64,000 nucleotides of DNA from Atopococcus tabaci (lineage in GTDB: Bacteria; Bacillota; Bacilli; Lactobacillales; Carnobacteriaceae_A): the NCBI GenBank assembly GCA_030535975.1, contig JAUNQW010000005.1, positions 1-64,000 on the forward strand. The letters are read 5' to 3'. A model generated the notes under the pieces. The model had not been told where the DNA came from, made no database searches, and saw nothing but the letters and a program-made list of their open reading frames with translations. The translations under genes were made by a program, and so were the position numbers. This document shows, piece by piece, positions 1 through 64,000 of the stretch; position 1 is the first letter of the stretch; every line of letters starts with the position of its first letter.

Positions 1-53
1 GACTCTATCTAAAGAATGTCATCTATGATTAGGCAAAAAAAATCATAAATACA

Positions 54-82
54 TTGACTTGACTCCAAATAAGTAGTAATAT
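54..82 (+). promoter_or_regulatory. Sigma-A promoter of rplM-rpsI
   Basis: A -35 element TTGACT (54-59) is followed by a 17-bp spacer and the -10 element TAATAT (77-82). Transcription would begin near 88-90, giving a leader of about 85 nt before rplM. Both hexamers are one mismatch from consensus. Confidence 0.75.
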
Positions 83-88
83 GGGTAA

Positions 89-173
89 TGGTATTGTTTG
101 CCCCACGATGAGCCCCGGAAACTTATTGTGTACAAACAAATGACGAATATTATCTTGATATGGAGGGAAAATC
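89..173 (+). promoter_or_regulatory. rplM leader, candidate L13-type autoregulatory RNA
   Basis: The predicted untranslated leader contains TTGTTTG (94-100), which can pair with CAAACAA (133-139), enclosing a C-rich segment. Ribosomal protein L13 leaders are known upstream of rplM-rpsI in Firmicutes. I identify this one by position and potential pairing, not by a match to a remembered consensus. Confidence 0.35.
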
Positions 174-617
174 GTGAATAAAACTTACATGCCAAATGCT
201 AAAGAAATTAAACGTGACTGGTACGTGGTTGACGCAACTGATATTGCGTTAGGACGTTTATCAACTCAAGTCGCACACATTTTACGAGGAAAAAATAAAG
301 CTACATTTACACCTAATATGGACTGCGGGGACAATGTTATTGTAATTAACGCAGAAGAAATCCATTTAACTGGAAACAAAGCTGAAGACAAAATATACTA
401 CAGACACTCAGGCTTCCCAGGTGGAATTAAAGAGATGAGCGCTGGAACGATGCGTGCTCAACACCCTGAACGTTTAGTAGAAAATTCAATTAGAGGGATG
501 CTTCCAAAGGGTCCATTAGGCCGTCAAATGTTCAGAAAACTACATGTATATGCAGGATCTGAACACAAGCATACTGCTCAACAACCTAAAGAATTAGACA
601 TTACAGAACTTATTTAA
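174..617 (+). CDS. rplM: 50S ribosomal protein L13
   Basis: This 147-residue protein is L13 of the large ribosomal subunit, an early-assembly protein that binds 23S rRNA. The N-terminus has the family pattern ending in WYVVDA, followed by ALGRLST and a core [20 protein letters not shown] segment near residues 107-126. The start is GTG at 174, because GGAGGG lies 6 nt upstream and this start reproduces the usual family N-terminus. A later ATG at 189 would cut off conserved residues. The gene is followed 15 nt later by rpsI, the universal L13-S9 pair, and both are read from the promoter at 54-82. Confidence 0.97.
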
Positions 618-632
618 GGAGGAAATTAAAAT

Positions 633-1025
633 ATGGCAACAGTTCAATATTTCGGTACAGGCCGTCGCAAAACCTCCTCAGCACGTGTTATCTTAACACC
701 TGGTTCAGGTAACATGACAATTAATGGAGTAGACGGAAAAGAATTTATCCCATTTGACCACTTACATTTAGTGATGAATCAACCATTTGAATTTACAGAT
801 ACAGCAGGAAGCTATGACGTTATAGTTAATGTTCACGGTGGAGGCTACTCTGGACAAGCCGGTGCAATCCGTCATGGTATTGCTCGTGCTTTATTAGAAG
901 TAGATCCTGCTTTCCGTAAACCATTAAAAGCTGAAGGTTTATTAACTCGTGATCAACGCATGAAAGAGCGTGTTAAACCAGGTCTTAAAAAAGCTCGTAA
1001 AGCACCTCAGTTCAGTAAACGTTAA
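633..1025 (+). CDS. rpsI: 30S ribosomal protein S9
   Basis: This 130-residue protein is S9 of the small subunit. Its C-terminal tail reaches the P-site tRNA. The N-terminus has [14 protein letters not shown], the middle has the Gly-rich [19 protein letters not shown], and the extreme C-terminus ends in the invariant SKR. An AAGGAGG ribosome binding site overlaps the rplM stop codon, so the two genes are probably translationally coupled. A terminator follows within 30 nt, closing the operon. Confidence 0.97.
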
Positions 1026-1050
1026 TTTTATAAAAAATCATATTTATGGA

Positions 1051-1079
1051 AGCACTCTTTTCTTAAAGGGTGCTTTTTA
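1051..1079 (+). terminator. Intrinsic terminator of rplM-rpsI
   Basis: A 10-bp stem (1051-1060 with 1065-1074, one G-U pair) with a 4-nt loop is followed by TTTTA. Confidence 0.85.
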
Positions 1080-1178
1080 TTATCGTCCCAGCTGCCTCTT
1101 AAGCCTTTTATTTCAAGTCAACTTAGATTTGTGTTATATTTTATTCAAATTGATGTTTATAAAAAGGGGAGTATTAAA

Positions 1179-1838
1179 ATGAAGTGGAAAAAATTTGCAG
1201 TGGTGACATTAGCAACTACAGCTATTTTGGCCGGATGTGGAAATGACAGCCAGGAGACAACACCAGTAGAAGAGACTCAACAAGAAAGCCAAGTGGAATC
1301 GAATGTAGAGGACAATGCGACAGATGGAGATTCAGCGGCTACAGAATCAAAAACAGATATCCAAGAGGATTTAGAAAATCCAACAAGCAGCGATGCTCCA
1401 GGTTTAGAAGCTCAAACTTTTGAAATTGATTTAATGGCAGCGGTTGATATCTTTGATGAAACATTTCCGGGTGCATCTATTGACAGTGTAGATTTTGAAA
1501 TTAAAAATGGAGAACCTCAATATTCTATCGATGGCTTTGATGGTCAGAATGAATATGAACTGGACATACATGCTGATAGTGGAGAAATCTTAAAGCAGGA
1601 AACTGATAGCGATACAGATACAGATGATGATGCCATCGATTTTAGCCTTGTCATCAGCCCTCAGGAAGCTATGGAAATCGCTTTAGAAGATGCGGGCAAT
1701 GCTAAGGTTAAAGACTGGGACTTATCAGTAGATGATGGGCGCACTCTTTATGAAATTGATTTAGAGGATGAAGATCCTAACCTTTTTGATGACGTTGATG
1801 TTGATGCAGTAACAGGTGAAATTGTTGGTCAATCCTAG
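1179..1838 (+). CDS. PepSY-domain lipoprotein
   Basis: This is a 219-residue exported lipoprotein. Residues 1-18 form a lipoprotein signal peptide with positively charged KWKK, a hydrophobic core and the lipobox LAGC, which makes the cysteine in AGCGN the lipidated residue. An acidic, low-complexity linker follows to about residue 85. Two PepSY-like repeats come next (about 87-145 and 158-219), each ending in the xxDxxTGEI-type strand. PepSY domains are thought to restrain peptidases or act as extracytoplasmic sensors; the specific role here is unknown. The start at 1179 is chosen over an upstream in-frame start because AAAAGGGGAG precedes it and the signal peptide begins here. The gene is monocistronic, closed by a strong terminator. 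The mature protein is extremely acidic. Confidence 0.85.
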   Translation: MKWKKFAVVTLATTAILAGCGNDSQETTPVEETQQESQVESNVEDNATDGDSAATESKTDIQEDLENPTSSDAPGLEAQTFEIDLMAAVDIFDETFPGASIDSVDFEIKNGEPQYSIDGFDGQNEYELDIHADSGEILKQETDSDTDTDDDAIDFSLVISPQEAMEIALEDAGNAKVKDWDLSVDDGRTLYEIDLEDEDPNLFDDVDVDAVTGEIVGQS

Positions 1839-1840
1839 CC

Positions 1841-1876
1841 AAAAAAGTTCTTGTTCAATGAACAAGAACTTTTTTC
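1841..1876 (+). terminator. Intrinsic terminator after the PepSY lipoprotein gene
   Basis: A perfect 16-bp stem (1841-1856 with 1860-1875) with a 3-nt loop and A/T-rich ends begins 3 nt after the stop codon. Its symmetry would let it work on both strands. Confidence 0.85.
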
Positions 1877-1929
1877 TGTTTTTAACAAGTTTTAACTAGA
1901 AAGATACTGAGACCTTATATCGTTTTTCT

Positions 1930-1962
1930 ATACACTTAGTTTCTTACTAAGTGTATTTTTTT
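1930..1962 (+). terminator. Second intrinsic terminator
   Basis: A perfect 10-bp stem, ATACACTTAG (1930-1939) with CTAAGTGTAT (1947-1956), is followed by a T tract. It sits about 55 nt after the first terminator with no gene between them. A TATAAT at 1982-1987 just beyond may serve the next gene. Confidence 0.8.
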
Positions 1963-2032
1963 GTCTAATTAAATGGTAAGTTATAATAAAGGTGAAGTAG
2001 TTGCAGTTTGATATAAGAGAGGAGCAGGTCTC

Positions 2033-2929
2033 ATGAGTTCGGCACTTATACTCTATAATCCAGAGTCTGGAAATCAAGAAAGTGAAGAAGTAGCTCTCTA
2101 TCTGAGAGAAAGCCTGCAGTTCAAGCATCAAGAAATTAAATTGAAAGCGAGCCAAAAACCAGATGATTTAATCTTTTTTGCTCAGAAGGCTGCTGAAGAG
2201 GACTATGAGAGAATATATATTCTAGGTGGAGACGGCAGCGTTCATGAGGTCGTTAACGCTATTGCTGAGCTGAAGACATGTCCGACTATCGGTGTCATTC
2301 CTACAGGTACTGTCAATAACTGTGCCCGTATGCTGAATATGCCTGTGAATCCATGGCAGGCCGCGGAGAGAATAGGACAGGCTCAGAAGAGAAAAATAGA
2401 TATTGGTAAAATTAACAATCAATATTTTGTGAGTACTATTTCAGCAGGCTCACTGCCGCAAAGTGCCGCAGAGACCAGCTCAGAATTAAAAGAACAATTA
2501 GGACCTGCAGCCTATCTCGTAGAAGGCCTTCAAGCTCTCCAAGATGAAGAGGCGAAAAAATATAACCTCGTTTTGGATGGAACAAAAATAACTGATGAGT
2601 ACAGTCTGTTTTTAGTGGCCTTAGGTAATTCAGTATTGGGAATAGAGAATTTTTTTCCGGAAGCAAGTCTTAATGACGGCTTTTTGAGTGTCTTTGGTCT
2701 GAAAGAGACTACTTTGTTAGAAAAACTATCTTTGCTTCCTGATTGGTTCCGGGAAAGTGAGGTTGATTCTGAACAATTCATCAAGGGCCGGTATCAAGAA
2801 ATCATATTGGCAGCAGATGAAGGAGAAGAGATTGAAACGACAGTGGATGGTGATCCCGGTCCGAGTTCTCCTCTGACAATTTCTATTCTCCCCAGCCATC
2901 TATCATTTCTTTTTTTAGAAGATAAGTAA
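2033..2929 (+). CDS. Diacylglycerol kinase-family lipid kinase (YegS/BmrU-like)
   Basis: This 298-residue protein is a soluble or membrane-associated lipid kinase that would transfer phosphate from ATP to a lipid such as diacylglycerol. The N-terminal catalytic domain starts ALILYNPESGNQ and carries the nucleotide-binding GGDGS motif (residues 65-69) followed by HEVVNAI. The IPTGTVNNCARML element (about 89-101) matches the PxGTxNxxAR signature. The C-terminal beta-sandwich half ends with the family's EETTVDGDP-like segment near 265-275. The start at 2033 has GAGAGGAGC upstream. The gene stands alone between terminators. Which lipid it phosphorylates cannot be read from sequence; DgkB is one possibility. 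Confidence 0.85.
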   Translation: MSSALILYNPESGNQESEEVALYLRESLQFKHQEIKLKASQKPDDLIFFAQKAAEEDYERIYILGGDGSVHEVVNAIAELKTCPTIGVIPTGTVNNCARMLNMPVNPWQAAERIGQAQKRKIDIGKINNQYFVSTISAGSLPQSAAETSSELKEQLGPAAYLVEGLQALQDEEAKKYNLVLDGTKITDEYSLFLVALGNSVLGIENFFPEASLNDGFLSVFGLKETTLLEKLSLLPDWFRESEVDSEQFIKGRYQEIILAADEGEEIETTVDGDPGPSSPLTISILPSHLSFLFLEDK

Positions 2930-2944
2930 AAATGATAAGAAACT

Positions 2945-3040
2945 AAAATACCCAGCCTAAATTTGACCTGAAGCAGCCCAAAAATCAGAATTTTAGGATG
3001 ATTTCTAAAGGCTAAATCAAGATCAGCTGGGTATTTTTTA
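2945..3040. terminator. Convergent-gene inverted repeat, probable bidirectional terminator
   Basis: AAAATACCCAGC (2945-2956) is the exact reverse complement of GCTGGGTATTTT (3026-3037). The interior holds further partly complementary A/T-rich segments. It separates the convergent lipid kinase and DUF924 genes and overlaps the stop of the latter. The 69-nt interior is long for a simple terminator. Confidence 0.5.
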
Positions 3041-3589
3041 AAAGCTTTCTTCTGTCTCCATGAAGGCTTTTTCGTCTGCAGTTGATTTCCGGCCCAGCAC
3101 GGCATTTCTGAAAGGATAGCGTCCAAATTTTTCGATTTGCTCTATGTGCCTTATTTCGTAATGCAGGGCTTCTTGATTTCCTAATTTTTCAAAGCAGGGC
3201 ATGGCCAATTCTTCATGAATACGTAAAGATTCAGAATGCATAAAAGGCATTAAAGCAAATTGTTTTTCGTCCTCACTTAGCTGATCGAAGTTATCATCTT
3301 GTATCAGCTCTTGGGCCAGCACACAGGCCATCGGATCACTGGAATAAGCCCTTACATCATTGCGGTAAACATTTCTTGAAAATTGATCCAGCACGATAAT
3401 TTCAGCCAGGCGTCCTTGGACAGTTTTTCTCCATGTCCACAATTCACAGCGTTTAGCAGCTTCGACAGTTTCTTGAAAGCGATCCCAAATTTCTTTATCA
3501 AAAGCTTCACCGCCGTTAAAGTGTTGTTCAGGATCAGATTCTTCAAACCAAAAATTTAAAATATCTTCTGGTTGTGTTGTTAGTGTCAT
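3038..3589 (-). CDS. DUF924 family protein
   Basis: This 183-residue cytosolic protein belongs to the DUF924 family (COG3803). Recognisable features are ILNFWFEES near the start, the DQFSRNVYRND segment near residues 74-84, LMPFMHSES in the middle, and the terminal GRYPFRNAVLGR motif. The family is all-alpha and related to TPR-like folds; its function is not established. The start at 3589 has an excellent AAGGAGG 8 nt upstream, so the upstream in-frame Met codons are rejected. It has its own promoter at 3618-3647 and is divergent from the monooxygenase gene. Confidence 0.85.
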   Translation of the reverse strand: MTLTTQPEDILNFWFEESDPEQHFNGGEAFDKEIWDRFQETVEAAKRCELWTWRKTVQGRLAEIIVLDQFSRNVYRNDVRAYSSDPMACVLAQELIQDDNFDQLSEDEKQFALMPFMHSESLRIHEELAMPCFEKLGNQEALHYEIRHIEQIEKFGRYPFRNAVLGRKSTADEKAFMETEESF

Positions 3590-3617
3590 ATCTATTCCTC
3601 CTTCATTCTTATGACTC

Positions 3618-3647
3618 ATTGTAACAAGAAGAGAATGACAGTGTAAA
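3618..3647 (-). promoter_or_regulatory. Promoter of the DUF924 gene
   Basis: On the minus strand TTTACA (3642-3647), an 18-bp spacer and TACAAT (3618-3623) are preceded by an extended -10 TG. The distance to the start codon is about 30 nt. Confidence 0.55.
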
Positions 3648-3666
3648 ATAGGAGCGAATATAAAAG

Positions 3667-3695
3667 TTGAGATTTTAGTTATCAAGTTATATACT
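3667..3695 (+). promoter_or_regulatory. Promoter of the monooxygenase/FMN reductase pair
   Basis: TTGAGA (3667-3672), a 17-bp spacer and TATACT (3690-3695) form a good sigma-A promoter about 55 nt upstream of the start at 3750. Confidence 0.65.
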
Positions 3696-3749
3696 TACTT
3701 TAAGTTAGCGCCAGGTATTTAATGGAAAGATATAGAAAGAGGTAATATT

Positions 3750-4802
3750 ATGTTATATGGATTCAGCAAAGAAGCTCCTTTGGAAATTGGTATGTATACC
3801 TTAAGTGATCATTTACCAAATCCTCATACGGGTGATCGAATTTCTGCTCAAGAGCGAATTAACGAAATTATTGAACTTGCTAAGTTAGCAGATCAAGCAG
3901 GCCTTGATTTTTTTGGTGTGGGAGAAAGTCATCAGACCTATTTTGTAGGACAAGCTCATAGCATTATTATTTCAGCTATAGCCCAAGCGACCGAAAATAT
4001 CAAAATTGGAAGTGCAGCTTCTATCGTCAGTACAGCAGATCCCGTACGATTATATGAAGACTTTGCTACAATCGATCTGATATCTGATGGACGGACTGAG
4101 ATTATTGCAGGGCGTGCTTCGCGATTGGGAGTATTTGAGTTGCTGGGCTATAAAACAGAAGATTATGAAGCTTTATATGAAGAACGTTTTGCTCTGTTAA
4201 ATGAGATTAATGATAATGAGGTTGTCAATTGGGAAGGAGACTATCGCGCCTCTTTAGAAAATGCGGTTATTTTACCAAGACCTAAAAATAATAAGCTCCC
4301 GATATGGCGTGCAATAGGCGGGCATATGTCCAGTGCTGAAAAAGCCGGACGTGCAGGAGTACCCTTATATCTGGCTCATTTAGGGGGGACAACAGAATCT
4401 TATGTCAAGCTGTTTGATGCTTATCGTGAGGCAGCTGAAGATGCAGGGCACCATCCTGAGGAATTACCTACAGCTACAGGAGGACTATTCTACTTAGGGG
4501 AAAGCAACAAGGCTGCTATGAAAGAATCTTATCCTTACATCAATAACGGCATGATGATGTCGAATGGTGCAGGTTTCCCCAAATCCGCATTTGCTAAGGC
4601 AGATAATTTAGACACAGCTATTAATATAGGGGAAGTGAATTTTGTCATCGATAAGATCTTAGATCAGCATGAACGTTTTGGAAATCAACGTTACAGTGCC
4701 CAATTAGATTTTGGAGGTGTTCCATTTAAGCGTCAAATGGAAATGGTGGAGATTATTGGTGAAAAAATTATTCCTGTAATCAAAGAAGCTACGTCTCTCT
4801 AG
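3750..4802 (+). CDS. LLM-class flavin-dependent oxidoreductase (luciferase-like monooxygenase)
   Basis: This 350-residue protein has the bacterial luciferase-like TIM barrel. Visible features are LEIGMYTLSDHLPNP at the N-terminus, an ELAKLADQAGLDFFGVGESHQ helix-strand pair (about 42-62), IKIGSAASIVSTADPVRLYEDFATIDLISDGR (about 87-118) and IWRAIGGHMSSAEKAGRAGVPLY (about 190-212). Family members use reduced FMN and oxygen to oxidise varied substrates, or use F420 in other lineages; the substrate here is unknown. The next gene encodes an FMN reductase, 59 nt downstream, which fits a two-component monooxygenase. The RBS AGAGG lies 9 nt upstream of the start. Confidence 0.88.
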   Translation: MLYGFSKEAPLEIGMYTLSDHLPNPHTGDRISAQERINEIIELAKLADQAGLDFFGVGESHQTYFVGQAHSIIISAIAQATENIKIGSAASIVSTADPVRLYEDFATIDLISDGRTEIIAGRASRLGVFELLGYKTEDYEALYEERFALLNEINDNEVVNWEGDYRASLENAVILPRPKNNKLPIWRAIGGHMSSAEKAGRAGVPLYLAHLGGTTESYVKLFDAYREAAEDAGHHPEELPTATGGLFYLGESNKAAMKESYPYINNGMMMSNGAGFPKSAFAKADNLDTAINIGEVNFVIDKILDQHERFGNQRYSAQLDFGGVPFKRQMEMVEIIGEKIIPVIKEATSL

Positions 4803-4861
4803 GAATATAGGGCGTGCCTGAGATAAGAAAACTTATAAATAGATATTGAAAGGAGTAATAT

Positions 4862-5428
4862 ATGAATACTGTACTAATCGCCGGTTCCAACACCGGGCGG
4901 AAAACACGCGGGGCAATTGATATAGCTGCTGCAGCTCTTGAAGAAATAGAATCCCATGTCAATCTTCAAATTTTTGACTTAAAAGAAATTGACCATCAAT
5001 TAGCAGATGGTCGAAACTATTTAGATTATGGGGGTGATATGACTGAAATAGCATCTGCTATTATGCAGGCAGATGCTATTGTTATTGGCTTTCCAGTTTT
5101 CCAAGCAGGAATTCCAGCCGCTTTAAAGAATGTATTGGATCTTCTGCCCCGTCGTGCTCTGCTTAATAAATCTGTTTCAATTATTGTGACTGCCGGATCT
5201 AACTATCATCAACTTGTGGCAGAATATCAATTAAGACCAATTCTGAATTACTTAAAAGCTCATGTTGTTCCTTCTTATGTTTTTATTAATGAGCGCCATT
5301 TTGATGGCGGTAAAATTATTAGTGATGATGTGAAGCTGAGAATTCATGATCTGGTTATGGATACTCTTTTGTTGAGCCATGGCCTGGAGGCGATGGAGAA
5401 AAAAGAAGAAGATTTCTTAGGTTTTTAA
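4862..5428 (+). CDS. NADPH-dependent FMN reductase
   Basis: This 188-residue flavodoxin-fold protein would reduce FMN with NAD(P)H. The phosphate-binding loop is AGSNTGRKTRGA (residues 7-18). The classic FMN_red motif GFPVFQAGIPAALKNVLDLL lies at 76-95, and a TAGSNYHQL segment follows near 115. The AAAGGAG ribosome binding site is well placed. It follows the luciferase-like monooxygenase gene on the same strand with no terminator between them, so it probably supplies that enzyme with reduced flavin (inference). Confidence 0.88.
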   Translation: MNTVLIAGSNTGRKTRGAIDIAAAALEEIESHVNLQIFDLKEIDHQLADGRNYLDYGGDMTEIASAIMQADAIVIGFPVFQAGIPAALKNVLDLLPRRALLNKSVSIIVTAGSNYHQLVAEYQLRPILNYLKAHVVPSYVFINERHFDGGKIISDDVKLRIHDLVMDTLLLSHGLEAMEKKEEDFLGF

Positions 5429-5495
5429 GCAGCTGCAGTACTTAGACAACGATGCCATTTGGAGTGTTTGTATACATATTCTTTAAGTCTAATTA

Positions 5496-5504
5496 TGTTA
5501 TAAT
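5496..5504 (+). promoter_or_regulatory. Extended -10 promoter of pepF
   Basis: TGTTATAAT, an extended -10 element with a perfect TATAAT (5499-5504), lies about 30 nt upstream of pepF. No convincing -35 hexamer is present at 16-18 bp. Confidence 0.55.
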
Positions 5505-5532
5505 AAAAAACATTATTATTAGAAAGAGTTGA

Positions 5533-7356
5533 ATGTTGATGAAGGCCATTGATTCCTTAAAACCACGTGAGCAAGTTTCTGAAAAATTTAAATGGCAACT
5601 GCAGGATCTTTTTGCTTCAGAGGCGGATTTTTTAGCTGCTGTTGAAGATAACAGGAAGCAGGCGGATCACTTTGAGAGAAAATATAAAAATCAATTAGAT
5701 GATATTTCAACTATCATTGAAGCGCTTGAAGTTTATAATGATAATAAGAAAATTGCAGATTGGATTAAAGAATATGCCGTCCTGCATTCTGATACAGATA
5801 TAACCAATCCCCGAAATTTAGAACGCTCGCGTCTGGCTGAGAGTGTCCTTTCAGAGATTGGAGCTAAGTTGAGTTTTTTTAAGTCAGAAATCTTGGCTCA
5901 TCCAGAAGAAGCACTAGCTGAGATAGGTCAAAAAGCACCTAAATACAAGCCTTATATCCGCCGTCTTTTATTAGAAAAACAAGAGCAGCTTCCTTTTGAG
6001 ATTGAGGAGCACCTGGCTGAATTAGCTCCTGTTCTGAATCAGCCGCTCCAGATATTTGAGCAAATCCGCTCTAATGATCTTGATTTTGGTACTTTTAAGG
6101 TTAGAGGAGAAGAGTATCCTTTGAGCTTTGTCCTCTATGAAGAATATTATATGTATCACTCTGATACTGAAATCCGCAGAGCTTCTTATGATCAATTTTC
6201 TAAAGTTTTACAGCGCCATCAAAATGGTATGGCGGCGGTATATTATACCCAAGTAAAAAAAGAAAAAATCATTTCAGAAGCCAGAGGTTACAAATCTGTG
6301 TTTGATTACTTATTAGTGGATCAGGAAGTTACTCGAGAAATGTATGATCGACAGATCGATACGATCATGAAAGATTTCGCTCCTATCATGCGGAAGTACA
6401 TCACTCATCTGAAAGAGGAAAATGATCTAGACGTGATGTATTATGCGGATTTGAAAATGGACTTGGACGCCAAAATTGATAAAACAGTGGATATCGATCA
6501 GGGTAGAGATTACATTGAAGGAGCGATACAACCCTTAGGTCCAGACTATGTCGCCACTATCATGCAAGCTTTTAATGAGAGATGGATTGATTTTTCACGT
6601 AATAAAGGTAAAAGAACCGGGGCTTCCTGTACGTCTCCTTATGGAAAACATCCTTACATTATTTTGTCATGGGCAGATCGTTTAGATACAGTTTATACTT
6701 TGATCCATGAGTTAGGACATGCTGGACAGGCACTCTTTACAGAAAAGAAAGAACCTATTTCCAGTGTTCAACCCTCTTTATATATCACGGAAGCTTACTC
6801 AACTTTTAATGAGCTTCTCTTAACTGATCATATGATTTCTCAGACTGAAAATAAACGCGAAGAACGTGCGGTTTGGTCTACGATGATTTCTAAAACTTAT
6901 TTCCATAATTTTGTTACCCACCTGCTGGAAGCCGGCTACCAGCGTGAAGTTTACCGTTTAGTCGATAAGAAAAAAGGCTTTTCCGCTTCTGATTTGAATC
7001 GATTAAAACGTGAAGTTTTGGAAGAGTTTTGGCAAGATACTGTAGAATTAGAGGAAGGAGCAGAGTTGACTTGGATGCGTCAACGTCATTATTATCGCGG
7101 TTTATATCCTTTTACTTACTCTGCCGGCTTAACTATATCCACTCAAGCCTTTTTGAATTATAAAGAAAATGGCCAAGAGGCTATCGATCAGTGGTTGGAA
7201 TTCCTTAGTCTGGGTTCTTCTTTACCTCCAGTCGATGCTGCCCGGGTGCTGGGTTTAGATATGACGGGTAATGAACCATTAATTCAAACGATTAAATATT
7301 TAGACCAGGTCGTTGATCATATTATAAAGTTATCGAATAGTCTGAAAAATGATTAA
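5533..7356 (+). CDS. pepF: Oligoendopeptidase F (M3 metallopeptidase)
   Basis: This 607-residue cytosolic zinc endopeptidase cleaves oligopeptides of roughly 7-17 residues taken up by the cell. It has the N-terminal M3 domain, then the catalytic domain with HELGH at residues 392-396, which supplies two zinc ligands and the catalytic Glu. The third ligand is expected in the TEAYSTFNELLL segment about 25 residues later. Length matches the PepF family (about 600). There is no signal peptide. Two in-frame starts exist, 5533 and 5539; I keep the first, but the second has equally good context. A terminator follows directly. Confidence 0.93.
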   Translation: MLMKAIDSLKPREQVSEKFKWQLQDLFASEADFLAAVEDNRKQADHFERKYKNQLDDISTIIEALEVYNDNKKIADWIKEYAVLHSDTDITNPRNLERSRLAESVLSEIGAKLSFFKSEILAHPEEALAEIGQKAPKYKPYIRRLLLEKQEQLPFEIEEHLAELAPVLNQPLQIFEQIRSNDLDFGTFKVRGEEYPLSFVLYEEYYMYHSDTEIRRASYDQFSKVLQRHQNGMAAVYYTQVKKEKIISEARGYKSVFDYLLVDQEVTREMYDRQIDTIMKDFAPIMRKYITHLKEENDLDVMYYADLKMDLDAKIDKTVDIDQGRDYIEGAIQPLGPDYVATIMQAFNERWIDFSRNKGKRTGASCTSPYGKHPYIILSWADRLDTVYTLIHELGHAGQALFTEKKEPISSVQPSLYITEAYSTFNELLLTDHMISQTENKREERAVWSTMISKTYFHNFVTHLLEAGYQREVYRLVDKKKGFSASDLNRLKREVLEEFWQDTVELEEGAELTWMRQRHYYRGLYPFTYSAGLTISTQAFLNYKENGQEAIDQWLEFLSLGSSLPPVDAARVLGLDMTGNEPLIQTIKYLDQVVDHIIKLSNSLKND

Positions 7357-7360
7357 AGAC

Positions 7361-7390
7361 AAGCCGGGACAACTGAGTCTCGGCTTTTTG
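7361..7390. terminator. Terminator between convergent pepF and CAP-protein genes
   Basis: A 10-bp stem (7361-7370 with 7377-7386, one G-U pair) is followed by a T tract on the plus strand. It may also serve the convergent minus-strand gene. Confidence 0.75.
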
Positions 7391-7407
7391 TCTCTCTCAA
7401 AGGAATA

Positions 7408-8058
7408 TCAGGATTGGGGAAGGCCGAATATTTGAGCCACATATAAAATGCCATCTTCTACATACGCGCCGACACCGGCTTCTGTAAAATGGGTATTCAC
7501 CATCGTGTCATAGTGACCTTGGCTGTCCATCCATCCTTGAAAAAGCCAGTCTGACATATAAGCCTCGTCTTCCAGCAAGGTAGCCATTCCCAGATTTTCT
7601 CCTACAGCTAAGTATGAATATTGAACTTCATCATTTAATACCGTAAAAGGGTCTCTGCCATCCGGACGGGTGTGTGAAAAGGAAACAGCAGTCTCTGTGG
7701 CTCGTAAACGTGCGGCTTCCTGTAAGGTTAAGTTGCTATCGACGGTCTGCAGCCCCAAGCTTTCTCTCAAATCATTAATTTTCTCGAGAATTTGAGATTC
7801 AATCAAGCTAAGATCATAATTATCAACTGTCCTTATCTCCTGGCTGTAAAAGCTCTCTTCAACAGGCTGCTCTGTTTCTGTTTCTGGTTCTTGTGGCGTT
7901 TCGGAAGAAGCAGGAGGCTGAAGAGACTGGGAAAATTGATAAAGTCCCTGTCCCCATTCTGTTTCAAGGAAGAGCTCATGGTCGCGAATCCAAAAACCAG
8001 CAAAAAGGGACGATAAAATTAATAGTAAATTCCATAGAATCTGATTAAAATTTCTCAA
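7408..8058 (-). CDS. CAP-domain (SCP/YkwD-like) membrane-anchored protein
   Basis: This 216-residue protein has one N-terminal transmembrane segment (about residues 7-24). A Pro/Glu-rich extracytoplasmic linker follows, then a CAP domain from about residue 80 to the end. Conserved CAP features are the AARLRATETA helix, FSHTRPDGRDP with the metal-site His, the VGENLG strand, and WMDSQGHYDTMVN with the second His. YkwD-type CAP proteins are extracellular and of unclear activity. The start is TTG at 8058 with GGAG 11 nt upstream. An ATG-ACT-TAA mini-ORF lies between that RBS and the TTG. The gene is divergent from the LysM protein gene and shares its upstream region. Confidence 0.85.
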   Translation of the reverse strand: MRNFNQILWNLLLILSSLFAGFWIRDHELFLETEWGQGLYQFSQSLQPPASSETPQEPETETEQPVEESFYSQEIRTVDNYDLSLIESQILEKINDLRESLGLQTVDSNLTLQEAARLRATETAVSFSHTRPDGRDPFTVLNDEVQYSYLAVGENLGMATLLEDEAYMSDWLFQGWMDSQGHYDTMVNTHFTEAGVGAYVEDGILYVAQIFGLPQS

Positions 8059-8144
8059 GTTAAGTCATACTCCAATCTTTTATTCTGATTGCTATAAATC
8101 TAAAAGAGATAAACGGCACAAAAAGTCTAAAAAGAGACTTTTTA

Positions 8145-8161
8145 TGTAATGGCTTTGTAAT
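8145..8161 (+). promoter_or_regulatory. WalR (YycF)-like binding site
   Basis: TGTAAT-GGCTT-TGTAAT matches the WalR direct-repeat consensus, TGT(A/T)A(A/T/C)-N5-the same half-site, without a mismatch. It lies in the 304-bp divergent region between the CAP protein and the LysM protein genes. That is a setting where WalRK control of cell-wall hydrolases is well known in Firmicutes. A small A/T hairpin (8120-8128 with 8135-8143) sits just upstream. Confidence 0.5.
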
Positions 8162-8193
8162 GTAACCCCATTTACTGTCATCATTCTGACACG

Positions 8194-8209
8194 AGTATTA
8201 CAGAATACT
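8194..8209. promoter_or_regulatory. Palindrome upstream of the LysM protein gene
   Basis: AGTATT-ACAG-AATACT is an inverted repeat with perfect 6-bp arms, 150 bp before the LysM protein start. It could be an operator; no specific regulator is recognised. The rest of the leader to 8362 holds a 5-bp hairpin with a GAGA loop (8290-8303) and no gene I can support. Confidence 0.3.
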
Positions 8210-8362
8210 ACAGGATGAATAAAGAGCAGTAACGAATTCATGAAAAGACTTACAAACGTATTTAGAGGTGTTAAAGTAATATTCGTGGATGAGGGAGACC
8301 TCACATGTATGTTTGTATTTTATATTAGAATTCTTAAAAAACAAAGGGGATATAACTTTACA

Positions 8363-9124
8363 ATGAATAATTTAACGAAAAAATTTACTTTTGCAACGAC
8401 GGCTCTATTAGCGACAGGAATCTTAGCATTTAATCAAGCAGATGAAGTTTCAGCAGCAGCTGAATGGGAAGCTCGTACAGTTGAACACGTCACTCAAGAT
8501 GTTCAAAAGAATGAAGACGGTTCAAAAGTATACACTGTTCAGTCAGGTGATACTTTAGCTGTGATTGCTCAGGCATTTGAGGTAGAAGTTGGATTATTAG
8601 CATCAGCAAATAATATTTCTAACCCGAATCTAATTCATACAGGAACAGAAATTACGCTTTCAGCTGACCAAAAAGTAGTAACGACTAAAGACCCTGCAGG
8701 AAATACTCAAACAAGCCAGACACAAGCACCGGCACAAGAACAAGCACAAGCTCCAGTGGAGACATCAAATACTCAAGCTTACTCAGCTCCACAAAAAAAT
8801 GTTTCATCATCGAGCCAGGCTCAATATAGCTCGCCACAACCTAAGCAACAAGCTGCAGCTAGCCAGAGCTCTAACTCAGGCTACACAAGCAACGCAACAG
8901 GTGGAGAAGCAGCTGCTAAAGAGTGGATTGCACAACGTGAATCAAATGGTTCATATACAGCAGTGAATGGACAATACTGGGGACGTTACCAGTTAAATCC
9001 TACACTAGTCTCTCATGGTGCTGGACCAGCAGAACAAGAAGCCGCAGCTGACAAATATGTTTCGGGGCGTTACGGTTCTTGGTCAAATGCAAAATCTCAC
9101 TGGGAACAAAAAGGTTGGTACTAA
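8363..9124 (+). CDS. Secreted LysM protein with C-terminal transglycosylase-like domain
   Basis: This 253-residue exported protein has an N-terminal signal peptide (about residues 1-33, cleavage near VSAAA). One LysM domain follows (about 57-100, YTVQSGDTLAVIAQAF), then a long Gln/Ala/Ser-rich linker (about 105-180). The C-terminal domain (about 184-253) has WIAQRESNGSYTAVNG and YWGRYQLN, ending in KGWY. The C-terminal domain resembles the lysozyme-like fold of IsaA, Apf and Rpf-type proteins, with Glu in QRESNGS the probable catalytic residue. It would bind and perhaps cleave peptidoglycan. An earlier in-frame start is rejected because the signal peptide begins at 8363. A WalR-like box upstream fits a cell-wall remodelling role. 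Confidence 0.85.
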   Translation: MNNLTKKFTFATTALLATGILAFNQADEVSAAAEWEARTVEHVTQDVQKNEDGSKVYTVQSGDTLAVIAQAFEVEVGLLASANNISNPNLIHTGTEITLSADQKVVTTKDPAGNTQTSQTQAPAQEQAQAPVETSNTQAYSAPQKNVSSSSQAQYSSPQPKQQAAASQSSNSGYTSNATGGEAAAKEWIAQRESNGSYTAVNGQYWGRYQLNPTLVSHGAGPAEQEAAADKYVSGRYGSWSNAKSHWEQKGWY

Positions 9125-9140
9125 AAAAATAGATTAAAGA

Positions 9141-9170
9141 AAAACTGTTGAATTTTTCAACAGTTTTTTT
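9141..9170 (+). terminator. Terminator after the LysM protein gene
   Basis: A perfect 12-bp stem (AAAACTGTTGAA with its complement) around a 3-nt loop ends in a T tract. Confidence 0.85.
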
Positions 9171-9262
9171 ATTGCACTAATTGTTAATCATCGTAGAAAT
9201 TTTATCTCTGTGTTACTATAATATTAAGAAAAATCTAGACGATTGAAGGGGGATTCTGCGGC

Positions 9263-10045
9263 GTGGCTGATGGCTATTACAAAAAAGAACATGTGATTAA
9301 AGGGTATGAATGTGATTTCCAAGGGAATATGAAATTCCCTACCTTGATGAATTATTTAATAGAACTCTCAGGAGATCACTGGGAAGCTACTGTCGGGGGA
9401 ACTGAAACAGATCCTCTGGCAAAGGGAGAATTAACCTGGATTTTGATTTACTATCAAGCAGAACTTGCAAAAATTCCGAAAAAAGATGAAAAAATTTACC
9501 TGGCGACTGAATATAGAAGTTACAACCGCCTGTTTGCCTATAGAAATTTTGATGTACTGGATGAGGATAACAACATTATTATTCAAATAGAAAGTGTATT
9601 TGCTTTAATGGATCTAGACAGTCGCCGCATGGTTAAGTTGAAAGATGACTATTTTGAAAATCTACAACTCAAAGAGCCGAAGAGCAGCCGAATTAAACGT
9701 TATCCAGACATTGCTGCTTTATCAGAAGAAGCTGAGCTTTTGGAGCGAGATTATTATGTTCGGTATTATGATATAGATTCCAACCAACATGTGAACAATA
9801 CTTTGTATTTAGACTGGGGAATTGATGTGTTAGGTGGCGAGTTTTTATCTCAGCATCATCTTACTTTTGCGGCTATCAAATTTGATAAAGAGGTTCATTA
9901 CGAGGATTATATTCATTCTAAAGCAACCTTGATAGAAAATCCTGATAGAAAAGGAACTTATATTTCGAGTCATCGGATCGAAACAGAGGGCAAATTGAAT
10001 GCTGAAATTGAATTTCACTGGATATCTTCTCAACAAGAGATATAA
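9263..10045 (+). CDS. Acyl-ACP thioesterase (FatA/FatB-like)
   Basis: This 260-residue protein has two tandem hotdog domains of the acyl-ACP thioesterase family (PF01643). It would release free fatty acids from acyl carrier protein in the cytosol. The N-terminal hotdog has YECDFQGNMKFPTLMNYLIEL; the second has RYYDIDSNQHVNNTLYLDW at about 172-190. The Asp/Asn/His cluster in that segment is the usual catalytic region. The start is GTG at 9263 with GAAGGGGGAT upstream. It stands alone. In Gram-positive bacteria these enzymes may tune membrane acyl-chain composition (inference). Confidence 0.88.
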   Translation: MADGYYKKEHVIKGYECDFQGNMKFPTLMNYLIELSGDHWEATVGGTETDPLAKGELTWILIYYQAELAKIPKKDEKIYLATEYRSYNRLFAYRNFDVLDEDNNIIIQIESVFALMDLDSRRMVKLKDDYFENLQLKEPKSSRIKRYPDIAALSEEAELLERDYYVRYYDIDSNQHVNNTLYLDWGIDVLGGEFLSQHHLTFAAIKFDKEVHYEDYIHSKATLIENPDRKGTYISSHRIETEGKLNAEIEFHWISSQQEI

Positions 10046-10047
10046 AT

Positions 10048-10079
10048 AAAAAGGCTGGAATTTAATTTCCAGTCTTTTT
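10048..10079. terminator. Bidirectional terminator between convergent genes
   Basis: A 13-bp stem (10048-10060 with 10067-10079, one G-U pair on the plus strand) has A and T tracts on both sides. It can end both the thioesterase transcript and the minus-strand hydrolase pair. Confidence 0.8.
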
Positions 10080-10497
10080 ATTGAAATAAATCATTTACAG
10101 GGTATTCAATTTCTTTGAGATAGCTTAAGAAGTAGCTCTCTTCATCGTTACTTGCCTCTACAAAACTCTGGTTTTCAGCATCATTTGAAAAAGAATAACT
10201 GATCGTAATATTTGTATCTTGTTTTTCCAGTTGGTCATTGAACAGGCGGATGATACGATCAGCTTCTTGTGAGATTCCTTTCGTGAAAAAAACCTCAATG
10301 TTTACCCGTTCTAAATGAGGATATTTTTCAGCTGCTTCTTCGGTGGCTAAGTAAGTTAAGTAATCTTGGATTTTGACTTCCAACATTTTAAGGTGTAAAT
10401 CTTCAAAAGCCCAGCCTAAGTGGTCGACGATATACATTTTGACTAACCCATCTTTTTCAGCCATCATATCAACTTCGTATCTTTCTTCTATGGTCAT
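10078..10497 (-). CDS. Small uncharacterised acidic protein (DUF6572-like)
   Basis: This 139-residue protein is predicted soluble, with no signal peptide. Residues 14-50 read as two beta strands followed by DHLGWAFEDLHLKMLEVKIQDYL. That looks like the small family whose members begin with a strand-IxDHLxW pattern (DUF6572-like; from memory and tentative). The C-terminal third is acidic. Its start lies 2 nt after the stop of the upstream MBL-fold gene, so the two are cotranscribed. Function unknown. Confidence 0.6.
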   Translation of the reverse strand: MTIEERYEVDMMAEKDGLVKMYIVDHLGWAFEDLHLKMLEVKIQDYLTYLATEEAAEKYPHLERVNIEVFFTKGISQEADRIIRLFNDQLEKQDTNITISYSFSNDAENQSFVEASNDEESYFLSYLKEIEYPVNDLFQ

Positions 10498-10499
10498 AT

Positions 10500-11153
10500 C
10501 TATCCTTTCTCGACATTCTGTGAATTGAAAAATGGATTGGTCGTGTATTCTTCTTTAATGGTAGTTGGGCTTCCATGTCCGGGGTAGACCTTGTAGTTGT
10601 GAGGCAGAGTGAATAATTCCCGACGAATACTGTTTTTTAAGGTATGCAGGTCTCCTTGTGGTAAGTCTGTCCGACCAATGGTTCCTTGAAACAAAGTGTC
10701 GCCGCAGATTACAAACTGATCTGCTTCAAAAATATAGCTGACGCTTCCTGGTGAGTGGCCGGGAGTTGGGACAACTCGAAATGAAAAATCAGCTAATCGA
10801 TAATCTTGATTCATTTCAAGCTCGTTTTCAACTGGTTTAGCTGTTACCGGTTCCATCCAAGAGCTCCCGCCAGATAAATTTAAGGAAGGGTCACCTAGCC
10901 AGGCTTGCTCGACAGGCGACATATAGGCTTCAATTTTAAAATGCTCGCGAAGATCATCTAAGGAGCCTATATGATCATAATGAGCATGTGTGATAAGGAC
11001 TGCCAAAGGCTTCAGATTCAGGCTGTTTATTGCTTCCAATAAAGTCTCTGTTTCTCCCCCGGGATCGATAATTAAAGCTTCTTTTTTCTCATTATATATG
11101 AAATAAGAATTGGTGCGCACAGGTCCGACAGTACGTGATATAATCTCTAGCAT
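10500..11153 (-). CDS. MBL-fold metallo-hydrolase (glyoxalase II-like)
   Basis: This 217-residue cytosolic enzyme has the metallo-beta-lactamase fold. The metal-binding THAHYDH motif (residues 55-61) gives His56, His58, Asp60 and His61. TPGHSPGS near 135-142 supplies another His, GDTLF near 158-162 the bridging Asp, and PGHGSPT near 200 the last His. Family members hydrolyse thioesters such as lactoylglutathione or related substrates; the substrate is not evident. The start at 11153 is favoured because GAAAGGAA precedes it. A longer in-frame start at 11189 overlaps the -10 box of the promoter. It is followed 2 nt later by a small uncharacterised gene. Confidence 0.85.
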   Translation of the reverse strand: MLEIISRTVGPVRTNSYFIYNEKKEALIIDPGGETETLLEAINSLNLKPLAVLITHAHYDHIGSLDDLREHFKIEAYMSPVEQAWLGDPSLNLSGGSSWMEPVTAKPVENELEMNQDYRLADFSFRVVPTPGHSPGSVSYIFEADQFVICGDTLFQGTIGRTDLPQGDLHTLKNSIRRELFTLPHNYKVYPGHGSPTTIKEEYTTNPFFNSQNVEKG

Positions 11154-11187
11154 ATGAATGTTTCCTTTCTCTATGAACTGTATCTTC

Positions 11188-11193
11188 ATTATA
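11188..11193 (-). promoter_or_regulatory. -10 element for the MBL-fold gene
   Basis: A perfect TATAAT on the minus strand lies 35 nt upstream of the chosen start. The -35 region is weak (TTCAAT-like at 15 bp). Confidence 0.5.
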
Positions 11194-11279
11194 CTTTTTT
11201 TAGAAAGAATTGAAACTATAAAAAACTTCAGAACTAATCGGTCAAAGTCATCCTGCCAATATCATCAAGTAAATAGGTC

Positions 11280-11307
11280 TTGATAAGGGAATGTGCTAGA
11301 CTATAAT
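11280..11307 (+). promoter_or_regulatory. Promoter of the pepO leader transcript
   Basis: TTGATA (11280-11285), a 16-bp spacer and TATAAT (11302-11307) predict a start near 11314. This is 200 nt before pepO and about 25 nt before a 24-codon ORF. The transcript contains CGATCA-AGG-TGATCG (11403-11417), a perfect 6-bp hairpin. Confidence 0.65.
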
Positions 11308-11339
11308 TATAAATCCAAAGGGGGATTGCAGGGGTTCAA

Positions 11340-11414
11340 ATGGGTGACTTCTTTCTAGGAGCCAAAGAAGAGTCCGCTAAATTTCTCTTGACAGGTGTTC
11401 CCCGATCAAGGTGA
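11340..11414 (+). CDS. Candidate 24-residue leader peptide upstream of pepO
   Basis: The ORF has an ATG at 11340, an AGGGG Shine-Dalgarno 5 nt upstream and a TGA stop at 11412-11414. It begins MGDFFLGAKEES and ends VPRSR. It lies just downstream of a good promoter and has its own RBS. It could be a leader peptide, a small protein or a chance ORF within a structured leader. I do not recognise the sequence. Confidence 0.35.
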   Translation: MGDFFLGAKEESAKFLLTGVPRSR

Positions 11415-11516
11415 TCGACTTAAAAATTAATAATTATAAAATAACCAATTTTTAATAAGTTTTGCTATAAGACAGTTTTGTGTTTTCAGTTTCATTGGTG
11501 TGAAAGAGGAGGACAT

Positions 11517-13415
11517 ATGACGATTAATCATGATTTAATTCAAGATGATTTCTATCAGGCGGTTAACGAATCCTGGTTGGAAACAGCTGAAATTCCCGAT
11601 GATAAAGTTTCCACAGGAGGCTTTATTTCCGTTCGTGATCAAATTGAAGAATTGATGATGGAGGAAGTTGAAAAAATGGCTGGAGGGGATATCCTTGTAA
11701 GCCAGCCTGAAATGCAGGAATTTGTAAAATATTACAAAAAAACAAGTGATTTCTCCAGTCGGAATGAAGAAGGTGCCCAGCCGATTCAACAGCTTATTCA
11801 AAAGCTTTTGAATATTCAAAATTATGAAGATTTACAAAAGCAGGCGGCTGAATTAACTTTAGAAGGGGTCTATCTTCCCTTTGAATTTGGTATCAGTCCG
11901 GATATGAAAGATACAGAACATTATGCTCTATATCTGGCAACACCTGGTACGATACTTCCGGATAAGACCTACTATGGGACGGACCAAGGTGATCAGTTAC
12001 TCTCTGTCTTTCAGACCATGATGAATCAGGTTTTGGATCTGATGGGCATTAAGGAAGAGCAGATCACTCAACTGCTGGAAGGAGCACTGGCTTTCGACCG
12101 AATCTTAAGTGAGCGAGTGAAAACCCGTGAGGAAGAAGCTGACTATACGAAAAAGTACAATCCGCGTTCCCTGGAACAAATTAAAGATTATTCTCAAATT
12201 TTAGATCTTCCTCTTATCATCGCGGAATTGCTTGGGCAAAAAGCTGATCAAGTGATTGTAGCCCATCCAGAATTCTATGAAGCTTACAATGAAATCGTGA
12301 CCCTTGATAACTTTGAGAATGTTAAATCCTGGATGATTGTTCATACGTTGAACAGCCGTCATGACGTCCTGTCTGAAGAGATTCGTCAAGCAGGGAGTCT
12401 TTATGAACTGACTTTGTCTGGCAGACCTCAGACCCAGAGTCCACAAAAACATGCCTATTACCACAGTATTGGAACTTTTGATCAGCCAGTTGGAATTTAT
12501 TATGGAAAAAAATACTTTGGTCAAGAAGCAAGAGATGATGTTGAAGATATGGTAGATGAGATGATCGAAGTGTATAAAGAACGTCTGCGACAGAGTAATT
12601 GGCTGAGCCAGGCGACCATAGACCAAGCGATAGTGAAGCTGGATGCCCTGATTCCTTTGATCGGCTATCCAGATACTTATATAGAGCTCTATAGATATTA
12701 TAAAGTGGATGAGGAAAGCTCATTTTATGATAACCAGGAGCGCTTCAGTCGTTTAAGTCGTGAATTTCAATTTAGTCGCTGGGGTAAAAAGGTGGAGCGG
12801 ACAGAATGGGGAATGTCTGCGGCTACTGTCAATGCTTATTTTAATCCTATGTCGAATGTCATCTGCTTCCCGGCGGCAATTCTTCAGAAGCCTTTTTATG
12901 ATTTTGATCAAAGCCGCTCTGAAAACTATGGGGGGATTGGTGCAGTCATTGCTCATGAAATCTCCCATGCATTTGATAATAACGGAGCTAAATTTGATGA
13001 AAAAGGTAATTTGAATGATTGGTGGCAGGAGGAAGATTTTGAGAGATTCAACCAAAAATCTGAGGCCATGGTCAAGCTTTTTGATGATATGGAAACAGAA
13101 GCTGGTCAAGTCAATGGTCGTTTAACTGTCTCTGAAAACATTGCAGATCAAGGAGGGTTAAGAGCGGCTTATGAGGCTATGCTGGAAGAAGAGGATGCAG
13201 ACCCGGCTGCCTTCTTTGTGAATTGGGCGAGAATTTGGTGCCAGAAAGCTCGACCAGAGTACCAGCAATTGTTATTGAATATTGATGTCCACTCGCCGGC
13301 AGTCATACGTGCGAATGTTCAAGTTCAGCTGATTGATGGTTTTTATGATACATTTAATATCCAAGAAGGTGACGGCATGTATATGGTGCCAGAAGACCGC
13401 TTAGAAATATGGTAG
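11517..13415 (+). CDS. pepO: M13-family neutral endopeptidase PepO
   Basis: This 632-residue zinc metallopeptidase belongs to the neprilysin/PepO family. The HEISH motif is at 480-484. The second motif SENIADQGG (539-547) supplies Glu540 as zinc ligand and Asp544. NAYFNPMSN near 440 is the conserved substrate-binding NAYY-type motif. No signal peptide is visible, which fits the cytosolic lactic-acid-bacterial PepO that degrades imported oligopeptides. The start at 11517 has AAGAGGAGG upstream, so a longer in-frame start at 11478 is rejected. The 363-bp region before it, back to 11153, holds a promoter, a small ORF and a hairpin. Confidence 0.93.
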   Translation: MTINHDLIQDDFYQAVNESWLETAEIPDDKVSTGGFISVRDQIEELMMEEVEKMAGGDILVSQPEMQEFVKYYKKTSDFSSRNEEGAQPIQQLIQKLLNIQNYEDLQKQAAELTLEGVYLPFEFGISPDMKDTEHYALYLATPGTILPDKTYYGTDQGDQLLSVFQTMMNQVLDLMGIKEEQITQLLEGALAFDRILSERVKTREEEADYTKKYNPRSLEQIKDYSQILDLPLIIAELLGQKADQVIVAHPEFYEAYNEIVTLDNFENVKSWMIVHTLNSRHDVLSEEIRQAGSLYELTLSGRPQTQSPQKHAYYHSIGTFDQPVGIYYGKKYFGQEARDDVEDMVDEMIEVYKERLRQSNWLSQATIDQAIVKLDALIPLIGYPDTYIELYRYYKVDEESSFYDNQERFSRLSREFQFSRWGKKVERTEWGMSAATVNAYFNPMSNVICFPAAILQKPFYDFDQSRSENYGGIGAVIAHEISHAFDNNGAKFDEKGNLNDWWQEEDFERFNQKSEAMVKLFDDMETEAGQVNGRLTVSENIADQGGLRAAYEAMLEEEDADPAAFFVNWARIWCQKARPEYQQLLLNIDVHSPAVIRANVQVQLIDGFYDTFNIQEGDGMYMVPEDRLEIW

Positions 13416-13444
13416 ACTAAAAATATTTTGGGAGGATGAATAGA

Positions 13445-14404
13445 ATGAAAATTGCTTTATTAGAACCTTTGAATGTTCCGTCATCGTTAATTGAGGAGCT
13501 GGCTCAACCTATTAAAGATGCCGGGCATGAATTGACTTATTATGAGGAAAAAACGACAGATTTAGAAGAGTTAAAAAAACGCAGTCAAGATGTGGATATT
13601 GTGATGATTGCTAATAATCCCTATCCCGGTGAAGTTATAGAATCTGCCCAACAACTGGAATTTATAAATGTGGCTTTTACGGGATTTGACCATGTAGATG
13701 TGCAAACAGCTGAGGCTCATAATATAAAAATAGCGAATGCTGCAGGTTATTCGGATGATGCAGTAGCTGAATTGGTCATCGGTTTAAGCTTGGATGTCTA
13801 CCGTAAAATATCTGAAGGAAACCAAGAAATCCGTCTTGCTGAAGATTTCAGTAAGCCTTTTCAAGGACGTCAAATTAAAGGAAAAACAGTAGGGATTATA
13901 GGAACCGGGAAGATAGGGAGTCAAACTGCCCGTTTATTCCACGCTTTTGGTGCCGACATTTTGGCTTATAACCGTTCTGAAAAAGAAGAGCTGAAAGATC
14001 TAGGCGTGACTTACGTTGATTTAGATGAATTAATGGCTGAAAGTGACATCATCTCTCTCCATCTGCCGAACAACGAGGAAACAAAAGGTCTAATTTCCAA
14101 AGAAAAAATAGCCTTGATGAAAGAGGATGCTATATTCATCAACTGTGCACGAGGACCGATTGTAGACAATGATGCTCTGGCTCAAGCGTTAAATGAAGAG
14201 AAAATTGCCGGAGCAGGCATCGACGTCTTTGATATGGAACCTCCCATTCCAGCTGACTATCCTTTATTAAAAGCAAAAAATGCGGTCCTGACTCCTCATG
14301 TAGCTTTCCTGACGGATGAAGCGATGGTAGCAAGAGCTCATATAGCTTTTGAAAACACCACAGCTTATTTAGAGGGCCGGCCGAAAAATATTGTTGTAGA
14401 TTAA
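13445..14404 (+). CDS. D-isomer-specific 2-hydroxyacid dehydrogenase
   Basis: This 319-residue NAD(P)-dependent dehydrogenase interconverts a 2-keto acid and a D-2-hydroxy acid. The Rossmann GTGKIG motif is at 153-158. Catalytic Arg236 lies in NCARG, Glu265 in FDMEPP and His285 in TPHVAF, so the Arg-Glu-His triad is complete. The exact substrate is not clear; the sequence resembles phosphoglycerate/hydroxypyruvate-type members more than D-lactate dehydrogenase. The start at 13445 is preferred over ATG at 13436, which sits immediately after the GGAGG. It follows pepO by 29 nt with no terminator, so it is probably cotranscribed. Confidence 0.88.
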   Translation: MKIALLEPLNVPSSLIEELAQPIKDAGHELTYYEEKTTDLEELKKRSQDVDIVMIANNPYPGEVIESAQQLEFINVAFTGFDHVDVQTAEAHNIKIANAAGYSDDAVAELVIGLSLDVYRKISEGNQEIRLAEDFSKPFQGRQIKGKTVGIIGTGKIGSQTARLFHAFGADILAYNRSEKEELKDLGVTYVDLDELMAESDIISLHLPNNEETKGLISKEKIALMKEDAIFINCARGPIVDNDALAQALNEEKIAGAGIDVFDMEPPIPADYPLLKAKNAVLTPHVAFLTDEAMVARAHIAFENTTAYLEGRPKNIVVD

Positions 14405-14437
14405 AAATACAGAAATTTTTTAATAATCTTTCAAATC

Positions 14438-14472
14438 ATACGCCTTGTTCAGTGATCCAGGGCGTATTTTTT
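14438..14472 (+). terminator. Terminator after the hydroxyacid dehydrogenase gene
   Basis: The stem ATACGCC (14438-14444) with GGCGTAT (14461-14467) is followed by TTTTT. The loop is 16 nt. Confidence 0.7.
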
Positions 14473-14512
14473 GAAGAAAAGTATCTGATAATTTTAGATT
14501 AATGAATAGGAA

Positions 14513-14521
14513 TGTTATAAT
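14513..14521 (+). promoter_or_regulatory. Extended -10 promoter of uvrC
   Basis: TGTTATAAT has a perfect TATAAT at 14516-14521. At 17 bp upstream is a poor -35 (TTTAGA). Confidence 0.5.
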
Positions 14522-14624
14522 TAATACTTAGAGTAAGATCATGGAGCAGTGAAAACAAAGCCTTTCCGCGTGTCAGCTTTGAAGTCATTGCTTTTTGTGT
14601 TTAGATGCGAAAGAAGGAGGAAAA

Positions 14625-16436
14625 ATGGCTAGTGACTATATTGAATCTAAATTAAAACTTCTGCCGGATCTGCCCGGCGTTTACATCCATAAGAATGTCC
14701 AGGATGAGATTATCTATATAGGAAAAGCGAAAAACTTAAGAAATAGAGTGCGTTCATATTTTAAGAGCTCTCAGACTGGTAAGACGGCGAAGCTTGTGTC
14801 AGAAATCACAGACTTTGAAACGATCGTGACGATGACCAATAAAGAAGCTCTGCTTCTTGAAGTGACTCTTATAAAGAAGCATCAGCCGAGATATAATATT
14901 CGACTAAAGTCGGGAACCAGCTACCCCTACTTAAAAATTACTAATGAAGATAATCCTCAAATGGTCATCGCATCAGATGTTCTGGATGATGGCGCTGAGT
15001 ATTATGGCCCTTATCCGAACGTCTATGCGGCCGATCAGACCTTACAGATCCTGCAAAAACTTTATCCTCTCAGACGTTGTAATGGACCTCAAAGCCGGGC
15101 CTGTCTGTACTTCCATATTGACCAGTGTATTGGTCCTTGCGACCATGAAGTTTCCAAAGAAGAATATGATGCGCAGAAAGCTAAAATACGCAGCTTTTTA
15201 AATGGAAATGTGCAAGAGGTTAAAGATGAACTGTTGATAAAAATGGAAGAAGCATCTCAAAGTCTTGATTATGAGCGGGCCGCCGAATTACGTGATCAAA
15301 TACGCAACATTGAAGAAACTGTAGAAAAGCAGACTATTATTTCACGGGACAATACCCCCCGAGATATTTTTAGTTTTTATATGGATAAGGGCTGGATTTC
15401 GATTCAAGTTTTCTTTATCCGCCAGAGAAAATTAACCAAGAGAAAAGCCCATATGACACCCTGTTATGGCAGGCCTCAAGAAGAGTTAGCCCGCTACATT
15501 CTCCAATATTATGACGATCCCAATAATATTAAGCCTAAAGAGATTTTAGTACCTGCAGGGCTTGAAAAGGAAGAGTTAGCGGACATCTTACAAGTTCCTG
15601 TTCGTGTTCCTCAAAGAGGAGAAAAGAAAAGACTGTTGGACTTAGCAGAAAAGAACGGGCAGATCGCTTTGTCTGAACATTTTCAACTCCAAGAAATGAA
15701 TGAGAAGAAAACTTTAGGAGCAAGTCAGGAGTTGTCGCAAGTCTTGAATATCCCCTACGCTGAGCGGATAGAAGCTTTTGACCATTCAAATATTCAAGGG
15801 ACTCATCCTGTATCGGCGATGGTCACCTTCAAAAATGGGAAAGCAGATAAGAAAAACTACAGGAAATATCATATCAAAACAGTTGAAGGGGCAGATGAGT
15901 TTGCGACGACTCAAGAAGTTATCCGAAGACGATATTCTCGCTTGTTGAAAGAAAGAGCTGAGCTTCCAGATTTGATTCTGATGGATGGCGGGAAAGCACA
16001 GATCCATGCTGCCTTAGATGTTTTAGAAAATGAGCTGGACCTGCATCTTCCTGTTGCTGGAATCGTTAAAGATGATCGCCACCGTACGGCTAATCTCCTG
16101 GTCGGCCATCCTGATACCGGTTATCAGATTGTAGACTTAAACCCTAAAAGCCAGGCTTTTTACTTAATTCAAAGGATCCAGGATGAAGTCCACCGTTTTG
16201 CGATTACTTTTCATCGAGCAACTCGGAGTAAAAACAGCTTTTCATCTCAACTAGACCAGATTGAAGGGGTGGGGCCTAAAAGAAGACAGAAGATTATGAA
16301 ACATTTTCGCTCTTTAAAAAATGTAGCACAGGCAAGTGTTGAAGAGATTAAAGAGTTAGGCATTCCAGAAAAAACAGCTGTGCGAATTAAAGAAAGCTTG
16401 TCTGAAAAATTATCCAAAAAAAAGAACACCTCTTGA
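14625..16436 (+). CDS. uvrC: Excinuclease ABC subunit C
   Basis: This 603-residue protein is the nuclease of UvrABC nucleotide excision repair and makes both incisions flanking a lesion. The GIY-YIG domain starts at GVY (18-20) and YIG (31-33). A four-Cys segment (RRCNGPQSRACLYFHIDQC and the next Cys) lies near 157-178 and matches the Fe-S site of UvrC. The UVR coiled-coil motif (ASQSLDYERAAELRDQI) follows near 212-228. Then come the RNase H-like domain (EAFDHSNIQGTHPVSAMVTF) and C-terminal helix-hairpin-helix motifs (IEGVGPKRRQKIM). The start at 14625 follows AAGGAGG; an upstream in-frame start at 14595 lacks an RBS. Confidence 0.96.
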   Translation: MASDYIESKLKLLPDLPGVYIHKNVQDEIIYIGKAKNLRNRVRSYFKSSQTGKTAKLVSEITDFETIVTMTNKEALLLEVTLIKKHQPRYNIRLKSGTSYPYLKITNEDNPQMVIASDVLDDGAEYYGPYPNVYAADQTLQILQKLYPLRRCNGPQSRACLYFHIDQCIGPCDHEVSKEEYDAQKAKIRSFLNGNVQEVKDELLIKMEEASQSLDYERAAELRDQIRNIEETVEKQTIISRDNTPRDIFSFYMDKGWISIQVFFIRQRKLTKRKAHMTPCYGRPQEELARYILQYYDDPNNIKPKEILVPAGLEKEELADILQVPVRVPQRGEKKRLLDLAEKNGQIALSEHFQLQEMNEKKTLGASQELSQVLNIPYAERIEAFDHSNIQGTHPVSAMVTFKNGKADKKNYRKYHIKTVEGADEFATTQEVIRRRYSRLLKERAELPDLILMDGGKAQIHAALDVLENELDLHLPVAGIVKDDRHRTANLLVGHPDTGYQIVDLNPKSQAFYLIQRIQDEVHRFAITFHRATRSKNSFSSQLDQIEGVGPKRRQKIMKHFRSLKNVAQASVEEIKELGIPEKTAVRIKESLSEKLSKKKNTS

Positions 16437-16471
16437 AAGCTGAAAAGCACCAGATTAAAAGAGATGTTCTT
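16415..16471 (-). terminator. Terminator of the LURP-one-like gene, inside the uvrC 3' end
   Basis: On the minus strand a 13-bp stem (16459-16471 with 16422-16434, one G-U) is followed by eight T residues. It overlaps the uvrC stop codon. Confidence 0.65.
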
Positions 16472-16517
16472 CGTTAAAGAAAATATGAAGTGAAATTTAG
16501 ATTGTAGAGCTTTAAGT

Positions 16518-17075
16518 TTAACGTTTCTTTTTTGGCTGAGATTTAAAGAATAAGAAGGAATGATTTTCTTCTCCCCGGACCAGGCGCATTGGGGTGTTTT
16601 TTAGATAGTCCGGAGCGTAATGATCTAAAAGAGTAGCCAGCAGGCAATAAAGCCCCTTATACTCAGGCTCGGAGTAACTAATAAAAAAATAGTTGCCTTT
16701 GGAGGCGGTAGATTTTTGAATACCGGCTATTTTTTTGCCGTGTTTAGTAATACTATATTCTTTCTTTTCGTAATTTCCACGAATGACCCAGTCTAGATGA
16801 CTGACTGTAAAATAGATTTGCTTAAAACGGATATGCTTATTGATGTTCCCGATAAATTCCCTCTCAAAGCTCAATTCGAATTTAGGTAAGATGGATAAAA
16901 GAACTTGGGTGGCCCGATATATTTCTTCCCCATGCAGGTCATAGAGAATGACTCTGTCTTCTAATCTGCCCCATCGTCCTTTAATCAGATAGAGGACGTC
17001 TCTTTCGTAGTTGTATACCTTATAATCGTAGTCAGAACGTTTGTGATGAGGTTGGTGCATGTATAAATGTTCCAT
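16518..17075 (-). CDS. LURP-one-related (DUF567/YxjI-like) protein
   Basis: This 185-residue soluble protein is rich in beta strands and aromatic residues. From about residue 28 the order is YLIKGRWGRLEDRVILYD, EEIYRATQ, FELSFERE, a second DWVIRGNY strand and GKKIAGIQKS. This is the Tubby-like barrel pattern of LURP-one-related proteins, suggested by strand pattern rather than a diagnostic motif. Function is unknown; the related Tubby fold binds phosphoinositides or acts as a scramblase-like protein in eukaryotes. It is monocistronic, with a terminator on each side on the minus strand. The C-terminus is basic (QPKKKR). Confidence 0.5.
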   Translation of the reverse strand: MEHLYMHQPHHKRSDYDYKVYNYERDVLYLIKGRWGRLEDRVILYDLHGEEIYRATQVLLSILPKFELSFEREFIGNINKHIRFKQIYFTVSHLDWVIRGNYEKKEYSITKHGKKIAGIQKSTASKGNYFFISYSEPEYKGLYCLLATLLDHYAPDYLKNTPMRLVRGEENHSFLFFKSQPKKKR

Positions 17076-17140
17076 AAATCTTACTCCTCTATTAAATCAC
17101 AGATCTTGTCACATTCAGTATATCAAAGATAGAAATAAAA

Positions 17141-17190
17141 TAAAAAAGAGAAAGACTCAGTGGAATTAAAAAATCTGCTGAGTCTTTCTT
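17141..17190 (-). terminator. Terminator of the vitamin B6 operon
   Basis: A 10-bp stem (AAAGACTCAG, 17151-17160, with 17178-17187) is followed on the minus strand by CTCTTTTTTATTTT. It closes the transcript of the pyridoxal kinase and S-component genes. Confidence 0.8.
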
Positions 17191-17223
17191 TATCTGTCAC
17201 CTTTAAGAAGGAGTAAAGAAAAT

Positions 17224-17712
17224 TTATGAGTTGAGAATCCGTGGAGGTAAAATAGAACGTAAAATTTGACTCAATGGAAGTGCGATTACAGCTCCCACTA
17301 AGGTTTGAATTAAATCACCAGGGATAGCTGCTAAAGCTACCGGAAGTCCGTACATAAACCAAGAAGCTAGAAAATAGCCCAGGACCATAATAACGGAAGC
17401 AAAGATTAAGCCTGTTATTCTCCCCCAAATGGGTTGATTTGAGAATTTACCAGCCATCCAGCCTTGAGCACCGTGAATAATGAAAGAAAAAAGAGTCCAC
17501 TGAAAATAACCTGAGATGACATCTATGAGACCTCCGCTGAGAGCACCTACAAAGAAACCTCCAGCCGGACCAAATAAAAGCGCAGATGTAAAAATACCGG
17601 CATCAATTAAAGATACAAAGCCGTTGCTTCCAGGTATAGGTATAATGACCCACATGGAAATAGCAAGAGTTAAAGCTGTCATCATCGCATAAGTTACATA
17701 TTTTTTTGTCAT
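17224..17712 (-). CDS. ECF transporter S-component, probably for vitamin B6 (PdxU2-like)
   Basis: This 162-residue integral membrane protein has about five to six hydrophobic segments and the Gly-rich loops typical of ECF S-components (SLIDAGIFTSALLFGPAGGFFVG, about 34-56). S-components bind a vitamin and use a shared EcfAAT module for energy. The substrate is inferred from context: it follows the pyridoxal kinase gene by 21 nt, and the operon is divergent from a PdxR-type regulator. This is the known arrangement of PdxU/PdxU2 genes in Firmicutes. The EcfAAT genes are not in this window. Confidence 0.75.
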   Translation of the reverse strand: MTKKYVTYAMMTALTLAISMWVIIPIPGSNGFVSLIDAGIFTSALLFGPAGGFFVGALSGGLIDVISGYFQWTLFSFIIHGAQGWMAGKFSNQPIWGRITGLIFASVIMVLGYFLASWFMYGLPVALAAIPGDLIQTLVGAVIALPLSQILRSILPPRILNS

Positions 17713-17733
17713 ATCAATCTTTTCCTTTATAGT

Positions 17734-18600
17734 TTAATTTTGTAAATCTCTCATGTGTAAAGCCAGGTCTAACAGTATGGGTTCAAAGTAAATACCATCC
17801 TGGACAGATCGTTCTAAAGCGACAGTATCTGCTAAGCATTTCTCAAGCATCTTTCCGGATTCAATAAGACTGTCCTTTAATGACAGCCCATTTTCATGGT
17901 AAGCAATCAGCAGACTCATAGCGATATCTCCTGTCCCAAAGAAAGGGGAGTGATATTTTCTGTGCATAATCGTCTGACAGTCTCCATCTTTTTGATAGAA
18001 GAAAAAACCTATTTGGTCCGGACCAAATTTTTCTGTATTCTCAATGCCGGACAGCACCACATTCTCTGCTCCCTGGTCGATTAGCAGCTGGGCCAGTTCA
18101 ACAAGTTGATCCTCATTCATGGACTCAGAGAATTCATAGCCTGTCATGAGACAAGCTTCTGTTACATTGGGCATAATTAAGTAAGTGTTCTGACAGAGTT
18201 TACTTATTTCTTGAGGAATTCCTTCATTAAAACCAGGGTAAAGCCGGCCGTGGTCCCCCATGATAGGGTCTACATACAGACGCCGCATGTCGCCTTGTGA
18301 GTGGTTATCGAGATAATATTTATGAAATTCATGAATCTGGTGAACGTCTGCAAAATAGCCCGTTGTGTAAATATCAAAGGTCAACTGCTTCCGCGCCCAA
18401 TGATCCAGCATATCTTCATAACCTTGCTCCATAGAGTAACGGACGACATTACCTCCATCATAATCTGCATTTTTAGATAAGATTAAAGTAGGGAGGATGG
18501 ATACTTCAAAAAGTGCAGCAGACAGTATAGGAAAACTTATATTACCAGCGACTTTTCCAGCTCCTGGTATATCATTGATGATTAATATGTTCTTAGGCAT
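17734..18600 (-). CDS. pdxK: Pyridoxal/pyridoxine kinase (PfkB family)
   Basis: This 288-residue ribokinase-fold kinase phosphorylates pyridoxal, pyridoxine or pyridoxamine with ATP in B6 salvage. The N-terminus is LIINDIPGAGKVAG. The middle has VDPIMGDHGRLY (about 108-119) and MPNVTEACLMTG (about 143-154). The C-terminal anion-hole motif is GTGDIA (about 222-227), with Asp as catalytic base. The AAAGGAG RBS is well placed. It is the first gene of a two-gene minus-strand operon whose promoter region contains the TGGTATC inverted repeat. Phosphomethylpyrimidine kinase is a related alternative, but neighbours favour B6. Confidence 0.82.
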   Translation of the reverse strand: MPKNILIINDIPGAGKVAGNISFPILSAALFEVSILPTLILSKNADYDGGNVVRYSMEQGYEDMLDHWARKQLTFDIYTTGYFADVHQIHEFHKYYLDNHSQGDMRRLYVDPIMGDHGRLYPGFNEGIPQEISKLCQNTYLIMPNVTEACLMTGYEFSESMNEDQLVELAQLLIDQGAENVVLSGIENTEKFGPDQIGFFFYQKDGDCQTIMHRKYHSPFFGTGDIAMSLLIAYHENGLSLKDSLIESGKMLEKCLADTVALERSVQDGIYFEPILLDLALHMRDLQN

Positions 18601-18628
18601 AAGAAAACTCCTTTATTAAAGTTCTTAA

Positions 18629-18655
18629 TGGTATCTTAAGTTAAATCTGATACCA
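18629..18655. promoter_or_regulatory. Inverted repeat in the pdx divergent region, likely PdxR operator
   Basis: TGGTATC (18629-18635) and GATACCA (18649-18655) are perfect arms separated by 13 bp. A related GGTACC occurs nearby (18686-18691). The site lies in the 107-bp region between the pdxK start and the regulator gene, so a dimer of the regulator could bind here to control both. Confidence 0.5.
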
Positions 18656-18707
18656 TAGAAAGCGTCAGATTAAAAGTTTTTAGCGGTACCAGATGAAGGG
18701 TGAACCC

Positions 18708-20111
18708 ATGCTGCTCAATATTAATCATCAAAGTAAAAAGCCTTTATATATTCAAATTTATGAAAAAATCAAGGATAAAATTAACCAGTCTGAATTATTG
18801 CAAGGTCAAAAGTTGCCGAGTAAACGCCAGCTGGCTGCAAATAATGGAATTTCACAAAACACGGTGATAAAAGCTTATGATCAGCTGTTAGTTGAGGGGT
18901 ATATTCGTTCGGAAGAACGTCGCGGCTATTTTGTAGAAGATATTGACTTTTTACAAATGCCGCTTCAAAGTACAAAGTTTTGTGAGGATTTTGCTTTGGA
19001 AAAAAAGAAAACTGAACATTTTCTTGTAGACCTGACCCGATCCAATCCAGATCCAAGTCTCTTTCCTGTTTCTGTATTTTCTAAAATATATACCAATTTA
19101 TTAAATAGCCAGGATGAAAGTTTGCTGCGAGCGAGCAGTGGGCAAGGCTTATTTGAACTGCGCCATTCAATAGCTGCGTATTTAAGTCAGTCTCGAGGTG
19201 TTCCTTGTCAAACAGACCAGTTAGTTTTAGCTCCCAACTCTCAATTATTATTAGAGATTCTTTTCAATCTTTACCCGGAAATTCAAAAAATTGGGATGGA
19301 AGACCCGGGCTACCCAGGCTACCAGTCCCTCTTTAAAGTACGTAAAATAGAAGAAAAAGCGATTCCCTTAGACGAAGAAGGGCTTGTTATTGATCAATTA
19401 TACCAGTCGGGGGCGGACACGGTCTTTGTGACCCCTAATCATCAGTTTCCCACAGGTTCTATTATGCCTTTAGAAAGACGCCAGCAATTACTTATGTGGG
19501 CTCAAGAAAAACCCAGCCGGATTATTATTGAAGATGATTATGATGGTGAATTTAAGTATTCAGGAATTCCAGTGCCCCCTTTAATCCAATTAGACCATCA
19601 TCAACAAGTGGTTTATTTAGGAAGTTTTACTCGAGTTTTATCTCCAGGTATCCGCTTGTCTTATCTGGTATTACCTGAGAAAATGATAAAGAGATTTAAT
19701 GATTCTTATACTCATCTTTCTTCTTCTCTCAGCTCTTTTACTCAGCATGCTGTTCATGAGTTCATCAAAGCGGGACATTTTACGAGCCATTTAAATCGGT
19801 CGCGGCGTTTGTATAAAAAGAAAAGAGACCTTTTGATTCAAAGTATTCAAGCGATTGATTCCGAAGCTCTTTTTTATGGAGAAGAGGCAGGCCTCAGCCT
19901 TTTGGTTAAGCCCGGCCATTGTTTTAATGGACCGAAATTAAAAGAAGTATGCCTAAGGGAAGGCATTCGCTTGAATTTATTATCTGATTACAAGAATCAG
20001 CCTTCTGAGCAGGATGAAAAAATTATTTTTCTGAGTTTTTCATCTATTCCTTTGGAAAAAATAGACCATTTGATTAAACAAATCTATCACTTGATAAAAA
20101 ATCACTCTTAA
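18708..20111 (+). CDS. pdxR: MocR-family (PdxR-like) transcriptional regulator
   Basis: This 467-residue protein fuses an N-terminal GntR-type winged helix (about residues 11-75, with LPSKRQLAANNGISQNTVIKAY) to an aminotransferase class I fold (about 105-465). PdxR proteins bind pyridoxal phosphate and regulate B6 genes. The PLP pocket elements IIEDDYDGEF and PNHQFPTG are present. However, the segment that normally carries the Schiff-base lysine reads GSFTRVLSPG, with Arg309 in the lysine position. The start at 18708 is preferred over 18693 because AAGGGTG lies just upstream of it. It is divergent from the pdxK operon, and ung follows 33 nt later. How Arg affects PLP sensing is unknown. Confidence 0.85.
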   Translation: MLLNINHQSKKPLYIQIYEKIKDKINQSELLQGQKLPSKRQLAANNGISQNTVIKAYDQLLVEGYIRSEERRGYFVEDIDFLQMPLQSTKFCEDFALEKKKTEHFLVDLTRSNPDPSLFPVSVFSKIYTNLLNSQDESLLRASSGQGLFELRHSIAAYLSQSRGVPCQTDQLVLAPNSQLLLEILFNLYPEIQKIGMEDPGYPGYQSLFKVRKIEEKAIPLDEEGLVIDQLYQSGADTVFVTPNHQFPTGSIMPLERRQQLLMWAQEKPSRIIIEDDYDGEFKYSGIPVPPLIQLDHHQQVVYLGSFTRVLSPGIRLSYLVLPEKMIKRFNDSYTHLSSSLSSFTQHAVHEFIKAGHFTSHLNRSRRLYKKKRDLLIQSIQAIDSEALFYGEEAGLSLLVKPGHCFNGPKLKEVCLREGIRLNLLSDYKNQPSEQDEKIIFLSFSSIPLEKIDHLIKQIYHLIKNHS

Positions 20112-20144
20112 AATAATAGAGAAGAAAAGAGGAGAATGATCGAA

Positions 20145-20828
20145 ATGATACCTGTAGAAAACGATTGGCGGCCCATCTTGCAAGAAGTGATGACGAGTAA
20201 TTCCTATCAAGAATTAAGAGAATTCTTGAAGCTGGAATATCAGAAGTATCAAGTTTTTCCTGATATGCATGAGATATGGACAGCCTTTCAGTGGACATCA
20301 TTTTCGGATACGAAGGTAGTCATCTTAGGACAAGATCCTTATCATGGTCTGGATCAAGCCCATGGCTTAAGCTTTTCCGTTCAACCCGGTGTCAAGGTGC
20401 CTCCGTCATTAAAAAATATTTATAAAGAATTAGAAGATGATCTCGGTTACTCACCGGTTACTCATGGTTATTTGAAAAAATGGGCAGATCAAGGAGTCCT
20501 TCTTCTCAATACTGTTTTAACGGTTCGAGCAGGGCAGGCCCACTCACATAAGAATAAAGGGTGGGAAAAATTGACAGATCACGTCATTCAATCCTTAAAT
20601 CAAAAAGAAAAACCGATTGTTTTTATTCTATGGGGTAATGCTTCCATTCAAAAAAGAGAGTTAATTGATGAAAGCAAACACATCGTTTTAACTTCTTCTC
20701 ATCCCAGTCCTTTCTCTGCTCGAATTAGTTTTTTTGGATCAAAGCCTTTTTCGAGAACAAATGAAGTATTAAAAGAAAGCGGACAAGATGAAATTGACTG
20801 GCAGTTACCTAAAGAAGTACAAGAGTAA
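20145..20828 (+). CDS. ung: Uracil-DNA glycosylase, family 1
   Basis: This 227-residue enzyme excises uracil from DNA to start base-excision repair. The catalytic water-activating motif GQDPYH is at 62-67 (Asp64). LLLNTVLTV follows near 125, and the DNA-intercalating HPSPFSA loop near 185-191. ATG at 20136 lies 1 nt after the GAGGAG, so the ATG at 20145 is the likely start and fits the family N-terminus NDWRPIL. It sits 33 nt after pdxR on the same strand without an evident terminator. Confidence 0.95.
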
Positions 20829-20840
20829 AGGGAGTATGAG

Positions 20841-22367
20841 ATGAAAATAGCCATTGTAGGGGCGGGTGTTGCCGGCTCAAGTGTTTTAAGGACTTTGATT
20901 GAAGAAAGTCCGGAAACTATGATCGACAGGATAGATGTCTTTGACTATCGGAAGGAAACCAGTCGGGGTCTGCCCTATCAAGAAGATGACCCCACTCTCC
21001 TTCTGAATATTTCACCTGATCGCATCAGTGTTTATTCAGATAAGAGCAAAGATTTTGTTGACTGGCTGAAAGATAAGAATTTAGAAGATGCAAGGCAGGA
21101 AGGTATGGTTCAGCGCCGCCATTACGGCAGATATCTCCATGAGCGATTCGAATCTTACTTTAATCACGTAAAGGTACACTTCCAGCAGAGTAAAGTAATT
21201 GATATGCTTATTTTTAATGATAAAGAGGAGCCTGCCTATCAAGATTCAGACTCAGAAAAATTCTATCGCTTGAAGTTGGAAGACGAAAGTTGGACGACTT
21301 TCTACGATGCAGTCTTCTTTACCATCGGTCACCCGCCTTATGCTGATTACTACACCTTAGCTGAGCATCCCAGCTTTATACGTCATCCTTATCCTTTATC
21401 TAAAAAACTAGGAGACATAAAAAATGATCAAAAATTGGGGGTCGTCGGAAGTGGAGCCAGCAGTTTTGATATCCTGCGCTATTTCAAGCGGCATTTTGAT
21501 GTTGACTATGCGCTTCCGCTTTATATTCCAACCACACCTTTTACGCCCACTCACATCGAAGTGGACGAAGAGCCGAAGAGATCTTGTATTAATGATGAAT
21601 GGATAGAAGAAAATCGGCACCCAGAAACCGGTCGAATCCTTCTGGCTGATATTTGGGAACAGGTGAAGTATGACTTAACAGAATATGGAGTGGACTGGTC
21701 ATCTGTGCTTGCTCAATTCTCCACAGGAGATTTGAGCGAGAGTATAAGACAATATTACAACCGGCCCAGAGGTCTGGGTGTTATTCAAGAATACCTTTCA
21801 TCTCTCAGCCAGCATTTAGCAGATTTATATAATGCTTTATCTATGAAGGATCGACAAGATTATGACACGTTTTACCGGCCGCAGGTAGAGCATTTTAGAC
21901 ATAGTATTCCCCATGAAACAATGGGCAGGGTCATTGACTCGCTGAAGAAAGATGAACTGCGGATCGTCCCGGGTCTGAGTGATATTCAGTGGGATGAAAC
22001 AAATCAAGTATTTGATATCTATATAGATGGTCGCTATCATGAGTCTTGTGATATTTTGGTTAATGGAACTGGTTTTGAATTCCGTCTAAAACAAGCAGGT
22101 GAATTTAATCTTTTGATACATAATTTGTACCAAAAAGGATATATTATACCTGCTGATAACGAAAGTCGGCAGGGAGTTGCCGTGACCTGGCCAGAATGTC
22201 AGTTGATTAACCGCAAGTTTGGCCAGCTTGATCATGTCTATCTAATGGGGCTTTTTATCCACCTCACTCAATATGGAAATAATAATGCCCGGCTCAATAT
22301 GGAACAAGGTCGTCGGTCTGCTAAACACTTAATCGACCGATATCAAACACATTACTCCGTTCATTAA
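20841..22367 (+). CDS. FAD/NAD(P)-binding protein (NAD_binding_9/HI0933-like)
   Basis: This 508-residue protein has two dinucleotide-binding signatures: AIVGAGVAGSS at residues 3-13, and LGVVGSGASSFD near 200. The segment SRGLPYQEDDPTLLLNISPDR near 36-56 is typical of the FAD-NAD(P)-binding family PF13454. It is cytosolic, with no transmembrane segment. The substrate is unknown; relatives hydroxylate or reduce varied small molecules. It starts 12 nt after ung with AAGGGAG as RBS, so it is probably cotranscribed, though the link with repair is not obvious. Confidence 0.75.
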   Translation: MKIAIVGAGVAGSSVLRTLIEESPETMIDRIDVFDYRKETSRGLPYQEDDPTLLLNISPDRISVYSDKSKDFVDWLKDKNLEDARQEGMVQRRHYGRYLHERFESYFNHVKVHFQQSKVIDMLIFNDKEEPAYQDSDSEKFYRLKLEDESWTTFYDAVFFTIGHPPYADYYTLAEHPSFIRHPYPLSKKLGDIKNDQKLGVVGSGASSFDILRYFKRHFDVDYALPLYIPTTPFTPTHIEVDEEPKRSCINDEWIEENRHPETGRILLADIWEQVKYDLTEYGVDWSSVLAQFSTGDLSESIRQYYNRPRGLGVIQEYLSSLSQHLADLYNALSMKDRQDYDTFYRPQVEHFRHSIPHETMGRVIDSLKKDELRIVPGLSDIQWDETNQVFDIYIDGRYHESCDILVNGTGFEFRLKQAGEFNLLIHNLYQKGYIIPADNESRQGVAVTWPECQLINRKFGQLDHVYLMGLFIHLTQYGNNNARLNMEQGRRSAKHLIDRYQTHYSVH

Positions 22368-22408
22368 AGAAAAAATAATAATCACTAGAGACAAGACTGG
22401 GGTTTGAA

Positions 22409-24850
22409 ATGATTGAATTAAAAAATACAACAAAAACATATCAAGCAGGCGATTACACTGTAAAGGCTATTGATGACGTTTCATTAGCTTTTAGGCCGAA
22501 TGAATTTGTCGCTGTAGTTGGAGAAAGCGGATCTGGGAAAACAACTTTATTAAATGTTATCGGTGGTCTCTTAAGCTACGATGAGGGTGAAATGCTGGTT
22601 CGAGACCGCTCGACTCAAAGTTTCAAAAAGACAGATTGGGATGCTTATCGTAATAACTCAGTTGGCTTTATCTTTCAAAATTACCAGCTGATTCCTCACT
22701 TGTCCGTTCTTAGTAATGTAGAGATGGGCCTTACCCTATCAGGTGTAGACAAAAAGACGAGACATCAAAGAGCCAGTGAACTATTGGACAGAGTCGGGCT
22801 TAAAGCACATATGAACAAAAAACCGAGCCAATTATCAGGTGGCCAGATGCAGCGGGTAGCTATTGCCCGAGCTTTAGCTAATGATCCAGATATTATATTG
22901 GCTGATGAACCGACAGGAGCTTTAGATAGTGAAACAAGCGAGGAAATTATGAGTTTACTCACTGAGATTTCACAAGATAAGTTGATTTTAATGGTGACAC
23001 ACAGTCGGGATCAGGCAAAAAGATATGCCAGCCGGATTATTGAACTGAAGGATGGTCAAGTGATAGAAGATACGCATCCTTACCAGGCCAGTTCCCGCGA
23101 CACAGACTATCAACTGAATAAAACAGGTATGTCTTTCTGGAATGCCTTAAAATTATCGGGGCAAAATATTATGACTAAAAAAGGGCGTACTCTTATTACG
23201 GCTGTGGCGGCCTCGATTGGAATCTTCGGTGTGGCTGTGATACTGGCTCTTTCTAATGGCTTAAATAATCAAATAGCTAATTTTGAAAGAGAATCTCTCG
23301 CTTCCTATCCTTTAGAAATACAATCTGAGACAGTTTCTGTAGAAGCCATGATGTCTATGGGTGAAGCAAGTGGGGAGGAGCGTGAGAAGTATCCACAGGA
23401 GCAGACGCTTTTGACTAAAACATTCATTGAAGATATAGAAGATATGCAGATTAATAATGCTATTACAGATGATTACTTGAATTATCTTGAAGATATTCCA
23501 CGCGAATACATTCAAGCGATTAACTATGATTATCCCGCATCTTTGAACGTACTGACAGAGTTTGATGATGAGGTAAGAGCAGTAGACCGCTCAACAGGCG
23601 GCCTGGAGACTTTACCTGGTAAAGATGAGAATGAAGAATTTAATTTTGTGAAGAGTAAGTATGATTTGCTGGAGGGAGACTGGCCGGCAGATGAAAGCGG
23701 CTTACTCCTCGTGGTAGATGCTTATAATCAAATCGATACCACTGTTTTAGATTCTATAGGAATCAGTTACTCGGATGATCAGGAAATAGATTTCAATGCT
23801 GTCCTGGATAAAGAATATCAATTAGTTTACCAGGATGATTTTTATACAAAAGAAGGTGACCTCTACAGGGCTCCCCAAAGTCAAGCCGACTATGAAGAGA
23901 TTTATGAAGAGGCCAACAATTTAGATTTATCTATTGCCGGTGTCATCAGGCCGAAGGAAGATAGCAATATCGAGGTAAGACTAGGTGGCTTGATGTACTC
24001 TAACCAGCTTAAGATGGACTTTATTGCTGAAGCCCAAGAGTCTGATATAGTAGAAGACCAAAGAGAAGCAGATTATCATTTACTGACCGGGCAAGCTTTT
24101 GCATCGGATGAAGAGGATCCGGCAGCGGAAGATTTTCAAGCTCCGACACAGATGGAGCCGCCAGCAGAAGCTATCCCGAGTGCCAGTGGTGCACCTGCAG
24201 AAATAACCACACCCACTGAGGCTTATGCGATGACTCAGGCAAGTATGACGAAAGAAGAGTGGCTGAGCTATTTAGGAGATGAGAGTAAACCTTCCTACAT
24301 TGCTATTTATCCGAGCACTTTTGACAGCAAAAATGAAATTGTCACTTATTTAGAAGCATGGAATGAAGATGCGGCTGAAGAGGACCAAGTCATAGTGACG
24401 GACATGGCTGCTTTAATCACTGATTTATCCGGTGGCTTAATGAATGCAATAACGATAGCCCTTGTAGCCTTTGCAAGCATTTCATTAGTCGTATCTATGA
24501 TCATGATAGGTATTATCATTTATGTATCTGTACTGGAGAGAACTGGCGAAATAGGAATACTCCGAGCTCTAGGGGCCAGAGAAAAAGACATATCACGTGT
24601 CTTTAACGCAGAAACCTTTATTATTGGTTTGTCTTCAGGCTTATTAGGTATTCTCTTTGCTTATTTATTAACTATTCCAATCAATTACATTATCTACCAA
24701 CTAACTGAATTAGAAAATGTAGCTCAACTTCATCCTGCCCATGTAGGAGCACTCCTTGCTATAAGTGTGGTTTTGACTTTAATTGGAGGAATCATTCCTG
24801 CCCGGATAGCTGCTAAAAAAGACCCTGTTCTGGCACTCAGCGGACAGTAA
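22409..24850 (+). CDS. Single-chain ABC transporter, ATPase plus FtsX-type permease (MacB-like)
   Basis: This 813-residue protein has an N-terminal ATPase and a C-terminal permease. Walker A is GESGSGKTT (39-47), the signature LSGGQ is at 142-146 and Walker B ILADEP at 163-168. A first transmembrane helix lies near 257-280. A roughly 390-residue extracytoplasmic domain follows, acidic and rich in Asp/Glu/Gln. Three further helices (about 675-705, 725-755, 775-800) form the FtsX domain. MacB-type transporters couple ATP use to periplasmic or surface movement rather than transport through the membrane. Substrate unknown; antimicrobial-peptide or lipoprotein handling is possible. No accessory membrane-fusion gene is adjacent. 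Confidence 0.85.
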   Translation: MIELKNTTKTYQAGDYTVKAIDDVSLAFRPNEFVAVVGESGSGKTTLLNVIGGLLSYDEGEMLVRDRSTQSFKKTDWDAYRNNSVGFIFQNYQLIPHLSVLSNVEMGLTLSGVDKKTRHQRASELLDRVGLKAHMNKKPSQLSGGQMQRVAIARALANDPDIILADEPTGALDSETSEEIMSLLTEISQDKLILMVTHSRDQAKRYASRIIELKDGQVIEDTHPYQASSRDTDYQLNKTGMSFWNALKLSGQNIMTKKGRTLITAVAASIGIFGVAVILALSNGLNNQIANFERESLASYPLEIQSETVSVEAMMSMGEASGEEREKYPQEQTLLTKTFIEDIEDMQINNAITDDYLNYLEDIPREYIQAINYDYPASLNVLTEFDDEVRAVDRSTGGLETLPGKDENEEFNFVKSKYDLLEGDWPADESGLLLVVDAYNQIDTTVLDSIGISYSDDQEIDFNAVLDKEYQLVYQDDFYTKEGDLYRAPQSQADYEEIYEEANNLDLSIAGVIRPKEDSNIEVRLGGLMYSNQLKMDFIAEAQESDIVEDQREADYHLLTGQAFASDEEDPAAEDFQAPTQMEPPAEAIPSASGAPAEITTPTEAYAMTQASMTKEEWLSYLGDESKPSYIAIYPSTFDSKNEIVTYLEAWNEDAAEEDQVIVTDMAALITDLSGGLMNAITIALVAFASISLVVSMIMIGIIIYVSVLERTGEIGILRALGAREKDISRVFNAETFIIGLSSGLLGILFAYLLTIPINYIIYQLTELENVAQLHPAHVGALLAISVVLTLIGGIIPARIAAKKDPVLALSGQ

Positions 24851-24918
24851 GCTTTATTTTTTAAGATCAAATTATGGTAAAATTAATCCCAATATTAAAC
24901 ATGAAGGAGAATAAGTTT

Positions 24919-25902
24919 ATGACCTTAATGAGAGAGTTAATCACATCGATTCAAACAAATAAACAATCAATTGTTTTTCCTGAAGCTATTGATGAGCGTG
25001 TCCTGAGTGCTGCCAGTCGCTTATATGCTGAAGATATTTTAACTCCTATCCTGATTGGTGCTGGAGAAGACATCAAAAAAACAGCGGAAGAAAATGAACT
25101 TAATATTGAAGGCATCACTTCTATAGATCCGGAAGAATATGAAGAAATAGAGAAGATGGTAGAAGCTTTTGTAGAGCGACGTAATGGGAAAGTGAGCCCA
25201 GAAGAAGCTCGAGAAATCTTGAAAGATATGAATTATTTTGGAACCATGCTCGTCTATATGGGCAAAGCGGATGGCATGGTAAGTGGAGCTATCCATTCTA
25301 CGAGTGATACGGTAAGGCCTGCTTTCCAAATTATCAAGCCACGTGAAGGGGTAAGCGTCGTAAGTGGCTCTTTTATCATGACACGTGAAGATGAGCGTTA
25401 TGTGTTTGCGGATTGTGGCATTAATCCAGATCCTAATGAACAGCAATTAGCAGAAATAGCTGTTGAGAGCGCCCGAGTAGCTGAGGCTTTCGACATTAAA
25501 CCAGCCAAAGTAGCTATGTTAAGTTACTCTACCCATGGATCAGCAGGTGGGCCTTCTGTTGATAAAGTAGTTAATGCAACAAAGATTGCTCAAGAAGCAG
25601 CCCCTGAATTTGATATTGACGGTGAACTGCAGTTTGATGCGGCTTTGGTTGAGTCAGTCGGAAAATCAAAAGCTCCTGATTCAAATGTAGCTGGACAGGC
25701 GAATGTCTTTATTTTTCCGGACCTGCAATCTGGAAATATAGGATACAAGATTGCTCAACGTTTTGGAGGCTTTAATGCCATAGGACCTTTATTGCAAGGA
25801 TTAAATAAACCAATTAATGATTTGTCGCGCGGGTGCAGTGCAGAAGATGTCTACCAAATTGCGATCGTTACTGCCCAGTTTGCTTTGATGAATGAAGCAT
25901 AA
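24919..25902 (+). CDS. pta: Phosphate acetyltransferase
   Basis: This 327-residue enzyme interconverts acetyl-CoA and acetyl phosphate in the cytosol, next to acetate kinase in energy metabolism. Recognisable parts are IVFPEAIDERVL (about 17-28), GMVSGAIHSTSDTVRPAFQIIK (about 117-138) and MLSYSTHGSAGGPSVDKV (about 199-216). Length is that of the short class I Pta. An upstream in-frame Met at 24874 is rejected because AAGGAGA precedes 24919. An extended -10-like TGGTAAAAT lies near 24884-24892. tsaE follows closely, an order common in Lactobacillales. Confidence 0.94.
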   Translation: MTLMRELITSIQTNKQSIVFPEAIDERVLSAASRLYAEDILTPILIGAGEDIKKTAEENELNIEGITSIDPEEYEEIEKMVEAFVERRNGKVSPEEAREILKDMNYFGTMLVYMGKADGMVSGAIHSTSDTVRPAFQIIKPREGVSVVSGSFIMTREDERYVFADCGINPDPNEQQLAEIAVESARVAEAFDIKPAKVAMLSYSTHGSAGGPSVDKVVNATKIAQEAAPEFDIDGELQFDAALVESVGKSKAPDSNVAGQANVFIFPDLQSGNIGYKIAQRFGGFNAIGPLLQGLNKPINDLSRGCSAEDVYQIAIVTAQFALMNEA

Positions 25903-25918
25903 GAAGGATTTGAAGCTA

Positions 25919-26374
25919 TTGAAAATTAAAGTAAAAAGTGAGGAAGAAACTCTGGCCCTGGCTGAAGCTCTGGCTAAGCAGCTGATGCCTTCATCTGTCG
26001 TCCGGCTGGAAGGCATGCTAGGTGCTGGAAAGACGACTTTTACCAAAGGATTGGCTCGTGGATTGAATATTCAGAGGGTAATTAAAAGTCCGACTTATAC
26101 TATTATTCGTGAATATACTCAAGGAGATCTACCTTTATATCATATTGATTTATATCGCTTGGAAGATGGAGGGACGGAGGATCTGGGCTTAGAGGAATAC
26201 TTTTACGGTGATGGTATCACTGTTATTGAATGGGGATCTGTTGCCGAGGAAGAAATGCCTGAAGAATATTTAATGGTTAAATTAAATCCCCTAGAAGACC
26301 CCGCCCACCGTGAAATAGAGATTCAAGCAAAGGGACAAATTTATCAAGAACTGCTGGAGAAGATGGATGCTTAG
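25919..26374 (+). CDS. tsaE: tRNA threonylcarbamoyladenosine biosynthesis ATPase TsaE
   Basis: This roughly 151-residue protein is the ATPase partner of TsaB/TsaD in t6A modification of tRNA. The P-loop GMLGAGKTT lies near residues 32-40. SPTYTIIREY (about 58-67) and LYHIDLYRLED (about 73-83) are family hallmarks, and VIEWGSV follows near 108. Length matches YjeE. I use TTG at 25919 (AAGGA upstream); an ATG at 25892 overlaps the end of pta and lacks an RBS, so the start is uncertain. A stub resembling tsaB follows downstream. Confidence 0.88.
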   Translation: MKIKVKSEEETLALAEALAKQLMPSSVVRLEGMLGAGKTTFTKGLARGLNIQRVIKSPTYTIIREYTQGDLPLYHIDLYRLEDGGTEDLGLEEYFYGDGITVIEWGSVAEEEMPEEYLMVKLNPLEDPAHREIEIQAKGQIYQELLEKMDA

Positions 26375-26477
26375 TCAAATAAAAAAATCAGAATAAATTT
26401 GTTGATTTGTCGATAAAGGGTGATTCGAACAGATGCTGGACTGGACCTGGATTATGCAGAGACAGGGAGGGGTCACT

Positions 26478-26579
26478 GTGTTTTATCTCGACACCAGCAC
26501 TTCAAATGGATTAAGTATATATTTAATCCTGGTAAACTATCATTATTTTCTATTTAATGTTAATATTGTTGTGTTTTAG
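26478..26579 (+). pseudogene. Probable truncated remnant of tsaB
   Basis: A GTG at 26478 is preceded by a strong GGGAGGGG at optimal spacing. The predicted peptide starts VFYLDTSTSNGLSIYL, which aligns with the conserved TsaB start (hydrophobic-LDTS-...-S-hydrophobic). After about 18 residues the similarity ends, and the frame closes at 26579 after 33 residues. TsaB is normally about 220-240 residues. It follows tsaE, the usual position of tsaB. The 100 bp before it hold nothing else I can name. Confidence 0.4.
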
Positions 26580-26602
26580 ACTATAAAAATTAGAGGGATT
26601 AT

Positions 26603-27502
26603 ATGAAAATAGAAAATATTAAACAAGCATTTCCGAATGCCGATATTAAGCTAAACGAGTCTTTGTCTAACTATACATACACAAAAACCGGCGGATTGGC
26701 AGATGCTGCTATTTTTCCAAAAAATCAAGAAGAAGTAGCAGCAGTGATCAAGTGGCTTAGAGATAATAAAATAGAGTTAACCATTATAGGTAATGCCAGC
26801 AATTTAATCATCCGTGATGGCGGGATTCGAGATGCAGTTCTTATTCTGACGGATATGGATGACATTGCAGTGGACGGCAAAAGAGTGACCGCCAAGAGTG
26901 GTGCCAGTATTATAGATACATCTAAAGCGGCTTATGAAGCTGGTCTAACGGGCTTGGAATTCTCTTATGGCATTCCCGGCAGTGTAGGGGGAGCAGTCTA
27001 TATGAATGCTGGTGCTTATGGTGGGGAAGTTCGAGAAGTCATTGAGACAGTAACTGTTCTAACCCGTGAAGGTAACTTAAAAACTTATAGCAATGAAGAA
27101 ATGAATTTTGACTACCGTTATAGTAAAATCCAAGAAAGTCAGGATATTATCTTGGAGACCACTTTCTTGCTGGAGTCTGGTAAAAAGGATGAGATATGGG
27201 AGGAAATGGATGAATTAATGGCTTTGCGTCAATCTAAACAGCCCTTAGAATATCCATCTTGCGGCAGCGTCTTTAAAAGGCCTCCTGGATATTTTGCAGG
27301 TAAACTGATTCAAGATGCCGGCTTACAAGGAAAACAAATCGGCGGCGTACAAGTCTCTACGAAACATGCCGGTTTTATGGTGAATGTGGACGAGGGGACT
27401 GCAACTGACTACATTGAACTGATCCAGTATGTTCAAGCAGCTATTAAAGAAAAATTTAACGTTATTTTAGAAACAGAAGTTAGAGTTATCGGCGAAAAAT
27501 AA
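26603..27502 (+). CDS. murB: UDP-N-acetylenolpyruvoylglucosamine reductase
   Basis: This 299-residue cytosolic FAD enzyme makes UDP-N-acetylmuramic acid in peptidoglycan synthesis. The FAD_binding_4 domain has NASNLIIRDGG (about 60-70) and the conserved YGIPGSVGGAVYMNAGAYGGE (about 125-145). The C-terminal domain has SCGSVFKRPPGYFAGKLI (about 219-236) with Ser of SCGSVF as catalytic acid. Then ETEVRVIG ends the protein. The pattern is that of Firmicutes type IIb MurB. An AGAGGG RBS precedes the start. A 16-bp-stem terminator follows directly. Confidence 0.95.
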   Translation: MKIENIKQAFPNADIKLNESLSNYTYTKTGGLADAAIFPKNQEEVAAVIKWLRDNKIELTIIGNASNLIIRDGGIRDAVLILTDMDDIAVDGKRVTAKSGASIIDTSKAAYEAGLTGLEFSYGIPGSVGGAVYMNAGAYGGEVREVIETVTVLTREGNLKTYSNEEMNFDYRYSKIQESQDIILETTFLLESGKKDEIWEEMDELMALRQSKQPLEYPSCGSVFKRPPGYFAGKLIQDAGLQGKQIGGVQVSTKHAGFMVNVDEGTATDYIELIQYVQAAIKEKFNVILETEVRVIGEK

Positions 27503-27505
27503 ATT

Positions 27506-27560
27506 AAAAGACTCAACATAAGATTTTAACTTGTATAATTTTATGTTGAGTCTTTTTTGA
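27506..27560 (+). terminator. Terminator after murB
   Basis: A perfect 16-bp stem (27506-27521 with 27541-27556) encloses a 19-nt loop and is followed by a short T tract. Confidence 0.8.
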
Positions 27561-27586
27561 CCTTCAATTGGCCCGGGTCCTATATA
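27557..27586 (+). promoter_or_regulatory. Promoter of the rpiA transcript
   Basis: TTGACC (27557-27562), an 18-bp spacer and TATATA (27581-27586) predict a start near 27592. It begins at the tail of the murB terminator. Confidence 0.55.
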
Positions 27587-27606
27587 GAGTCGATAGGAGT
27601 AAATTC

Positions 27607-27685
27607 GGCCATCATATGAAGGAGTTTTCAGCTCCTCATGACAGATGCATTAAAGCATGTTAAACTAATGAAAAAAGAGGTGGCC
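27607..27685 (+). promoter_or_regulatory. rpiA 5' leader with possible RBS-sequestering helix
   Basis: GGCCATC (27607-27613) can pair with GGTGGCC (27679-27685), which overlaps the AGAGG ribosome binding site. Inside are a hairpin of 8 bp with one bulge (27616-27624 with 27632-27639) and a 4-bp hairpin (27645-27648 with 27655-27658). This three-way-junction arrangement resembles a translational riboswitch but does not match a known class I can recall. Confidence 0.35.
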
Positions 27686-27687
27686 AA

Positions 27688-28365
27688 ATGGAATCATTAA
27701 AGAAACAAGTAGGTTATGCATCAGTAAATTATATTAAAGATGGCATGACTGTAGGATTAGGAACAGGCTCAACGGCTTATTATATGGTAGAAAAATTGGG
27801 TCAAGAAATTAAGAAAGGAAACCTAAACATTACAGCCGTGACTACATCGAAGAAAACAGCTGAGCAGGCAGAATCTTTAGGTATTCCTTTAAAAGACTTG
27901 AATGAAGTGGATTGGATCGATGTCACGATCGATGGTGCAGATGAAATAGATCCGCAGTTTCAAGGAATAAAAGGCGGTGGAGGAGCCCACTTAATCGAAA
28001 AGATTGTTGCTTCTTATTCGAATCAGGTGATCTGGATTGTTGATGAATCTAAAATGGTAAATCAATTAGGAGATTTCCCGCTGCCTCTTGAAGTTATTCC
28101 TTTCGGCCATCAGAAATTAGAAAAAATTTTGCAGGAAAAAGGCTATCATCCAGAAACTCGCCTAACAAAAGAGGGCCAGTTATTTACGACAGATAATGAT
28201 AATTTTATCATCGATCTCCATCTAAAGAACATTACAGATCCTCACGCTCTCGCGCAAGAGTTGAGTCAACTGCCAGGTATAGTTGAGCATGGTCTTTTTT
28301 TAGATATGGTGGATATCGTCTTAGTGGGCAGAAATGGGCAAGTTGAAACATTGAAAGCTCCTTAG
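27688..28365 (+). CDS. rpiA: Ribose-5-phosphate isomerase A
   Basis: This 225-residue enzyme interconverts ribose 5-phosphate and ribulose 5-phosphate in the non-oxidative pentose phosphate pathway. Signatures are [16 protein letters not shown] (about 23-38), [11 protein letters not shown] (about 79-89) and [12 protein letters not shown] (about 95-106). Glu104 in that last segment is the expected catalytic base by family alignment. The leader upstream may hide its RBS. It heads a block whose other members are azlC, azlD, deoC, fsa and tkt. Confidence 0.95.
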
Positions 28366-28378
28366 GCAGGTGGAAGCT

Positions 28379-29083
28379 ATGTTAAGAGAAGACTTTTTGT
28401 CAGCATTACGTAAGATTATCTTTGTGATGCTGTCTTATATTCCTTTAGGAGTGGCTTGTGGTATTGCCTTGCAGGAAGCAGGATTTACCCCTTGGATGAG
28501 CATGGTGATGAGTTTGACAGCTTACACAGGAGCCGGACAATTTGCGGCTGCTTCTATGATAGCTCAGGGGTCGGCAGCGATGAGTATTTTGATTACTGTT
28601 TTTTTTCTGAATCTTCGTATGTCTTTACAAACCTCCAGTTTGCTTCCTTATATCAATCATCGATCACTCCCTTTTATCTTAGTTTTTTCCCAGGTGACTA
28701 CAGACGAATCCTATGGAATCAATATTTATGAATTCAATAATAATGATCAGTGGAACCTGAGAAAAGCCCTAATCGCCAGTATATTAGCCTGGCTGACTTG
28801 GTCGTCTAGTGTCTACTTTGGTGCTTATATCGGCACCAGTGTAGAGATACCGACTACTGTTGTAAATTATGTATTGATCGCTATGTTTATCAGTATGATG
28901 GTCGACCAGCTGGTTTCACGTATCCATGCTGTTGTTGTCCTGGCGACCGTCATCTTTACAATTATCTTTCAAATTTTACTTCAAAACAGCTTATCCATTG
29001 TGTTAGCGACTCTTTTAGCTGCTTTATTGGGCTGTTTTATAGAGAATAAATTCCCTGAAAAGGAAGAAAGGGAGAATGATTAG
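28379..29083 (+). CDS. azlC: AzlC-family branched-chain amino acid exporter large subunit
   Basis: This 234-residue integral membrane protein has about six to seven hydrophobic segments. The N-terminal half contains PLGVACGIALQEAG and YTGAGQFAAASMIAQG, both typical of AzlC/YgaZ. AzlC with AzlD exports branched-chain amino acids or related compounds. An AGGTGG lies just upstream of ATG 28379, so I prefer it to GTG 28370. The gene overlaps azlD at the TAGTG junction. Its presence between pentose genes is odd and may be accidental. Confidence 0.85.
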   Translation: MLREDFLSALRKIIFVMLSYIPLGVACGIALQEAGFTPWMSMVMSLTAYTGAGQFAAASMIAQGSAAMSILITVFFLNLRMSLQTSSLLPYINHRSLPFILVFSQVTTDESYGINIYEFNNNDQWNLRKALIASILAWLTWSSSVYFGAYIGTSVEIPTTVVNYVLIAMFISMMVDQLVSRIHAVVVLATVIFTIIFQILLQNSLSIVLATLLAALLGCFIENKFPEKEEREND

Positions 29084-29400
29084 TGAATCGATGGCTGTTT
29101 ATATCAGGAATGTTTTTAGCTTCTTTCCTCCCTCGAACTTTTCCCGTATTTCTCTTGAAAGATCGGGAAATTTCTCCAGCTGTTCAACGTTTTCTCAAAT
29201 ATATCCCTGTGGCTATTTTCACAGCCTTGGTTAGCGCGGACATCTTCTTTTGGGAGGGTTCTTTTTCTTTAGACTGGATGACGAATATTAAGTTGCTTCC
29301 TTCAGTCATTGTTCTTTTTATATCTTTTAAGTTTCAAAATTTATTCCTGTCTATGTTAGCTGGAGTTGTATCTATTGCTATATTAAGTACTCTATTTTAG
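29083..29400 (+). CDS. azlD: AzlD-family branched-chain amino acid exporter small subunit
   Basis: This 105-residue protein has three to four transmembrane helices and the AzlD pattern (ASFLPRTFPVFLL near residues 12-24, then FLKYIPVAIFTALV). It partners AzlC in amino-acid export. The start is a GTG overlapping the azlC stop codon, with GGGAG upstream, so translation is probably coupled. Confidence 0.85.
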   Translation: MNRWLFISGMFLASFLPRTFPVFLLKDREISPAVQRFLKYIPVAIFTALVSADIFFWEGSFSLDWMTNIKLLPSVIVLFISFKFQNLFLSMLAGVVSIAILSTLF

Positions 29401-29418
29401 ATAATAAAGGAGAGAGTT

Positions 29419-30078
29419 ATGATTACAAAAAAAGAATTGGCCGGCAAAATTGACCATACCTTGTTAGGACCAGAGGCTACGCTTGAAAAAGTAAAGGAAG
29501 TCACACAATTTGCTATAGAATATGAAACAGCTTCTGTCTGCGTGTCACCGGACCGTCTGCAAATAGTCTCAAATATGTTAAAAGACTCTTCTGTTTTGGC
29601 CTGTACAGTTATTGGCTTTCCGCACGGTACGCAGACAACAGCAAGTAAAGTGGCTGAGGCTGAAGAGGCTGCAGAAAATGGAGCTGATGAATTAGATATG
29701 GTCATTAATGTGGGCCATTTGAAAGACGGCAATAATGACTATGTTAAAAAAGACATTCAAGCCGTGGTCCAAGCAACTGATAAGGTGGTCAAGGTTATTA
29801 TTGAAACATCCTTGCTGACGGAGGAGGAAAAAATAAAAGCATGTCAATTAGCAGAAGAAGCAGGCGCTGACTTTGTTAAAACATCAACCGGCTACACCGG
29901 CGGAGGTGCAACGGCAGAAGATGTCAAGCTCATGAGAGAGACTGTTTCAGATGCTCTTCAAGTAAAAGCCTCCGGAGGTATCCGCAGCTTGGAGGGTTGC
30001 TTGAAAATGCTTGAAGCAGGAGCTGATCGTATTGGTGCCAGTCGCAGCAGAGATATTCTAGCTGAATGTGATGCTTAG
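29419..30078 (+). CDS. deoC: Deoxyribose-phosphate aldolase
   Basis: This 219-residue class I aldolase splits deoxyribose 5-phosphate into glyceraldehyde 3-phosphate and acetaldehyde. The N-terminal KIDHTLL, the VIGFPHG motif (about 69-75), DMVINVG (about 94-100), and the Schiff-base FVKTSTGYTGGGAT (about 153-166, Lys155 expected) are present, as is VKASGGIRS. It follows azlD by 18 nt with AAAGGAGAG as RBS. With DeoD and the nucleoside importer it would allow use of deoxynucleosides. Confidence 0.95.
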   Translation: MITKKELAGKIDHTLLGPEATLEKVKEVTQFAIEYETASVCVSPDRLQIVSNMLKDSSVLACTVIGFPHGTQTTASKVAEAEEAAENGADELDMVINVGHLKDGNNDYVKKDIQAVVQATDKVVKVIIETSLLTEEEKIKACQLAEEAGADFVKTSTGYTGGGATAEDVKLMRETVSDALQVKASGGIRSLEGCLKMLEAGADRIGASRSRDILAECDA

Positions 30079-30094
30079 CCAGCAAAAGGTAACA

Positions 30095-30122
30095 TTGTAA
30101 AAGATTGAAACATTGGTATAAT
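30095..30122 (+). promoter_or_regulatory. Promoter of fsa-tkt
   Basis: TTGTAA (30095-30100), a 16-bp spacer and TATAAT (30117-30122) lie 30 nt upstream of the fsa start and would give the two genes their own transcript. Confidence 0.6.
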
Positions 30123-30153
30123 TAAATCATAAATAAACCTGGAGGTTCGGTAA

Positions 30154-30807
30154 ATGAAATTCTTTTTAGATACAGCGAATATCGAAGAAATCAAACGTAT
30201 TAATAATTTAGGCTTAGTTGATGGTATAACAACCAATCCAACGTTAATCGCTAAGGAAGGTAAAGACTTTGAAACAGTCATCAAAGAAATTACTTCAGTC
30301 GTAGATGGACCGGTTTCCGCAGAAGTCGTGGCCTTAGATTATGAGGGTATGATTGAAGAAGCTCGCGAACTTGCGGCTTGGGCTGATAATGTAGTAGTTA
30401 AAATTCCTATGACCGAAGATGGATTAAAAGCAGTTAATACTTTATCTCAAGAAGGGATTAAAACCAACGTTACTTTAATTTTCTCGGTTGCTCAAGGGCT
30501 GTTAGCAGCAAAAGCAGGTGCAACTTACATTTCACCATTTATCGGACGTATTGACGATATGGGAGATGATGGTATGAGCTTGATCTATAACTTACGCTTA
30601 GTTTTAGATAACTTTGACTTGGATGCTGAAATTATCGCGGCTTCCATCCGCCACATCGGTCATTTCGAAGAAACAGCTGAAGCGGGAGCAGATATCGCTA
30701 CTGTCCCAGGCTCTCTTTTCCCTAAATTATGGTCACACCCATTGACGGATAAAGGGATCGAAGGCTTTATGGCCGATTGGAAAGTTTACCAGAATCGTGA
30801 TGAATAA
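30154..30807 (+). CDS. fsa: Fructose-6-phosphate aldolase/transaldolase, short form
   Basis: This 217-residue enzyme belongs to the TalC/FSA subfamily, which works as a transaldolase in many Firmicutes and as fructose-6-phosphate aldolase in others. Signatures are [15 protein letters not shown] (2-16), [14 protein letters not shown] (about 24-37), the Schiff-base [14 protein letters not shown] (about 83-96) and [11 protein letters not shown] (about 129-139). CTGGAGG precedes the start. tkt follows within 10 nt, so the pair would perform the non-oxidative rearrangements. Confidence 0.92.
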
Positions 30808-30817
30808 GGGGGAAACT

Positions 30818-32821
30818 ATGTTTAACGAAAAAGATCAATTAGCTGTCAACGCTTTACGTGCTTTATCTATTGAACAAATTGAAAAGGCCAACTCAGGTCA
30901 TCCGGGTTTACCGATGGGTGCTGCGCCGATGGCATACGCTCTATGGGCAGGCCACTTAAATATTAATCCGGAAGATTCAAACTGGATTAACCGTGACCGT
31001 TTTGTTTTATCTGCCGGTCATGGATCTGCCTTATTATATTCCCTGCTCCATTTATCCGGTTTTGATGTGACGACTGAAGATCTTAAAAACTTCCGTCAGA
31101 TGGACTCAAGAACTCCCGGTCACCCAGAAGTTCACTTCACAGATGGTGTAGAAGCGACTACTGGTCCATTAGGCCAAGGCTTTGCTACTGCAGTGGGAAT
31201 GGCTATGGCTGAGGAGCATTTGGCTGCTTTATATAACAATGAGGATCAAAACATTATCGACCACTATACTTATGTTCTCGCCAGTGATGGTGACCTGATG
31301 GAAGGCATCTCTTATGAATCTGCTTCATTTGCCGGTAAGCATGAATTAGGCAAGCTTGTTGTTCTCTATGATTCGAACGATATTTCTTTAGATGGTGATT
31401 TGGATCTTTCTTTCGTCGAGGATATCCAAGGCCGTTTTGAAGCTCAAAATTGGCATTACCAGCGCGTTGAAGATGGTAACGATTTAAACGCAATTTCAGA
31501 TGCTATTCAAGCAGCTAAAGAGAATACAAATCAGCCATCACTCATCGAAGTGAAAACAGTTATCGGGTACGGCTCCTCAAGCCAAGGGACGCACACTGTT
31601 CACGGTGCACCGCTGGGATCAGAAGACTGGGAGCAGGTGAAAGAGGTCTATGGATGGCAATCAGAGGCTTTTGAAGTTCCTGAAGAAGTCGGACAAACTT
31701 TCAATGAAAAAGTGAAAGAGCGGGGCCAGAAGGCTTATAGACAATGGGCAGAGTTATTCGGTCAATATCAAGAAAGTAATACAGATTTAGCTGACGAGCT
31801 GATGCTTGCTTATGAAGAGAACGATCTGCCTGCAGATTATGATTCTAAATTAGCCTATGTAGCTGCAGATACTGAGCCGGAAGCTACTCGTGCTTCAAGC
31901 AGTTCTATCATTCAAGATCTAGCCGAAGGAATCCCTTATTTATGGGGAGGATCTGCTGACTTAGCCAGCTCTAACAAAACAAACATTGAAATAGAAGATG
32001 ACTTTATGCCGGATAATCGTGCGGGACGTAATATTTGGTTTGGAGTTCGTGAACATGCGATGGCAGCCATGATGAATGGTATTGCTCTACACGGCGGGAG
32101 TAAAGTTTACGGCGGGACATTCTTTATCTTCTCGGACTACTTAAAGCCGGCTGTGCGTATAGCAGCGATCTCTCAATTACCGGTGACCTATGTCTTAACC
32201 CATGACTCAGTAGCGGTAGGAGAGGACGGACCAACCCATGAGCCTATTGAGCAACTGGCGACTTTCCGTGCAACACCTCATTTGAATGTAATTCGCCCGG
32301 CGGATTATAATGAGACGCTGGCAGCGTGGAAGCTGGCTGTGCAGAGTAAAGATAAACCAACCATGCTGGTCTTGACACGTCAAGGTGTTCCAGTATTAGA
32401 AAATACTCAGTCTTTAGCCGAAGAAGGAGTAGCCAAAGGGGCTTATGTTGTTTCTAAAGCGAATGATAAAGCAGAAGGATTATTAATCGCTACAGGATCT
32501 GAAGTATCTCTTGCTGTGGAAGCTCAATCCTTATTAAAAGAGAAGGGTCACCATGTGAATGTAATATCTATGCCTTCTATGGAGCTTTTCGAAGAGCAGG
32601 ATGAAGATTACAAAGAAAGCGTTCTTCCAAGCGATATCACGAACCGTTTAACCATTGAAATGGGAGCTACTTATGGCTGGGAAAGATATGCTGGAGACTC
32701 AGGCGCCAGCCTTGGTATCGATCGCTTTGGTAAGTCTGCACCAGGTTCAGAAGTTGTTGAAAGTTTTGGTTTTACACCAGAAAATGTTGCTGAAATTTAC
32801 TTGAAAAATTTAGAAAAATAA
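30818..32821 (+). CDS. tkt: Transketolase
   Basis: This 667-residue thiamine-diphosphate enzyme transfers two-carbon units between sugar phosphates. The N-terminus has ANSGHPGLPMGAAPMAYALW and the ThDP-binding DGDLMEGISYEASFAG-type segment (about 155-172; read DGDLMEGISYESASFAG). In the middle is VREHAMAAMMNGIALHGG (about 410-427, with the Glu that activates ThDP), then THDSVAVGEDGPTHEPIEQ (about 463-481). GGGGGAAA precedes 30818; an earlier in-frame ATG overlaps fsa and is rejected. A strong terminator follows. Confidence 0.95.
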   Translation: MFNEKDQLAVNALRALSIEQIEKANSGHPGLPMGAAPMAYALWAGHLNINPEDSNWINRDRFVLSAGHGSALLYSLLHLSGFDVTTEDLKNFRQMDSRTPGHPEVHFTDGVEATTGPLGQGFATAVGMAMAEEHLAALYNNEDQNIIDHYTYVLASDGDLMEGISYESASFAGKHELGKLVVLYDSNDISLDGDLDLSFVEDIQGRFEAQNWHYQRVEDGNDLNAISDAIQAAKENTNQPSLIEVKTVIGYGSSSQGTHTVHGAPLGSEDWEQVKEVYGWQSEAFEVPEEVGQTFNEKVKERGQKAYRQWAELFGQYQESNTDLADELMLAYEENDLPADYDSKLAYVAADTEPEATRASSSSIIQDLAEGIPYLWGGSADLASSNKTNIEIEDDFMPDNRAGRNIWFGVREHAMAAMMNGIALHGGSKVYGGTFFIFSDYLKPAVRIAAISQLPVTYVLTHDSVAVGEDGPTHEPIEQLATFRATPHLNVIRPADYNETLAAWKLAVQSKDKPTMLVLTRQGVPVLENTQSLAEEGVAKGAYVVSKANDKAEGLLIATGSEVSLAVEAQSLLKEKGHHVNVISMPSMELFEEQDEDYKESVLPSDITNRLTIEMGATYGWERYAGDSGASLGIDRFGKSAPGSEVVESFGFTPENVAEIYLKNLEK

Positions 32822-32830
32822 ACAAAGATT

Positions 32831-32863
32831 AAAACAGGGCAAAATACTTTGTCCTGTTTTTTT
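32831..32863 (+). terminator. Terminator after tkt
   Basis: A 13-bp stem (one G-U pair) with a 4-nt loop is followed by a T tract. Confidence 0.85.
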
Positions 32864-32868
32864 GCGTA

Positions 32869-32899
32869 AAAAAAGAAGCTCCAGGTCGGGGCTTCTTCT
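32869..32899 (-). terminator. Terminator of the mevalonate operon
   Basis: On the minus strand AAGAAGC-type arms (one mismatch) around a 6-nt loop are followed by seven T residues, 10 nt after the fni stop. Confidence 0.7.
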
Positions 32900-32908
32900 G
32901 TTATAGAA

Positions 32909-33973
32909 CTACCGGTTTCGTTGGGCAAGACTTTGATAACCGATCTCTCTTGCCTGACAATAATCCTTGGTTTGACCGCAGACGATAATATCAGTTTGAG
33001 CCAGTTCCTGAGTAGTCCGTGCACCCAGCAAAGTATATATGCCCGCTAATTCTTCCTTGAGCCCCTCGATTTTGTCGATGAGCGCCTCTTCATCTTCTTT
33101 AATTAAAGTATGGAGGAATTCGCCTGCAATTCCTACGGCTTTAGCACCTAAAGCTAAAGATTTAGCAATATCCATGGCTGTCCTTACACCGCCTGAAGCC
33201 AGGATGTCCAACGATGATATATGGTCTTGGGCCTCCAGTAAAGATTCAGGGGTGGTCTGCCCCCAGTCTAATAAATCATCATACTTATATTCTTTCCGCC
33301 TAAAATTCTCGATTTGAGAAAAGTTGGTACCTCCTCGACCACCAAGATCGATGATCTCAGCTCCCAATGCTTTTAATTGTTGGATAGATTGCTTAGAAAA
33401 CCCAAATCCTACCTCTTTGAAAATAACGGGAACCTGGATTTGATCAATGAAGCCTTGAAAATGATCCGGCCACATGGAAAAATCCCGGTCTCCTTCAGGC
33501 ATGACAATTTCTTGAGGAGCATTAATATGGACTTGCAGAGCATCGGCTTGGAGCATCTCAATGGCTTGAAGGCCTGCTTGGGCATTATGGTTGGCTCCCA
33601 CATTAGCAAAAATTAGACCATGAGGATTTTCTTTGCGGGCAACCGAAAAGGTTTCAATCATTTCCGGTTCTCTGATGGCTACACTCTGTGACCCAACCGC
33701 CATAGCAATACCAGTCTGAGCCGCTACTCGAGAGAGACCGGCATTCAGTTTTTTAGTCCATTCGCTTCCGCCTGTCATAGCATTGATATAAAAAGGATAG
33801 TCTAATTTCAATTTTCCAATCGAAGTAGAGAGATCAACATCTCCAACGGCCATGTTGGGGAAATTATGGTGAACAAATCTTAAATCTTGAAAGGGCGATT
33901 CACCTTCTTTGTGGTAGAAACTTTCTGCAATTGAAACATGCTGATTTTTTCGATTTTGCTGCTCAGTAGTCAT
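32909..33973 (-). CDS. fni: Isopentenyl-diphosphate delta-isomerase, type 2
   Basis: This 354-residue FMN- and NADPH-dependent enzyme interconverts isopentenyl and dimethylallyl diphosphate. It has the TIM-barrel features of the type 2 family: FINAMTGGS-type FMN loop (PFYINAMTGGSE, about 59-70), AVGSQSVAI (about 91-99), NVGANHNAQ, HINAPQEIVMPEGDRDF and the Gly-rich DLGGRGGTNF and ASGGVRTAMDIAK. It is the last gene of the mevalonate operon and starts 10 nt after mvaK2. The plant- and E. coli-type Idi-1 fold is absent. Confidence 0.94.
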   Translation of the reverse strand: MTTEQQNRKNQHVSIAESFYHKEGESPFQDLRFVHHNFPNMAVGDVDLSTSIGKLKLDYPFYINAMTGGSEWTKKLNAGLSRVAAQTGIAMAVGSQSVAIREPEMIETFSVARKENPHGLIFANVGANHNAQAGLQAIEMLQADALQVHINAPQEIVMPEGDRDFSMWPDHFQGFIDQIQVPVIFKEVGFGFSKQSIQQLKALGAEIIDLGGRGGTNFSQIENFRRKEYKYDDLLDWGQTTPESLLEAQDHISSLDILASGGVRTAMDIAKSLALGAKAVGIAGEFLHTLIKEDEEALIDKIEGLKEELAGIYTLLGARTTQELAQTDIIVCGQTKDYCQAREIGYQSLAQRNR

Positions 33974-33983
33974 ATTAAGTCTC

Positions 33984-35057
33984 CTAATGATTATTATATA
34001 TAGTTAAGTCAAGGGGTTCTATTCCGTTAGCCAGCCATTCTTTTTCAACCAATTGTTTACAGAGTGTACAGTCAAAGAGAGCTACTCCGCAATCGCCGCC
34101 GCCTGCTCCTGACGTTTTAGCAAAGGCACGGTGTTTTTCAGTAATTTCAATGAATCGAGTCAACAAGGGCGTTTCAATAGAAATTTGACGGGCCTGGCCA
34201 AGTTCTTTCAAGAGCTGTCGGCTGGTCTGAATGTTTTTCCCAATCCCTTCAAAAGGGCCATTTTCTAAATGATAAATGAGTTCTTTATTATTTTCTTCAT
34301 TTTTTCTTAAAAAATCTTCCATTACAAATTCAGAAGTGTTTTCTTGATGCATTTTCTCAATGAGCTCGTCTGTTGAAGCCGGAGAGCCTGTCCAGCCAAC
34401 ACCTATTTGAAGATAATCTTCTAACTCTATAGTTCGGATATGAAAGCCAGGCCATTCTTCTTTAACAAGAGTCAGAAGGTTACCAGCAAAGAGTTTTTCT
34501 TTAATGGCCTTTTTATCGAAACAGGTGTAATGAATACAGCCTGTATAGGTTGAAGCGGCGATATCACCAAAAGATCCTTCTTTTCCGATTTTGAGCTGGG
34601 ATAAAACACTTAGCTTAAATATCGTTTCTTTATCAGAATCTGCTTGATAGTAATCGAGCAAAGCTTGAACGAGTCCAACGGTCACAGCTCCACTTGAGCC
34701 GAGTCCATATTTTTGACCACTTTGACTATCTAATTGACTCTCGATGCCTATATGATAGTAAGTTAACGACTTTCCTAACTCTGCTAGATATTCTTCAGTC
34801 GTTAAAACAGCTGATTCAATCAGCTTTAAGTAGTCTTTGTCATTGTTAAAAGTAAAAATACCTTTTTGACGATACCAGTCTAAGGGTTTATCCTGATAGG
34901 AAGTCGATTGGAAGGTGCCTTTTTCCTGATCTGAGGGAGTGATTTTTACTGTTAGAAAACGATCGACAGCAAAGACAAGAGCAGAATGATAAGGGTAGGT
35001 GACAGCGTATTCGCCTGCTAAGTATAATTTGCCTGGTACCTTTACATAACTAGCCAT
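33984..35057 (-). CDS. mvaK2: Phosphomevalonate kinase
   Basis: This 357-residue GHMP kinase phosphorylates mevalonate 5-phosphate to the diphosphate. The N-terminus VPGKLYLAGEYAV is typical of the family. The ATP loop KYGLGSSGAVTVGLVQAL lies at about 116-133. The C-terminal KTSGAGGGDCGVALF near 313-327 is the third GHMP motif. It follows mvaD by 14 nt in the operon. Fni follows within 10 nt. Confidence 0.94.
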   Translation of the reverse strand: MASYVKVPGKLYLAGEYAVTYPYHSALVFAVDRFLTVKITPSDQEKGTFQSTSYQDKPLDWYRQKGIFTFNNDKDYLKLIESAVLTTEEYLAELGKSLTYYHIGIESQLDSQSGQKYGLGSSGAVTVGLVQALLDYYQADSDKETIFKLSVLSQLKIGKEGSFGDIAASTYTGCIHYTCFDKKAIKEKLFAGNLLTLVKEEWPGFHIRTIELEDYLQIGVGWTGSPASTDELIEKMHQENTSEFVMEDFLRKNEENNKELIYHLENGPFEGIGKNIQTSRQLLKELGQARQISIETPLLTRFIEITEKHRAFAKTSGAGGGDCGVALFDCTLCKQLVEKEWLANGIEPLDLTIYNNH

Positions 35058-35071
35058 GGGTATGTCCTTTC

Positions 35072-36058
35072 TTAGCCTAACTCGTTTGTGATATCTTGGA
35101 TATCTGGACCGACGTCTGAATACAGAATTTTATCTGGCCCAAATTCTTCTTGGAGCAGCTGGCCGATTGCTGCTTTTTGCTCTTCTTTAATCAGTACTTT
35201 TACATTAGGTCCTGCATCCATAGTGAAATAACAGTCAAATCCTTTTTGACGCAGGGCCTGGACAAATTGGATGGCATGAAGGCTTTCTGGAAGCAGATAG
35301 GTAAAGGGCTCAATCGCGCCTAAAGTAGTTGCATGCATTTTTGATGCAGATCGCTCCATAAGAAGACCCATCTGTGTGAAGTCTCTTTGAGCGATGGCTT
35401 CTTTCATTTTTTCTACATCTTCATCCGTGGTTCTAGCCCATTCCTCAATATAAGGGGAAGTCTCTACAGTTTGCTTCATCCCAGATCGACTGGATACTTT
35501 TTTCTGTTCTTTATTAATTAAAATGAAATACATGCCCAGGCCCCAGTCGGCTGGATCGATAGGGATGGCATAGCTATCCGCATCATTGCTTCCTTTTTGC
35601 CATTGAACAAGACCGCCGTAAATACTTCGAGAGGCTGAACCCGATCCTCGACGAGCTAAACGCGAAAGATCTTTTTTATCTAAATCCAGACCGGCAGCCA
35701 GACTGGCCGAAGCCGCTAAGGCCGCCATACCTGAAGCTGAAGAAGCCAATCCTGCTGCAGTCGGGACAAAGTTTTGACTGTCTACACGGGCCTTAACTTC
35801 AATATCTGCCTGCTGACGGACGAGATCTAAGACATGTTGGACTTTCTTAAGAGAAGATCCGTTTTGTTTTTCACCATCTAAATAAAAAGTATCTTGATCA
35901 AGAGCAGGGTCAAAAAGGACGCTGGTTTCAGCATAGAGGTCATTTAGGGTCAATGAAAGGGAAGAGTTCAAAGGAATGATATACTCTTCATCAGCCTTCC
36001 CCCAATATTTAATTAAAGCGATATTTGTGTGGGCTCTTACTTTGCGTTTTTCAAACAT
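35072..36058 (-). CDS. mvaD: Diphosphomevalonate decarboxylase
   Basis: This 328-residue GHMP-fold enzyme converts mevalonate diphosphate to isopentenyl diphosphate with ATP. ANTNIALIKYWGK-type start reads AHTNIALIKYWGK (9-21). The P-loop AAGLASSASGMAALA (about 101-115) follows NFVPTAA, and the SRSIYGGLVQW segment with the catalytic-site Ser/Arg is near 144-154. TMDAGPNVKVL near 285-295 holds the catalytic Asp. The start codon overlaps the mvaK1 stop by 8 nt, suggesting translational coupling. Confidence 0.94.
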   Translation of the reverse strand: MFEKRKVRAHTNIALIKYWGKADEEYIIPLNSSLSLTLNDLYAETSVLFDPALDQDTFYLDGEKQNGSSLKKVQHVLDLVRQQADIEVKARVDSQNFVPTAAGLASSASGMAALAASASLAAGLDLDKKDLSRLARRGSGSASRSIYGGLVQWQKGSNDADSYAIPIDPADWGLGMYFILINKEQKKVSSRSGMKQTVETSPYIEEWARTTDEDVEKMKEAIAQRDFTQMGLLMERSASKMHATTLGAIEPFTYLLPESLHAIQFVQALRQKGFDCYFTMDAGPNVKVLIKEEQKAAIGQLLQEEFGPDKILYSDVGPDIQDITNELG

Positions 36059-36998
36059 TTTTTTCTCCTGTCTCTAATGAATATATCCATGTATTTAAGG
36101 CACCGGCTTCTTTGAGAGCTTGAGCGATATGAAGAGCATTTTTTTCTGTATCAGCAAGGGCTATCATACATCCTCCATGACCGCCTCCAGTTAGCTTAGC
36201 TCCAAGAGCACCGGCACCAAGAGCAGTATTGACTAAGTGATCTAAAGAAGGGTTGGAAACTTGTAATTGAGAGAGGTATTGATGCGCTTTGGTCATGTAG
36301 CTGCCTATTAAAGAAGGATCATTGTTGATGAGGGCTTCTTTTGTTTCCAAAGCTAATTTCCCTAGTTTTTTAATAGCCTTTTTACTTTTAGAGGGAACCT
36401 TTTTAATCAGCCGGCTGACATTGCTTACAGCAGATAGGGTATCTCCTATCTTACCGGTATCTCCTACAATGAGAAAGGCATTTAATTCGATAGATAAATC
36501 TGTCATTCCTGAATCTTTTTGGAAATAGACAGGTGAGATCGAGCTGGCAATCCGGGCATCCAGGCCACTGGGAGAGCCATGAGAAATCCGTTCACTCACA
36601 TCCATTAATTCTAGTAAAAGTTCTTCGCTGAGCGAGGCGTCAAAAAAATTGTATAAGGAACGAATAACAGCACCTGCTACAGCTGCACTTGAACCCAGGC
36701 CCCTCCCTGCAGGAATGGTACTTTGAATATCGATATGGAAATTTGCGAGAGGCTGTTCTAAGGTTTTACAAACTTTTTTAACCAGAACTTTTAAATTTTC
36801 TATCGAAGACGGACCGCTAGAAAGGGTGCCTGTATGAAAATCAGAAGAAATAGTCACCTCACCGACAGTTTCTGTTGTAGTAGCCACAATTTCAACTGCA
36901 GTAAAGGGTAAAGCAATCGCTGGTTCTCCATAAACGACGGAATGCTCGCCCATCAAAATGATTTTCCCATGAGAATGACCTTTTGCGCTTTTAGGCAT
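36051..36998 (-). CDS. mvaK1: Mevalonate kinase
   Basis: This 315-residue GHMP kinase phosphorylates mevalonate at C5 and opens the lower mevalonate pathway. The N-terminal GKIILMGEHSVVYGEPAIALP is diagnostic, the P-loop PAGRGLGSSAAVAGAVIRS lies near 89-107, and KLTGGGHGGCMIAL near 275-288. The ATG at 36998 is chosen over an in-frame GTG at 37007 because AAAGGAG lies 8 nt before it. It is the first gene of mvaK1-mvaD-mvaK2-fni, the standard lactic-acid-bacterial order. The HMG-CoA synthase and reductase genes are not in this window. Confidence 0.93.
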   Translation of the reverse strand: MPKSAKGHSHGKIILMGEHSVVYGEPAIALPFTAVEIVATTTETVGEVTISSDFHTGTLSSGPSSIENLKVLVKKVCKTLEQPLANFHIDIQSTIPAGRGLGSSAAVAGAVIRSLYNFFDASLSEELLLELMDVSERISHGSPSGLDARIASSISPVYFQKDSGMTDLSIELNAFLIVGDTGKIGDTLSAVSNVSRLIKKVPSKSKKAIKKLGKLALETKEALINNDPSLIGSYMTKAHQYLSQLQVSNPSLDHLVNTALGAGALGAKLTGGGHGGCMIALADTEKNALHIAQALKEAGALNTWIYSLETGEKNV

Positions 36999-37023
36999 TA
37001 AACACACTCCTTTTACTAATTAA

Positions 37024-37052
37024 TTGACAGAAGTCTTGGTTCACTTTAATAT
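37024..37052 (+). promoter_or_regulatory. Promoter of coaA
   Basis: A perfect TTGACA (37024-37029), a 17-bp spacer and TAATAT (37047-37052) give a start near 37059, leaving a leader of about 145 nt before coaA. Confidence 0.8.
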
Positions 37053-37204
37053 AGCTTTTTTAATTTAAGTAATTTTTAAGGAAAAATGTTATATTTCTAT
37101 AGAGATTCCTTAAATTCAAGTATTTACTATCATTTTAACATGTATCCAAAATAACACATATAAAGTAGCTGTTTATCTTTATGGTGAAGAATAGAGGCAG
37201 GTCT

Positions 37205-38131
37205 ATGAAAGAAGCAAAAAATTATTATATTTATAATCGTGAAGAATGGCGGGAGATGCAGACGATTCCTTTTGATATCCAAATTACAGAGGAAGATATT
37301 GAAAGAGTTGTGTCTGTTAATGACGTCTTGCGGATGCGTGATGTTAAAGAAATTTATTTACCGATTATTCAAGTTTTAAGTATTTATTTAAGGCATTACC
37401 AAGAACGGCAGCAGGAATTAAGAGTGAAATTAAATAGAACCAATGGAAGAACACCTTATATTATAGGTGTGTCGGGAAGTGTAGCTGTAGGAAAAAGTAC
37501 TTTCTCGCGCCTGTTGAAGGAGTTGCTTTCCCAGGTGTATGGCCACTTAAAAGTCCAATTAATTACAACTGACGGCTTTTTATATCCGAATGAAATCTTG
37601 AAAGAAAAAGGCTTGAGTGAAAGAAAAGGCTTCCCGGAAAGTTATGATATGGACCGACTAGTCAGTTTCTTAGCAGATGTAAAAAACGGAGAGTCCGATA
37701 TAGCCGTCCCTAAATATTCTCATCAAAAATATGATATTATTCCTGATGAATTTTATATGATAGACCAACCTGATATTTTAATTGTAGAAGGAATCAATGT
37801 CCTTCAATTACAAGGCAGTGATTTGATCTTTGCCAGCGACTTCTTTGACTTTTCTTTTTATATTGACGCAGAGCCTAAAAATATCAAGAGGTGGTATTTA
37901 GAGAGATTTAAAATGTTTTTAAGCCTGGCTAAAGATCAGCCGGCTGATTATTATCACGATATGAATAAAATGGATGATCAAGAAGCTATGGAAAACGCCA
38001 GATATATTTGGGAAAATATAAATCTCAAAAATCTCTATGAATTCATTATGCCTACACGGTCCCGGGCTGAAATGATTATCCATAAAAGTTATAATCACTA
38101 CATTGATAAAATTTTAATACGAAAATTTTAA
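37205..38131 (+). CDS. coaA: Pantothenate kinase, type I
   Basis: This 308-residue P-loop kinase phosphorylates pantothenate, the first and regulated step of coenzyme A synthesis. The P-loop GVSGSVAVGKST lies at about 89-100. The conserved LITTDGFLYPNEIL segment follows near 122-135, PESYDMDRLV near 150-159, and VEGINVLQ near 195-202. Length matches type I CoaA (about 310). GAGGCAGG precedes the 37205 start; a start at 37181 lacks an RBS. A CoA-type NUDIX gene follows 14 nt later. Confidence 0.93.
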   Translation: MKEAKNYYIYNREEWREMQTIPFDIQITEEDIERVVSVNDVLRMRDVKEIYLPIIQVLSIYLRHYQERQQELRVKLNRTNGRTPYIIGVSGSVAVGKSTFSRLLKELLSQVYGHLKVQLITTDGFLYPNEILKEKGLSERKGFPESYDMDRLVSFLADVKNGESDIAVPKYSHQKYDIIPDEFYMIDQPDILIVEGINVLQLQGSDLIFASDFFDFSFYIDAEPKNIKRWYLERFKMFLSLAKDQPADYYHDMNKMDDQEAMENARYIWENINLKNLYEFIMPTRSRAEMIIHKSYNHYIDKILIRKF

Positions 38132-38145
38132 AAGAGAGGTTGTCC

Positions 38146-38805
38146 ATGCGAAAAGAAATAAAAAAATTTTTCACTGAGTATGAGGCCCGGCCTCTATTTA
38201 ATATACGTGAGTCTTCGGTACTCATCCCTTTTATTAAAGGCAAAGATGGTGAGTGGCATCTGCTTTATCAAGTGAGAAGTCAGCATGTTTCTCAAGCAGG
38301 AGACTCGAGCTTTCCTGGCGGGAGAATCGAAGAAGGTGAATCCCCAGAAAAAGCTGCAATCCGAGAGACGATAGAAGAATTACAAATTGAAAGAGACCAA
38401 CTTCACATACTGGGTGAGTTTGATTATATTATTGGTAACAATGCTATAATACATGCTTATATTGGGCTGATTGATGGCTTAGATATAGAAGAGATTCATC
38501 CAGATCCAGCAGAGGTTGAGCAGGTCTACAGCCTGCCCTTGTCTTATCTTCTACAAGAGGAACCTGAGAGATACCGGATGTCTTTTGCCCATCATTTAGA
38601 TCCTGATTTTCCACGGGAGCGTTTGCAATATGCCCATGAGGCTCGCTACTCCTCAAGAGAAGAAATTTTATATTATCCTTTGGAGGACTATTTCTTATGG
38701 GGTTACACGGCAAGTCTGACTTATCGCTTGGTTCAAGTGTTGAAAGAGATGGGATTCCCCCGTGAATACTTGAAAGAATTAAAAAAGGAAGATAGCCAAT
38801 CATGA
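38146..38805 (+). CDS. NUDIX hydrolase, CoA pyrophosphatase-like
   Basis: This 219-residue protein has a complete Nudix box: GGRIEEGESPEKAAIRETIEEL (about 60-81, matching GX5EX7REUXEEXG). Just before the box is the SQAGDSSFPGG segment typical of CoA pyrophosphatases (UPF0035/NudL type). It would cleave CoA or other nucleoside diphosphate derivatives. It starts 14 nt after the pantothenate kinase gene, which fits a CoA-turnover role. GAGAGG precedes the ATG; a TTG two codons earlier is less likely. The stop overlaps the next gene's ATG. Confidence 0.85.
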   Translation: MRKEIKKFFTEYEARPLFNIRESSVLIPFIKGKDGEWHLLYQVRSQHVSQAGDSSFPGGRIEEGESPEKAAIRETIEELQIERDQLHILGEFDYIIGNNAIIHAYIGLIDGLDIEEIHPDPAEVEQVYSLPLSYLLQEEPERYRMSFAHHLDPDFPRERLQYAHEARYSSREEILYYPLEDYFLWGYTASLTYRLVQVLKEMGFPREYLKELKKEDSQS

Positions 38806-39215
38806 TTAAGAAAATAAGAGACCTGTATATTCGATATAAGGAAGTCATCCATTATATCGTTTTTGGCATCCTCACAACGGTAGTCAATATCGTTGTATTT
38901 TTTCTTTTAGAGAATATCTTATCTTGGCCTTATTTATGGGCTAACAGTGTAGCAATTGCTGTATCAATCCTTTTTGCTTATGTGACCAACAAGCTCTTTG
39001 TTTTTGAATCAAAAAGCTACACCATCTGGGCCACTTTATTAGAGTTTTTTCGATTTATCAGCTTTCGACTCCTTTCAGGAATCATAGATATGCTGACTAT
39101 GTGGCTCTTGGTGGATGGGTTGAGCCAAGATACCCATTTTTCTAAAATAATCACGCAAATAATTGTTGTTGTCTTGAATTATGTTTTTAGTAAATTATAT
39201 ATATTTAACAAATAA
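38802..39215 (+). CDS. GtrA-family membrane protein
   Basis: This 137-residue integral membrane protein has four hydrophobic helices (about 17-38, 43-60, 80-98, 110-130). It contains the GtrA pattern YIVFGILTTVVNIVVFFLLE and YVTNKLFVFES, ending in NYVFSKLYIF. GtrA proteins are thought to move lipid-linked sugars across the membrane or help glycosylation of teichoic or surface polymers. The start overlaps the NUDIX stop by 4 nt (ATGA). No glycosyltransferase gene is adjacent. Confidence 0.82.
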   Translation: MIKKIRDLYIRYKEVIHYIVFGILTTVVNIVVFFLLENILSWPYLWANSVAIAVSILFAYVTNKLFVFESKSYTIWATLLEFFRFISFRLLSGIIDMLTMWLLVDGLSQDTHFSKIITQIIVVVLNYVFSKLYIFNK

Positions 39216-39228
39216 AAGGGGATTTTTT

Positions 39229-40056
39229 GTGAAAATTGGAATTATTTCAGATTTACATATTGATAACAACAACCGTCGGCTGCAGCATGATTATAAATAT
39301 GCTCCGATGTTGAGTCAGATGCTGGAAGCTAGAGATTTAGACTTACTATTGATAGCCGGTGATATTTCCAGTGACTATAAACTATCTCAGGATTTTTTAA
39401 AAGAGCTGCAAGATCTGAGTGGAAAATCAACCTTCTTTGTACCTGGTAATCATGAGTTTTGGCAGAGCCCAGAGTCAAGTACCGGCGCTCATGATATTTT
39501 TAATTATTTTCTAAAACAAGATGAAAATTTGGTGGGCCAAGTCCGCCACTTAAATGAAGAATGGGCTTTAGTGGGGAGTCCCGGCTGGTATGATTATGGG
39601 TATGGTAACCATGAAAAGTTCTCAATAGAGGATTTTGAAAGAAGGAAATATCGCTTTGCCCATTGGAATGATAAAAGATTTGTCGATTGGCGGCAATCGG
39701 ACCAGGAAGTCAGTCGATGGATGAAAGAACAGCTGATAGAGGATTTAGAAAGTGTTAAAGATAAAAAAATTATTTTAATGACCCACATAGCCACTCACCC
39801 GCGCTTTGTTGTCCCCCTCCCACATAAGTTGTATGATTATGTCAATGCTTTTTTGGGCGCCCGCTCATATGAAAGCCTCTATCAGGACTACAATGTCCAA
39901 TACAATGTCATGGGTCATGTCCATTGGCAGCAGGCGCTTACGTCTCAGAGAGTGAAGCACATGATGGCATGTTTAGGTAACCGCAAGCAGTGGGTGAATC
40001 GTTTCGATCCAAAAACTGAAATAGAAAATACGCTTATGAGTTTTCATATAGATTAA
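39229..40056 (+). CDS. Metallophosphoesterase family protein
   Basis: This 275-residue enzyme has the calcineurin-like phosphoesterase motifs in order: ISDLHID (5-11), AGDISSDY (about 46-53), PGNHEFW (about 76-82), then THIATHPRF near 183-191 and GHVHWQQ near 226-232. It needs two metal ions. The natural substrate is unknown. The start is GTG at 39229 with AAAGGGG 6 nt upstream; the longer in-frame ATG at 39181 runs into GtrA. It precedes tex by 14 nt. Confidence 0.85.
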   Translation: MKIGIISDLHIDNNNRRLQHDYKYAPMLSQMLEARDLDLLLIAGDISSDYKLSQDFLKELQDLSGKSTFFVPGNHEFWQSPESSTGAHDIFNYFLKQDENLVGQVRHLNEEWALVGSPGWYDYGYGNHEKFSIEDFERRKYRFAHWNDKRFVDWRQSDQEVSRWMKEQLIEDLESVKDKKIILMTHIATHPRFVVPLPHKLYDYVNAFLGARSYESLYQDYNVQYNVMGHVHWQQALTSQRVKHMMACLGNRKQWVNRFDPKTEIENTLMSFHID

Positions 40057-40070
40057 AAAGGAAGAATAAA

Positions 40071-42245
40071 ATGAATGAAATAAAAAACAGAGTTTTAACA
40101 AAGCTTCAAAGTGAATTAAAAGAATTGAACAACCGGCAAATAGAAAAGGTACTCCAACTGCTCGATGAAGGCAATACAGTCCCCTTCATTGCTCGCTATC
40201 GTAAGGAAGCAACCGGGGCACTGGATGAAGTTCAGATCAAAGAAATTCAAGATGTCCAGACACGCTTGTTGAATTTAGAAAATCGCAAGGACGAGGTTAT
40301 CGCAAGTATTGCAGCACAAGATAAATTGACACTGAAACTGCAGGAAGAAATTTTAGCAGCAGATAAGATACAAATCGTAGAAGATTTGTATCTGCCTTAC
40401 AAACGTAAACGCCGAACGAAAGCTACGATAGCACGTGAAAACGGCCTGCAACCTTTAGCGGATTGGCTGAGAACCTATCCTTCCCAAGCAAATCTTGATG
40501 GAGAAGCTGAAAAATATGTTTCAAAAAGCCAAGAGATTACAAGCAGTCAAGAGGCTTTAGATGGAGCTTTGGAAATTATTGCGGAAGAAATTGGCGATCA
40601 GGCTGACTTTAGAGAAACAGCCCGCCAAACTACTCTCCAAAAGGGGATACTTGTTTCTAAGTTAAAAAAAGGTGCTGCAGATGATAGAAATGTTTATAAA
40701 GAATATTATGAAAATGAAGATAAAATCTCGAATATTCGGTCGCATCGTGTCTTAGCCATGAATCGGGGAGAAAAAGAAGATGTTTTATCAGTCTCTATTC
40801 AAACAGACGATGATGGAATCATAGCCAAATTAATCGATAGAACAATTCCTGAGGATAAGCAATCATCTCCTGCGGTTGAATGGGTAGAAAGAGCTGTCAT
40901 CGAAGGTTATAAGCGTTTCATTAAACCTGCAGTAGAACGTGAAATTAGAAATCAACTAAGGGAAAATGCTGAAGAACAGGCCATTGCGGTATTTGGTGAA
41001 AATTTAACGCATTTACTACTGCAGACCCCACTAAAAGATCAAACTATCTTAGGATTTGACCCTGCTTTCAGATCAGGATGTAAACTAGCAGTGATTGATC
41101 ATACAGGTAAACTTTTAGCCGTCGATATTATTTATCCCCACTCCAAGGGCGATGCTTCCCAGAAAGCAGCAGAATCTAAATTGCTGGAAATGATTGAAAA
41201 ATTTAAGGTGGATACGATTGCGATCGGTAATGGGACAGCTAGTCGAGAGTCTGAACAATTTGTCGCAGAGACCATCCAGTCACTTGATCGTCCAGTCGCT
41301 TATGTCATCGTCAATGAAGCCGGGGCATCAGTCTATTCAGCGAGTGAAGAAGCCCGCCGGGAATTTCCAGATTTGCAGGTTGAAGAGCGTTCTGCTGTTA
41401 GTATCGCGCGCCGCCTGCAAGATCCTCTGGCTGAATTAGTAAAGATAGATCCCCAGTCTCTAGGTGTGGGGCAGTATCAACATGATGTCTCACAAAAAGA
41501 ATTAACCCAGACTCTGGATTTTATTATTGAAACGAGTGTGAACCGAGTAGGCGTGAATGTAAACACAGCGAGTATGGCTTTACTGCAGCATGTGTCCGGA
41601 TTAAATAAAACAACAGCTCAAAATTTTATTAACTATCGAGATGAGCAGGGGGTCTTTACTAATCGTACGCAATTTAAGAAAGTTGCCCGTGTAGGAGCCA
41701 AGACTTATGAACAGGCAGTAGGTTTTTTAAGAATTCCTAATGGTGATACGCCTCTGGACAATACAGGAATTCACCCCGAAACTTATAAAGAAGCACAACA
41801 CATTATGAATATGGCTGATATTACAATTGATGAGATCGGAACAGAAGAGGCCAAGTCATCTATTTTATACTTAAATCCAGCACAAGTAAAAGAAGAAACA
41901 AGTCTGGGATCGGAAACGATGAAGGATGTTATTACTTCGTTAATCAATCCCGGTCGAGATATGCGGGATGAGATGGAAGGCCCGGCTCTGAGAACAGATG
42001 TCTTAAGCATCAAAGATATTCAAGCAGGGATGCAGCTGGAAGGAGTTGTGCGTAATGTGGTTGACTTTGGAGCTTTTGTAGACATTGGTGTTGGTCAAGA
42101 CGGCCTTGTTCATATTTCAAAATTAAGTCACCAGTTTGTCAATCATCCATCCGATTTAGTTGCAGTAGGCGATATTGTCGATGTCTGGGTGGAGCAAGTA
42201 GACTTAGACAGGGAACGTATCCAATTGTCCATGATTCCACTCTAA
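40071..42245 (+). CDS. tex: Tex-family S1 RNA-binding protein
   Basis: This 724-residue cytosolic protein is the Tex transcription-accessory protein family. Domains in order are the N-terminal Tex helical region (about 1-190), a YqgF/RNase H-like domain (about 320-450, GFDPAFRSGCKLAVID), tandem helix-hairpin-helix segments (about 485-560) and a C-terminal S1 domain (about 650-722, EGVVRNVVDFGAFVDIGVGQDGLVHISKLS). Tex binds nucleic acid and affects transcription. RBS is AGGAAG. The S1 domain is complete. Confidence 0.94.
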   Translation: MNEIKNRVLTKLQSELKELNNRQIEKVLQLLDEGNTVPFIARYRKEATGALDEVQIKEIQDVQTRLLNLENRKDEVIASIAAQDKLTLKLQEEILAADKIQIVEDLYLPYKRKRRTKATIARENGLQPLADWLRTYPSQANLDGEAEKYVSKSQEITSSQEALDGALEIIAEEIGDQADFRETARQTTLQKGILVSKLKKGAADDRNVYKEYYENEDKISNIRSHRVLAMNRGEKEDVLSVSIQTDDDGIIAKLIDRTIPEDKQSSPAVEWVERAVIEGYKRFIKPAVEREIRNQLRENAEEQAIAVFGENLTHLLLQTPLKDQTILGFDPAFRSGCKLAVIDHTGKLLAVDIIYPHSKGDASQKAAESKLLEMIEKFKVDTIAIGNGTASRESEQFVAETIQSLDRPVAYVIVNEAGASVYSASEEARREFPDLQVEERSAVSIARRLQDPLAELVKIDPQSLGVGQYQHDVSQKELTQTLDFIIETSVNRVGVNVNTASMALLQHVSGLNKTTAQNFINYRDEQGVFTNRTQFKKVARVGAKTYEQAVGFLRIPNGDTPLDNTGIHPETYKEAQHIMNMADITIDEIGTEEAKSSILYLNPAQVKEETSLGSETMKDVITSLINPGRDMRDEMEGPALRTDVLSIKDIQAGMQLEGVVRNVVDFGAFVDIGVGQDGLVHISKLSHQFVNHPSDLVAVGDIVDVWVEQVDLDRERIQLSMIPL

Positions 42246-42294
42246 CAGCTGATGACAGTTTTATTAGTTGTTATTAAATGTTATAAAAGTGTTA

Positions 42295-42309
42295 AATTTA
42301 CAGAAAATC
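42295..42309 (+). promoter_or_regulatory. CodY-like box upstream of the YpuA-like gene
   Basis: AATTTACAGAAAATC differs from the CodY consensus AATTTTCWGAAAATT at two of 15 positions. It lies 25 nt upstream of the predicted -10 element, where a repressor could act. It is tentative. Confidence 0.3.
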
Positions 42310-42330
42310 GAGCCTAAAAAACGAGAAACT

Positions 42331-42339
42331 TGCTATAAT
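42331..42339 (+). promoter_or_regulatory. Extended -10 promoter of the YpuA-like gene
   Basis: TGCTATAAT, with a perfect TATAAT at 42334-42339, lies 53 nt upstream of the start codon. A -35 hexamer is not evident. Confidence 0.55.
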
Positions 42340-42391
42340 AATAGTTAGTGGAAGAAAAAATGAGATGTACTTGATATAAGGAGTGATATCC

Positions 42392-43327
42392 ATGAAAAAA
42401 AGACTATTGAGATGGACAATTGTACTAACAAGTATCTTAACTGTAAGCTTGTTTGCCGGAAATCAGGCCCAGGCTATTCAAGTGGAAGAAGCTTGGGGAG
42501 CGCCTACCTTTATTTACGGTGGAGGCTTGACTCAAGACGAAATTAATCAAACGAAGAGTGAATTAGGTATTCAGAATCAAACGATTGAAGAATTCCCGGT
42601 CACAGGGGCAGATATCGAGCACTATTTAAATTTAAGTCAAGTTAGTACATCTGCTATGATTTCTTCAGTTTTAGTAGAACGTCAAGGACAGGGAGTTCAA
42701 GTCGATATTATTACTCCAGGAAATATTTCTAAAGTAACAGAAGACCAATATGCCAATGCAGCTATAACGGCTGGTGTGGAGAATGTTCAGATTCGAGTGG
42801 CTTCGATTAAGCCCGTAACAGGCGAGAGTGCTTTAACAGGAGTTTATAAGGCTTTTGAAGTGAATGGTGAAGACTTAGAACAAGACCGGATGATTGTGGC
42901 TCAAGAAGAGTTAGAGACGACGTCGGACATTGAAGAGAATTTGGACGAAAATCAGTCCGGACGTTTTAACCAGATTATTATCAATATCAAACAAACGATT
43001 AATAATTATTATCAAGAAAATAACACAACTATAGATTCAGAAGAATTAAGGCGAATTATTAGAGAAGAAATACAAAATGCTGATTTAAGCCAGATTATTA
43101 CGGAAGAACAAATTAGCCAGCTGGTTAATTTGTTCCAGAACTACCAAAAAACTTCTGCTATAGATTCGGATCAGGTCCAACAACAGCTGAGTGAATTAGG
43201 TACGACTATTTCAGATGCTTATCAAGAGGCGAGAGATAGCGGCTGGTTTGAAAGAGCTTGGCAGGCGATCGTGGATTTCTTTACAAATATCTGGGAGAGC
43301 TTTTCAAGTTCCACAGAAGGTGAATAA
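42392..43327 (+). CDS. DUF1002/YpuA-like secreted protein
   Basis: This 311-residue protein has a signal peptide (about residues 1-30, KKRLLRW then a hydrophobic stretch, cleavage near QAQA). The next part matches the DUF1002/YpuA pattern: WGAPTFIYGGGLTQDEINQTKSELGI, VTGADIEHYLNL and ISSVLVERQGQGVQVDIITPGNI. The C-terminal third is acidic and helical, ending near a hydrophobic segment WQAIVDFFTNIWESF. Function is unknown. AAGGAG precedes 42392; the in-frame GTG at 42383 is rejected. A strong terminator follows, shared with the convergent tRNA gene. Confidence 0.78.
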   Translation: MKKRLLRWTIVLTSILTVSLFAGNQAQAIQVEEAWGAPTFIYGGGLTQDEINQTKSELGIQNQTIEEFPVTGADIEHYLNLSQVSTSAMISSVLVERQGQGVQVDIITPGNISKVTEDQYANAAITAGVENVQIRVASIKPVTGESALTGVYKAFEVNGEDLEQDRMIVAQEELETTSDIEENLDENQSGRFNQIIINIKQTINNYYQENNTTIDSEELRRIIREEIQNADLSQIITEEQISQLVNLFQNYQKTSAIDSDQVQQQLSELGTTISDAYQEARDSGWFERAWQAIVDFFTNIWESFSSSTEGE

Positions 43328-43356
43328 GAAGCTTCTTCTTATTACTTGAATACAAT

Positions 43357-43396
43357 AAAAAAAGCAGCCCAGAATTTTTCCAGGCTGCTTTTTATT
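43357..43396. terminator. Bidirectional terminator for the YpuA-like gene and tRNA-Leu
   Basis: AAAAAGCAGCC pairs with GGCTGCTTTTT around a loop of about 13 nt. A and T tracts flank both sides. On the minus strand a T tract follows the tRNA 3' side. Confidence 0.85.
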
Positions 43397-43400
43397 CATA

Positions 43401-43484
43401 TCCGGTCAAGAAGAGTCGAACTTCCACAGGGCTAAGCCCCACCAGCCCCTCAAGCTGGCGCGTCTACCATTCCGCCATGACCGG
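43401..43484 (-). tRNA. tRNA-Leu (anticodon GAG)
   Basis: The minus-strand cloverleaf is complete. The 7-bp acceptor CCGGTCA pairs with TGACCGG, with A as discriminator. The D-arm is GCGGAATGGTAGACGC-like. The anticodon stem CCAGC/GCTGG encloses TTGAGGG, giving anticodon GAG for Leu. The long class II variable arm is GTGGGGCTTAGCCCTG-like. The T-arm has TTCGA in the loop. No 3' CCA is encoded (TAT follows), so CCA must be added post-transcriptionally. A perfect promoter lies immediately upstream, so it is a stand-alone tRNA gene. Confidence 0.93.
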
Positions 43485-43500
43485 AATTGGAATGAATATA

Positions 43501-43529
43501 ATTATAGTCCTTGTATTTCTCATTGTCAA
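43501..43529 (-). promoter_or_regulatory. Promoter of tRNA-Leu
   Basis: On the minus strand, a perfect TTGACA (43524-43529), a 17-bp spacer and a perfect TATAAT (43501-43506) lie 17 nt upstream of the mature tRNA 5' end. Confidence 0.85.
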
Positions 43530-43610
43530 ATAAGAAAAAATATTTAAGAGTCTCAGTTCAAAGCAGACAATATGATATAGTATATATAATAAAAATGGAA
43601 AGGAAAGATT

Positions 43611-44612
43611 ATGGCGACGGTATCTAAAGAAAAAAAGACAGATAAATGGATAAGGTTTGTAAAAATATTTATTGCGAATTGGGGCCGGTCTACAATACCT
43701 CAAAATGCGGCACAAACTACTTACTATGCCTTATTATCCTTGTTTCCTTTACTCTTAGTTATAGCAAACATCATTCCTCTCTTTCCTATAGACCTGCAAG
43801 AGCTTTTGTTGACTTTGGACGGGGTGCTTCCAGAAGATATTTATCAGATTATTGCACCTATCTTAGTGGATTATCTGAACAGCACTTCAGGCGGTGTGCT
43901 TTCTATCGGGGTGATTACAGCTATATGGTCATCCAGTGTTTTGATTAATTCACTCAGATTCGTCTTAAATGATGTCTACGATGTGGAAGATACTAATGAA
44001 AGTGCTTTATTAGGAAGGATTATTGCTCCACTCATCATGGTTCTTCTCATCTTGATTGCGATGGTTTTAGGTATAGTTTTTATTTTTGGAGAGCAAATAT
44101 TAAACTTTATTAAAGGCTTACTTGAGATTGAATTAGGCTTTATTGACACTTTTATTGCTTTAAGGTGGCCGGTGTCCCTTCTTGTCCTTTTTACGGTCTT
44201 TGTTTTTCTCTATCAATTAATTCCTGATCATGACCTGAAGATTAGAGATGGTCTCCCGGGTGCTCTTTTTACTTCTGTAGTTTTTATACTGCTCTCGGAG
44301 CTTTTCACTCTTTACACTCAATTCAGCGGGAGCAGCGATGCGGGTAATGCAGCAATCGGAACAGTCCTTGTTCTAATGCTCTACATGTATTTTGTAAGTA
44401 TAATTATTTTAGTGGGTGGCTTGTTAAATTCCGTTATCTATGAATTTAGGCACCATCAATCTGTTCGAGAGGATAAACTGCAAGAAGTCGAAGGTGAATC
44501 AGATAGTAAACTTTCTCAGATGTCTTTCTTAGATGGTCAACCGATACTTCTTCATGAGGTTAAGAAAATTTATCCCACAGAAGAATTACTTGAAGAGCTA
44601 GAAGATACTTAG
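43611..44612 (+). CDS. YihY/virulence factor BrkB-family membrane protein
   Basis: This 333-residue polytopic membrane protein has about six transmembrane helices. It has the YihY hallmark QNAAQTTYYALLSLFPLLLVIANIIP (about 31-56) and a conserved AIWSSSVLINSLRFVLNDVYDVE (about 103-125). The C-terminal tail (about 285-333) is cytosolic and acidic. The older label ribonuclease BN is not supported for this family. GGAAAGGAAAG precedes the start. rodA follows 19 nt later. Confidence 0.85.
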   Translation: MATVSKEKKTDKWIRFVKIFIANWGRSTIPQNAAQTTYYALLSLFPLLLVIANIIPLFPIDLQELLLTLDGVLPEDIYQIIAPILVDYLNSTSGGVLSIGVITAIWSSSVLINSLRFVLNDVYDVEDTNESALLGRIIAPLIMVLLILIAMVLGIVFIFGEQILNFIKGLLEIELGFIDTFIALRWPVSLLVLFTVFVFLYQLIPDHDLKIRDGLPGALFTSVVFILLSELFTLYTQFSGSSDAGNAAIGTVLVLMLYMYFVSIIILVGGLLNSVIYEFRHHQSVREDKLQEVEGESDSKLSQMSFLDGQPILLHEVKKIYPTEELLEELEDT

Positions 44613-44631
44613 TATAGAAAGAGGCTTAAAA

Positions 44632-45813
44632 TTGTTAGAAAAAAAAGAATCACGTATTGATTATGGAGTGATTCTCTGTATATTGATACTATTTATCATT
44701 AGTATTTCTACAATATATTCTGTCACTCATTTAATTGGTGACCAAGGATTAAGGCCTACTGTTATGCAGCTGCTCTGGTATGCTGTTGGAGGTCTTGCCG
44801 TCTTCGTGATCATGCAATTCGACTCGCAGCAACTTTGGCGGATGACACCTTGGCTTTATTGGTTGGGTATTGCTTTACTTGTTTTAGTCTTACTGTTCTA
44901 TAACCGCCCTTTAGCCGCATCTACAGGGGCTCGCAGCTGGTTTGTTATAGGGCCCCTTAGTTTCCAGCCCTCGGAAGTGGTCAAAATTTTTTATATCTTG
45001 CAGTTAGCCCGCGTGGTAACTAAGCATAATAGCGAATTTCCCGAGCATACTACTCAGAATGACTGGATCTTACTTCGAAAGATTATTGCCTATTCGATCA
45101 TTCCTTTTGTTTTAATATTGTTCCAAAATGACTTTGGAACAATGTTGGTTTATCTTGCAATCATGATCGGAGTCATCCTCATGTCAGGCATAGGCTGGCA
45201 GATCATTTTGCCTTTTAGCGTCGGGTCGATTATTATTGCAGCTCTACTTATTTTCCTGGTTGCTTTCAACAGAGAATGGCTGTATGCTCTGGGCTTTCAA
45301 GACTACCAATTCTCCCGTATCGACTCTTGGCTGGATCCTTACCACGATACATCTAATGCTTCCTTACAGTTAATTCAGTCGTTTAAAGCGATTGGATCAG
45401 GTCAAGTATTTGGTAAGGGCTTCGGGGTTTCAGAAGTTTATGTCCCCGTAAGAGAATCTGATATGATTTTTACTGTTATCGCTGAAAACTTTGGTTTTAT
45501 CGGTTCCACTATCCTCATTTTTGTCTATTTTATCTTGATTTATCAAATGATTATGGTAGTTTTTGATACAAGAAATGAATTCTATACCTATATTGCAACA
45601 GGCGTGATCATGATGATTCTTTTCCATGTCCTGGAAAACATTGGTATGAATATTGGTTTACTGCCCATTACTGGAATACCCTTGCCATTTATATCTCAAG
45701 GGGGCTCCTCACTTTTGGGAAATATGATGGGAATCGGTTTGATTATGTCCATGAGATATAATTACAGAGATTACAAAGAAGAAGATTTTAAAATTGAAAA
45801 GGTTAATGAATAA
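44632..45813 (+). CDS. rodA: Rod-shape/SEDS peptidoglycan polymerase RodA-like
   Basis: This 393-residue protein is a SEDS-family membrane enzyme that polymerises lipid II with a class B PBP during cell elongation. It has about ten transmembrane helices. Typical motifs are STGARSWFVIGPLSFQPSEVVK (about 97-118), FQNDFGTMLVY (about 161-171), a loop with YQFSRIDSWLDPY, SFKAIGSGQVFGKGFG, FTVIAENFGFIGS and PITGIPLPFISQGGSSLLGNM (about 343-363). The start is TTG at 44632, with AGAGGC upstream. FtsW is related, but the sequence suits the RodA branch. Confidence 0.85.
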   Translation: MLEKKESRIDYGVILCILILFIISISTIYSVTHLIGDQGLRPTVMQLLWYAVGGLAVFVIMQFDSQQLWRMTPWLYWLGIALLVLVLLFYNRPLAASTGARSWFVIGPLSFQPSEVVKIFYILQLARVVTKHNSEFPEHTTQNDWILLRKIIAYSIIPFVLILFQNDFGTMLVYLAIMIGVILMSGIGWQIILPFSVGSIIIAALLIFLVAFNREWLYALGFQDYQFSRIDSWLDPYHDTSNASLQLIQSFKAIGSGQVFGKGFGVSEVYVPVRESDMIFTVIAENFGFIGSTILIFVYFILIYQMIMVVFDTRNEFYTYIATGVIMMILFHVLENIGMNIGLLPITGIPLPFISQGGSSLLGNMMGIGLIMSMRYNYRDYKEEDFKIEKVNE

Positions 45814-45826
45814 AGTGAGTGTAGGT

Positions 45827-45856
45827 CCAACAGGCATCTTTGTCTGTTGGTTTTTG
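45827..45856 (+). terminator. Terminator after rodA
   Basis: A 7-bp stem, CCAACAG (45827-45833) with CTGTTGG (45844-45850), is followed by TTTTTG. Confidence 0.75.
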
Positions 45857-45954
45857 TCTGCCTAAGTATCAATTATAGATATCTAACAGGACTGCCTAAT
45901 TTATTCATTTTTGGTAAACTGATGATGAAAGATTAAGGAGAGGATGAATGACTG

Positions 45955-46713
45955 ATGACAACTACAGCTTCATATGAGCAATTAAAATTACTAAAACAGT
46001 TCATTGATGAATCCAAAACAATTATTTTTTATGGTGGAGCAGGAACATCGACTGAAAGCGGCATACCGGATTATCGTTCCAAGCATGGGGTATGGACAGC
46101 TATGACCAGGGATGGTTTTGACCCAGTTAAATATGCTAACCCCCAGTTTATCAAAAAATATCCAGAAAAATTTTTCGCAAAAAATGAAGAGAGAGATAAT
46201 CGACCTGTACCTGAGCCGAATGCTACCCACAAGATACTAGCCAATTGGGAACAGTCTGGAAAAGATGTCAGAATAATAACACAAAATGTGGACGGCTTAC
46301 ATCAGAAAGCCGGTCATCGCTATGTTTTGGAGCTGCACGGGCATCACCGCCTCTGGCACTGTATGTCGTGTCAAAGAGAGTACCTCAGCGAAGAAGTGAA
46401 GCGGGATGAAGATAATATACCGCGTTGCTTTGTATGTGAAGGAATAGTGAGACCGAATGTGGTTTACTTTGGTGAAAATGCTTCCAAGGATACGGTAGGC
46501 AAAGCTAGAAGAAGTATGAAAGCTGCGGATTTGTTGATTATCGCAGGTACTTCCTTAACCACCCCTCTTGCTAAGCGGCTTATTTATGATTTTGAAGGGG
46601 ATAAAATTGTTGTCATTAACTTAAATGAAGTAAATATTAGTCCTCTGAAGGCAGATCTGTTTATTCAAGATTGGGTGGGAGAAGTTATGACCACCCTTTC
46701 AGAAATGAACTAA
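45955..46713 (+). CDS. NAD-dependent protein deacylase (sirtuin)
   Basis: This 252-residue enzyme removes acyl groups from lysine with NAD. Signatures are GGAGTSTESGIPDYRS (about 26-41), ITQNVDGLHQKAG (about 105-117), the catalytic ELHGHH (about 124-129), and four zinc Cys residues in CMSCQ and PRCFVCEG (about 134-163). NVVYFGE follows. It is cytosolic; acetyl-phosphate-linked acetylation could be one substrate source. An AAGGAGAGG lies upstream. The next gene starts 18 nt downstream, a HAD phosphatase. Confidence 0.92.
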   Translation: MTTTASYEQLKLLKQFIDESKTIIFYGGAGTSTESGIPDYRSKHGVWTAMTRDGFDPVKYANPQFIKKYPEKFFAKNEERDNRPVPEPNATHKILANWEQSGKDVRIITQNVDGLHQKAGHRYVLELHGHHRLWHCMSCQREYLSEEVKRDEDNIPRCFVCEGIVRPNVVYFGENASKDTVGKARRSMKAADLLIIAGTSLTTPLAKRLIYDFEGDKIVVINLNEVNISPLKADLFIQDWVGEVMTTLSEMN

Positions 46714-46731
46714 GAGATGAGGTAAATAGAG

Positions 46732-47547
46732 ATGGTCAAATTAATTGCGATTGATTTAGACGGCACGTTGTTAAATTCTCAAGGCCGAATATCAAAAGGA
46801 AACTTAGCTGCAATTCGTCTAGCAGAAAACCAAGGGGTCAAAATTGTCCTGTGCACAGGCCGCCCCTATTTATCAATGAAAAACTTTGTTTCAGAAATTG
46901 GTTTTGTCCATCCAGAAGACTATATTATTACTTTTAATGGGGGTCAAATTCAAAAAGCTGCTACGGGAGAAGTCATTATTTCGGATACCCTCTCTCTGGA
47001 AGATATGCTCCGATGGGATCAGGAAATGAAGCGTTTAGAGCTGCCCATGAACATTGTTGACCAGAATTACGTTTATGAGCCTCTTGTTTATCCCAGGGGC
47101 TATCCTTCTTTATATACGAAGAAAGGGACCGCAGCACCTATTAAAAAGAAAGATTTTTTAACATTCCAAGACCATCATCGCTTCAATAAATTTATTGTAG
47201 GAACAGACCAGCAGTACTTGGAAGTGCAGAAAAAAGCTATTCAACCGATACTTTCCTCAGATTATACCTTGACCATGTCTTACCCTTGGTTGATGGAGAT
47301 TGCAAATGTGGGGGTGGATAAGGGGAGTGCGGTAAAAAAACTGGCACAGGAGTTAAATATTGAGCGCGAAGATATAATGGGGATCGGCGACCAGCTCAAC
47401 GACTTATCTTTGATTAAATATGCGGGTATCGGGGTGGCTATGGAAAATGCTGTAGAAGAGATTAGACAAACAGCAAACTTTATCAGTAAAACAAATGATG
47501 AAGATGGTGTTGCTTATGCTATTCACCATTTTTTAAGAGTGAGATAA
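46732..47547 (+). CDS. HAD-superfamily Cof-type phosphatase
   Basis: This 271-residue protein is a class IIB HAD hydrolase. Motif I is DLDGTLL (8-14), motif II CTGRPY near 40-45, and the C-terminal GIGDQLNDLSLIKYAGIGVAMENA (about 221-244) gives motifs III-IV. The lysine GVDKGSAVKKL lies near 200-210. Cof-type enzymes dephosphorylate sugar phosphates or flavin intermediates. The substrate is not evident. It overlaps the start of a decayed alkD-like gene. Confidence 0.88.
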   Translation: MVKLIAIDLDGTLLNSQGRISKGNLAAIRLAENQGVKIVLCTGRPYLSMKNFVSEIGFVHPEDYIITFNGGQIQKAATGEVIISDTLSLEDMLRWDQEMKRLELPMNIVDQNYVYEPLVYPRGYPSLYTKKGTAAPIKKKDFLTFQDHHRFNKFIVGTDQQYLEVQKKAIQPILSSDYTLTMSYPWLMEIANVGVDKGSAVKKLAQELNIEREDIMGIGDQLNDLSLIKYAGIGVAMENAVEEIRQTANFISKTNDEDGVAYAIHHFLRVR

Positions 47548-47857
47548 TGGATGAATATATTTCGAAATTAAAAGAAGTTTTCTGTCAGTATGCTCATCCA
47601 ACAGCATATTAAAGATTATGACCAGTTAAAGGGCAGAACGGACGGTCAAGCTATTATAAAAAGACTCTGACGGGAAGAAGAGAGAGTTTCAATATGCAGC
47701 TATTGACTTGCTTGAAAGAGGTTACGCTTTTCAAAAGGGAGACCTTGTTTTTTTAGGAAACTTACTTACCCGCAAGTGTCGAAAGGAAGGTTTGAAGCGG
47801 CTGAACAACAAGAAATGTATCGGTACGAGTTCTGCTCAACCCGGTGATTTCTTTTAA
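47547..47857 (+). pseudogene. Decayed DNA alkylation repair (AlkD-like) gene
   Basis: The reading frame begins MDEYISKLKEVFCQYAHPTAY and then stops. Further on, an in-frame UGA sits where Trp is expected in a LW-REEEREFQYAAIDLL context. After that LLERGYAFQKGDLVFLGNLLTRK matches the conserved core of AlkD-type enzymes before diverging. Several stops and a probable deletion (the full family is about 220-240 residues) show it is not functional. The 462-bp region to 48009 holds no other gene apart from the promoter and cre-like site of the next operon. Confidence 0.6.
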
Positions 47858-47901
47858 CTGAGAACCCACTTCTATCAGCTTGGTTAAAATCTTTATAAGC
47901 G

Positions 47902-47930
47902 TTGACGAAAAAGCAAAAACTGTGTATTAT
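47902..47930 (+). promoter_or_regulatory. Promoter of the nucleoside salvage operon
   Basis: TTGACG (47902-47907), a 17-bp spacer and TATTAT (47925-47930) are followed by a cre-like site at the expected start. Confidence 0.7.
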
Positions 47931-47936
47931 AAAATG

Positions 47937-47950
47937 TGTAAACGCATACA
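47937..47950 (+). promoter_or_regulatory. cre-like (CcpA) site over the transcription start
   Basis: TGTAAACGCATACA matches 13 of 14 positions of the cre consensus TGWAANCGNTNWCA. It begins 6 bp after the -10 hexamer, so CcpA binding would repress. A LacI-family ribose regulator with a similar operator is the alternative. Confidence 0.5.
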
Positions 47951-48009
47951 AATTTTTAAATATATAATCTAAGAAAGCTTCTCTACCAATACTGGATAAG
48001 GAGGCCAAA

Positions 48010-48906
48010 GTGACGATATTGAATTTTGGTTCATTAAATATTGACCGAACGTATGAAGTAGATCAGTTTGTTCAAGCAGGACAAACAGTTTCTACATTTA
48101 ATTATCAAGAGTTTTTAGGCGGCAAAGGGTTAAATCAGAGTGTCGCTCTTGCTCGTGCAGGTGCCGATGTTTATCATGTTGGTGTTGTGGGACATGATGG
48201 CGGCGACTTGAAGCAGGCCTTAATAAATAATAATATTGATGCGACCTACCTATGGGAAGTTGAAGAGCACAGCGGGCATACTGTCATTCAAATTGATTCT
48301 GAAGGAGAAAATGCGATTCTGTTTGAAGCAGGCTCGAACTTCTCTCTAGATCGTGAAATGATTGATGAAGTCTTTAGGAAATTTAAAAATGAAAAAATCT
48401 TAGTCTTACTTCAAAATGAAGTATCAAATGTAGACTATATTATTGAGCAGGCAGCCCATGAGGGTCATCCCGTGGTTTTTAACCCCTCACCCATGAATCA
48501 AGAAGTATTAAATCTGCCCTTACATCTTGTCAACTATTTTTTAATAAATGAGAGTGAGGGGCAGGCTCTCAGCCATAAAGCAGCCATAGAAGATGTATAT
48601 ACGGAGATGATTAAGCTTTACCCTGAATCTTCTACTCTGCTTACCTTGGGAAGCTCAGGTGCTAAATTATACGATCAAGAAAAACACTACGCTGTCGAAG
48701 CTGTTAAAACTCAGCCTGTAGATACGACAGCAGCAGGAGATACATTTACAGGCTACTTCCTAGCTGGTTTAATCCAAGGAGAAGATTGGGACAAGGTCTT
48801 GCAGCAGGCGGCTATGGCCAGCAGTATGGCTATAAGTAAAAAAGGTGCAATGGAATCTATACCCGGTCGAGCAGAAGTTCAAAAGAGACTAAAGGAGAAT
48901 AAGTAA
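48010..48906 (+). CDS. rbsK: Ribokinase (PfkB family)
   Basis: This 298-residue sugar kinase phosphorylates ribose at O5. Signatures are NFGSLNIDRTYEVD (4-17), the GGKGLNQSVALARAG (about 38-52) sugar-binding loop, and the C-terminal DTTAAGDTFTGYFLAGL (about 239-255) with the catalytic Asp in AAGDTF. GTG at 48010 follows AAGGAGG. It is first in the operon with deoD and the nucleoside importer, and would use ribose released from nucleosides. Overlap with deoD is 1 nt. Confidence 0.85.
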   Translation: MTILNFGSLNIDRTYEVDQFVQAGQTVSTFNYQEFLGGKGLNQSVALARAGADVYHVGVVGHDGGDLKQALINNNIDATYLWEVEEHSGHTVIQIDSEGENAILFEAGSNFSLDREMIDEVFRKFKNEKILVLLQNEVSNVDYIIEQAAHEGHPVVFNPSPMNQEVLNLPLHLVNYFLINESEGQALSHKAAIEDVYTEMIKLYPESSTLLTLGSSGAKLYDQEKHYAVEAVKTQPVDTTAAGDTFTGYFLAGLIQGEDWDKVLQQAAMASSMAISKKGAMESIPGRAEVQKRLKENK

Positions 48907-49631
48907 TGAATCAAAATATACCTACACCTCATATCGATGCCAGTCATCCAGATCAAATTGCTAAAACAGTTTTAATGCCAGGAGATCCTTTACGTGCAAA
49001 ATACATTGCTGAAAACTTTTTAGAGAATGTCGAACAGTTTAATGAAACCCGCGGTATGTTAGGCTTCACCGGAACTTATAAAGATAAACAGGTATCCGTT
49101 ATGGGATCTGGCATGGGAATTCCTTCAGCTGGCATATATTATTCGGAATTATTTGATTTTTATGATGTGGATTGTATTATTCGTATCGGATCTATAGGAG
49201 CGATGCAGGAAGACATCAACTTGAAAGATATTGTAGTAGCCACAGCTGCTCATACAGATTCTAATATTTTTAACGGCTACTTTGGAAATACTCGCTTCGC
49301 ACCAACGCCTGACTTTGATTTAATTTTTGATGCTAAACAAAAGTCTGATGAGTTAGGATTAACCACTCATTTTGGAACGGTGAAATCTTCGGATGAATTT
49401 TACGGTAATGAAGAAGAAATTTATTTTGACCGACTCCGTCACTTTGGAGTTCTCGGTGCAGAAATGGAAACAGCAGCACTTTACTTACTCGCTCAAAAAT
49501 TTAAAAAACGCAGTTTAGGAATTTATACAGTGAGTGACAATATCGTTACTCAAGAAGCAGATCCAGCAAAAGAACGTGAAACAGGTTATACACAGATGAT
49601 GGAATTAGCTCTGGAAATTGCTCCACAATAA
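48906..49631 (+). CDS. deoD: Purine-nucleoside phosphorylase, DeoD type
   Basis: This 241-residue enzyme splits nucleosides with phosphate to ribose 1-phosphate and base. Signatures are TVLMPGDPLRAKYIAENFLE (about 23-42, phosphate binding), NETRGMLGFTG, GSGMGIPS (about 73-80), and the purine-site GAEMETAALYLLA (about 181-193), followed by TVSDN with the catalytic Asp. The start overlaps the rbsK stop, so the genes are coupled. Confidence 0.92.
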   Translation: MNQNIPTPHIDASHPDQIAKTVLMPGDPLRAKYIAENFLENVEQFNETRGMLGFTGTYKDKQVSVMGSGMGIPSAGIYYSELFDFYDVDCIIRIGSIGAMQEDINLKDIVVATAAHTDSNIFNGYFGNTRFAPTPDFDLIFDAKQKSDELGLTTHFGTVKSSDEFYGNEEEIYFDRLRHFGVLGAEMETAALYLLAQKFKKRSLGIYTVSDNIVTQEADPAKERETGYTQMMELALEIAPQ

Positions 49632-49654
49632 TAGTTATCATATGAGGTGAAAAC

Positions 49655-50734
49655 ATGAAGAAATATTTAAAATTATTGAGTCTTTTTATCCTGGTTTTTA
49701 TCCTCGCGGCATGCGCGGGTGAAGAAACAGGCGAAGATGCCGGCTCAGCTGACGAACCGCTGAGAATAGGACTGCTGATTCCTAGAGAAGGAGATTATTC
49801 ATTTAATGATGCTGCTGCAAAAGGTATGCATGATGCCAAAGCTCAATTTGGCGATGATATTTACTTGAGAATCTTTGAGTATGGTAATAACCCGGAAGGC
49901 AGCTTTTTACAAGCAACCCAAGCAGGTTTTGATGTCTTGGTGGGACCGGATCAATTAACAGATTTAATTAAAGATTTTGCTCCTGAATATCCTGACACTA
50001 ACTTTTGGATTTATGATACAGTATTCGATTTTTCTTCAGGAGAATATGATAACGTGTCGGCAATTTATTATGACACCAATGAATCAAGCTACTTAGCTGG
50101 TTACCTGGCTGCTAAGACGAGTGATACGGGAGTGATTGGCTTTATAGCCGGGATGAATACTCCAAGTATCAGTAACAATTTGGTGGGATATATTCAAGGT
50201 GCCAAAGCAGCGGACCCTGATATCACCATTGCTTCAGAATATGTCGGTTCCTGGGAAGACCCGGCGCGAGCAAGAGAGATTGCCAAAAGAATGTATGACG
50301 ATGGCGCAAGTATCATCGTATCTGTAGCTGGTGGATCAGGCGTAGGTATCATTGAGGAAGCAGTTGCCCAAGACGCATTAGTCATCGGGAGCGACTTAGA
50401 CCAGGCTGCTGTTTTTGCAGCCCGTGGACAAACTTTATATGCTGATGTTATTCCAACCTCTCTTCTTAAAAAAATAGATCATTCAATTGTACGAGGCATC
50501 GAGAGAGAGTTTGAAGGAGTTGTTCGGTACGGAGAGTCAGTATCCTTCGGTTTATCTGAAAATTTTGTCGGCTTAGCAAATAATGAATTTTTCAAGAGAA
50601 CCTATGAAGAAGATGTTCGTAATGAAGTCTTAGATATTCGTGATCAAATTATTAAAGAAGAAATTACTGTAGCATCCTATTATGAAATGTCAGAGGATGA
50701 ATTTCAAGAATTAAAAACATCTGTTCAACCTTAA
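49655..50734 (+). CDS. BMP-family nucleoside-binding lipoprotein 1
   Basis: This 359-residue substrate-binding lipoprotein has a signal peptide ending in LAACAG (lipidated Cys near residue 21). The BMP/PnrA family pattern is visible: GDYSFNDAAAKGMHD (about 47-61), DTNFWIYDTVFDF, SVAGGSGVGI and GSDLDQAAVFAARGQ. BMP proteins bind purine nucleosides for an ABC importer. It follows deoD by 23 nt, and a second, similar lipoprotein gene follows. The two share domain order but not exact sequence, so ligand preferences may differ. Confidence 0.9.
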   Translation: MKKYLKLLSLFILVFILAACAGEETGEDAGSADEPLRIGLLIPREGDYSFNDAAAKGMHDAKAQFGDDIYLRIFEYGNNPEGSFLQATQAGFDVLVGPDQLTDLIKDFAPEYPDTNFWIYDTVFDFSSGEYDNVSAIYYDTNESSYLAGYLAAKTSDTGVIGFIAGMNTPSISNNLVGYIQGAKAADPDITIASEYVGSWEDPARAREIAKRMYDDGASIIVSVAGGSGVGIIEEAVAQDALVIGSDLDQAAVFAARGQTLYADVIPTSLLKKIDHSIVRGIEREFEGVVRYGESVSFGLSENFVGLANNEFFKRTYEEDVRNEVLDIRDQIIKEEITVASYYEMSEDEFQELKTSVQP

Positions 50735-50761
50735 ATAATTCTAAAGGAAGAAAAAGATTGA

Positions 50762-50770
50762 TGTTATAAT
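50762..50770 (+). promoter_or_regulatory. Internal extended -10 promoter before the second BMP gene
   Basis: TGTTATAAT (TATAAT at 50765-50770) sits in the short gap between the two lipoprotein genes, about 28 nt before the second start. Confidence 0.5.
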
Positions 50771-50798
50771 TTGGAAAGCATTATCGAGGGGGAAAAAA

Positions 50799-51893
50799 AT
50801 GAAGAAATATCTTAACTTATTATTATTGATGCTCATTGCTGTAGTAGCAGCAGCTTGTGGAAATGGAGAAGGTTCAGGGACTGGTTCAGAATCAGATTCA
50901 GGAGATGCTTTGGCTGTCACATTACTCGTAGAAACCACAGGGGACTTATCTTTTAATGATTCTGCAGTCGAGGGTATCGCAGCGGCTCAAGAAGAGTATG
51001 GTGATCAAGTTTCAACAGAGGTTATTGAGTATGGATCAGACTTGTCTCGTATGGAAGGAAACTTTTTAGACGCCGCAGATGAAGGTGCGGATGTTATTAT
51101 TGTTCCATCTCAATTTGTGGACCTGGTGGCGACTTATGCTCCGGACTATCCAGACACTCAATTTTGGTTATTTGATACAGACTTTGACTATGAAGCCGGT
51201 GACTATGAAAATGTTTATTCTATTGTGTACAGTGCTAATGAAGCTTCATATTTAGGCGGTTACTTAGCTGCTTCGACAAGTGAATCAGATGTTATTGGTT
51301 TCCTAGGTGGTATGGATACTAATATTATCCGTGACTTCTATGTAGGATATGCTCAGGGAGCTCTAGAAGCTAATCCGGATATTGAAATAGTATCTTCTTT
51401 CGTAGGAGCATGGGATGACTCAGCTCGAGGAAAAGAGTTAGGGCTTTCGATGTATAATCAGGATGCCAGCCTAGTCTTTAACGTGGCCGGTGGATCAGGT
51501 GTTGGATTGATTGAAGCCGCAGTTGAGCAAGACCGCCAAGTTTTAGGGGTTGACTCTGACCAGGCAGCGATGTACGAAGCTCAAGGACAAGATGACTATG
51601 CTGCAGTTATTCCTACTTCAGTTCTTAAAAATGTAGGAGATTCGTTAAATCGTGCCATCGGTTTACACTTAGAAGGTAATTTATCAACTGGCGCAACTGA
51701 TTACCTGGGCTTAGTAGAAGAAGGTGTCGGCTTAGCTGACAATGATTACTTCAAAGAAGCTTATGATCAAGAATTAATTGATGAAACTCTAGAAAAGCGT
51801 CAACAAATTATTGATGGTGAAATCGAAGTTCAAAGTGCTTATGATATGTCACCAGAAGAAATCGAAGAAGTAGAAAATTCCGTTCGACCTTAA
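50799..51893 (+). CDS. BMP-family nucleoside-binding lipoprotein 2
   Basis: This 364-residue lipoprotein has a signal peptide ending in AAACGN and the BMP fold. Matching elements are GDLSFNDSAVEGIA (about 48-61), DTQFWLFDTDFDY, NVAGGSGVGL and GVDSDQAAMYEAQGQD. It is a paralogue of the previous gene and probably arose by tandem duplication. AGGGGG precedes the start. A hairpin terminator follows and separates it from the ATPase gene. That is a common way to make more binding protein than transporter. Confidence 0.9.
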   Translation: MKKYLNLLLLMLIAVVAAACGNGEGSGTGSESDSGDALAVTLLVETTGDLSFNDSAVEGIAAAQEEYGDQVSTEVIEYGSDLSRMEGNFLDAADEGADVIIVPSQFVDLVATYAPDYPDTQFWLFDTDFDYEAGDYENVYSIVYSANEASYLGGYLAASTSESDVIGFLGGMDTNIIRDFYVGYAQGALEANPDIEIVSSFVGAWDDSARGKELGLSMYNQDASLVFNVAGGSGVGLIEAAVEQDRQVLGVDSDQAAMYEAQGQDDYAAVIPTSVLKNVGDSLNRAIGLHLEGNLSTGATDYLGLVEEGVGLADNDYFKEAYDQELIDETLEKRQQIIDGEIEVQSAYDMSPEEIEEVENSVRP

Positions 51894-51920
51894 AGAAAAT
51901 GAAATTTTTGAAAAGAAAAA

Positions 51921-51956
51921 GCGACAAACGTATTGTCCAATACGTTTGCGTTTTTA
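51921..51956 (+). terminator. Hairpin terminator between binding-protein and ATPase genes
   Basis: A 10-bp perfect stem (CAAACGTATT, 51925-51934, with 51939-51948) is followed by TTTTT. Partial read-through is likely because the ABC transporter genes lack an obvious promoter. Confidence 0.75.
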
Positions 51957-51985
51957 TTTGGGTAACATGATAAATGGAGGGAATC

Positions 51986-53542
51986 ATGGCAAACGAATAT
52001 ATATTGGAAATGAAGGATATCACTAAAGTATATCCTAATGGAGTGATCGCCAATAAAGATGTTGATTTATCCTTAAAATATAATGAGATACATGCTATTT
52101 TAGGCGAAAACGGTGCGGGTAAATCAACTTTAATGAAAATTTTATTTGGAAGTGAGCAGGCGACAGAAGGTAAAATTTATTTACAGGGTGAGGAGGTAGT
52201 TTTTAACGACTCACTGCATGCCATTCAAAATGGGATTGGAATGGTCCATCAACATTTCATGTTAGACCCGGAATTAACAGTGACAGAAAATATAATCTTA
52301 GGCATGGAGCCCAAAAAAGGCTTATCTTTAGACTATAAAAAAGCACGTCAACTTGTCGCAGATGCGGCAAAAAAATATAACTTCAATGTCAGACCCGGTC
52401 AAAAAGTATCTGATCTAAGTGTAGGACAGAAGCAAAAAGTTGAAATTTTAAAGGCATTAACACGTGGAGCTAAAATTTTAATCTTAGACGAGCCCACCGC
52501 TGTCCTGACCCCTCAAGAAACTGAGGAGTTATTTATACAATTAAAGCAATTACGCGATGACGGTCACACGATTGTTTTTATTTCTCATAAATTAAATGAA
52601 GTCAAAGAGATTTGTACGCGGGGAACAGTTTTACGATCAGGTGTCGGTATGGGATCTTATGACTTATCTAATGTCACTATCGAAGAACTTTCTCGTTTAA
52701 TGGTTGGTCGGGATGTTGTGAGAGAAGTCGAAAAAACGAAAGCAGAACCTCAAGAAGTTGCTCTAAAAGTTAATCATTTAACTGTTTTAGATGATGAGCT
52801 GAATGTAGCGGTGAATGATGTTTCATTCAATGTCCGAAAAGGCCAGATCATTGGAGTTGCCGGAGTTGAAGGGAATGGTCAAAGAGAATTAATCGACAGT
52901 ATTACCGGATTAGATGAAACTTATGAGGGCACGATTTATCTCAATGGGACAGAATTGATGCGTAAAAATGGTACTAAGCAACGCCGCGATCTGAGTATGA
53001 AACATATTCCAGAAGATCGAAATACTTTAGGTGTCATGCCGGATGCCAGTATTACAGAAAATTTGATTGCTCTAAACTATGACAAAGATTCCTTTAACAA
53101 AGGAATGTTGATGGATAGTTCAGTGATTCAAAACTTCAGTGACAGCTTAATTGATAAATATCAAGTCAAAACGGACAGTTCTGACACAGCTGTGAGAATG
53201 TTGTCGGGCGGGAATGTCCAAAAAGTTGTTGCAGCACGGGAGATGGAAGGTGAGGTAGAGTTACTTGTTGCCGACCAGCCGACGCGAGGTATCGATATTG
53301 GTGCAGCAAGTTTTATTCACGACCAATTAATTGGAATGCGTAAAGATGGGGCGGCTATTATTCTTGTTTCAGCGGACATTAATGAAGTACTTGCAGTATC
53401 AGACAGCATCGTCGTCTTTTACGAAGGTGAAATAACAGCTTACTTTGACGATGCTTCAACTTGTGATGAAGAAATACTGGGTCGGTATATGTTAGGTTTG
53501 GAACAAATGTCTAAAGAAGAAATGATGGAGGTGAACCATTAA
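51986..53542 (+). CDS. ABC transporter ATP-binding protein, nucleoside import (two ABC domains)
   Basis: This 518-residue protein carries two ATPase domains. The first has Walker A GENGAGKST (about 35-43), signature LSVGQKQKVEI (about 140-150) and Walker B LILDEPT. The second has a degenerate Walker A, GVEGNGQRE (about 292-300), signature LSGGNVQKVV and LLVADQPTRG. This is the layout of the YufO/NupA and sugar-type ATPases. It would energise import of nucleosides bound by the two lipoproteins. The ATG at 51986 is preferred to 51974 because GGAGGG lies upstream of it. Confidence 0.93.
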   Translation: MANEYILEMKDITKVYPNGVIANKDVDLSLKYNEIHAILGENGAGKSTLMKILFGSEQATEGKIYLQGEEVVFNDSLHAIQNGIGMVHQHFMLDPELTVTENIILGMEPKKGLSLDYKKARQLVADAAKKYNFNVRPGQKVSDLSVGQKQKVEILKALTRGAKILILDEPTAVLTPQETEELFIQLKQLRDDGHTIVFISHKLNEVKEICTRGTVLRSGVGMGSYDLSNVTIEELSRLMVGRDVVREVEKTKAEPQEVALKVNHLTVLDDELNVAVNDVSFNVRKGQIIGVAGVEGNGQRELIDSITGLDETYEGTIYLNGTELMRKNGTKQRRDLSMKHIPEDRNTLGVMPDASITENLIALNYDKDSFNKGMLMDSSVIQNFSDSLIDKYQVKTDSSDTAVRMLSGGNVQKVVAAREMEGEVELLVADQPTRGIDIGAASFIHDQLIGMRKDGAAIILVSADINEVLAVSDSIVVFYEGEITAYFDDASTCDEEILGRYMLGLEQMSKEEMMEVNH

Positions 53543-53543
53543 G

Positions 53544-54653
53544 ATGAAACAGACAACCGTAGAAAAAACAAATGTACGTGATCGAATACGTAAAATTGAG
53601 GGGCGCTTTGAAGTATTAAGAACAATCTTGGCGATTGCTATCTCTTTAATTATAATCTTGGCTTTAGTATTTTTTGTATCTGACGAACCTCTTAATGTGG
53701 TCTATAATCTTTTCGTAGGCCCCTTAACTTCTGTCCGTCGCTTCGGCAGTGTGATAGAAATTATGATTCCACTGATGTTCACAGGATTAGCTATTGCAAT
53801 TACTTTTTCAGCTAATCGTTTCAACTTAATTTCCGAAAGTTCCTTCCATTTCGGTGCAATTACAGCGGCTTATATAGGGATTTTCAGTCCTTTTTCAGCC
53901 CCTTTGACTATCTTGCTTATTTTATTATCAAGCATTTTGATCGGTGGACTTCTAGGCTATGTACCTGCTCTCTTGGAAGAAAAATTTAATGCGTCTGTTT
54001 TAGTTAACTCCTTGATGCTTAACTATGTGATTTCTCATTTTGCTAACTATATATTAAATAATGTCATTCGAGATCGTTCTTCTTCAGCTATTCAATCTCT
54101 GCCTCTGCCAGAGGGTGTGAATTTAGGGGAGTTAGTCTCTCGTACAAGAATTCACTGGGGACTTATTATTGCACTCGTTATCGTTTTTCTTGCCTACATC
54201 GTTATAGACAAAACACGTTGGGGGTACAGCTTGAAAGCTGTAGGTCGTAATGAAAAGTTTGCTCGTTATGCAGGTATTAATGTAGGGATGGTTACCATTC
54301 TAGCTCAAGTAGTTGGTTCCTCTATTGCTGGTTTAGGAGGAGCTGTCGAGATGCTGGGAATTTATGACCACTATCTATGGACGAGCAGTCCAGGTTATGG
54401 ATTTGACGGGGTAATTATTGCAGCCCTGGCTAGAAATAAACCAAAATATATTCCTTTAGCAGCTTTTTTCTTAGCCTATATTCGTGCAGGTGCAGATGTG
54501 ATGAACCGATCGACCGATGTGCCGGCAGAAATTGTCTCGGTTATTCAAGCGATAATTATTGTTTTGATTGCATCACAAGCTTTCTTAAGCAAGTGGAAGC
54601 AAAAACAAATTATCAAAGTCTCGCAAGAAGCTGATATGAAAGGAGCTGCCTAA
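53544..54653 (+). CDS. ABC transporter permease, nucleoside import (YufP/NupB-like)
   Basis: This 369-residue permease has about ten transmembrane helices and the branched-chain/sugar-type family pattern. A GRNEKFARYAGINV segment near 233-246 is the conserved cytosolic EAA-like region. The preceding ATPase gene ends 1 nt before, and the next permease gene starts 2 nt after. It would form one half of the channel. Residues 1-30 are a charged cytosolic tail. Confidence 0.9.
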   Translation: MKQTTVEKTNVRDRIRKIEGRFEVLRTILAIAISLIIILALVFFVSDEPLNVVYNLFVGPLTSVRRFGSVIEIMIPLMFTGLAIAITFSANRFNLISESSFHFGAITAAYIGIFSPFSAPLTILLILLSSILIGGLLGYVPALLEEKFNASVLVNSLMLNYVISHFANYILNNVIRDRSSSAIQSLPLPEGVNLGELVSRTRIHWGLIIALVIVFLAYIVIDKTRWGYSLKAVGRNEKFARYAGINVGMVTILAQVVGSSIAGLGGAVEMLGIYDHYLWTSSPGYGFDGVIIAALARNKPKYIPLAAFFLAYIRAGADVMNRSTDVPAEIVSVIQAIIIVLIASQAFLSKWKQKQIIKVSQEADMKGAA

Positions 54654-54655
54654 GA

Positions 54656-55612
54656 ATGGATGTTCTTAATTTATTGACAGACTCAAATTTCTGGTTTGGT
54701 GTTCTGCGTTCGACTACACCCGTTTTATTCGCCGCACTTGCCTCGTTAATGTCCTCGATTAGCGGCATAACCAACATGGCTTTAGAGGGGGCTATGCTTT
54801 TTGCAGCATTATTTGCAGTTATTGGATCTGCTTTGACAGGAAACATTTGGATTGGGTTATTGTTTGCTGTTATCGTTTCTGTTGTTGTGACTTTAGCACT
54901 TGGTTTTTTCAAAATGCGCTTAAAAGCTGATGAAATTATGGTTGCTATTGCGATTAATCTACTAGCTACCGGGGGGACAGTTTTTATTCTTTATCTGATT
55001 ACAGGGAATAAAAGTACCTCATCATCGCTTCCAAGTGGGGTTTTCCCGGCACTGAATATACCGCTTATTGAAAATATTCCGTTTATTGGGAATGTGGTAT
55101 CAGGACATAATATATTAGTCTATGTGGCTTTTCTATCTGTTATCGTTGTTTATTACTTGCTCTATCGAACGGCCTTAGGTTTGAGAATTCGTTCGATTGG
55201 CGGAAATGAAGAGGCCGCTGAATCTGTAGGAGTTTCTGTTGAAAAGACCCGTTACACTGCCTTATTGATTTCTGGGATTTTAACAGGTCTCTCGGGCGCC
55301 TACCTGTCGATGGGATACCTGAGCATCTTTACAGCGGGTATGACCGCAGGCCGAGGTTATATTGCTCTGGCTGCCAGCTTTGTAGGAGGGACTAATCCCT
55401 TTGGCACCATGTTAGCTTCAGGTCTGTTTGGCTTATTTGACCAATTAGGTAACCAGTTGCAGAGTATAAGTAACACACCCCAAGAATTTATATTTATGAT
55501 TCCTTATTTAGCAACAGTCATCATGTATACTGTCTTTGCTTATAGACGCTCAACTCGCCAGCAAAGAGCCAATAAGAAATTAATGAAACAGAGAGAGGCA
55601 GAAGCTCAATAA
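54656..55612 (+). CDS. ABC transporter permease, nucleoside import (YufQ/NupC-like)
   Basis: This 318-residue permease has about eight to nine transmembrane helices. ISGITNMALEGAMLFAALFAVIGS (about 36-59) and GLRIRSIGGNEEAAESVGV (about 176-194) are typical of this permease family. It pairs with the previous permease. AAGGAG lies 12 nt upstream of the start. It is the last gene of the operon, with a terminator 40 nt later. The C-terminus is basic. Confidence 0.9.
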   Translation: MDVLNLLTDSNFWFGVLRSTTPVLFAALASLMSSISGITNMALEGAMLFAALFAVIGSALTGNIWIGLLFAVIVSVVVTLALGFFKMRLKADEIMVAIAINLLATGGTVFILYLITGNKSTSSSLPSGVFPALNIPLIENIPFIGNVVSGHNILVYVAFLSVIVVYYLLYRTALGLRIRSIGGNEEAAESVGVSVEKTRYTALLISGILTGLSGAYLSMGYLSIFTAGMTAGRGYIALAASFVGGTNPFGTMLASGLFGLFDQLGNQLQSISNTPQEFIFMIPYLATVIMYTVFAYRRSTRQQRANKKLMKQREAEAQ

Positions 55613-55651
55613 TACCGCCTTTTAACTAACCTTAACTGAACAGGTGGCTAG

Positions 55652-55686
55652 AAAAAAAGAAGTGCAGATGGATGTACTTCTTTTTT
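55652..55686 (+). terminator. Terminator of the nucleoside import operon
   Basis: An A-rich stem AAGAAGTGCA pairs with TGTACTTCTT (one G-U) around a 6-nt loop, and a T tract follows. Confidence 0.8.
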
Positions 55687-55818
55687 GATGTTCACTTGAT
55701 GAGATTACTGACTCCATTTGTCTATTCCCCCAAGTAAGACGATAAAAGAGAATTGTTTGATGTAGAATAAATAAAAAGATTTGGTTGTATAATATAAAAA
55801 TGAATAAGAGGAGAAATT

Positions 55819-56664
55819 ATGACTGTTAAATTAATCGCTATTGATCTGGATGCTACCTTATTAAAAAATGATAAGACTTATGACAAAGAAGCTTTTCATC
55901 AAGCTGCAGAAGCTTTGATGGATCAAGGAGTTATCATATGTATTGCTACAGGAAATGTTGAACATCGTTTGGTCAGTTACTTTGATGACGACATGAAAGA
56001 GAAATTATATTTAGCTGCCGATAATGGAAATTATTTATTTAAGAAGGACCAAATGATTCACACAGTCAGTGTTCCAAAAAAAGATTTTAATAAAGTTCTG
56101 AACTATATCAGTGATAAAGAAGGTGTCAAAGCAGCTGTCAGTACAGGAAAAATGCCCTATGTCTTAGAGAGTGATCTAACGCCTCAAGTCGAAGAGCTTT
56201 TCCATATCTATTTTGATTATATGGAAAAGTTAAATAGCTTTGATGAATTACCAGAAGACCTGCCTATAATTAAGGTTGCCATGCATACTGAGTATGGACT
56301 TGATGAGAATAAAAAAATGGTAGATGAATTGATAGCTATACTTGACAATTCAACTGCGGTCACCAGTGGGGGTGGCTGGCTGGATGTTTATCATGAAGCT
56401 GGCGGGAAAGGAACTGCTGTAGAATACTTACAAAAAAAATATGGAATCAGTCCTGCAGAAACTTTATGTTTTGGGGACAGTCTCAATGATGCAAGTATGA
56501 TGGAGAAAGCAGAATTAACTGTAGCATTATCCAATGCTGACCAAGATTTGAAAGATATGTGTGCCTATGAGATTGCTTCCAATGAAGACCAGGCTGTTAC
56601 AGGTTTACTCGAGCAATTAGCAGAAAATAATACTGTTTCTATTTTAGAAAAATATAAAAAATAA
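55819..56664 (+). CDS. HAD-superfamily Cof-type phosphatase
   Basis: This 281-residue HAD class IIB protein has motif I at DLDATLL (9-15), where the usual Gly is Ala. ATGN near 39-42 is motif II, and CFGDSLNDASMMEKAELTVALSNA (about 216-239) gives motif IV with GDSLND. Catalytic Asp residues are present, so it is probably active. The substrate is unknown. A TATAAT lies 26 nt upstream of the start. The CBS-like gene follows 10 nt later. Confidence 0.87.
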   Translation: MTVKLIAIDLDATLLKNDKTYDKEAFHQAAEALMDQGVIICIATGNVEHRLVSYFDDDMKEKLYLAADNGNYLFKKDQMIHTVSVPKKDFNKVLNYISDKEGVKAAVSTGKMPYVLESDLTPQVEELFHIYFDYMEKLNSFDELPEDLPIIKVAMHTEYGLDENKKMVDELIAILDNSTAVTSGGGWLDVYHEAGGKGTAVEYLQKKYGISPAETLCFGDSLNDASMMEKAELTVALSNADQDLKDMCAYEIASNEDQAVTGLLEQLAENNTVSILEKYKK

Positions 56665-56674
56665 AGGAATAAAA

Positions 56675-57391
56675 ATGAGTCAAGTAAATAATTTTATAAC
56701 AGAATTTAATTTGATGCATCGAGCTATGAAGCAGAAAACACAAAAAGAGAGCTCTTTTGGTTCTCTGCTTACTTATTTGAAAAGCCGAAATCAAGTTATC
56801 CAGCGCTACTATGACCAGTTAGATGTTTACCGTGAGCTACGTAATTTAATCGTCCATGAAGACTACGGAAGAGAAATAAAACTGACAGTTCCTACTCAAT
56901 ACACTATTGATGAATTTTACAATATCCGTCGGAAGTTTGAGAATCCTGGTCAAATTGGGGACTACTTTAAAGGGCAGGTGACCACACTAAATACAGAAGA
57001 TTATTTATCGAAAGCCTTAAACTGTATTCGGACTGCTGGTCGTTCCAAGTTTCCGGTCTTTGATCAAACTAAATTTTTAGGTCTTCTTGCAGATAAAGGA
57101 CTTTTGTATTGGCTCTCTTACCATGCGAGTGACCAAGCATTGGATATCACTTCTGTTCAAATTAAAGATATTATAAACAAACATAATACGGAAGATATTT
57201 TTATTTATTACAAGGTAAAACACCCGACTACCTCTATCTATGAGGTAGCTGACTGGTTCGAAAAAAACCAAAGAAATGGGCGGCACCATTCGGTTGTTTT
57301 GATAAGTAAAAGAGAAATTATCCATCAACCTGAAGATATTATGGGTATTATTACAGTCTTTGATCTGCCGGTGATAGAAGAAAAACTCTAA
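56675..57391 (+). CDS. Uncharacterised protein with probable CBS-domain pair
   Basis: This 238-residue soluble protein has a helical N-terminal half (about 1-100) with YRELRNLIVHEDYG near residues 52-65. The C-terminal half (about 105-235) resembles a CBS-domain pair, with TAGRSKFPVFDQTKFLGLLADKGLLYWL at about 121-148 and a second unit from about 160 to the end. CBS pairs bind adenosine nucleotides or S-adenosylmethionine. The combination with a RNxxVH-like N-terminus, a motif seen in HEPN-type proteins, is unusual; function is unknown. It follows the HAD gene by 10 nt. Confidence 0.55.
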   Translation: MSQVNNFITEFNLMHRAMKQKTQKESSFGSLLTYLKSRNQVIQRYYDQLDVYRELRNLIVHEDYGREIKLTVPTQYTIDEFYNIRRKFENPGQIGDYFKGQVTTLNTEDYLSKALNCIRTAGRSKFPVFDQTKFLGLLADKGLLYWLSYHASDQALDITSVQIKDIINKHNTEDIFIYYKVKHPTTSIYEVADWFEKNQRNGRHHSVVLISKREIIHQPEDIMGIITVFDLPVIEEKL

Positions 57392-57465
57392 CCTTTTTCT
57401 TGATTATTTTTAGAAACATGTTAAAGTATGTAAGCTAACAAAAAGTAAGAGAACGGAGTGAAAAA

Positions 57466-58317
57466 ATGACTTTTAATATTTCAGGGGAAGCAACATTAGG
57501 TAAAGTTGTTTTAAAAGTAGAAAATTTAGATGAAATGATGGATTTCTATGTCAATGTTATCGGTCTAGATATCATCGATAAAAAAAATCAAGAAGTGGAT
57601 TTAGGAATTGACACTGACAAAAAAGTATTATTAACTTTAAGACGATTAGATGAGCCCTCAAGAAAACGAACGGCGCCGGGTTTGTACCATATTGCTTTCT
57701 TGCTGCCCAGCCGCAAAGATTTAGGAAATATAGTCAAACGTTTCCAACAAAATCAGCAGGCTATCACAGGTGCTGCCGACCATGGATATAGTGAAGCTAT
57801 TTACTTGTATGACCCAGAACTGAATGGTATTGAAATTTATCATGACAAAGATCGAAATCAGTGGGATATTCGCGACGATGGCTCGATAGAAGGTGTGACT
57901 GACCCGATGGATTTTGAAGGTGTCTACGCAGCTGCTGACTCTGAACCTGCTCAAAAATTCCCCAGCGGTACAACTGTGGGTCATGTCCATTTACAAGTTT
58001 CTGATCTCGAGCATTCTCGTGAGTTCTTCGGAGATGTTTTAGGTATGGGACTAAAATCAAGTTTTAGTGGACAGGCTCTATTTTATGCGGCTGGAAATTA
58101 CCACCATCATATTGGGAATAATGTATGGTCTACTCAAGGAACAGAAGCAGCAGATTCTAATGCTCCGGGTCTGGACTATTTTGAAATTATTGTACCGCAA
58201 CTGGGTGATATTAAAAGTCACTTGAATGAAGTGAGTTATGATTTCCAAGAATTATCATCAGAAGAAATTGTATTAAGCCATCCTGATGGTATGGAAGTAC
58301 ATATTTTACAAAGATAA
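57466..58317 (+). CDS. VOC-family protein with two glyoxalase/dioxygenase modules
   Basis: This 283-residue protein has two VOC halves (about 10-130 and 166-280). The first has LGKVVLKVENLDEMMDFYVNVIGL, then GLYHIAFLLPSRKDL and GIEIYHDKD. The second starts VGHVHLQVSDLEHSREFFGDVLGMGL and has YHHHIGNN. The HVHL and HHHIG segments suggest metal-binding His residues. Relatives include catechol 2,3-dioxygenase-type proteins (CatE), but activity is not known. It has its own upstream gap and a terminator after it. Confidence 0.85.
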   Translation: MTFNISGEATLGKVVLKVENLDEMMDFYVNVIGLDIIDKKNQEVDLGIDTDKKVLLTLRRLDEPSRKRTAPGLYHIAFLLPSRKDLGNIVKRFQQNQQAITGAADHGYSEAIYLYDPELNGIEIYHDKDRNQWDIRDDGSIEGVTDPMDFEGVYAAADSEPAQKFPSGTTVGHVHLQVSDLEHSREFFGDVLGMGLKSSFSGQALFYAAGNYHHHIGNNVWSTQGTEAADSNAPGLDYFEIIVPQLGDIKSHLNEVSYDFQELSSEEIVLSHPDGMEVHILQR

Positions 58318-58332
58318 TTAGTTGCATTTATT

Positions 58333-58360
58333 AAAACCCGAATTCTATTTCGGGTTTTTT
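58333..58360 (+). terminator. Terminator after the VOC gene
   Basis: AAAACCCGAA pairs with TTCGGGTTTT around a short loop and is followed by a T tract. Confidence 0.85.
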
Positions 58361-58497
58361 GTTGAGGAAAAGATGACTAAGCACCTTTATTCTAAACAAA
58401 AGTCGAGTATAATATAGACAGAATGTTTTATTCAGCAGTCTGAGGTATGATGAAATGAAAAGGTGGCAATTATAATAAAGATAAGGATGAAAATAGA

Positions 58498-59136
58498 ATG
58501 TCAGAAAAAGTAAATCAAGCAGATACTAAGGAAATGAACAATAAGGAGGAATCCATTCCGAAAATTGAATATTCTATTACTAAAGTGGATGATCAATTCA
58601 TCTCTATTGAAGGAGCAAGCTACAAACTTCAAAAAAACTATCAAAATGCTTTTGACTTATCCCAGTTTAAGGAAAGGTATACGGACTTATTTGAAAAGTT
58701 TGATTATATTGTCGGCGACTTAGGCTATGACCAATTACGTTTACGTGGTTTCTATTATGATGATACCCAAGGGGTTCCCTTAGATATGCGTATATCCAGT
58801 CTGGAAGATTACTTAATAGAATATTGTAATTTTGGCTGCGCTTATTTTGTACTTGAACGTCAAGAGGAAAAAACTGTTTTCCCTAATTACAACCGCCGTG
58901 ACCGCCTTAAAAATCAAGGGAACAGAAAAAAACAAAAAAATAAAGATAAAAAAACGCCGCGACCTAGGAAGTCTGTAAAATCCAGGGGCCATCAAAGTTC
59001 TAAAAAAACATTTGAAAAAAAACAAAATAAATTTGAAAAAAGAAACATGGCTTCTAATAAAAAAGATGAAGTGAAAGTAAAAGAGATACAAGATGAAACA
59101 GGGAAAAAACGTTTCCAAATTAAAAAGAAAAAGTAA
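58498..59136 (+). CDS. YutD-family protein (DUF1027) with long basic tail
   Basis: This 212-residue protein contains the YutD domain at about 40-122: YKLQKNYQNAFDLSQFKERYTD, then KFDYIVGDLGYDQLRLRGFY, and EYCNFGCAYFVLER. B. subtilis YutD is only about 100 residues. Here a C-terminal tail of about 90 residues follows, made largely of Lys, Arg and Gln/Asn, as in RNA-binding tails. A short acidic N-terminus precedes the domain. The function of YutD is unknown. Two TATAAT sequences lie upstream (58408 and 58471). TIGR01906 and yutF-type neighbours are typical. Confidence 0.82.
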   Translation: MSEKVNQADTKEMNNKEESIPKIEYSITKVDDQFISIEGASYKLQKNYQNAFDLSQFKERYTDLFEKFDYIVGDLGYDQLRLRGFYYDDTQGVPLDMRISSLEDYLIEYCNFGCAYFVLERQEEKTVFPNYNRRDRLKNQGNRKKQKNKDKKTPRPRKSVKSRGHQSSKKTFEKKQNKFEKRNMASNKKDEVKVKEIQDETGKKRFQIKKKK

Positions 59137-59213
59137 ATAGTCCTCTTTTTGCTTAAGTAATAGAGGGAAAAAGAACCATTGACCGAGGCTTCACCAATAA
59201 TTTATTTATAGAA

Positions 59214-59876
59214 ATGGACGATAAAATAATGGTAATTCGTTTAAAAGATTATGCAGGCTGGATTTCTATAGCTGTTTTTATTCTTACCTTGGCTATTAGT
59301 TTAGTTATTATATTAACCCCCTTATACAGTTTGACAGCTCAAGCACTACATCTAGCAGAGAACTTAGGCATGAGTCATGAAGCCCTCATGGAAAATTATC
59401 ATATTTTAATCCAATATCTAAACTTTCCTTGGATCGAACAATTAAATATGCCGGATTTTCCAAGTTCAACGAGTGGTCTTTTTCACTTTTATGAAGTGAA
59501 GCGTCTCTTTATGATTAATTATATTTTACTGCTTGTGTCTGCTGTAGCTAGTTATAGGTATATAGCATCTATCAGAAAAAGGCAAAACTACCTTCCTTTA
59601 AACCACTTTTTCAAATGGGGGTCGGTAGTACCTCTCATCTTAGTTATTCTTCTAGTGCTTAATTTTGATTGGTTGTTTTTGACCTTCCACCAGCTTCTTT
59701 TTAATAATGATGCTTGGATTTTTAACCCTGTGACAGATCCCATTATCCTTGCTCTTCCTCAGGAGTTTTTCATGGTCTGTTTTGCTTTTGTTTTTATATT
59801 CATTGAACTTGTTTTTATTTCCGGCTATTTTTTGACCAAAAGAAAAATAAAAGAGAGACGAAAAAGAACAGATTAA
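59214..59876 (+). CDS. TIGR01906-family integral membrane protein
   Basis: This 220-residue protein has four transmembrane segments (about 15-40, 100-117, 134-153, 182-205). The extracytoplasmic loop between the first two contains MENYHILIQYLNFPW and FHFYEVKRLFMINYI, which is the pattern of the TIGR01906 family. Function is unknown; in Lactobacillales it is usually encoded near yutD. The start at 59214 has a weak RBS, and an ATG at 59229 is an alternative. The C-terminus is basic. Confidence 0.7.
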   Translation: MDDKIMVIRLKDYAGWISIAVFILTLAISLVIILTPLYSLTAQALHLAENLGMSHEALMENYHILIQYLNFPWIEQLNMPDFPSSTSGLFHFYEVKRLFMINYILLLVSAVASYRYIASIRKRQNYLPLNHFFKWGSVVPLILVILLVLNFDWLFLTFHQLLFNNDAWIFNPVTDPIILALPQEFFMVCFAFVFIFIELVFISGYFLTKRKIKERRKRTD

Positions 59877-59893
59877 AAAATCTGTTCTTTTTT
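59861..59893 (+). terminator. Terminator overlapping the TIGR01906-family stop codon
   Basis: A 12-bp stem (59861-59872 with 59881-59892) overlaps the stop codon and is followed by a T tract. Confidence 0.8.
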
Positions 59894-60094
59894 AGGAGTA
59901 TAAGGTCTTATAAAATAGACACTCATAAGATTTTTGGTGTTTATCGGCAGTGTTCAGTTCTAAAGCTCCTCAGTTAGACGTTTACTGTCACAATGTCCAA
60001 AAAATCCTTAAGCAATTGTTTTACAAGTGTTGGGTTAAGAGGAGTAGGTCACTCTTTTTATCCGGTCTTTTTATTTCCGACTTTTTTCTCTGAA

Positions 60095-61438
60095 TTAAAA
60101 CGCAAACTCTTCAATATATTGTTGGTCCTTTGAAACTTTTTGTTCAGCTAAAAGGCTTTTTGAAGCTTCAAGCATTGGGGGTGGACCACAAACATGCCAA
60201 CTGGCTGTTTTATAAAACTCTTCTAATCCTTCCTCACGAATGAAGGTATCATCAACATGTCCATGGGGGTAACCTTCTATTTCTTCACCACTAAAGATTA
60301 AGTGGAAAGTAAAATTTTTGTTTTCATCTGCCATCCTCTTCAGCTCCTCGGTATATATCATGTCTTCTTCGCCATGTAATCCCCAGAGAAAGGCGATTCT
60401 TCGATCTGAATTGTTGGCCATTTCGTGTCGCAGAACGCTCAAACTGGGTGTAAATCCGATACCGCCTGAAAGTAAGATCATAGGTGTATCTGAATTTTCT
60501 TTCTCTTTTGGATAAAAATTTCCATAAGGTCCTTCAATTGTCACCTGATCTCCTTCTTTAACGATATCTAGGCTGCTTGTCCAGTCTCCAGATTCCTTAA
60601 CCATGATTTCAATGATATCTGATTCATGATCCAAAGCACTTGAAAAGGAGAAAGGATGGGCTTCATTTGGGAGATCAGAGTCAATAAATCTGAAAAATCC
60701 AAATTGTCCCGGTTGATAATTCATCACATCGCTCTTTGTAGCTTTTAACTGGAGAGCATGAACATCAGGTGTCGGCATTTCATTCGCAATGACTTCATAT
60801 CTGGGCAAGCGCCAAATTCTAATCTTGTAATAGAAATAACTGCCTAATACAAATACTGTGTAAATGGTATTTAAGGTATGAAGCAGTATATTGCCTGAAA
60901 GATATGTAACATTCCAAATATGGAAGTAAATGAAGAGGATACTGACAATCGCTAAGCGGTGAATCCATAGATGAACATTTCGATTCCACTTATTTTCTTT
61001 CCACTCCATCAATTTATCTGACTTTTGGATGATGACGTCGGACAAAACAAATATTCCAGTAATCATTACAAGAAATAAAGAAATCAAACCGCCGTATCCT
61101 AACATGGAAGTATCTGAAATTTCTAATGTGAAGATATTCTCTAACCCGCTCCAACGGATAAAGACGTGGATAAATAAGGTAACGATTAAAGCGATGGCCA
61201 TCCACGCATGTACCTCATACATTGCCTTAAGTTCAAGGTGTTTTTCGATTTGCCTTGGTCTTATAGCAATCAGTACAAGTGTCAGCATAACTGAATAAGA
61301 AACCATCCCCATCGTTGTGGATAGAAATACTTCCACTGTGTTAGGTATATAATCTTGCAATAACGCGATTAAATAGGTTGAAAAGATGAAAATCGCTATG
61401 CCTGGATAAAACCAGCGCATAATTTTTTGTTTTTTCAT
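60095..61438 (-). CDS. Ferric-reductase-like membrane flavoprotein (NAD(P)H oxidoreductase)
   Basis: This 447-residue protein has about six N-terminal transmembrane helices (about 8-205). His in VHAWMAIAL, LFIHVF, VHLWIHRLAIV and YFHIWNV could bind haem. The cytosolic part has an FAD-binding domain (about 220-310, HPFSFSS and EGPYGNFYP) and an NAD(P)-binding domain (about 315-445, LLSGGIGFTPSLSVL and WHVCGPPPML). It would move electrons from NAD(P)H through the membrane to an acceptor outside. GGGGAA precedes ATG 61438; a TTG at 61450 is less likely. It is not part of an obvious operon. Confidence 0.82.
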   Translation of the reverse strand: MKKQKIMRWFYPGIAIFIFSTYLIALLQDYIPNTVEVFLSTTMGMVSYSVMLTLVLIAIRPRQIEKHLELKAMYEVHAWMAIALIVTLFIHVFIRWSGLENIFTLEISDTSMLGYGGLISLFLVMITGIFVLSDVIIQKSDKLMEWKENKWNRNVHLWIHRLAIVSILFIYFHIWNVTYLSGNILLHTLNTIYTVFVLGSYFYYKIRIWRLPRYEVIANEMPTPDVHALQLKATKSDVMNYQPGQFGFFRFIDSDLPNEAHPFSFSSALDHESDIIEIMVKESGDWTSSLDIVKEGDQVTIEGPYGNFYPKEKENSDTPMILLSGGIGFTPSLSVLRHEMANNSDRRIAFLWGLHGEEDMIYTEELKRMADENKNFTFHLIFSGEEIEGYPHGHVDDTFIREEGLEEFYKTASWHVCGPPPMLEASKSLLAEQKVSKDQQYIEEFAF

Positions 61439-61499
61439 TTTGTTCCCCAAATACTTTCTATGCTTTTTTGATTATTAAAAATATAATAAATTCATTTTT

Positions 61500-61518
61500 T
61501 TGTAACTTGATTTTACAA
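61500..61518. promoter_or_regulatory. Inverted repeat upstream of the membrane flavoprotein gene
   Basis: TTGTAA (61500-61505) and TTACAA (61513-61518) are perfect arms with a 7-bp spacer, 62 bp upstream of the minus-strand start. The position suits an operator; the regulator is unknown. Rex sites (TTGTGA-type arms) are related but shorter-spaced. Confidence 0.35.
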
Positions 61519-61616
61519 TTTAAGTTTAATGAAATTCAATCATTAAGCCTTGTTAACTGGAATAAATCGAATGAAAATATAGTATGATAGTTGGAGAAAA
61601 CAGTAGGGGGTGAGAG

Positions 61617-61728
61617 ATGAAGGCTCATTTAGTAACTAGCCAGGACATCTCTAAAATGAGCGAGGTATTTGACCCCCCTAAGAGGCGTTTACAGAAAACT
61701 TTTTAAAAATGAAGCGATTGAATATTAA
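61617..61728 (+). pseudogene. Small ORF with C6 tract, possibly frameshifted
   Basis: An ATG at 61617 follows GGGGGTGAG. The predicted peptide starts MKAHLVTSQDISKMSEVFD and then hits six C residues (61673-61678). In the existing frame it ends at 61706 after 29 codons. With one C fewer it would continue PLRGVYRKLFKNEAIEY to a stop at 61726-61728. I do not recognise the family. The surrounding 478 bp (61439-61916) hold no other gene. Confidence 0.35.
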
Positions 61729-61874
61729 AAAATTAGAATGTGTCTAACAATTGGCAACCGCTGAATAAATCAAAAAGAGATTAGACAAAAGTATCTAAAT
61801 AAATAGGACGAGAAAGTAAATTTTTTAATTTTTTCGCCGTTTTACTTTTATGCTGTAAATCTTGTGTTTTAGGA

Positions 61875-61906
61875 TTAAAAAACCCCCGGAAACATTCCGG
61901 GGGTTT
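61875..61906 (-). terminator. Terminator of the yuiD-yumC-yutG cluster
   Basis: A GC-rich stem, AAACCCCCGGAA with its complement around a 3-nt loop, is followed on the minus strand by TTTTTTAAT. Confidence 0.85.
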
Positions 61907-61916
61907 AGTCGTCCAA

Positions 61917-62423
61917 TTAATGGAAACTCTGACTAATATTAGGGTGCGAGTGGGCAAGAGAAGAAGCAGCTGCTGCAGCAATTGCTCCTACCAGATCATC
62001 GAGATAAGTGTTGCATTTTCCTTCTTTTTGTTTATCAAGTTCCCCGATAATTCCGGGCTTAAGTTTGTCTAGATAGCCAAAGTTGGTGATTCCAACAGAT
62101 CCATAGACGTGCACAATAGCTAAAGCTAAAGATTCATCTGCACCATATAAAGGCATATCTTTTTCCACAATCGATTGAAGAGGCTCGCTGAGCATCTTTT
62201 GTTCAGCCAGCTTGTCAATCTCTATACCAGTAATAATTGTGTGCTGAACTTCGCGCTTTCGTAAGGTTCTTTCTACAAAATATAAACTCATCTCATCTGT
62301 GACTTGAGGGTTGTAGGGTGCTTGCAGCTCAGTTACTAATCTTGCAATATCTTCTAACTCTACGCCTCTCTCACTCAATAACTGAATGGTATAACGTCCA
62401 AGCTTTGTATCACGGGTTACCAT
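61917..62423 (-). CDS. Phosphatidylglycerophosphatase A-like protein (YutG)
   Basis: This 168-residue protein belongs to the PgpA/YutG family (PF04608). Characteristic is GSVGITNFGYLDKLKPGIIGELD (about 108-130), then LDDLVGAIAAAAASSLAH (about 141-158). In B. subtilis YutG-type proteins lack the hydrophobic spans of E. coli PgpA, as here. Function as a phosphatase in phosphatidylglycerol synthesis is likely but not shown. The start is 12 nt after the ferredoxin-NADP reductase stop, with AAGGAG upstream. A strong terminator follows. Confidence 0.82.
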   Translation of the reverse strand: MVTRDTKLGRYTIQLLSERGVELEDIARLVTELQAPYNPQVTDEMSLYFVERTLRKREVQHTIITGIEIDKLAEQKMLSEPLQSIVEKDMPLYGADESLALAIVHVYGSVGITNFGYLDKLKPGIIGELDKQKEGKCNTYLDDLVGAIAAAAASSLAHSHPNISQSFH

Positions 62424-62435
62424 TATGCTCTCCTT

Positions 62436-63428
62436 TTATTCGTCGAAATTGATTGCTGTGCTTTGTTGGGGTTGGATTCTTTCCTCTGGATGAATGTAAT
62501 GGACGGCGTGACTGACTGCCACAGGTGCTTCACCAAAGCCTGTAGCTATTAATTTTACTTTGCCATCATGGCTGGCGACATCACCTACGGCATAGATGCC
62601 GGGAATGTTGGTTTCCATTTTTTCGTTAACCATTATGCCGTCCCGGTTCATTTCAAGCGGCCAAGATTCCAATTGGCCCAGGCTGGTTTGAAACCCGTAG
62701 TTTACGATGAAAGTATCAGCTTCAAGCTTGATTTTCTCCTCTCCCCTGCGCTTTTGGAAAGTGATGGCGTCCAGTATTTCACCATCCCCATGCAGTTCAA
62801 GAGGTTCGTAAGGTGTGACAACATTTACATCAGAAGTCAGAAGCTGTTCAACTGAATAGTCGAGAGCCCTAAATTTATCTCTGCGATGACAAAGAGTCAC
62901 TTTTTTTGCGTATCTATTAAGCGCTAAAGCCCAGTCTACAGCAGAATCTCCACCCCCGTTAATAACAACTTCTTTATCTTTATAGTTTTCCATCGGTCCC
63001 ACAATGTATTGCAGGCATTCGCCTTCGTACTGCTCTGCCCCCTCAATATTAAGTTTTCTGTGTTGAAAGGCACCTGCTCCGGCTGCTATGATGATTGTTT
63101 TAGTCAGATGCCGGCCTTTATTTGTAGTAATGGAAAAATGACCTTGGTCTGTTGTCTTATAAGTAAGTACTTCCTCATCCAAGCAAATGGCAGGGTCAAA
63201 AACTTTAATTTGCTTTAATAAATTTGAAGTCAGTTCCTGGCCGGTGATAGAAGGAAAAGCTGCTATGTCATAGATGTTTTTTTCGGGGTAAAGAAGTTGC
63301 GGCTGGCCGCCTAAAACAGAGAGACTCTCTATTATTTTAGTTTTAGCTTTCCGCATACCCGCATAAAAAGCAGTGAATAGGCCGGCAGGTCCGCCGCCTA
63401 TTATTGTGATATCATATAATTCCGTCAA
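62436..63428 (-). CDS. Ferredoxin-NADP reductase, YumC type
   Basis: This 330-residue FAD enzyme moves electrons between NADPH and ferredoxin or flavodoxin. FAD binding is IIGGGPAGLFTAFYAG (9-24). NADP binding is VVINGGGDSAVDWALAL (about 153-169) with HRRDKFRA after it. The C-terminal GIYAVGDVASHDGKVKLIATGFGEA (about 279-303) is the second FAD motif. There is no redox-active CxxC, so it is not a thioredoxin reductase. It sits between yuiD and yutG genes, as a short minus-strand operon. Confidence 0.92.
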   Translation of the reverse strand: MTELYDITIIGGGPAGLFTAFYAGMRKAKTKIIESLSVLGGQPQLLYPEKNIYDIAAFPSITGQELTSNLLKQIKVFDPAICLDEEVLTYKTTDQGHFSITTNKGRHLTKTIIIAAGAGAFQHRKLNIEGAEQYEGECLQYIVGPMENYKDKEVVINGGGDSAVDWALALNRYAKKVTLCHRRDKFRALDYSVEQLLTSDVNVVTPYEPLELHGDGEILDAITFQKRRGEEKIKLEADTFIVNYGFQTSLGQLESWPLEMNRDGIMVNEKMETNIPGIYAVGDVASHDGKVKLIATGFGEAPVAVSHAVHYIHPEERIQPQQSTAINFDE

Positions 63429-63443
63429 AATATACCTCCTGAA

Positions 63444-63926
63444 TTAGCTGTAAAATAAAGAGTTGAAAACTAAAGCAATTAAAACACCAACGATACCACC
63501 GACTAATACTTCTGAGGGTTTATGTCCCAAAGCTACCGGACGAAGATTTTTACTCAAATCCAAGATACGCTTTTTGTTTTTAAAGTTCTGATCCACTGCG
63601 GTCTGTTGCATTTCGGTGATAAGCCGGCGGAGTATCAATGTCTGTTCCCCGCTCTGTCTTCTTACTTTGACAGCATCATTAATAATCAGACTTGCATAAA
63701 CTCCCGAAATTGCCACTAATGGAGACTCTACATCATATTCAATCAACAGAGCCATAAATAAGGAGGTTACCCCCGCTGTATGAGAGCTCGGCATTCCGCC
63801 GGTAGATATAAGTAAATGAGCCGGGGCATCCCGACCCATTAAATAAGCAATAGGGACTTTTACAATTTGAGTGAAAACAAATGCAAAAAGTGAAGCAGTT
63901 AGTGGAAAATTATTAAATATTGACAA
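63444..63926 (-). CDS. Divergent PAP2-family protein (YuiD-like)
   Basis: This 160-residue membrane protein has four to five hydrophobic segments and the DUF212/YuiD pattern: QIVKVPIAYLMGR (about 20-32), GGMPSSHTAGVTSL (about 43-56), INDAVKVRRQSGEQ (about 82-95) and GHKPSEVLVGG (about 133-143). The PSSH and GH elements echo the PAP2 active site. The substrate is unknown. The likely start is TTG at 63926 with AAAGGAG upstream; longer in-frame ATGs to 63974 have no RBS. The gene reaches close to the window end. Confidence 0.85.
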   Translation of the reverse strand: MSIFNNFPLTASLFAFVFTQIVKVPIAYLMGRDAPAHLLISTGGMPSSHTAGVTSLFMALLIEYDVESPLVAISGVYASLIINDAVKVRRQSGEQTLILRRLITEMQQTAVDQNFKNKKRILDLSKNLRPVALGHKPSEVLVGGIVGVLIALVFNSLFYS

Positions 63927-64000
63927 GTGAGTCACTCCTTTTATCATCCATACCATTATCCATAATATTACCATAATTTATAAACATAGATATATAAAAG

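Follow-up and report, generated by a model that had tools for sequence, protein, structure and literature searches.

Published accounts describe MocR regulators as PLP-dependent by way of a lysine aldimine. This lysine, Lys312 of GabR, is reported to be conserved in every MocR cluster (PMC6677901) and fully conserved in 278 EnuR proteins (PMC8739950). A laboratory mutant of the Ruegeria pomeroyi protein, EnuR Lys302His, was still dimeric in gel filtration. It was PLP-free and acted as a constitutive repressor (PMC8739950), so loss of the lysine can end sensing. GabR of B. subtilis forms an external aldimine with GABA and activates GABA genes; its PLP contacts are listed in the same source (PMC6917764).

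Two PdxR systems are closest to the locus described here. According to PMC11619246, PdxR of B. clausii controls the synthesis genes pdxST, and in S. pyogenes PdxR increases the activity of the pdxKU promoter in the absence of B6 and decreases that of its own promoter. The transcript levels in S. pyogenes did not fall with B6, unlike the reporter (PMC11619246). The main text of that S. pyogenes paper does not mention lysine, arginine or Schiff. Among the matches listed from the open-access literature, no natural Lys-less PdxR was described in titles or opening abstract text.

We analyzed a 64 kb stretch of DNA (the window) that holds a PdxR-type regulator gene with arginine in place of the Schiff-base lysine. 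The features of the locus are as follows.

17224 to 17712, minus strand: S component of an ECF transporter, located downstream of the kinase-like gene (PF07155, 123.8 bits); pdxU-like by position and family only.
17734 to 18600, minus strand: divergent pdxK-like pyridoxamine-kinase-like gene (PF08543 above cut-off; PRK07105 201.3 bits, below the cut-off of 231).
18647 to 18668, no strand assigned: putative operator boxes 1 and 2, mutually inverted, CTGATACCAT-AGAA-AGCGTCAG.
18685 to 18692, no strand assigned: putative operator box 3, GGTACCAG, ending 24 nt past the end of box 2.
18708 to 20111, plus strand: Arg-type PdxR/MocR regulator; 467 aa when read from the likelier ATG.
18744 to 18935, plus strand: GntR-type winged helix-turn-helix (PF00392), residues 18-81 of the 472-aa frame.
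19110 to 19898, plus strand: aminotransferase-like sensor domain, Pfam-matched part (PF00155), residues 140-402 of the 472-aa frame.
19632 to 19634, plus strand: CGA codon, Arg at the place of the Schiff-base Lys, by alignment to Lys312 of GabR and Lys309 of B. clausii PdxR.

An in-frame ATG at 18693 extends the reading frame upstream (18693-20111, plus strand, 472 aa). The ATG at 18708 is the likelier start, because Met6 is nearly invariant within the clade of Arg-type relatives described below. The winged helix-turn-helix and the aminotransferase class I/II domain both matched above their Pfam cut-offs. Pfam and a fold match thus place an N-terminal wHTH before a C-terminal fold-type I aminotransferase-like domain, as in MocR/GabR proteins. 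The NCBIfam PdxR equivalog NF052282 gave 474.6 bits against a curated cut-off of 320 and was the top of 50 families. The AlphaFold2 model of the regulator has a mean pLDDT of 92.5, with block 311-320 at 90. Superposition of its sensor domain gave Z 46.6 and 1.7 A across 362 residues for PdxR 7pq9, and Z 47.0 and 1.8 A across 359 residues for apo GabR 8vxk. The regulator is the sole full-length match of its kind in its own genome, a draft (57 contigs, 1.33 Mb) with 85% completeness; two further matches there were partial and weak. By architecture, family score, gene context and predicted operator, the regulator is a PdxR-type MocR protein, and by alignment it is a variant without the internal-aldimine lysine of the MocR/GabR subfamily.

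A first-pass annotation, made from the letters of the window, had read the segment GSFTRVLSPG with Arg in place of the PLP-binding lysine and had proposed alignment with solved PdxR and GabR structures as a check. In that alignment the Arg of the segment falls on Lys309 of 7pq9 and Lys312 of GabR (4n0b), and the CGA codon lies inside the 19620-19650 interval given for the substitution. The residue is Arg314 when counted from the first ATG; the number used in the annotation, Arg309, is valid when counted from the second start at 18708. The annotation had also called the DDYD residues and the HTH intact. Both are intact by Pfam and alignment (the former as EDDYD), and so is the phosphate-binding Arg.

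Compared with B. clausii PdxR (PDB 7pq9, 7zla, 7zn5, 7zpa and 7zth), the window protein has the same domain order, a similar fold and similar non-Lys pocket residues, and both have B6 genes as divergent neighbours. However, the B. clausii protein has Lys309 for the internal aldimine where the window protein has Arg, and it controls synthesis genes whereas the window locus carries salvage genes. GabR shares the fold and the PLP contacts Tyr205, Phe250, Asp279, Tyr281 and Arg319; Lys312, the GABA aldimine and the GABA target genes set it apart. EnuR Lys302His is also a MocR protein without the lysine, but it was made in the laboratory, whereas the state seen here is natural and clade-wide.

Arg was found in 12/12 members of a clade that spans two families, with proteins 41-53% identical to that of the window. 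All four CGN codons (CGA, CGT, CGC and CGG) are used for it. A quick tree was built, with the residue column omitted, from the 135 proteins that remained when 168 rows, two reference proteins among them, had been thinned at 80% identity; in it the clade retained 11 Arg rows and had an SH-aLRT of 100. Arg in all members of a well supported clade, in four codons, argues against an error, and across these 12 sequences Arg is a fixed trait of the clade. Outside the clade, Arg occurs in only 2 of 154 distinct proteins (156 minus the two Lys reference proteins), L071 from Granulicella and L189, each alone on the tree. We used this figure in place of 0/104 among Lys-type rows, a circular count whose rows had been picked for having Lys.

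Within its own family, matches at 1e-40 were found in 2 of 27 genomes, the window's own and G018. The order gave matches in 42 of 395 genomes, and 30 places were taken as loci. The closest 12 of these 30 (the window, L004 and L085-L094) all have Arg, and the remaining 18 have Lys, Ser or Gln. The best 29 class-wide loci outside the order, L288 among them, all have Lys. In one genus (g13), a Lys-type PdxR lies by pdxS in G106, a Gln type by pdxS in G086, and G112 has an Arg type; these species form a natural comparison set for the three types.

The residues around the missing lysine are conserved in the clade. In GabR numbering, Tyr281, Asp282, Ser309, Ser/Thr311, Arg312 and Arg319 are present in 12/12. 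Asp279 is present in 11 (Asn in L004), Tyr205 in 11 (Phe in one) and Phe250 in 10 (Tyr in two). The phosphate loop is changed: Gly-Ala-Gly at GabR 178-180 became Gly/Ala, then Pro (11/12), then Ser/Asn. The retained PLP contacts are suggestive of PLP binding by the window protein.

The G018 protein (L004/L113), the closest relative of the window protein at 53% identity, also has Arg. It has Asn for the ring-nitrogen Asp, box 1 is the sole operator box in its upstream region, and its surroundings hold none of the B6 genes searched for. This regulator is possibly losing or changing its role. A 33% identical FAD-NAD(P)-binding protein gene follows it directly (L113 2967-4466); the similar gene of the window (20841-22367) is separated from the regulator by a uracil-DNA glycosylase gene (20136-20828).

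Upstream regions of eight relatives (L114, L115 and L118-L123) share the pattern CTGRTACYAT-4-AGTRYCA and, after it, a GTACCAG whose end lies 24 nt past box 2 (23 in L123). L118 departs from the first part at two bases and the window at one. The eight sites were picked by eye, with L114 nearly a copy of L115. From these eight, with the window left out, a matrix was made that ranked 18647 top of the 64 kb on both strands, with a score of 18.8 against 14.5 for the next place. L113 and L116 hold parts of the site only, and L117 holds none. The window and eight relatives thus carry three predicted boxes, one inverted to the other two. One inverted and two direct boxes are the commonest arrangement reported for MocR regulators (PMC5320631). 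The first-pass annotation had named TGGTATC as the operator. This motif is present at 18629, but what the relatives conserve is the three-box site at 18647-18692, within which only the inverted copy of the motif occurs (18649).

Among the matches listed, the full pattern occurs once per genome, at the regulator promoter, in 7 of 10 clade genomes. With a pattern written to admit the window's own site and up to 2 mismatches, the window's genome gave 6 places compared with 5 for the reversed control, and 18647 was the sole mismatch-free site. A wider regulon was considered and rejected: a similar pattern had 161 listed places across 11 clade genomes, with individual sites given for all but G018, and the control had 187. 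Since these counts are at control level, we claim no further targets.

The annotation's divergent B6 genes are borne out by the kinase-like gene and the ECF S component beside the regulator, with the kinase staying below the PRK07105 cut-off; salvage and transport genes of this sort are expected neighbours of a PdxR gene. Genes like pdxK or pdxU adjoin 9 of 12 clade regulators, where the window's pdxU match is its own sequence used as query; for the other 3, no B6 gene of those searched for lay within reach. Apart from itself, the window's S component matched only L118 among 20 contexts, and weakly (E 0.001). It has a strong match to a riboflavin-type ECF S family and no close similarity to the PdxU-like proteins found in other clade members, so its substrate is uncertain. 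One protein query found no PLP synthase gene pdxS in the 85% complete genome, in a search that ran without a positive control. From this the organism probably salvages B6, and B6 auxotrophy is only likely.

Loss of the lysine extends beyond the Arg clade. Of 217 loci, four had no MocR ORF (L186, L002, L003 and L084); L186 was later read as Ser and stands outside the 166 distinct proteins. Among these 166, 64 have no Schiff-base Lys, a proportion that is not a population estimate, as the window protein and one family model served as seeds for the sample and only part of the matches were taken as loci. The residues are Lys 102, Gln 23, Arg 14, Thr 14, Pro 5, Met 3, Ser 3, Asn 1 and Ala 1. Eight switches between Lys and non-Lys are required on the tree, and well supported branches force at least 7 of them. 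These counts rule out the Arg protein as a unique oddity. Judged by this tree and the gene neighbourhoods, Lys loss is recurrent among B6-linked MocR proteins.

Neighbours were sought up to 3 kb away, as far as the locus extended; flanks were about 1.5 kb for most loci and as long as 4 kb for named records. Because flanks are unequal, adjacency counts are lower bounds. Among B6-linked regulators in the set, 28 of 46 have no Lys, and 19 of these lie beyond the Arg clade, figures that are descriptive only given relatedness and seeded sampling. The Gln type of family f5 has pdxS beside 9 of 10, the Ser type beside 2 of 3 and the Asn type (Peptostreptococcus, L028) in its single case. The streptococcal type has pdxK plus pdxU beside 5 of 23. 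Other Gln rows have B6 neighbours in 2/13 and the two lone Arg rows in 0/2. Lys-type rows of the order have pdxS in 14 of 37 and pdxU in four, which may be generic ECF S components; Lys-type rows of named genomes have none (0/65).

The f5 Gln-type regulators (L104, L105, L107-L112, L154 and L158) have Asn for Asp279 and Arg for Ser311 in 10/10. As nine of them lie beside pdxS, the ring-nitrogen Asp is lost even in regulators adjoining PLP synthesis genes. Another Gln-type clade (L015, L017, L019, L023, L025, L031, L034, L038, L041, L044 and L045), from Brevibacillus, Paenibacillus, Chengkuizengella and a Bacillus, has Cys, Gly or Ser for the phosphate-binding Arg. None of the sought B6 genes lies beside any of these 11 loci.

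The streptococcal type comes from genus f4/g12, where 24 of 26 genomes searched gave matches. Its tmRNA tags in the five genomes tested (e.g. AKNNTSYALAA) are what we take to be Streptococcus tags. The short matches of this genus (L163-L184, L186 and L187) are 418-445 aa long and score 203-235 bits, below the PdxR cut-off. All 24 are without Lys: 23 have Thr, Pro, Met or Ala, and L186 has Ser. They carry a Lys four residues upstream, at GabR position 308, in 23/23 aligned and in L186. Three longer matches above the cut-off, L153 among them, have Lys. In genome G146, pdxS has a Lys type beside it and pdxKU a Met type.

The PdxR-pdxKU locus of S. pyogenes and S. mutans resembles the window in having a MocR gene with divergent pdxK and pdxU. 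The pdxKU-linked MocR proteins of the streptococcal type are 5/5 Lys-less (Met 3, Thr 2); they are from f4/g12 genomes. Unlike the window protein, this type is shorter, falls in another clade and below the PdxR cut-off, and has the Lys at 308. No such three-box site was seen in the five upstream regions of this type that were compared.

We hold with moderate confidence that the Arg-type PdxR controls B6 salvage, binds the three-box operator and holds a B6 vitamer non-covalently. Confidence is only moderate because EnuR Lys302His shows that a Lys-less MocR can be simply blind. The regulator would bind the three boxes between its own gene and the divergent kinase/ECF genes. The same layout of pdxKU in S. 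pyogenes suggests the same regulatory logic here. The regulator would then most likely switch the kinase/ECF genes on when B6 is scarce and damp its own promoter, and by this analogy we infer an activator role. Retention of the ring and phosphate contacts in a pocket that lacks the amine points to a vitamer held there without a covalent bond. PLP or PMP may sit there without an internal aldimine, its ring stacked by Tyr207 and Tyr283, with Asp281 at the ring nitrogen. Ser311, Thr313 and Arg321 would form the phosphate cup, and Arg314 would touch the cofactor non-covalently. The ligand, its binding mode and the role of Arg314 are what we infer from these residues. Between the two readings raised in the first-pass annotation, we favour a non-covalent B6 vitamer (PLP, perhaps PMP) over another ligand or state. 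Counting against this explanation are the altered phosphate loop, the three of 12 members without B6 genes, the changes in L004 and the kinase below its cut-off. The weak sole relative match of the S component and the S. pyogenes transcripts that did not fall with B6 also count against it.

Some of these points would suit a pocket taken over by a non-B6 ligand, for example another phosphorylated metabolite, with the regulator serving B6 salvage or a neighbouring function. The clade's phosphate loop, where 11/12 have Pro at GabR 179, and further positions are changed, and three of 12 regulators lie away from the sought B6 genes. However, nine of 12 adjoin such genes, and the pyridine-ring and phosphate residues are retained almost without exception, which would be odd for a ligand that is not pyridoxal-like; we regard a takeover as unlikely. 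That sensing was lost altogether, leaving an apo, constitutive activator or repressor whose aminotransferase domain serves for dimerisation only, is rather improbable. It has a precedent in the dimeric but constitutively repressing EnuR mutant (PMC8739950), and Asp279 is also gone in L004. Yet five pocket positions (GabR Tyr281, Asp282, Ser309, Arg312 and Arg319) are invariant in all 12 members at only 41-53% identity, which points to a working pocket.

Covalent binding of PLP through a different lysine of the window protein is very improbable. Relocation is conceivable in the streptococcal type with its Lys at 308, but at this position 11 members of the Arg clade have Gly and one has Ser. With 12 pocket positions tested, no substitute Lys shared by at least 6 of 12 members was found 3 columns or fewer away from any of them, so the other conserved lysine that the first-pass annotation had named as contrary evidence did not appear near the pocket. 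The clade conserves lysines at 27, 40 and 44 in the HTH and at 131, 288, 375 and 377, where Lys288 stands in place of an Arg common in Lys-type rows. A sequencing error or decaying pseudogene is hardly credible. The genome is an incomplete draft; nevertheless the frames are intact, Arg recurs in 12 of 12 sequences with four codons, and a change from a Lys codon to CGN takes two steps.

With non-covalent holding of a B6 vitamer as the preferred reading, the lineage that shares the Arg probably senses the vitamin by a way other than Lys. Such sensing could read PMP, PNP or the total phosphorylated B6 pool rather than just PLP. Of the lineages without Lys in our sample, the Arg clade is the most uniform. 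We put forward tentatively the wider possibility that the Schiff-base Lys is dispensable for B6 sensing and that several Firmicutes lineages independently went from covalent, aldimine sensing to non-covalent sensing. If B6-linked members do repeatedly lack Lys, the aldimine would not be the essence of B6 sensing, and a PdxR annotation would be no proof of covalent PLP binding. The streptococcal PdxR studied for virulence and biofilm may then itself be of the Lys-less kind.
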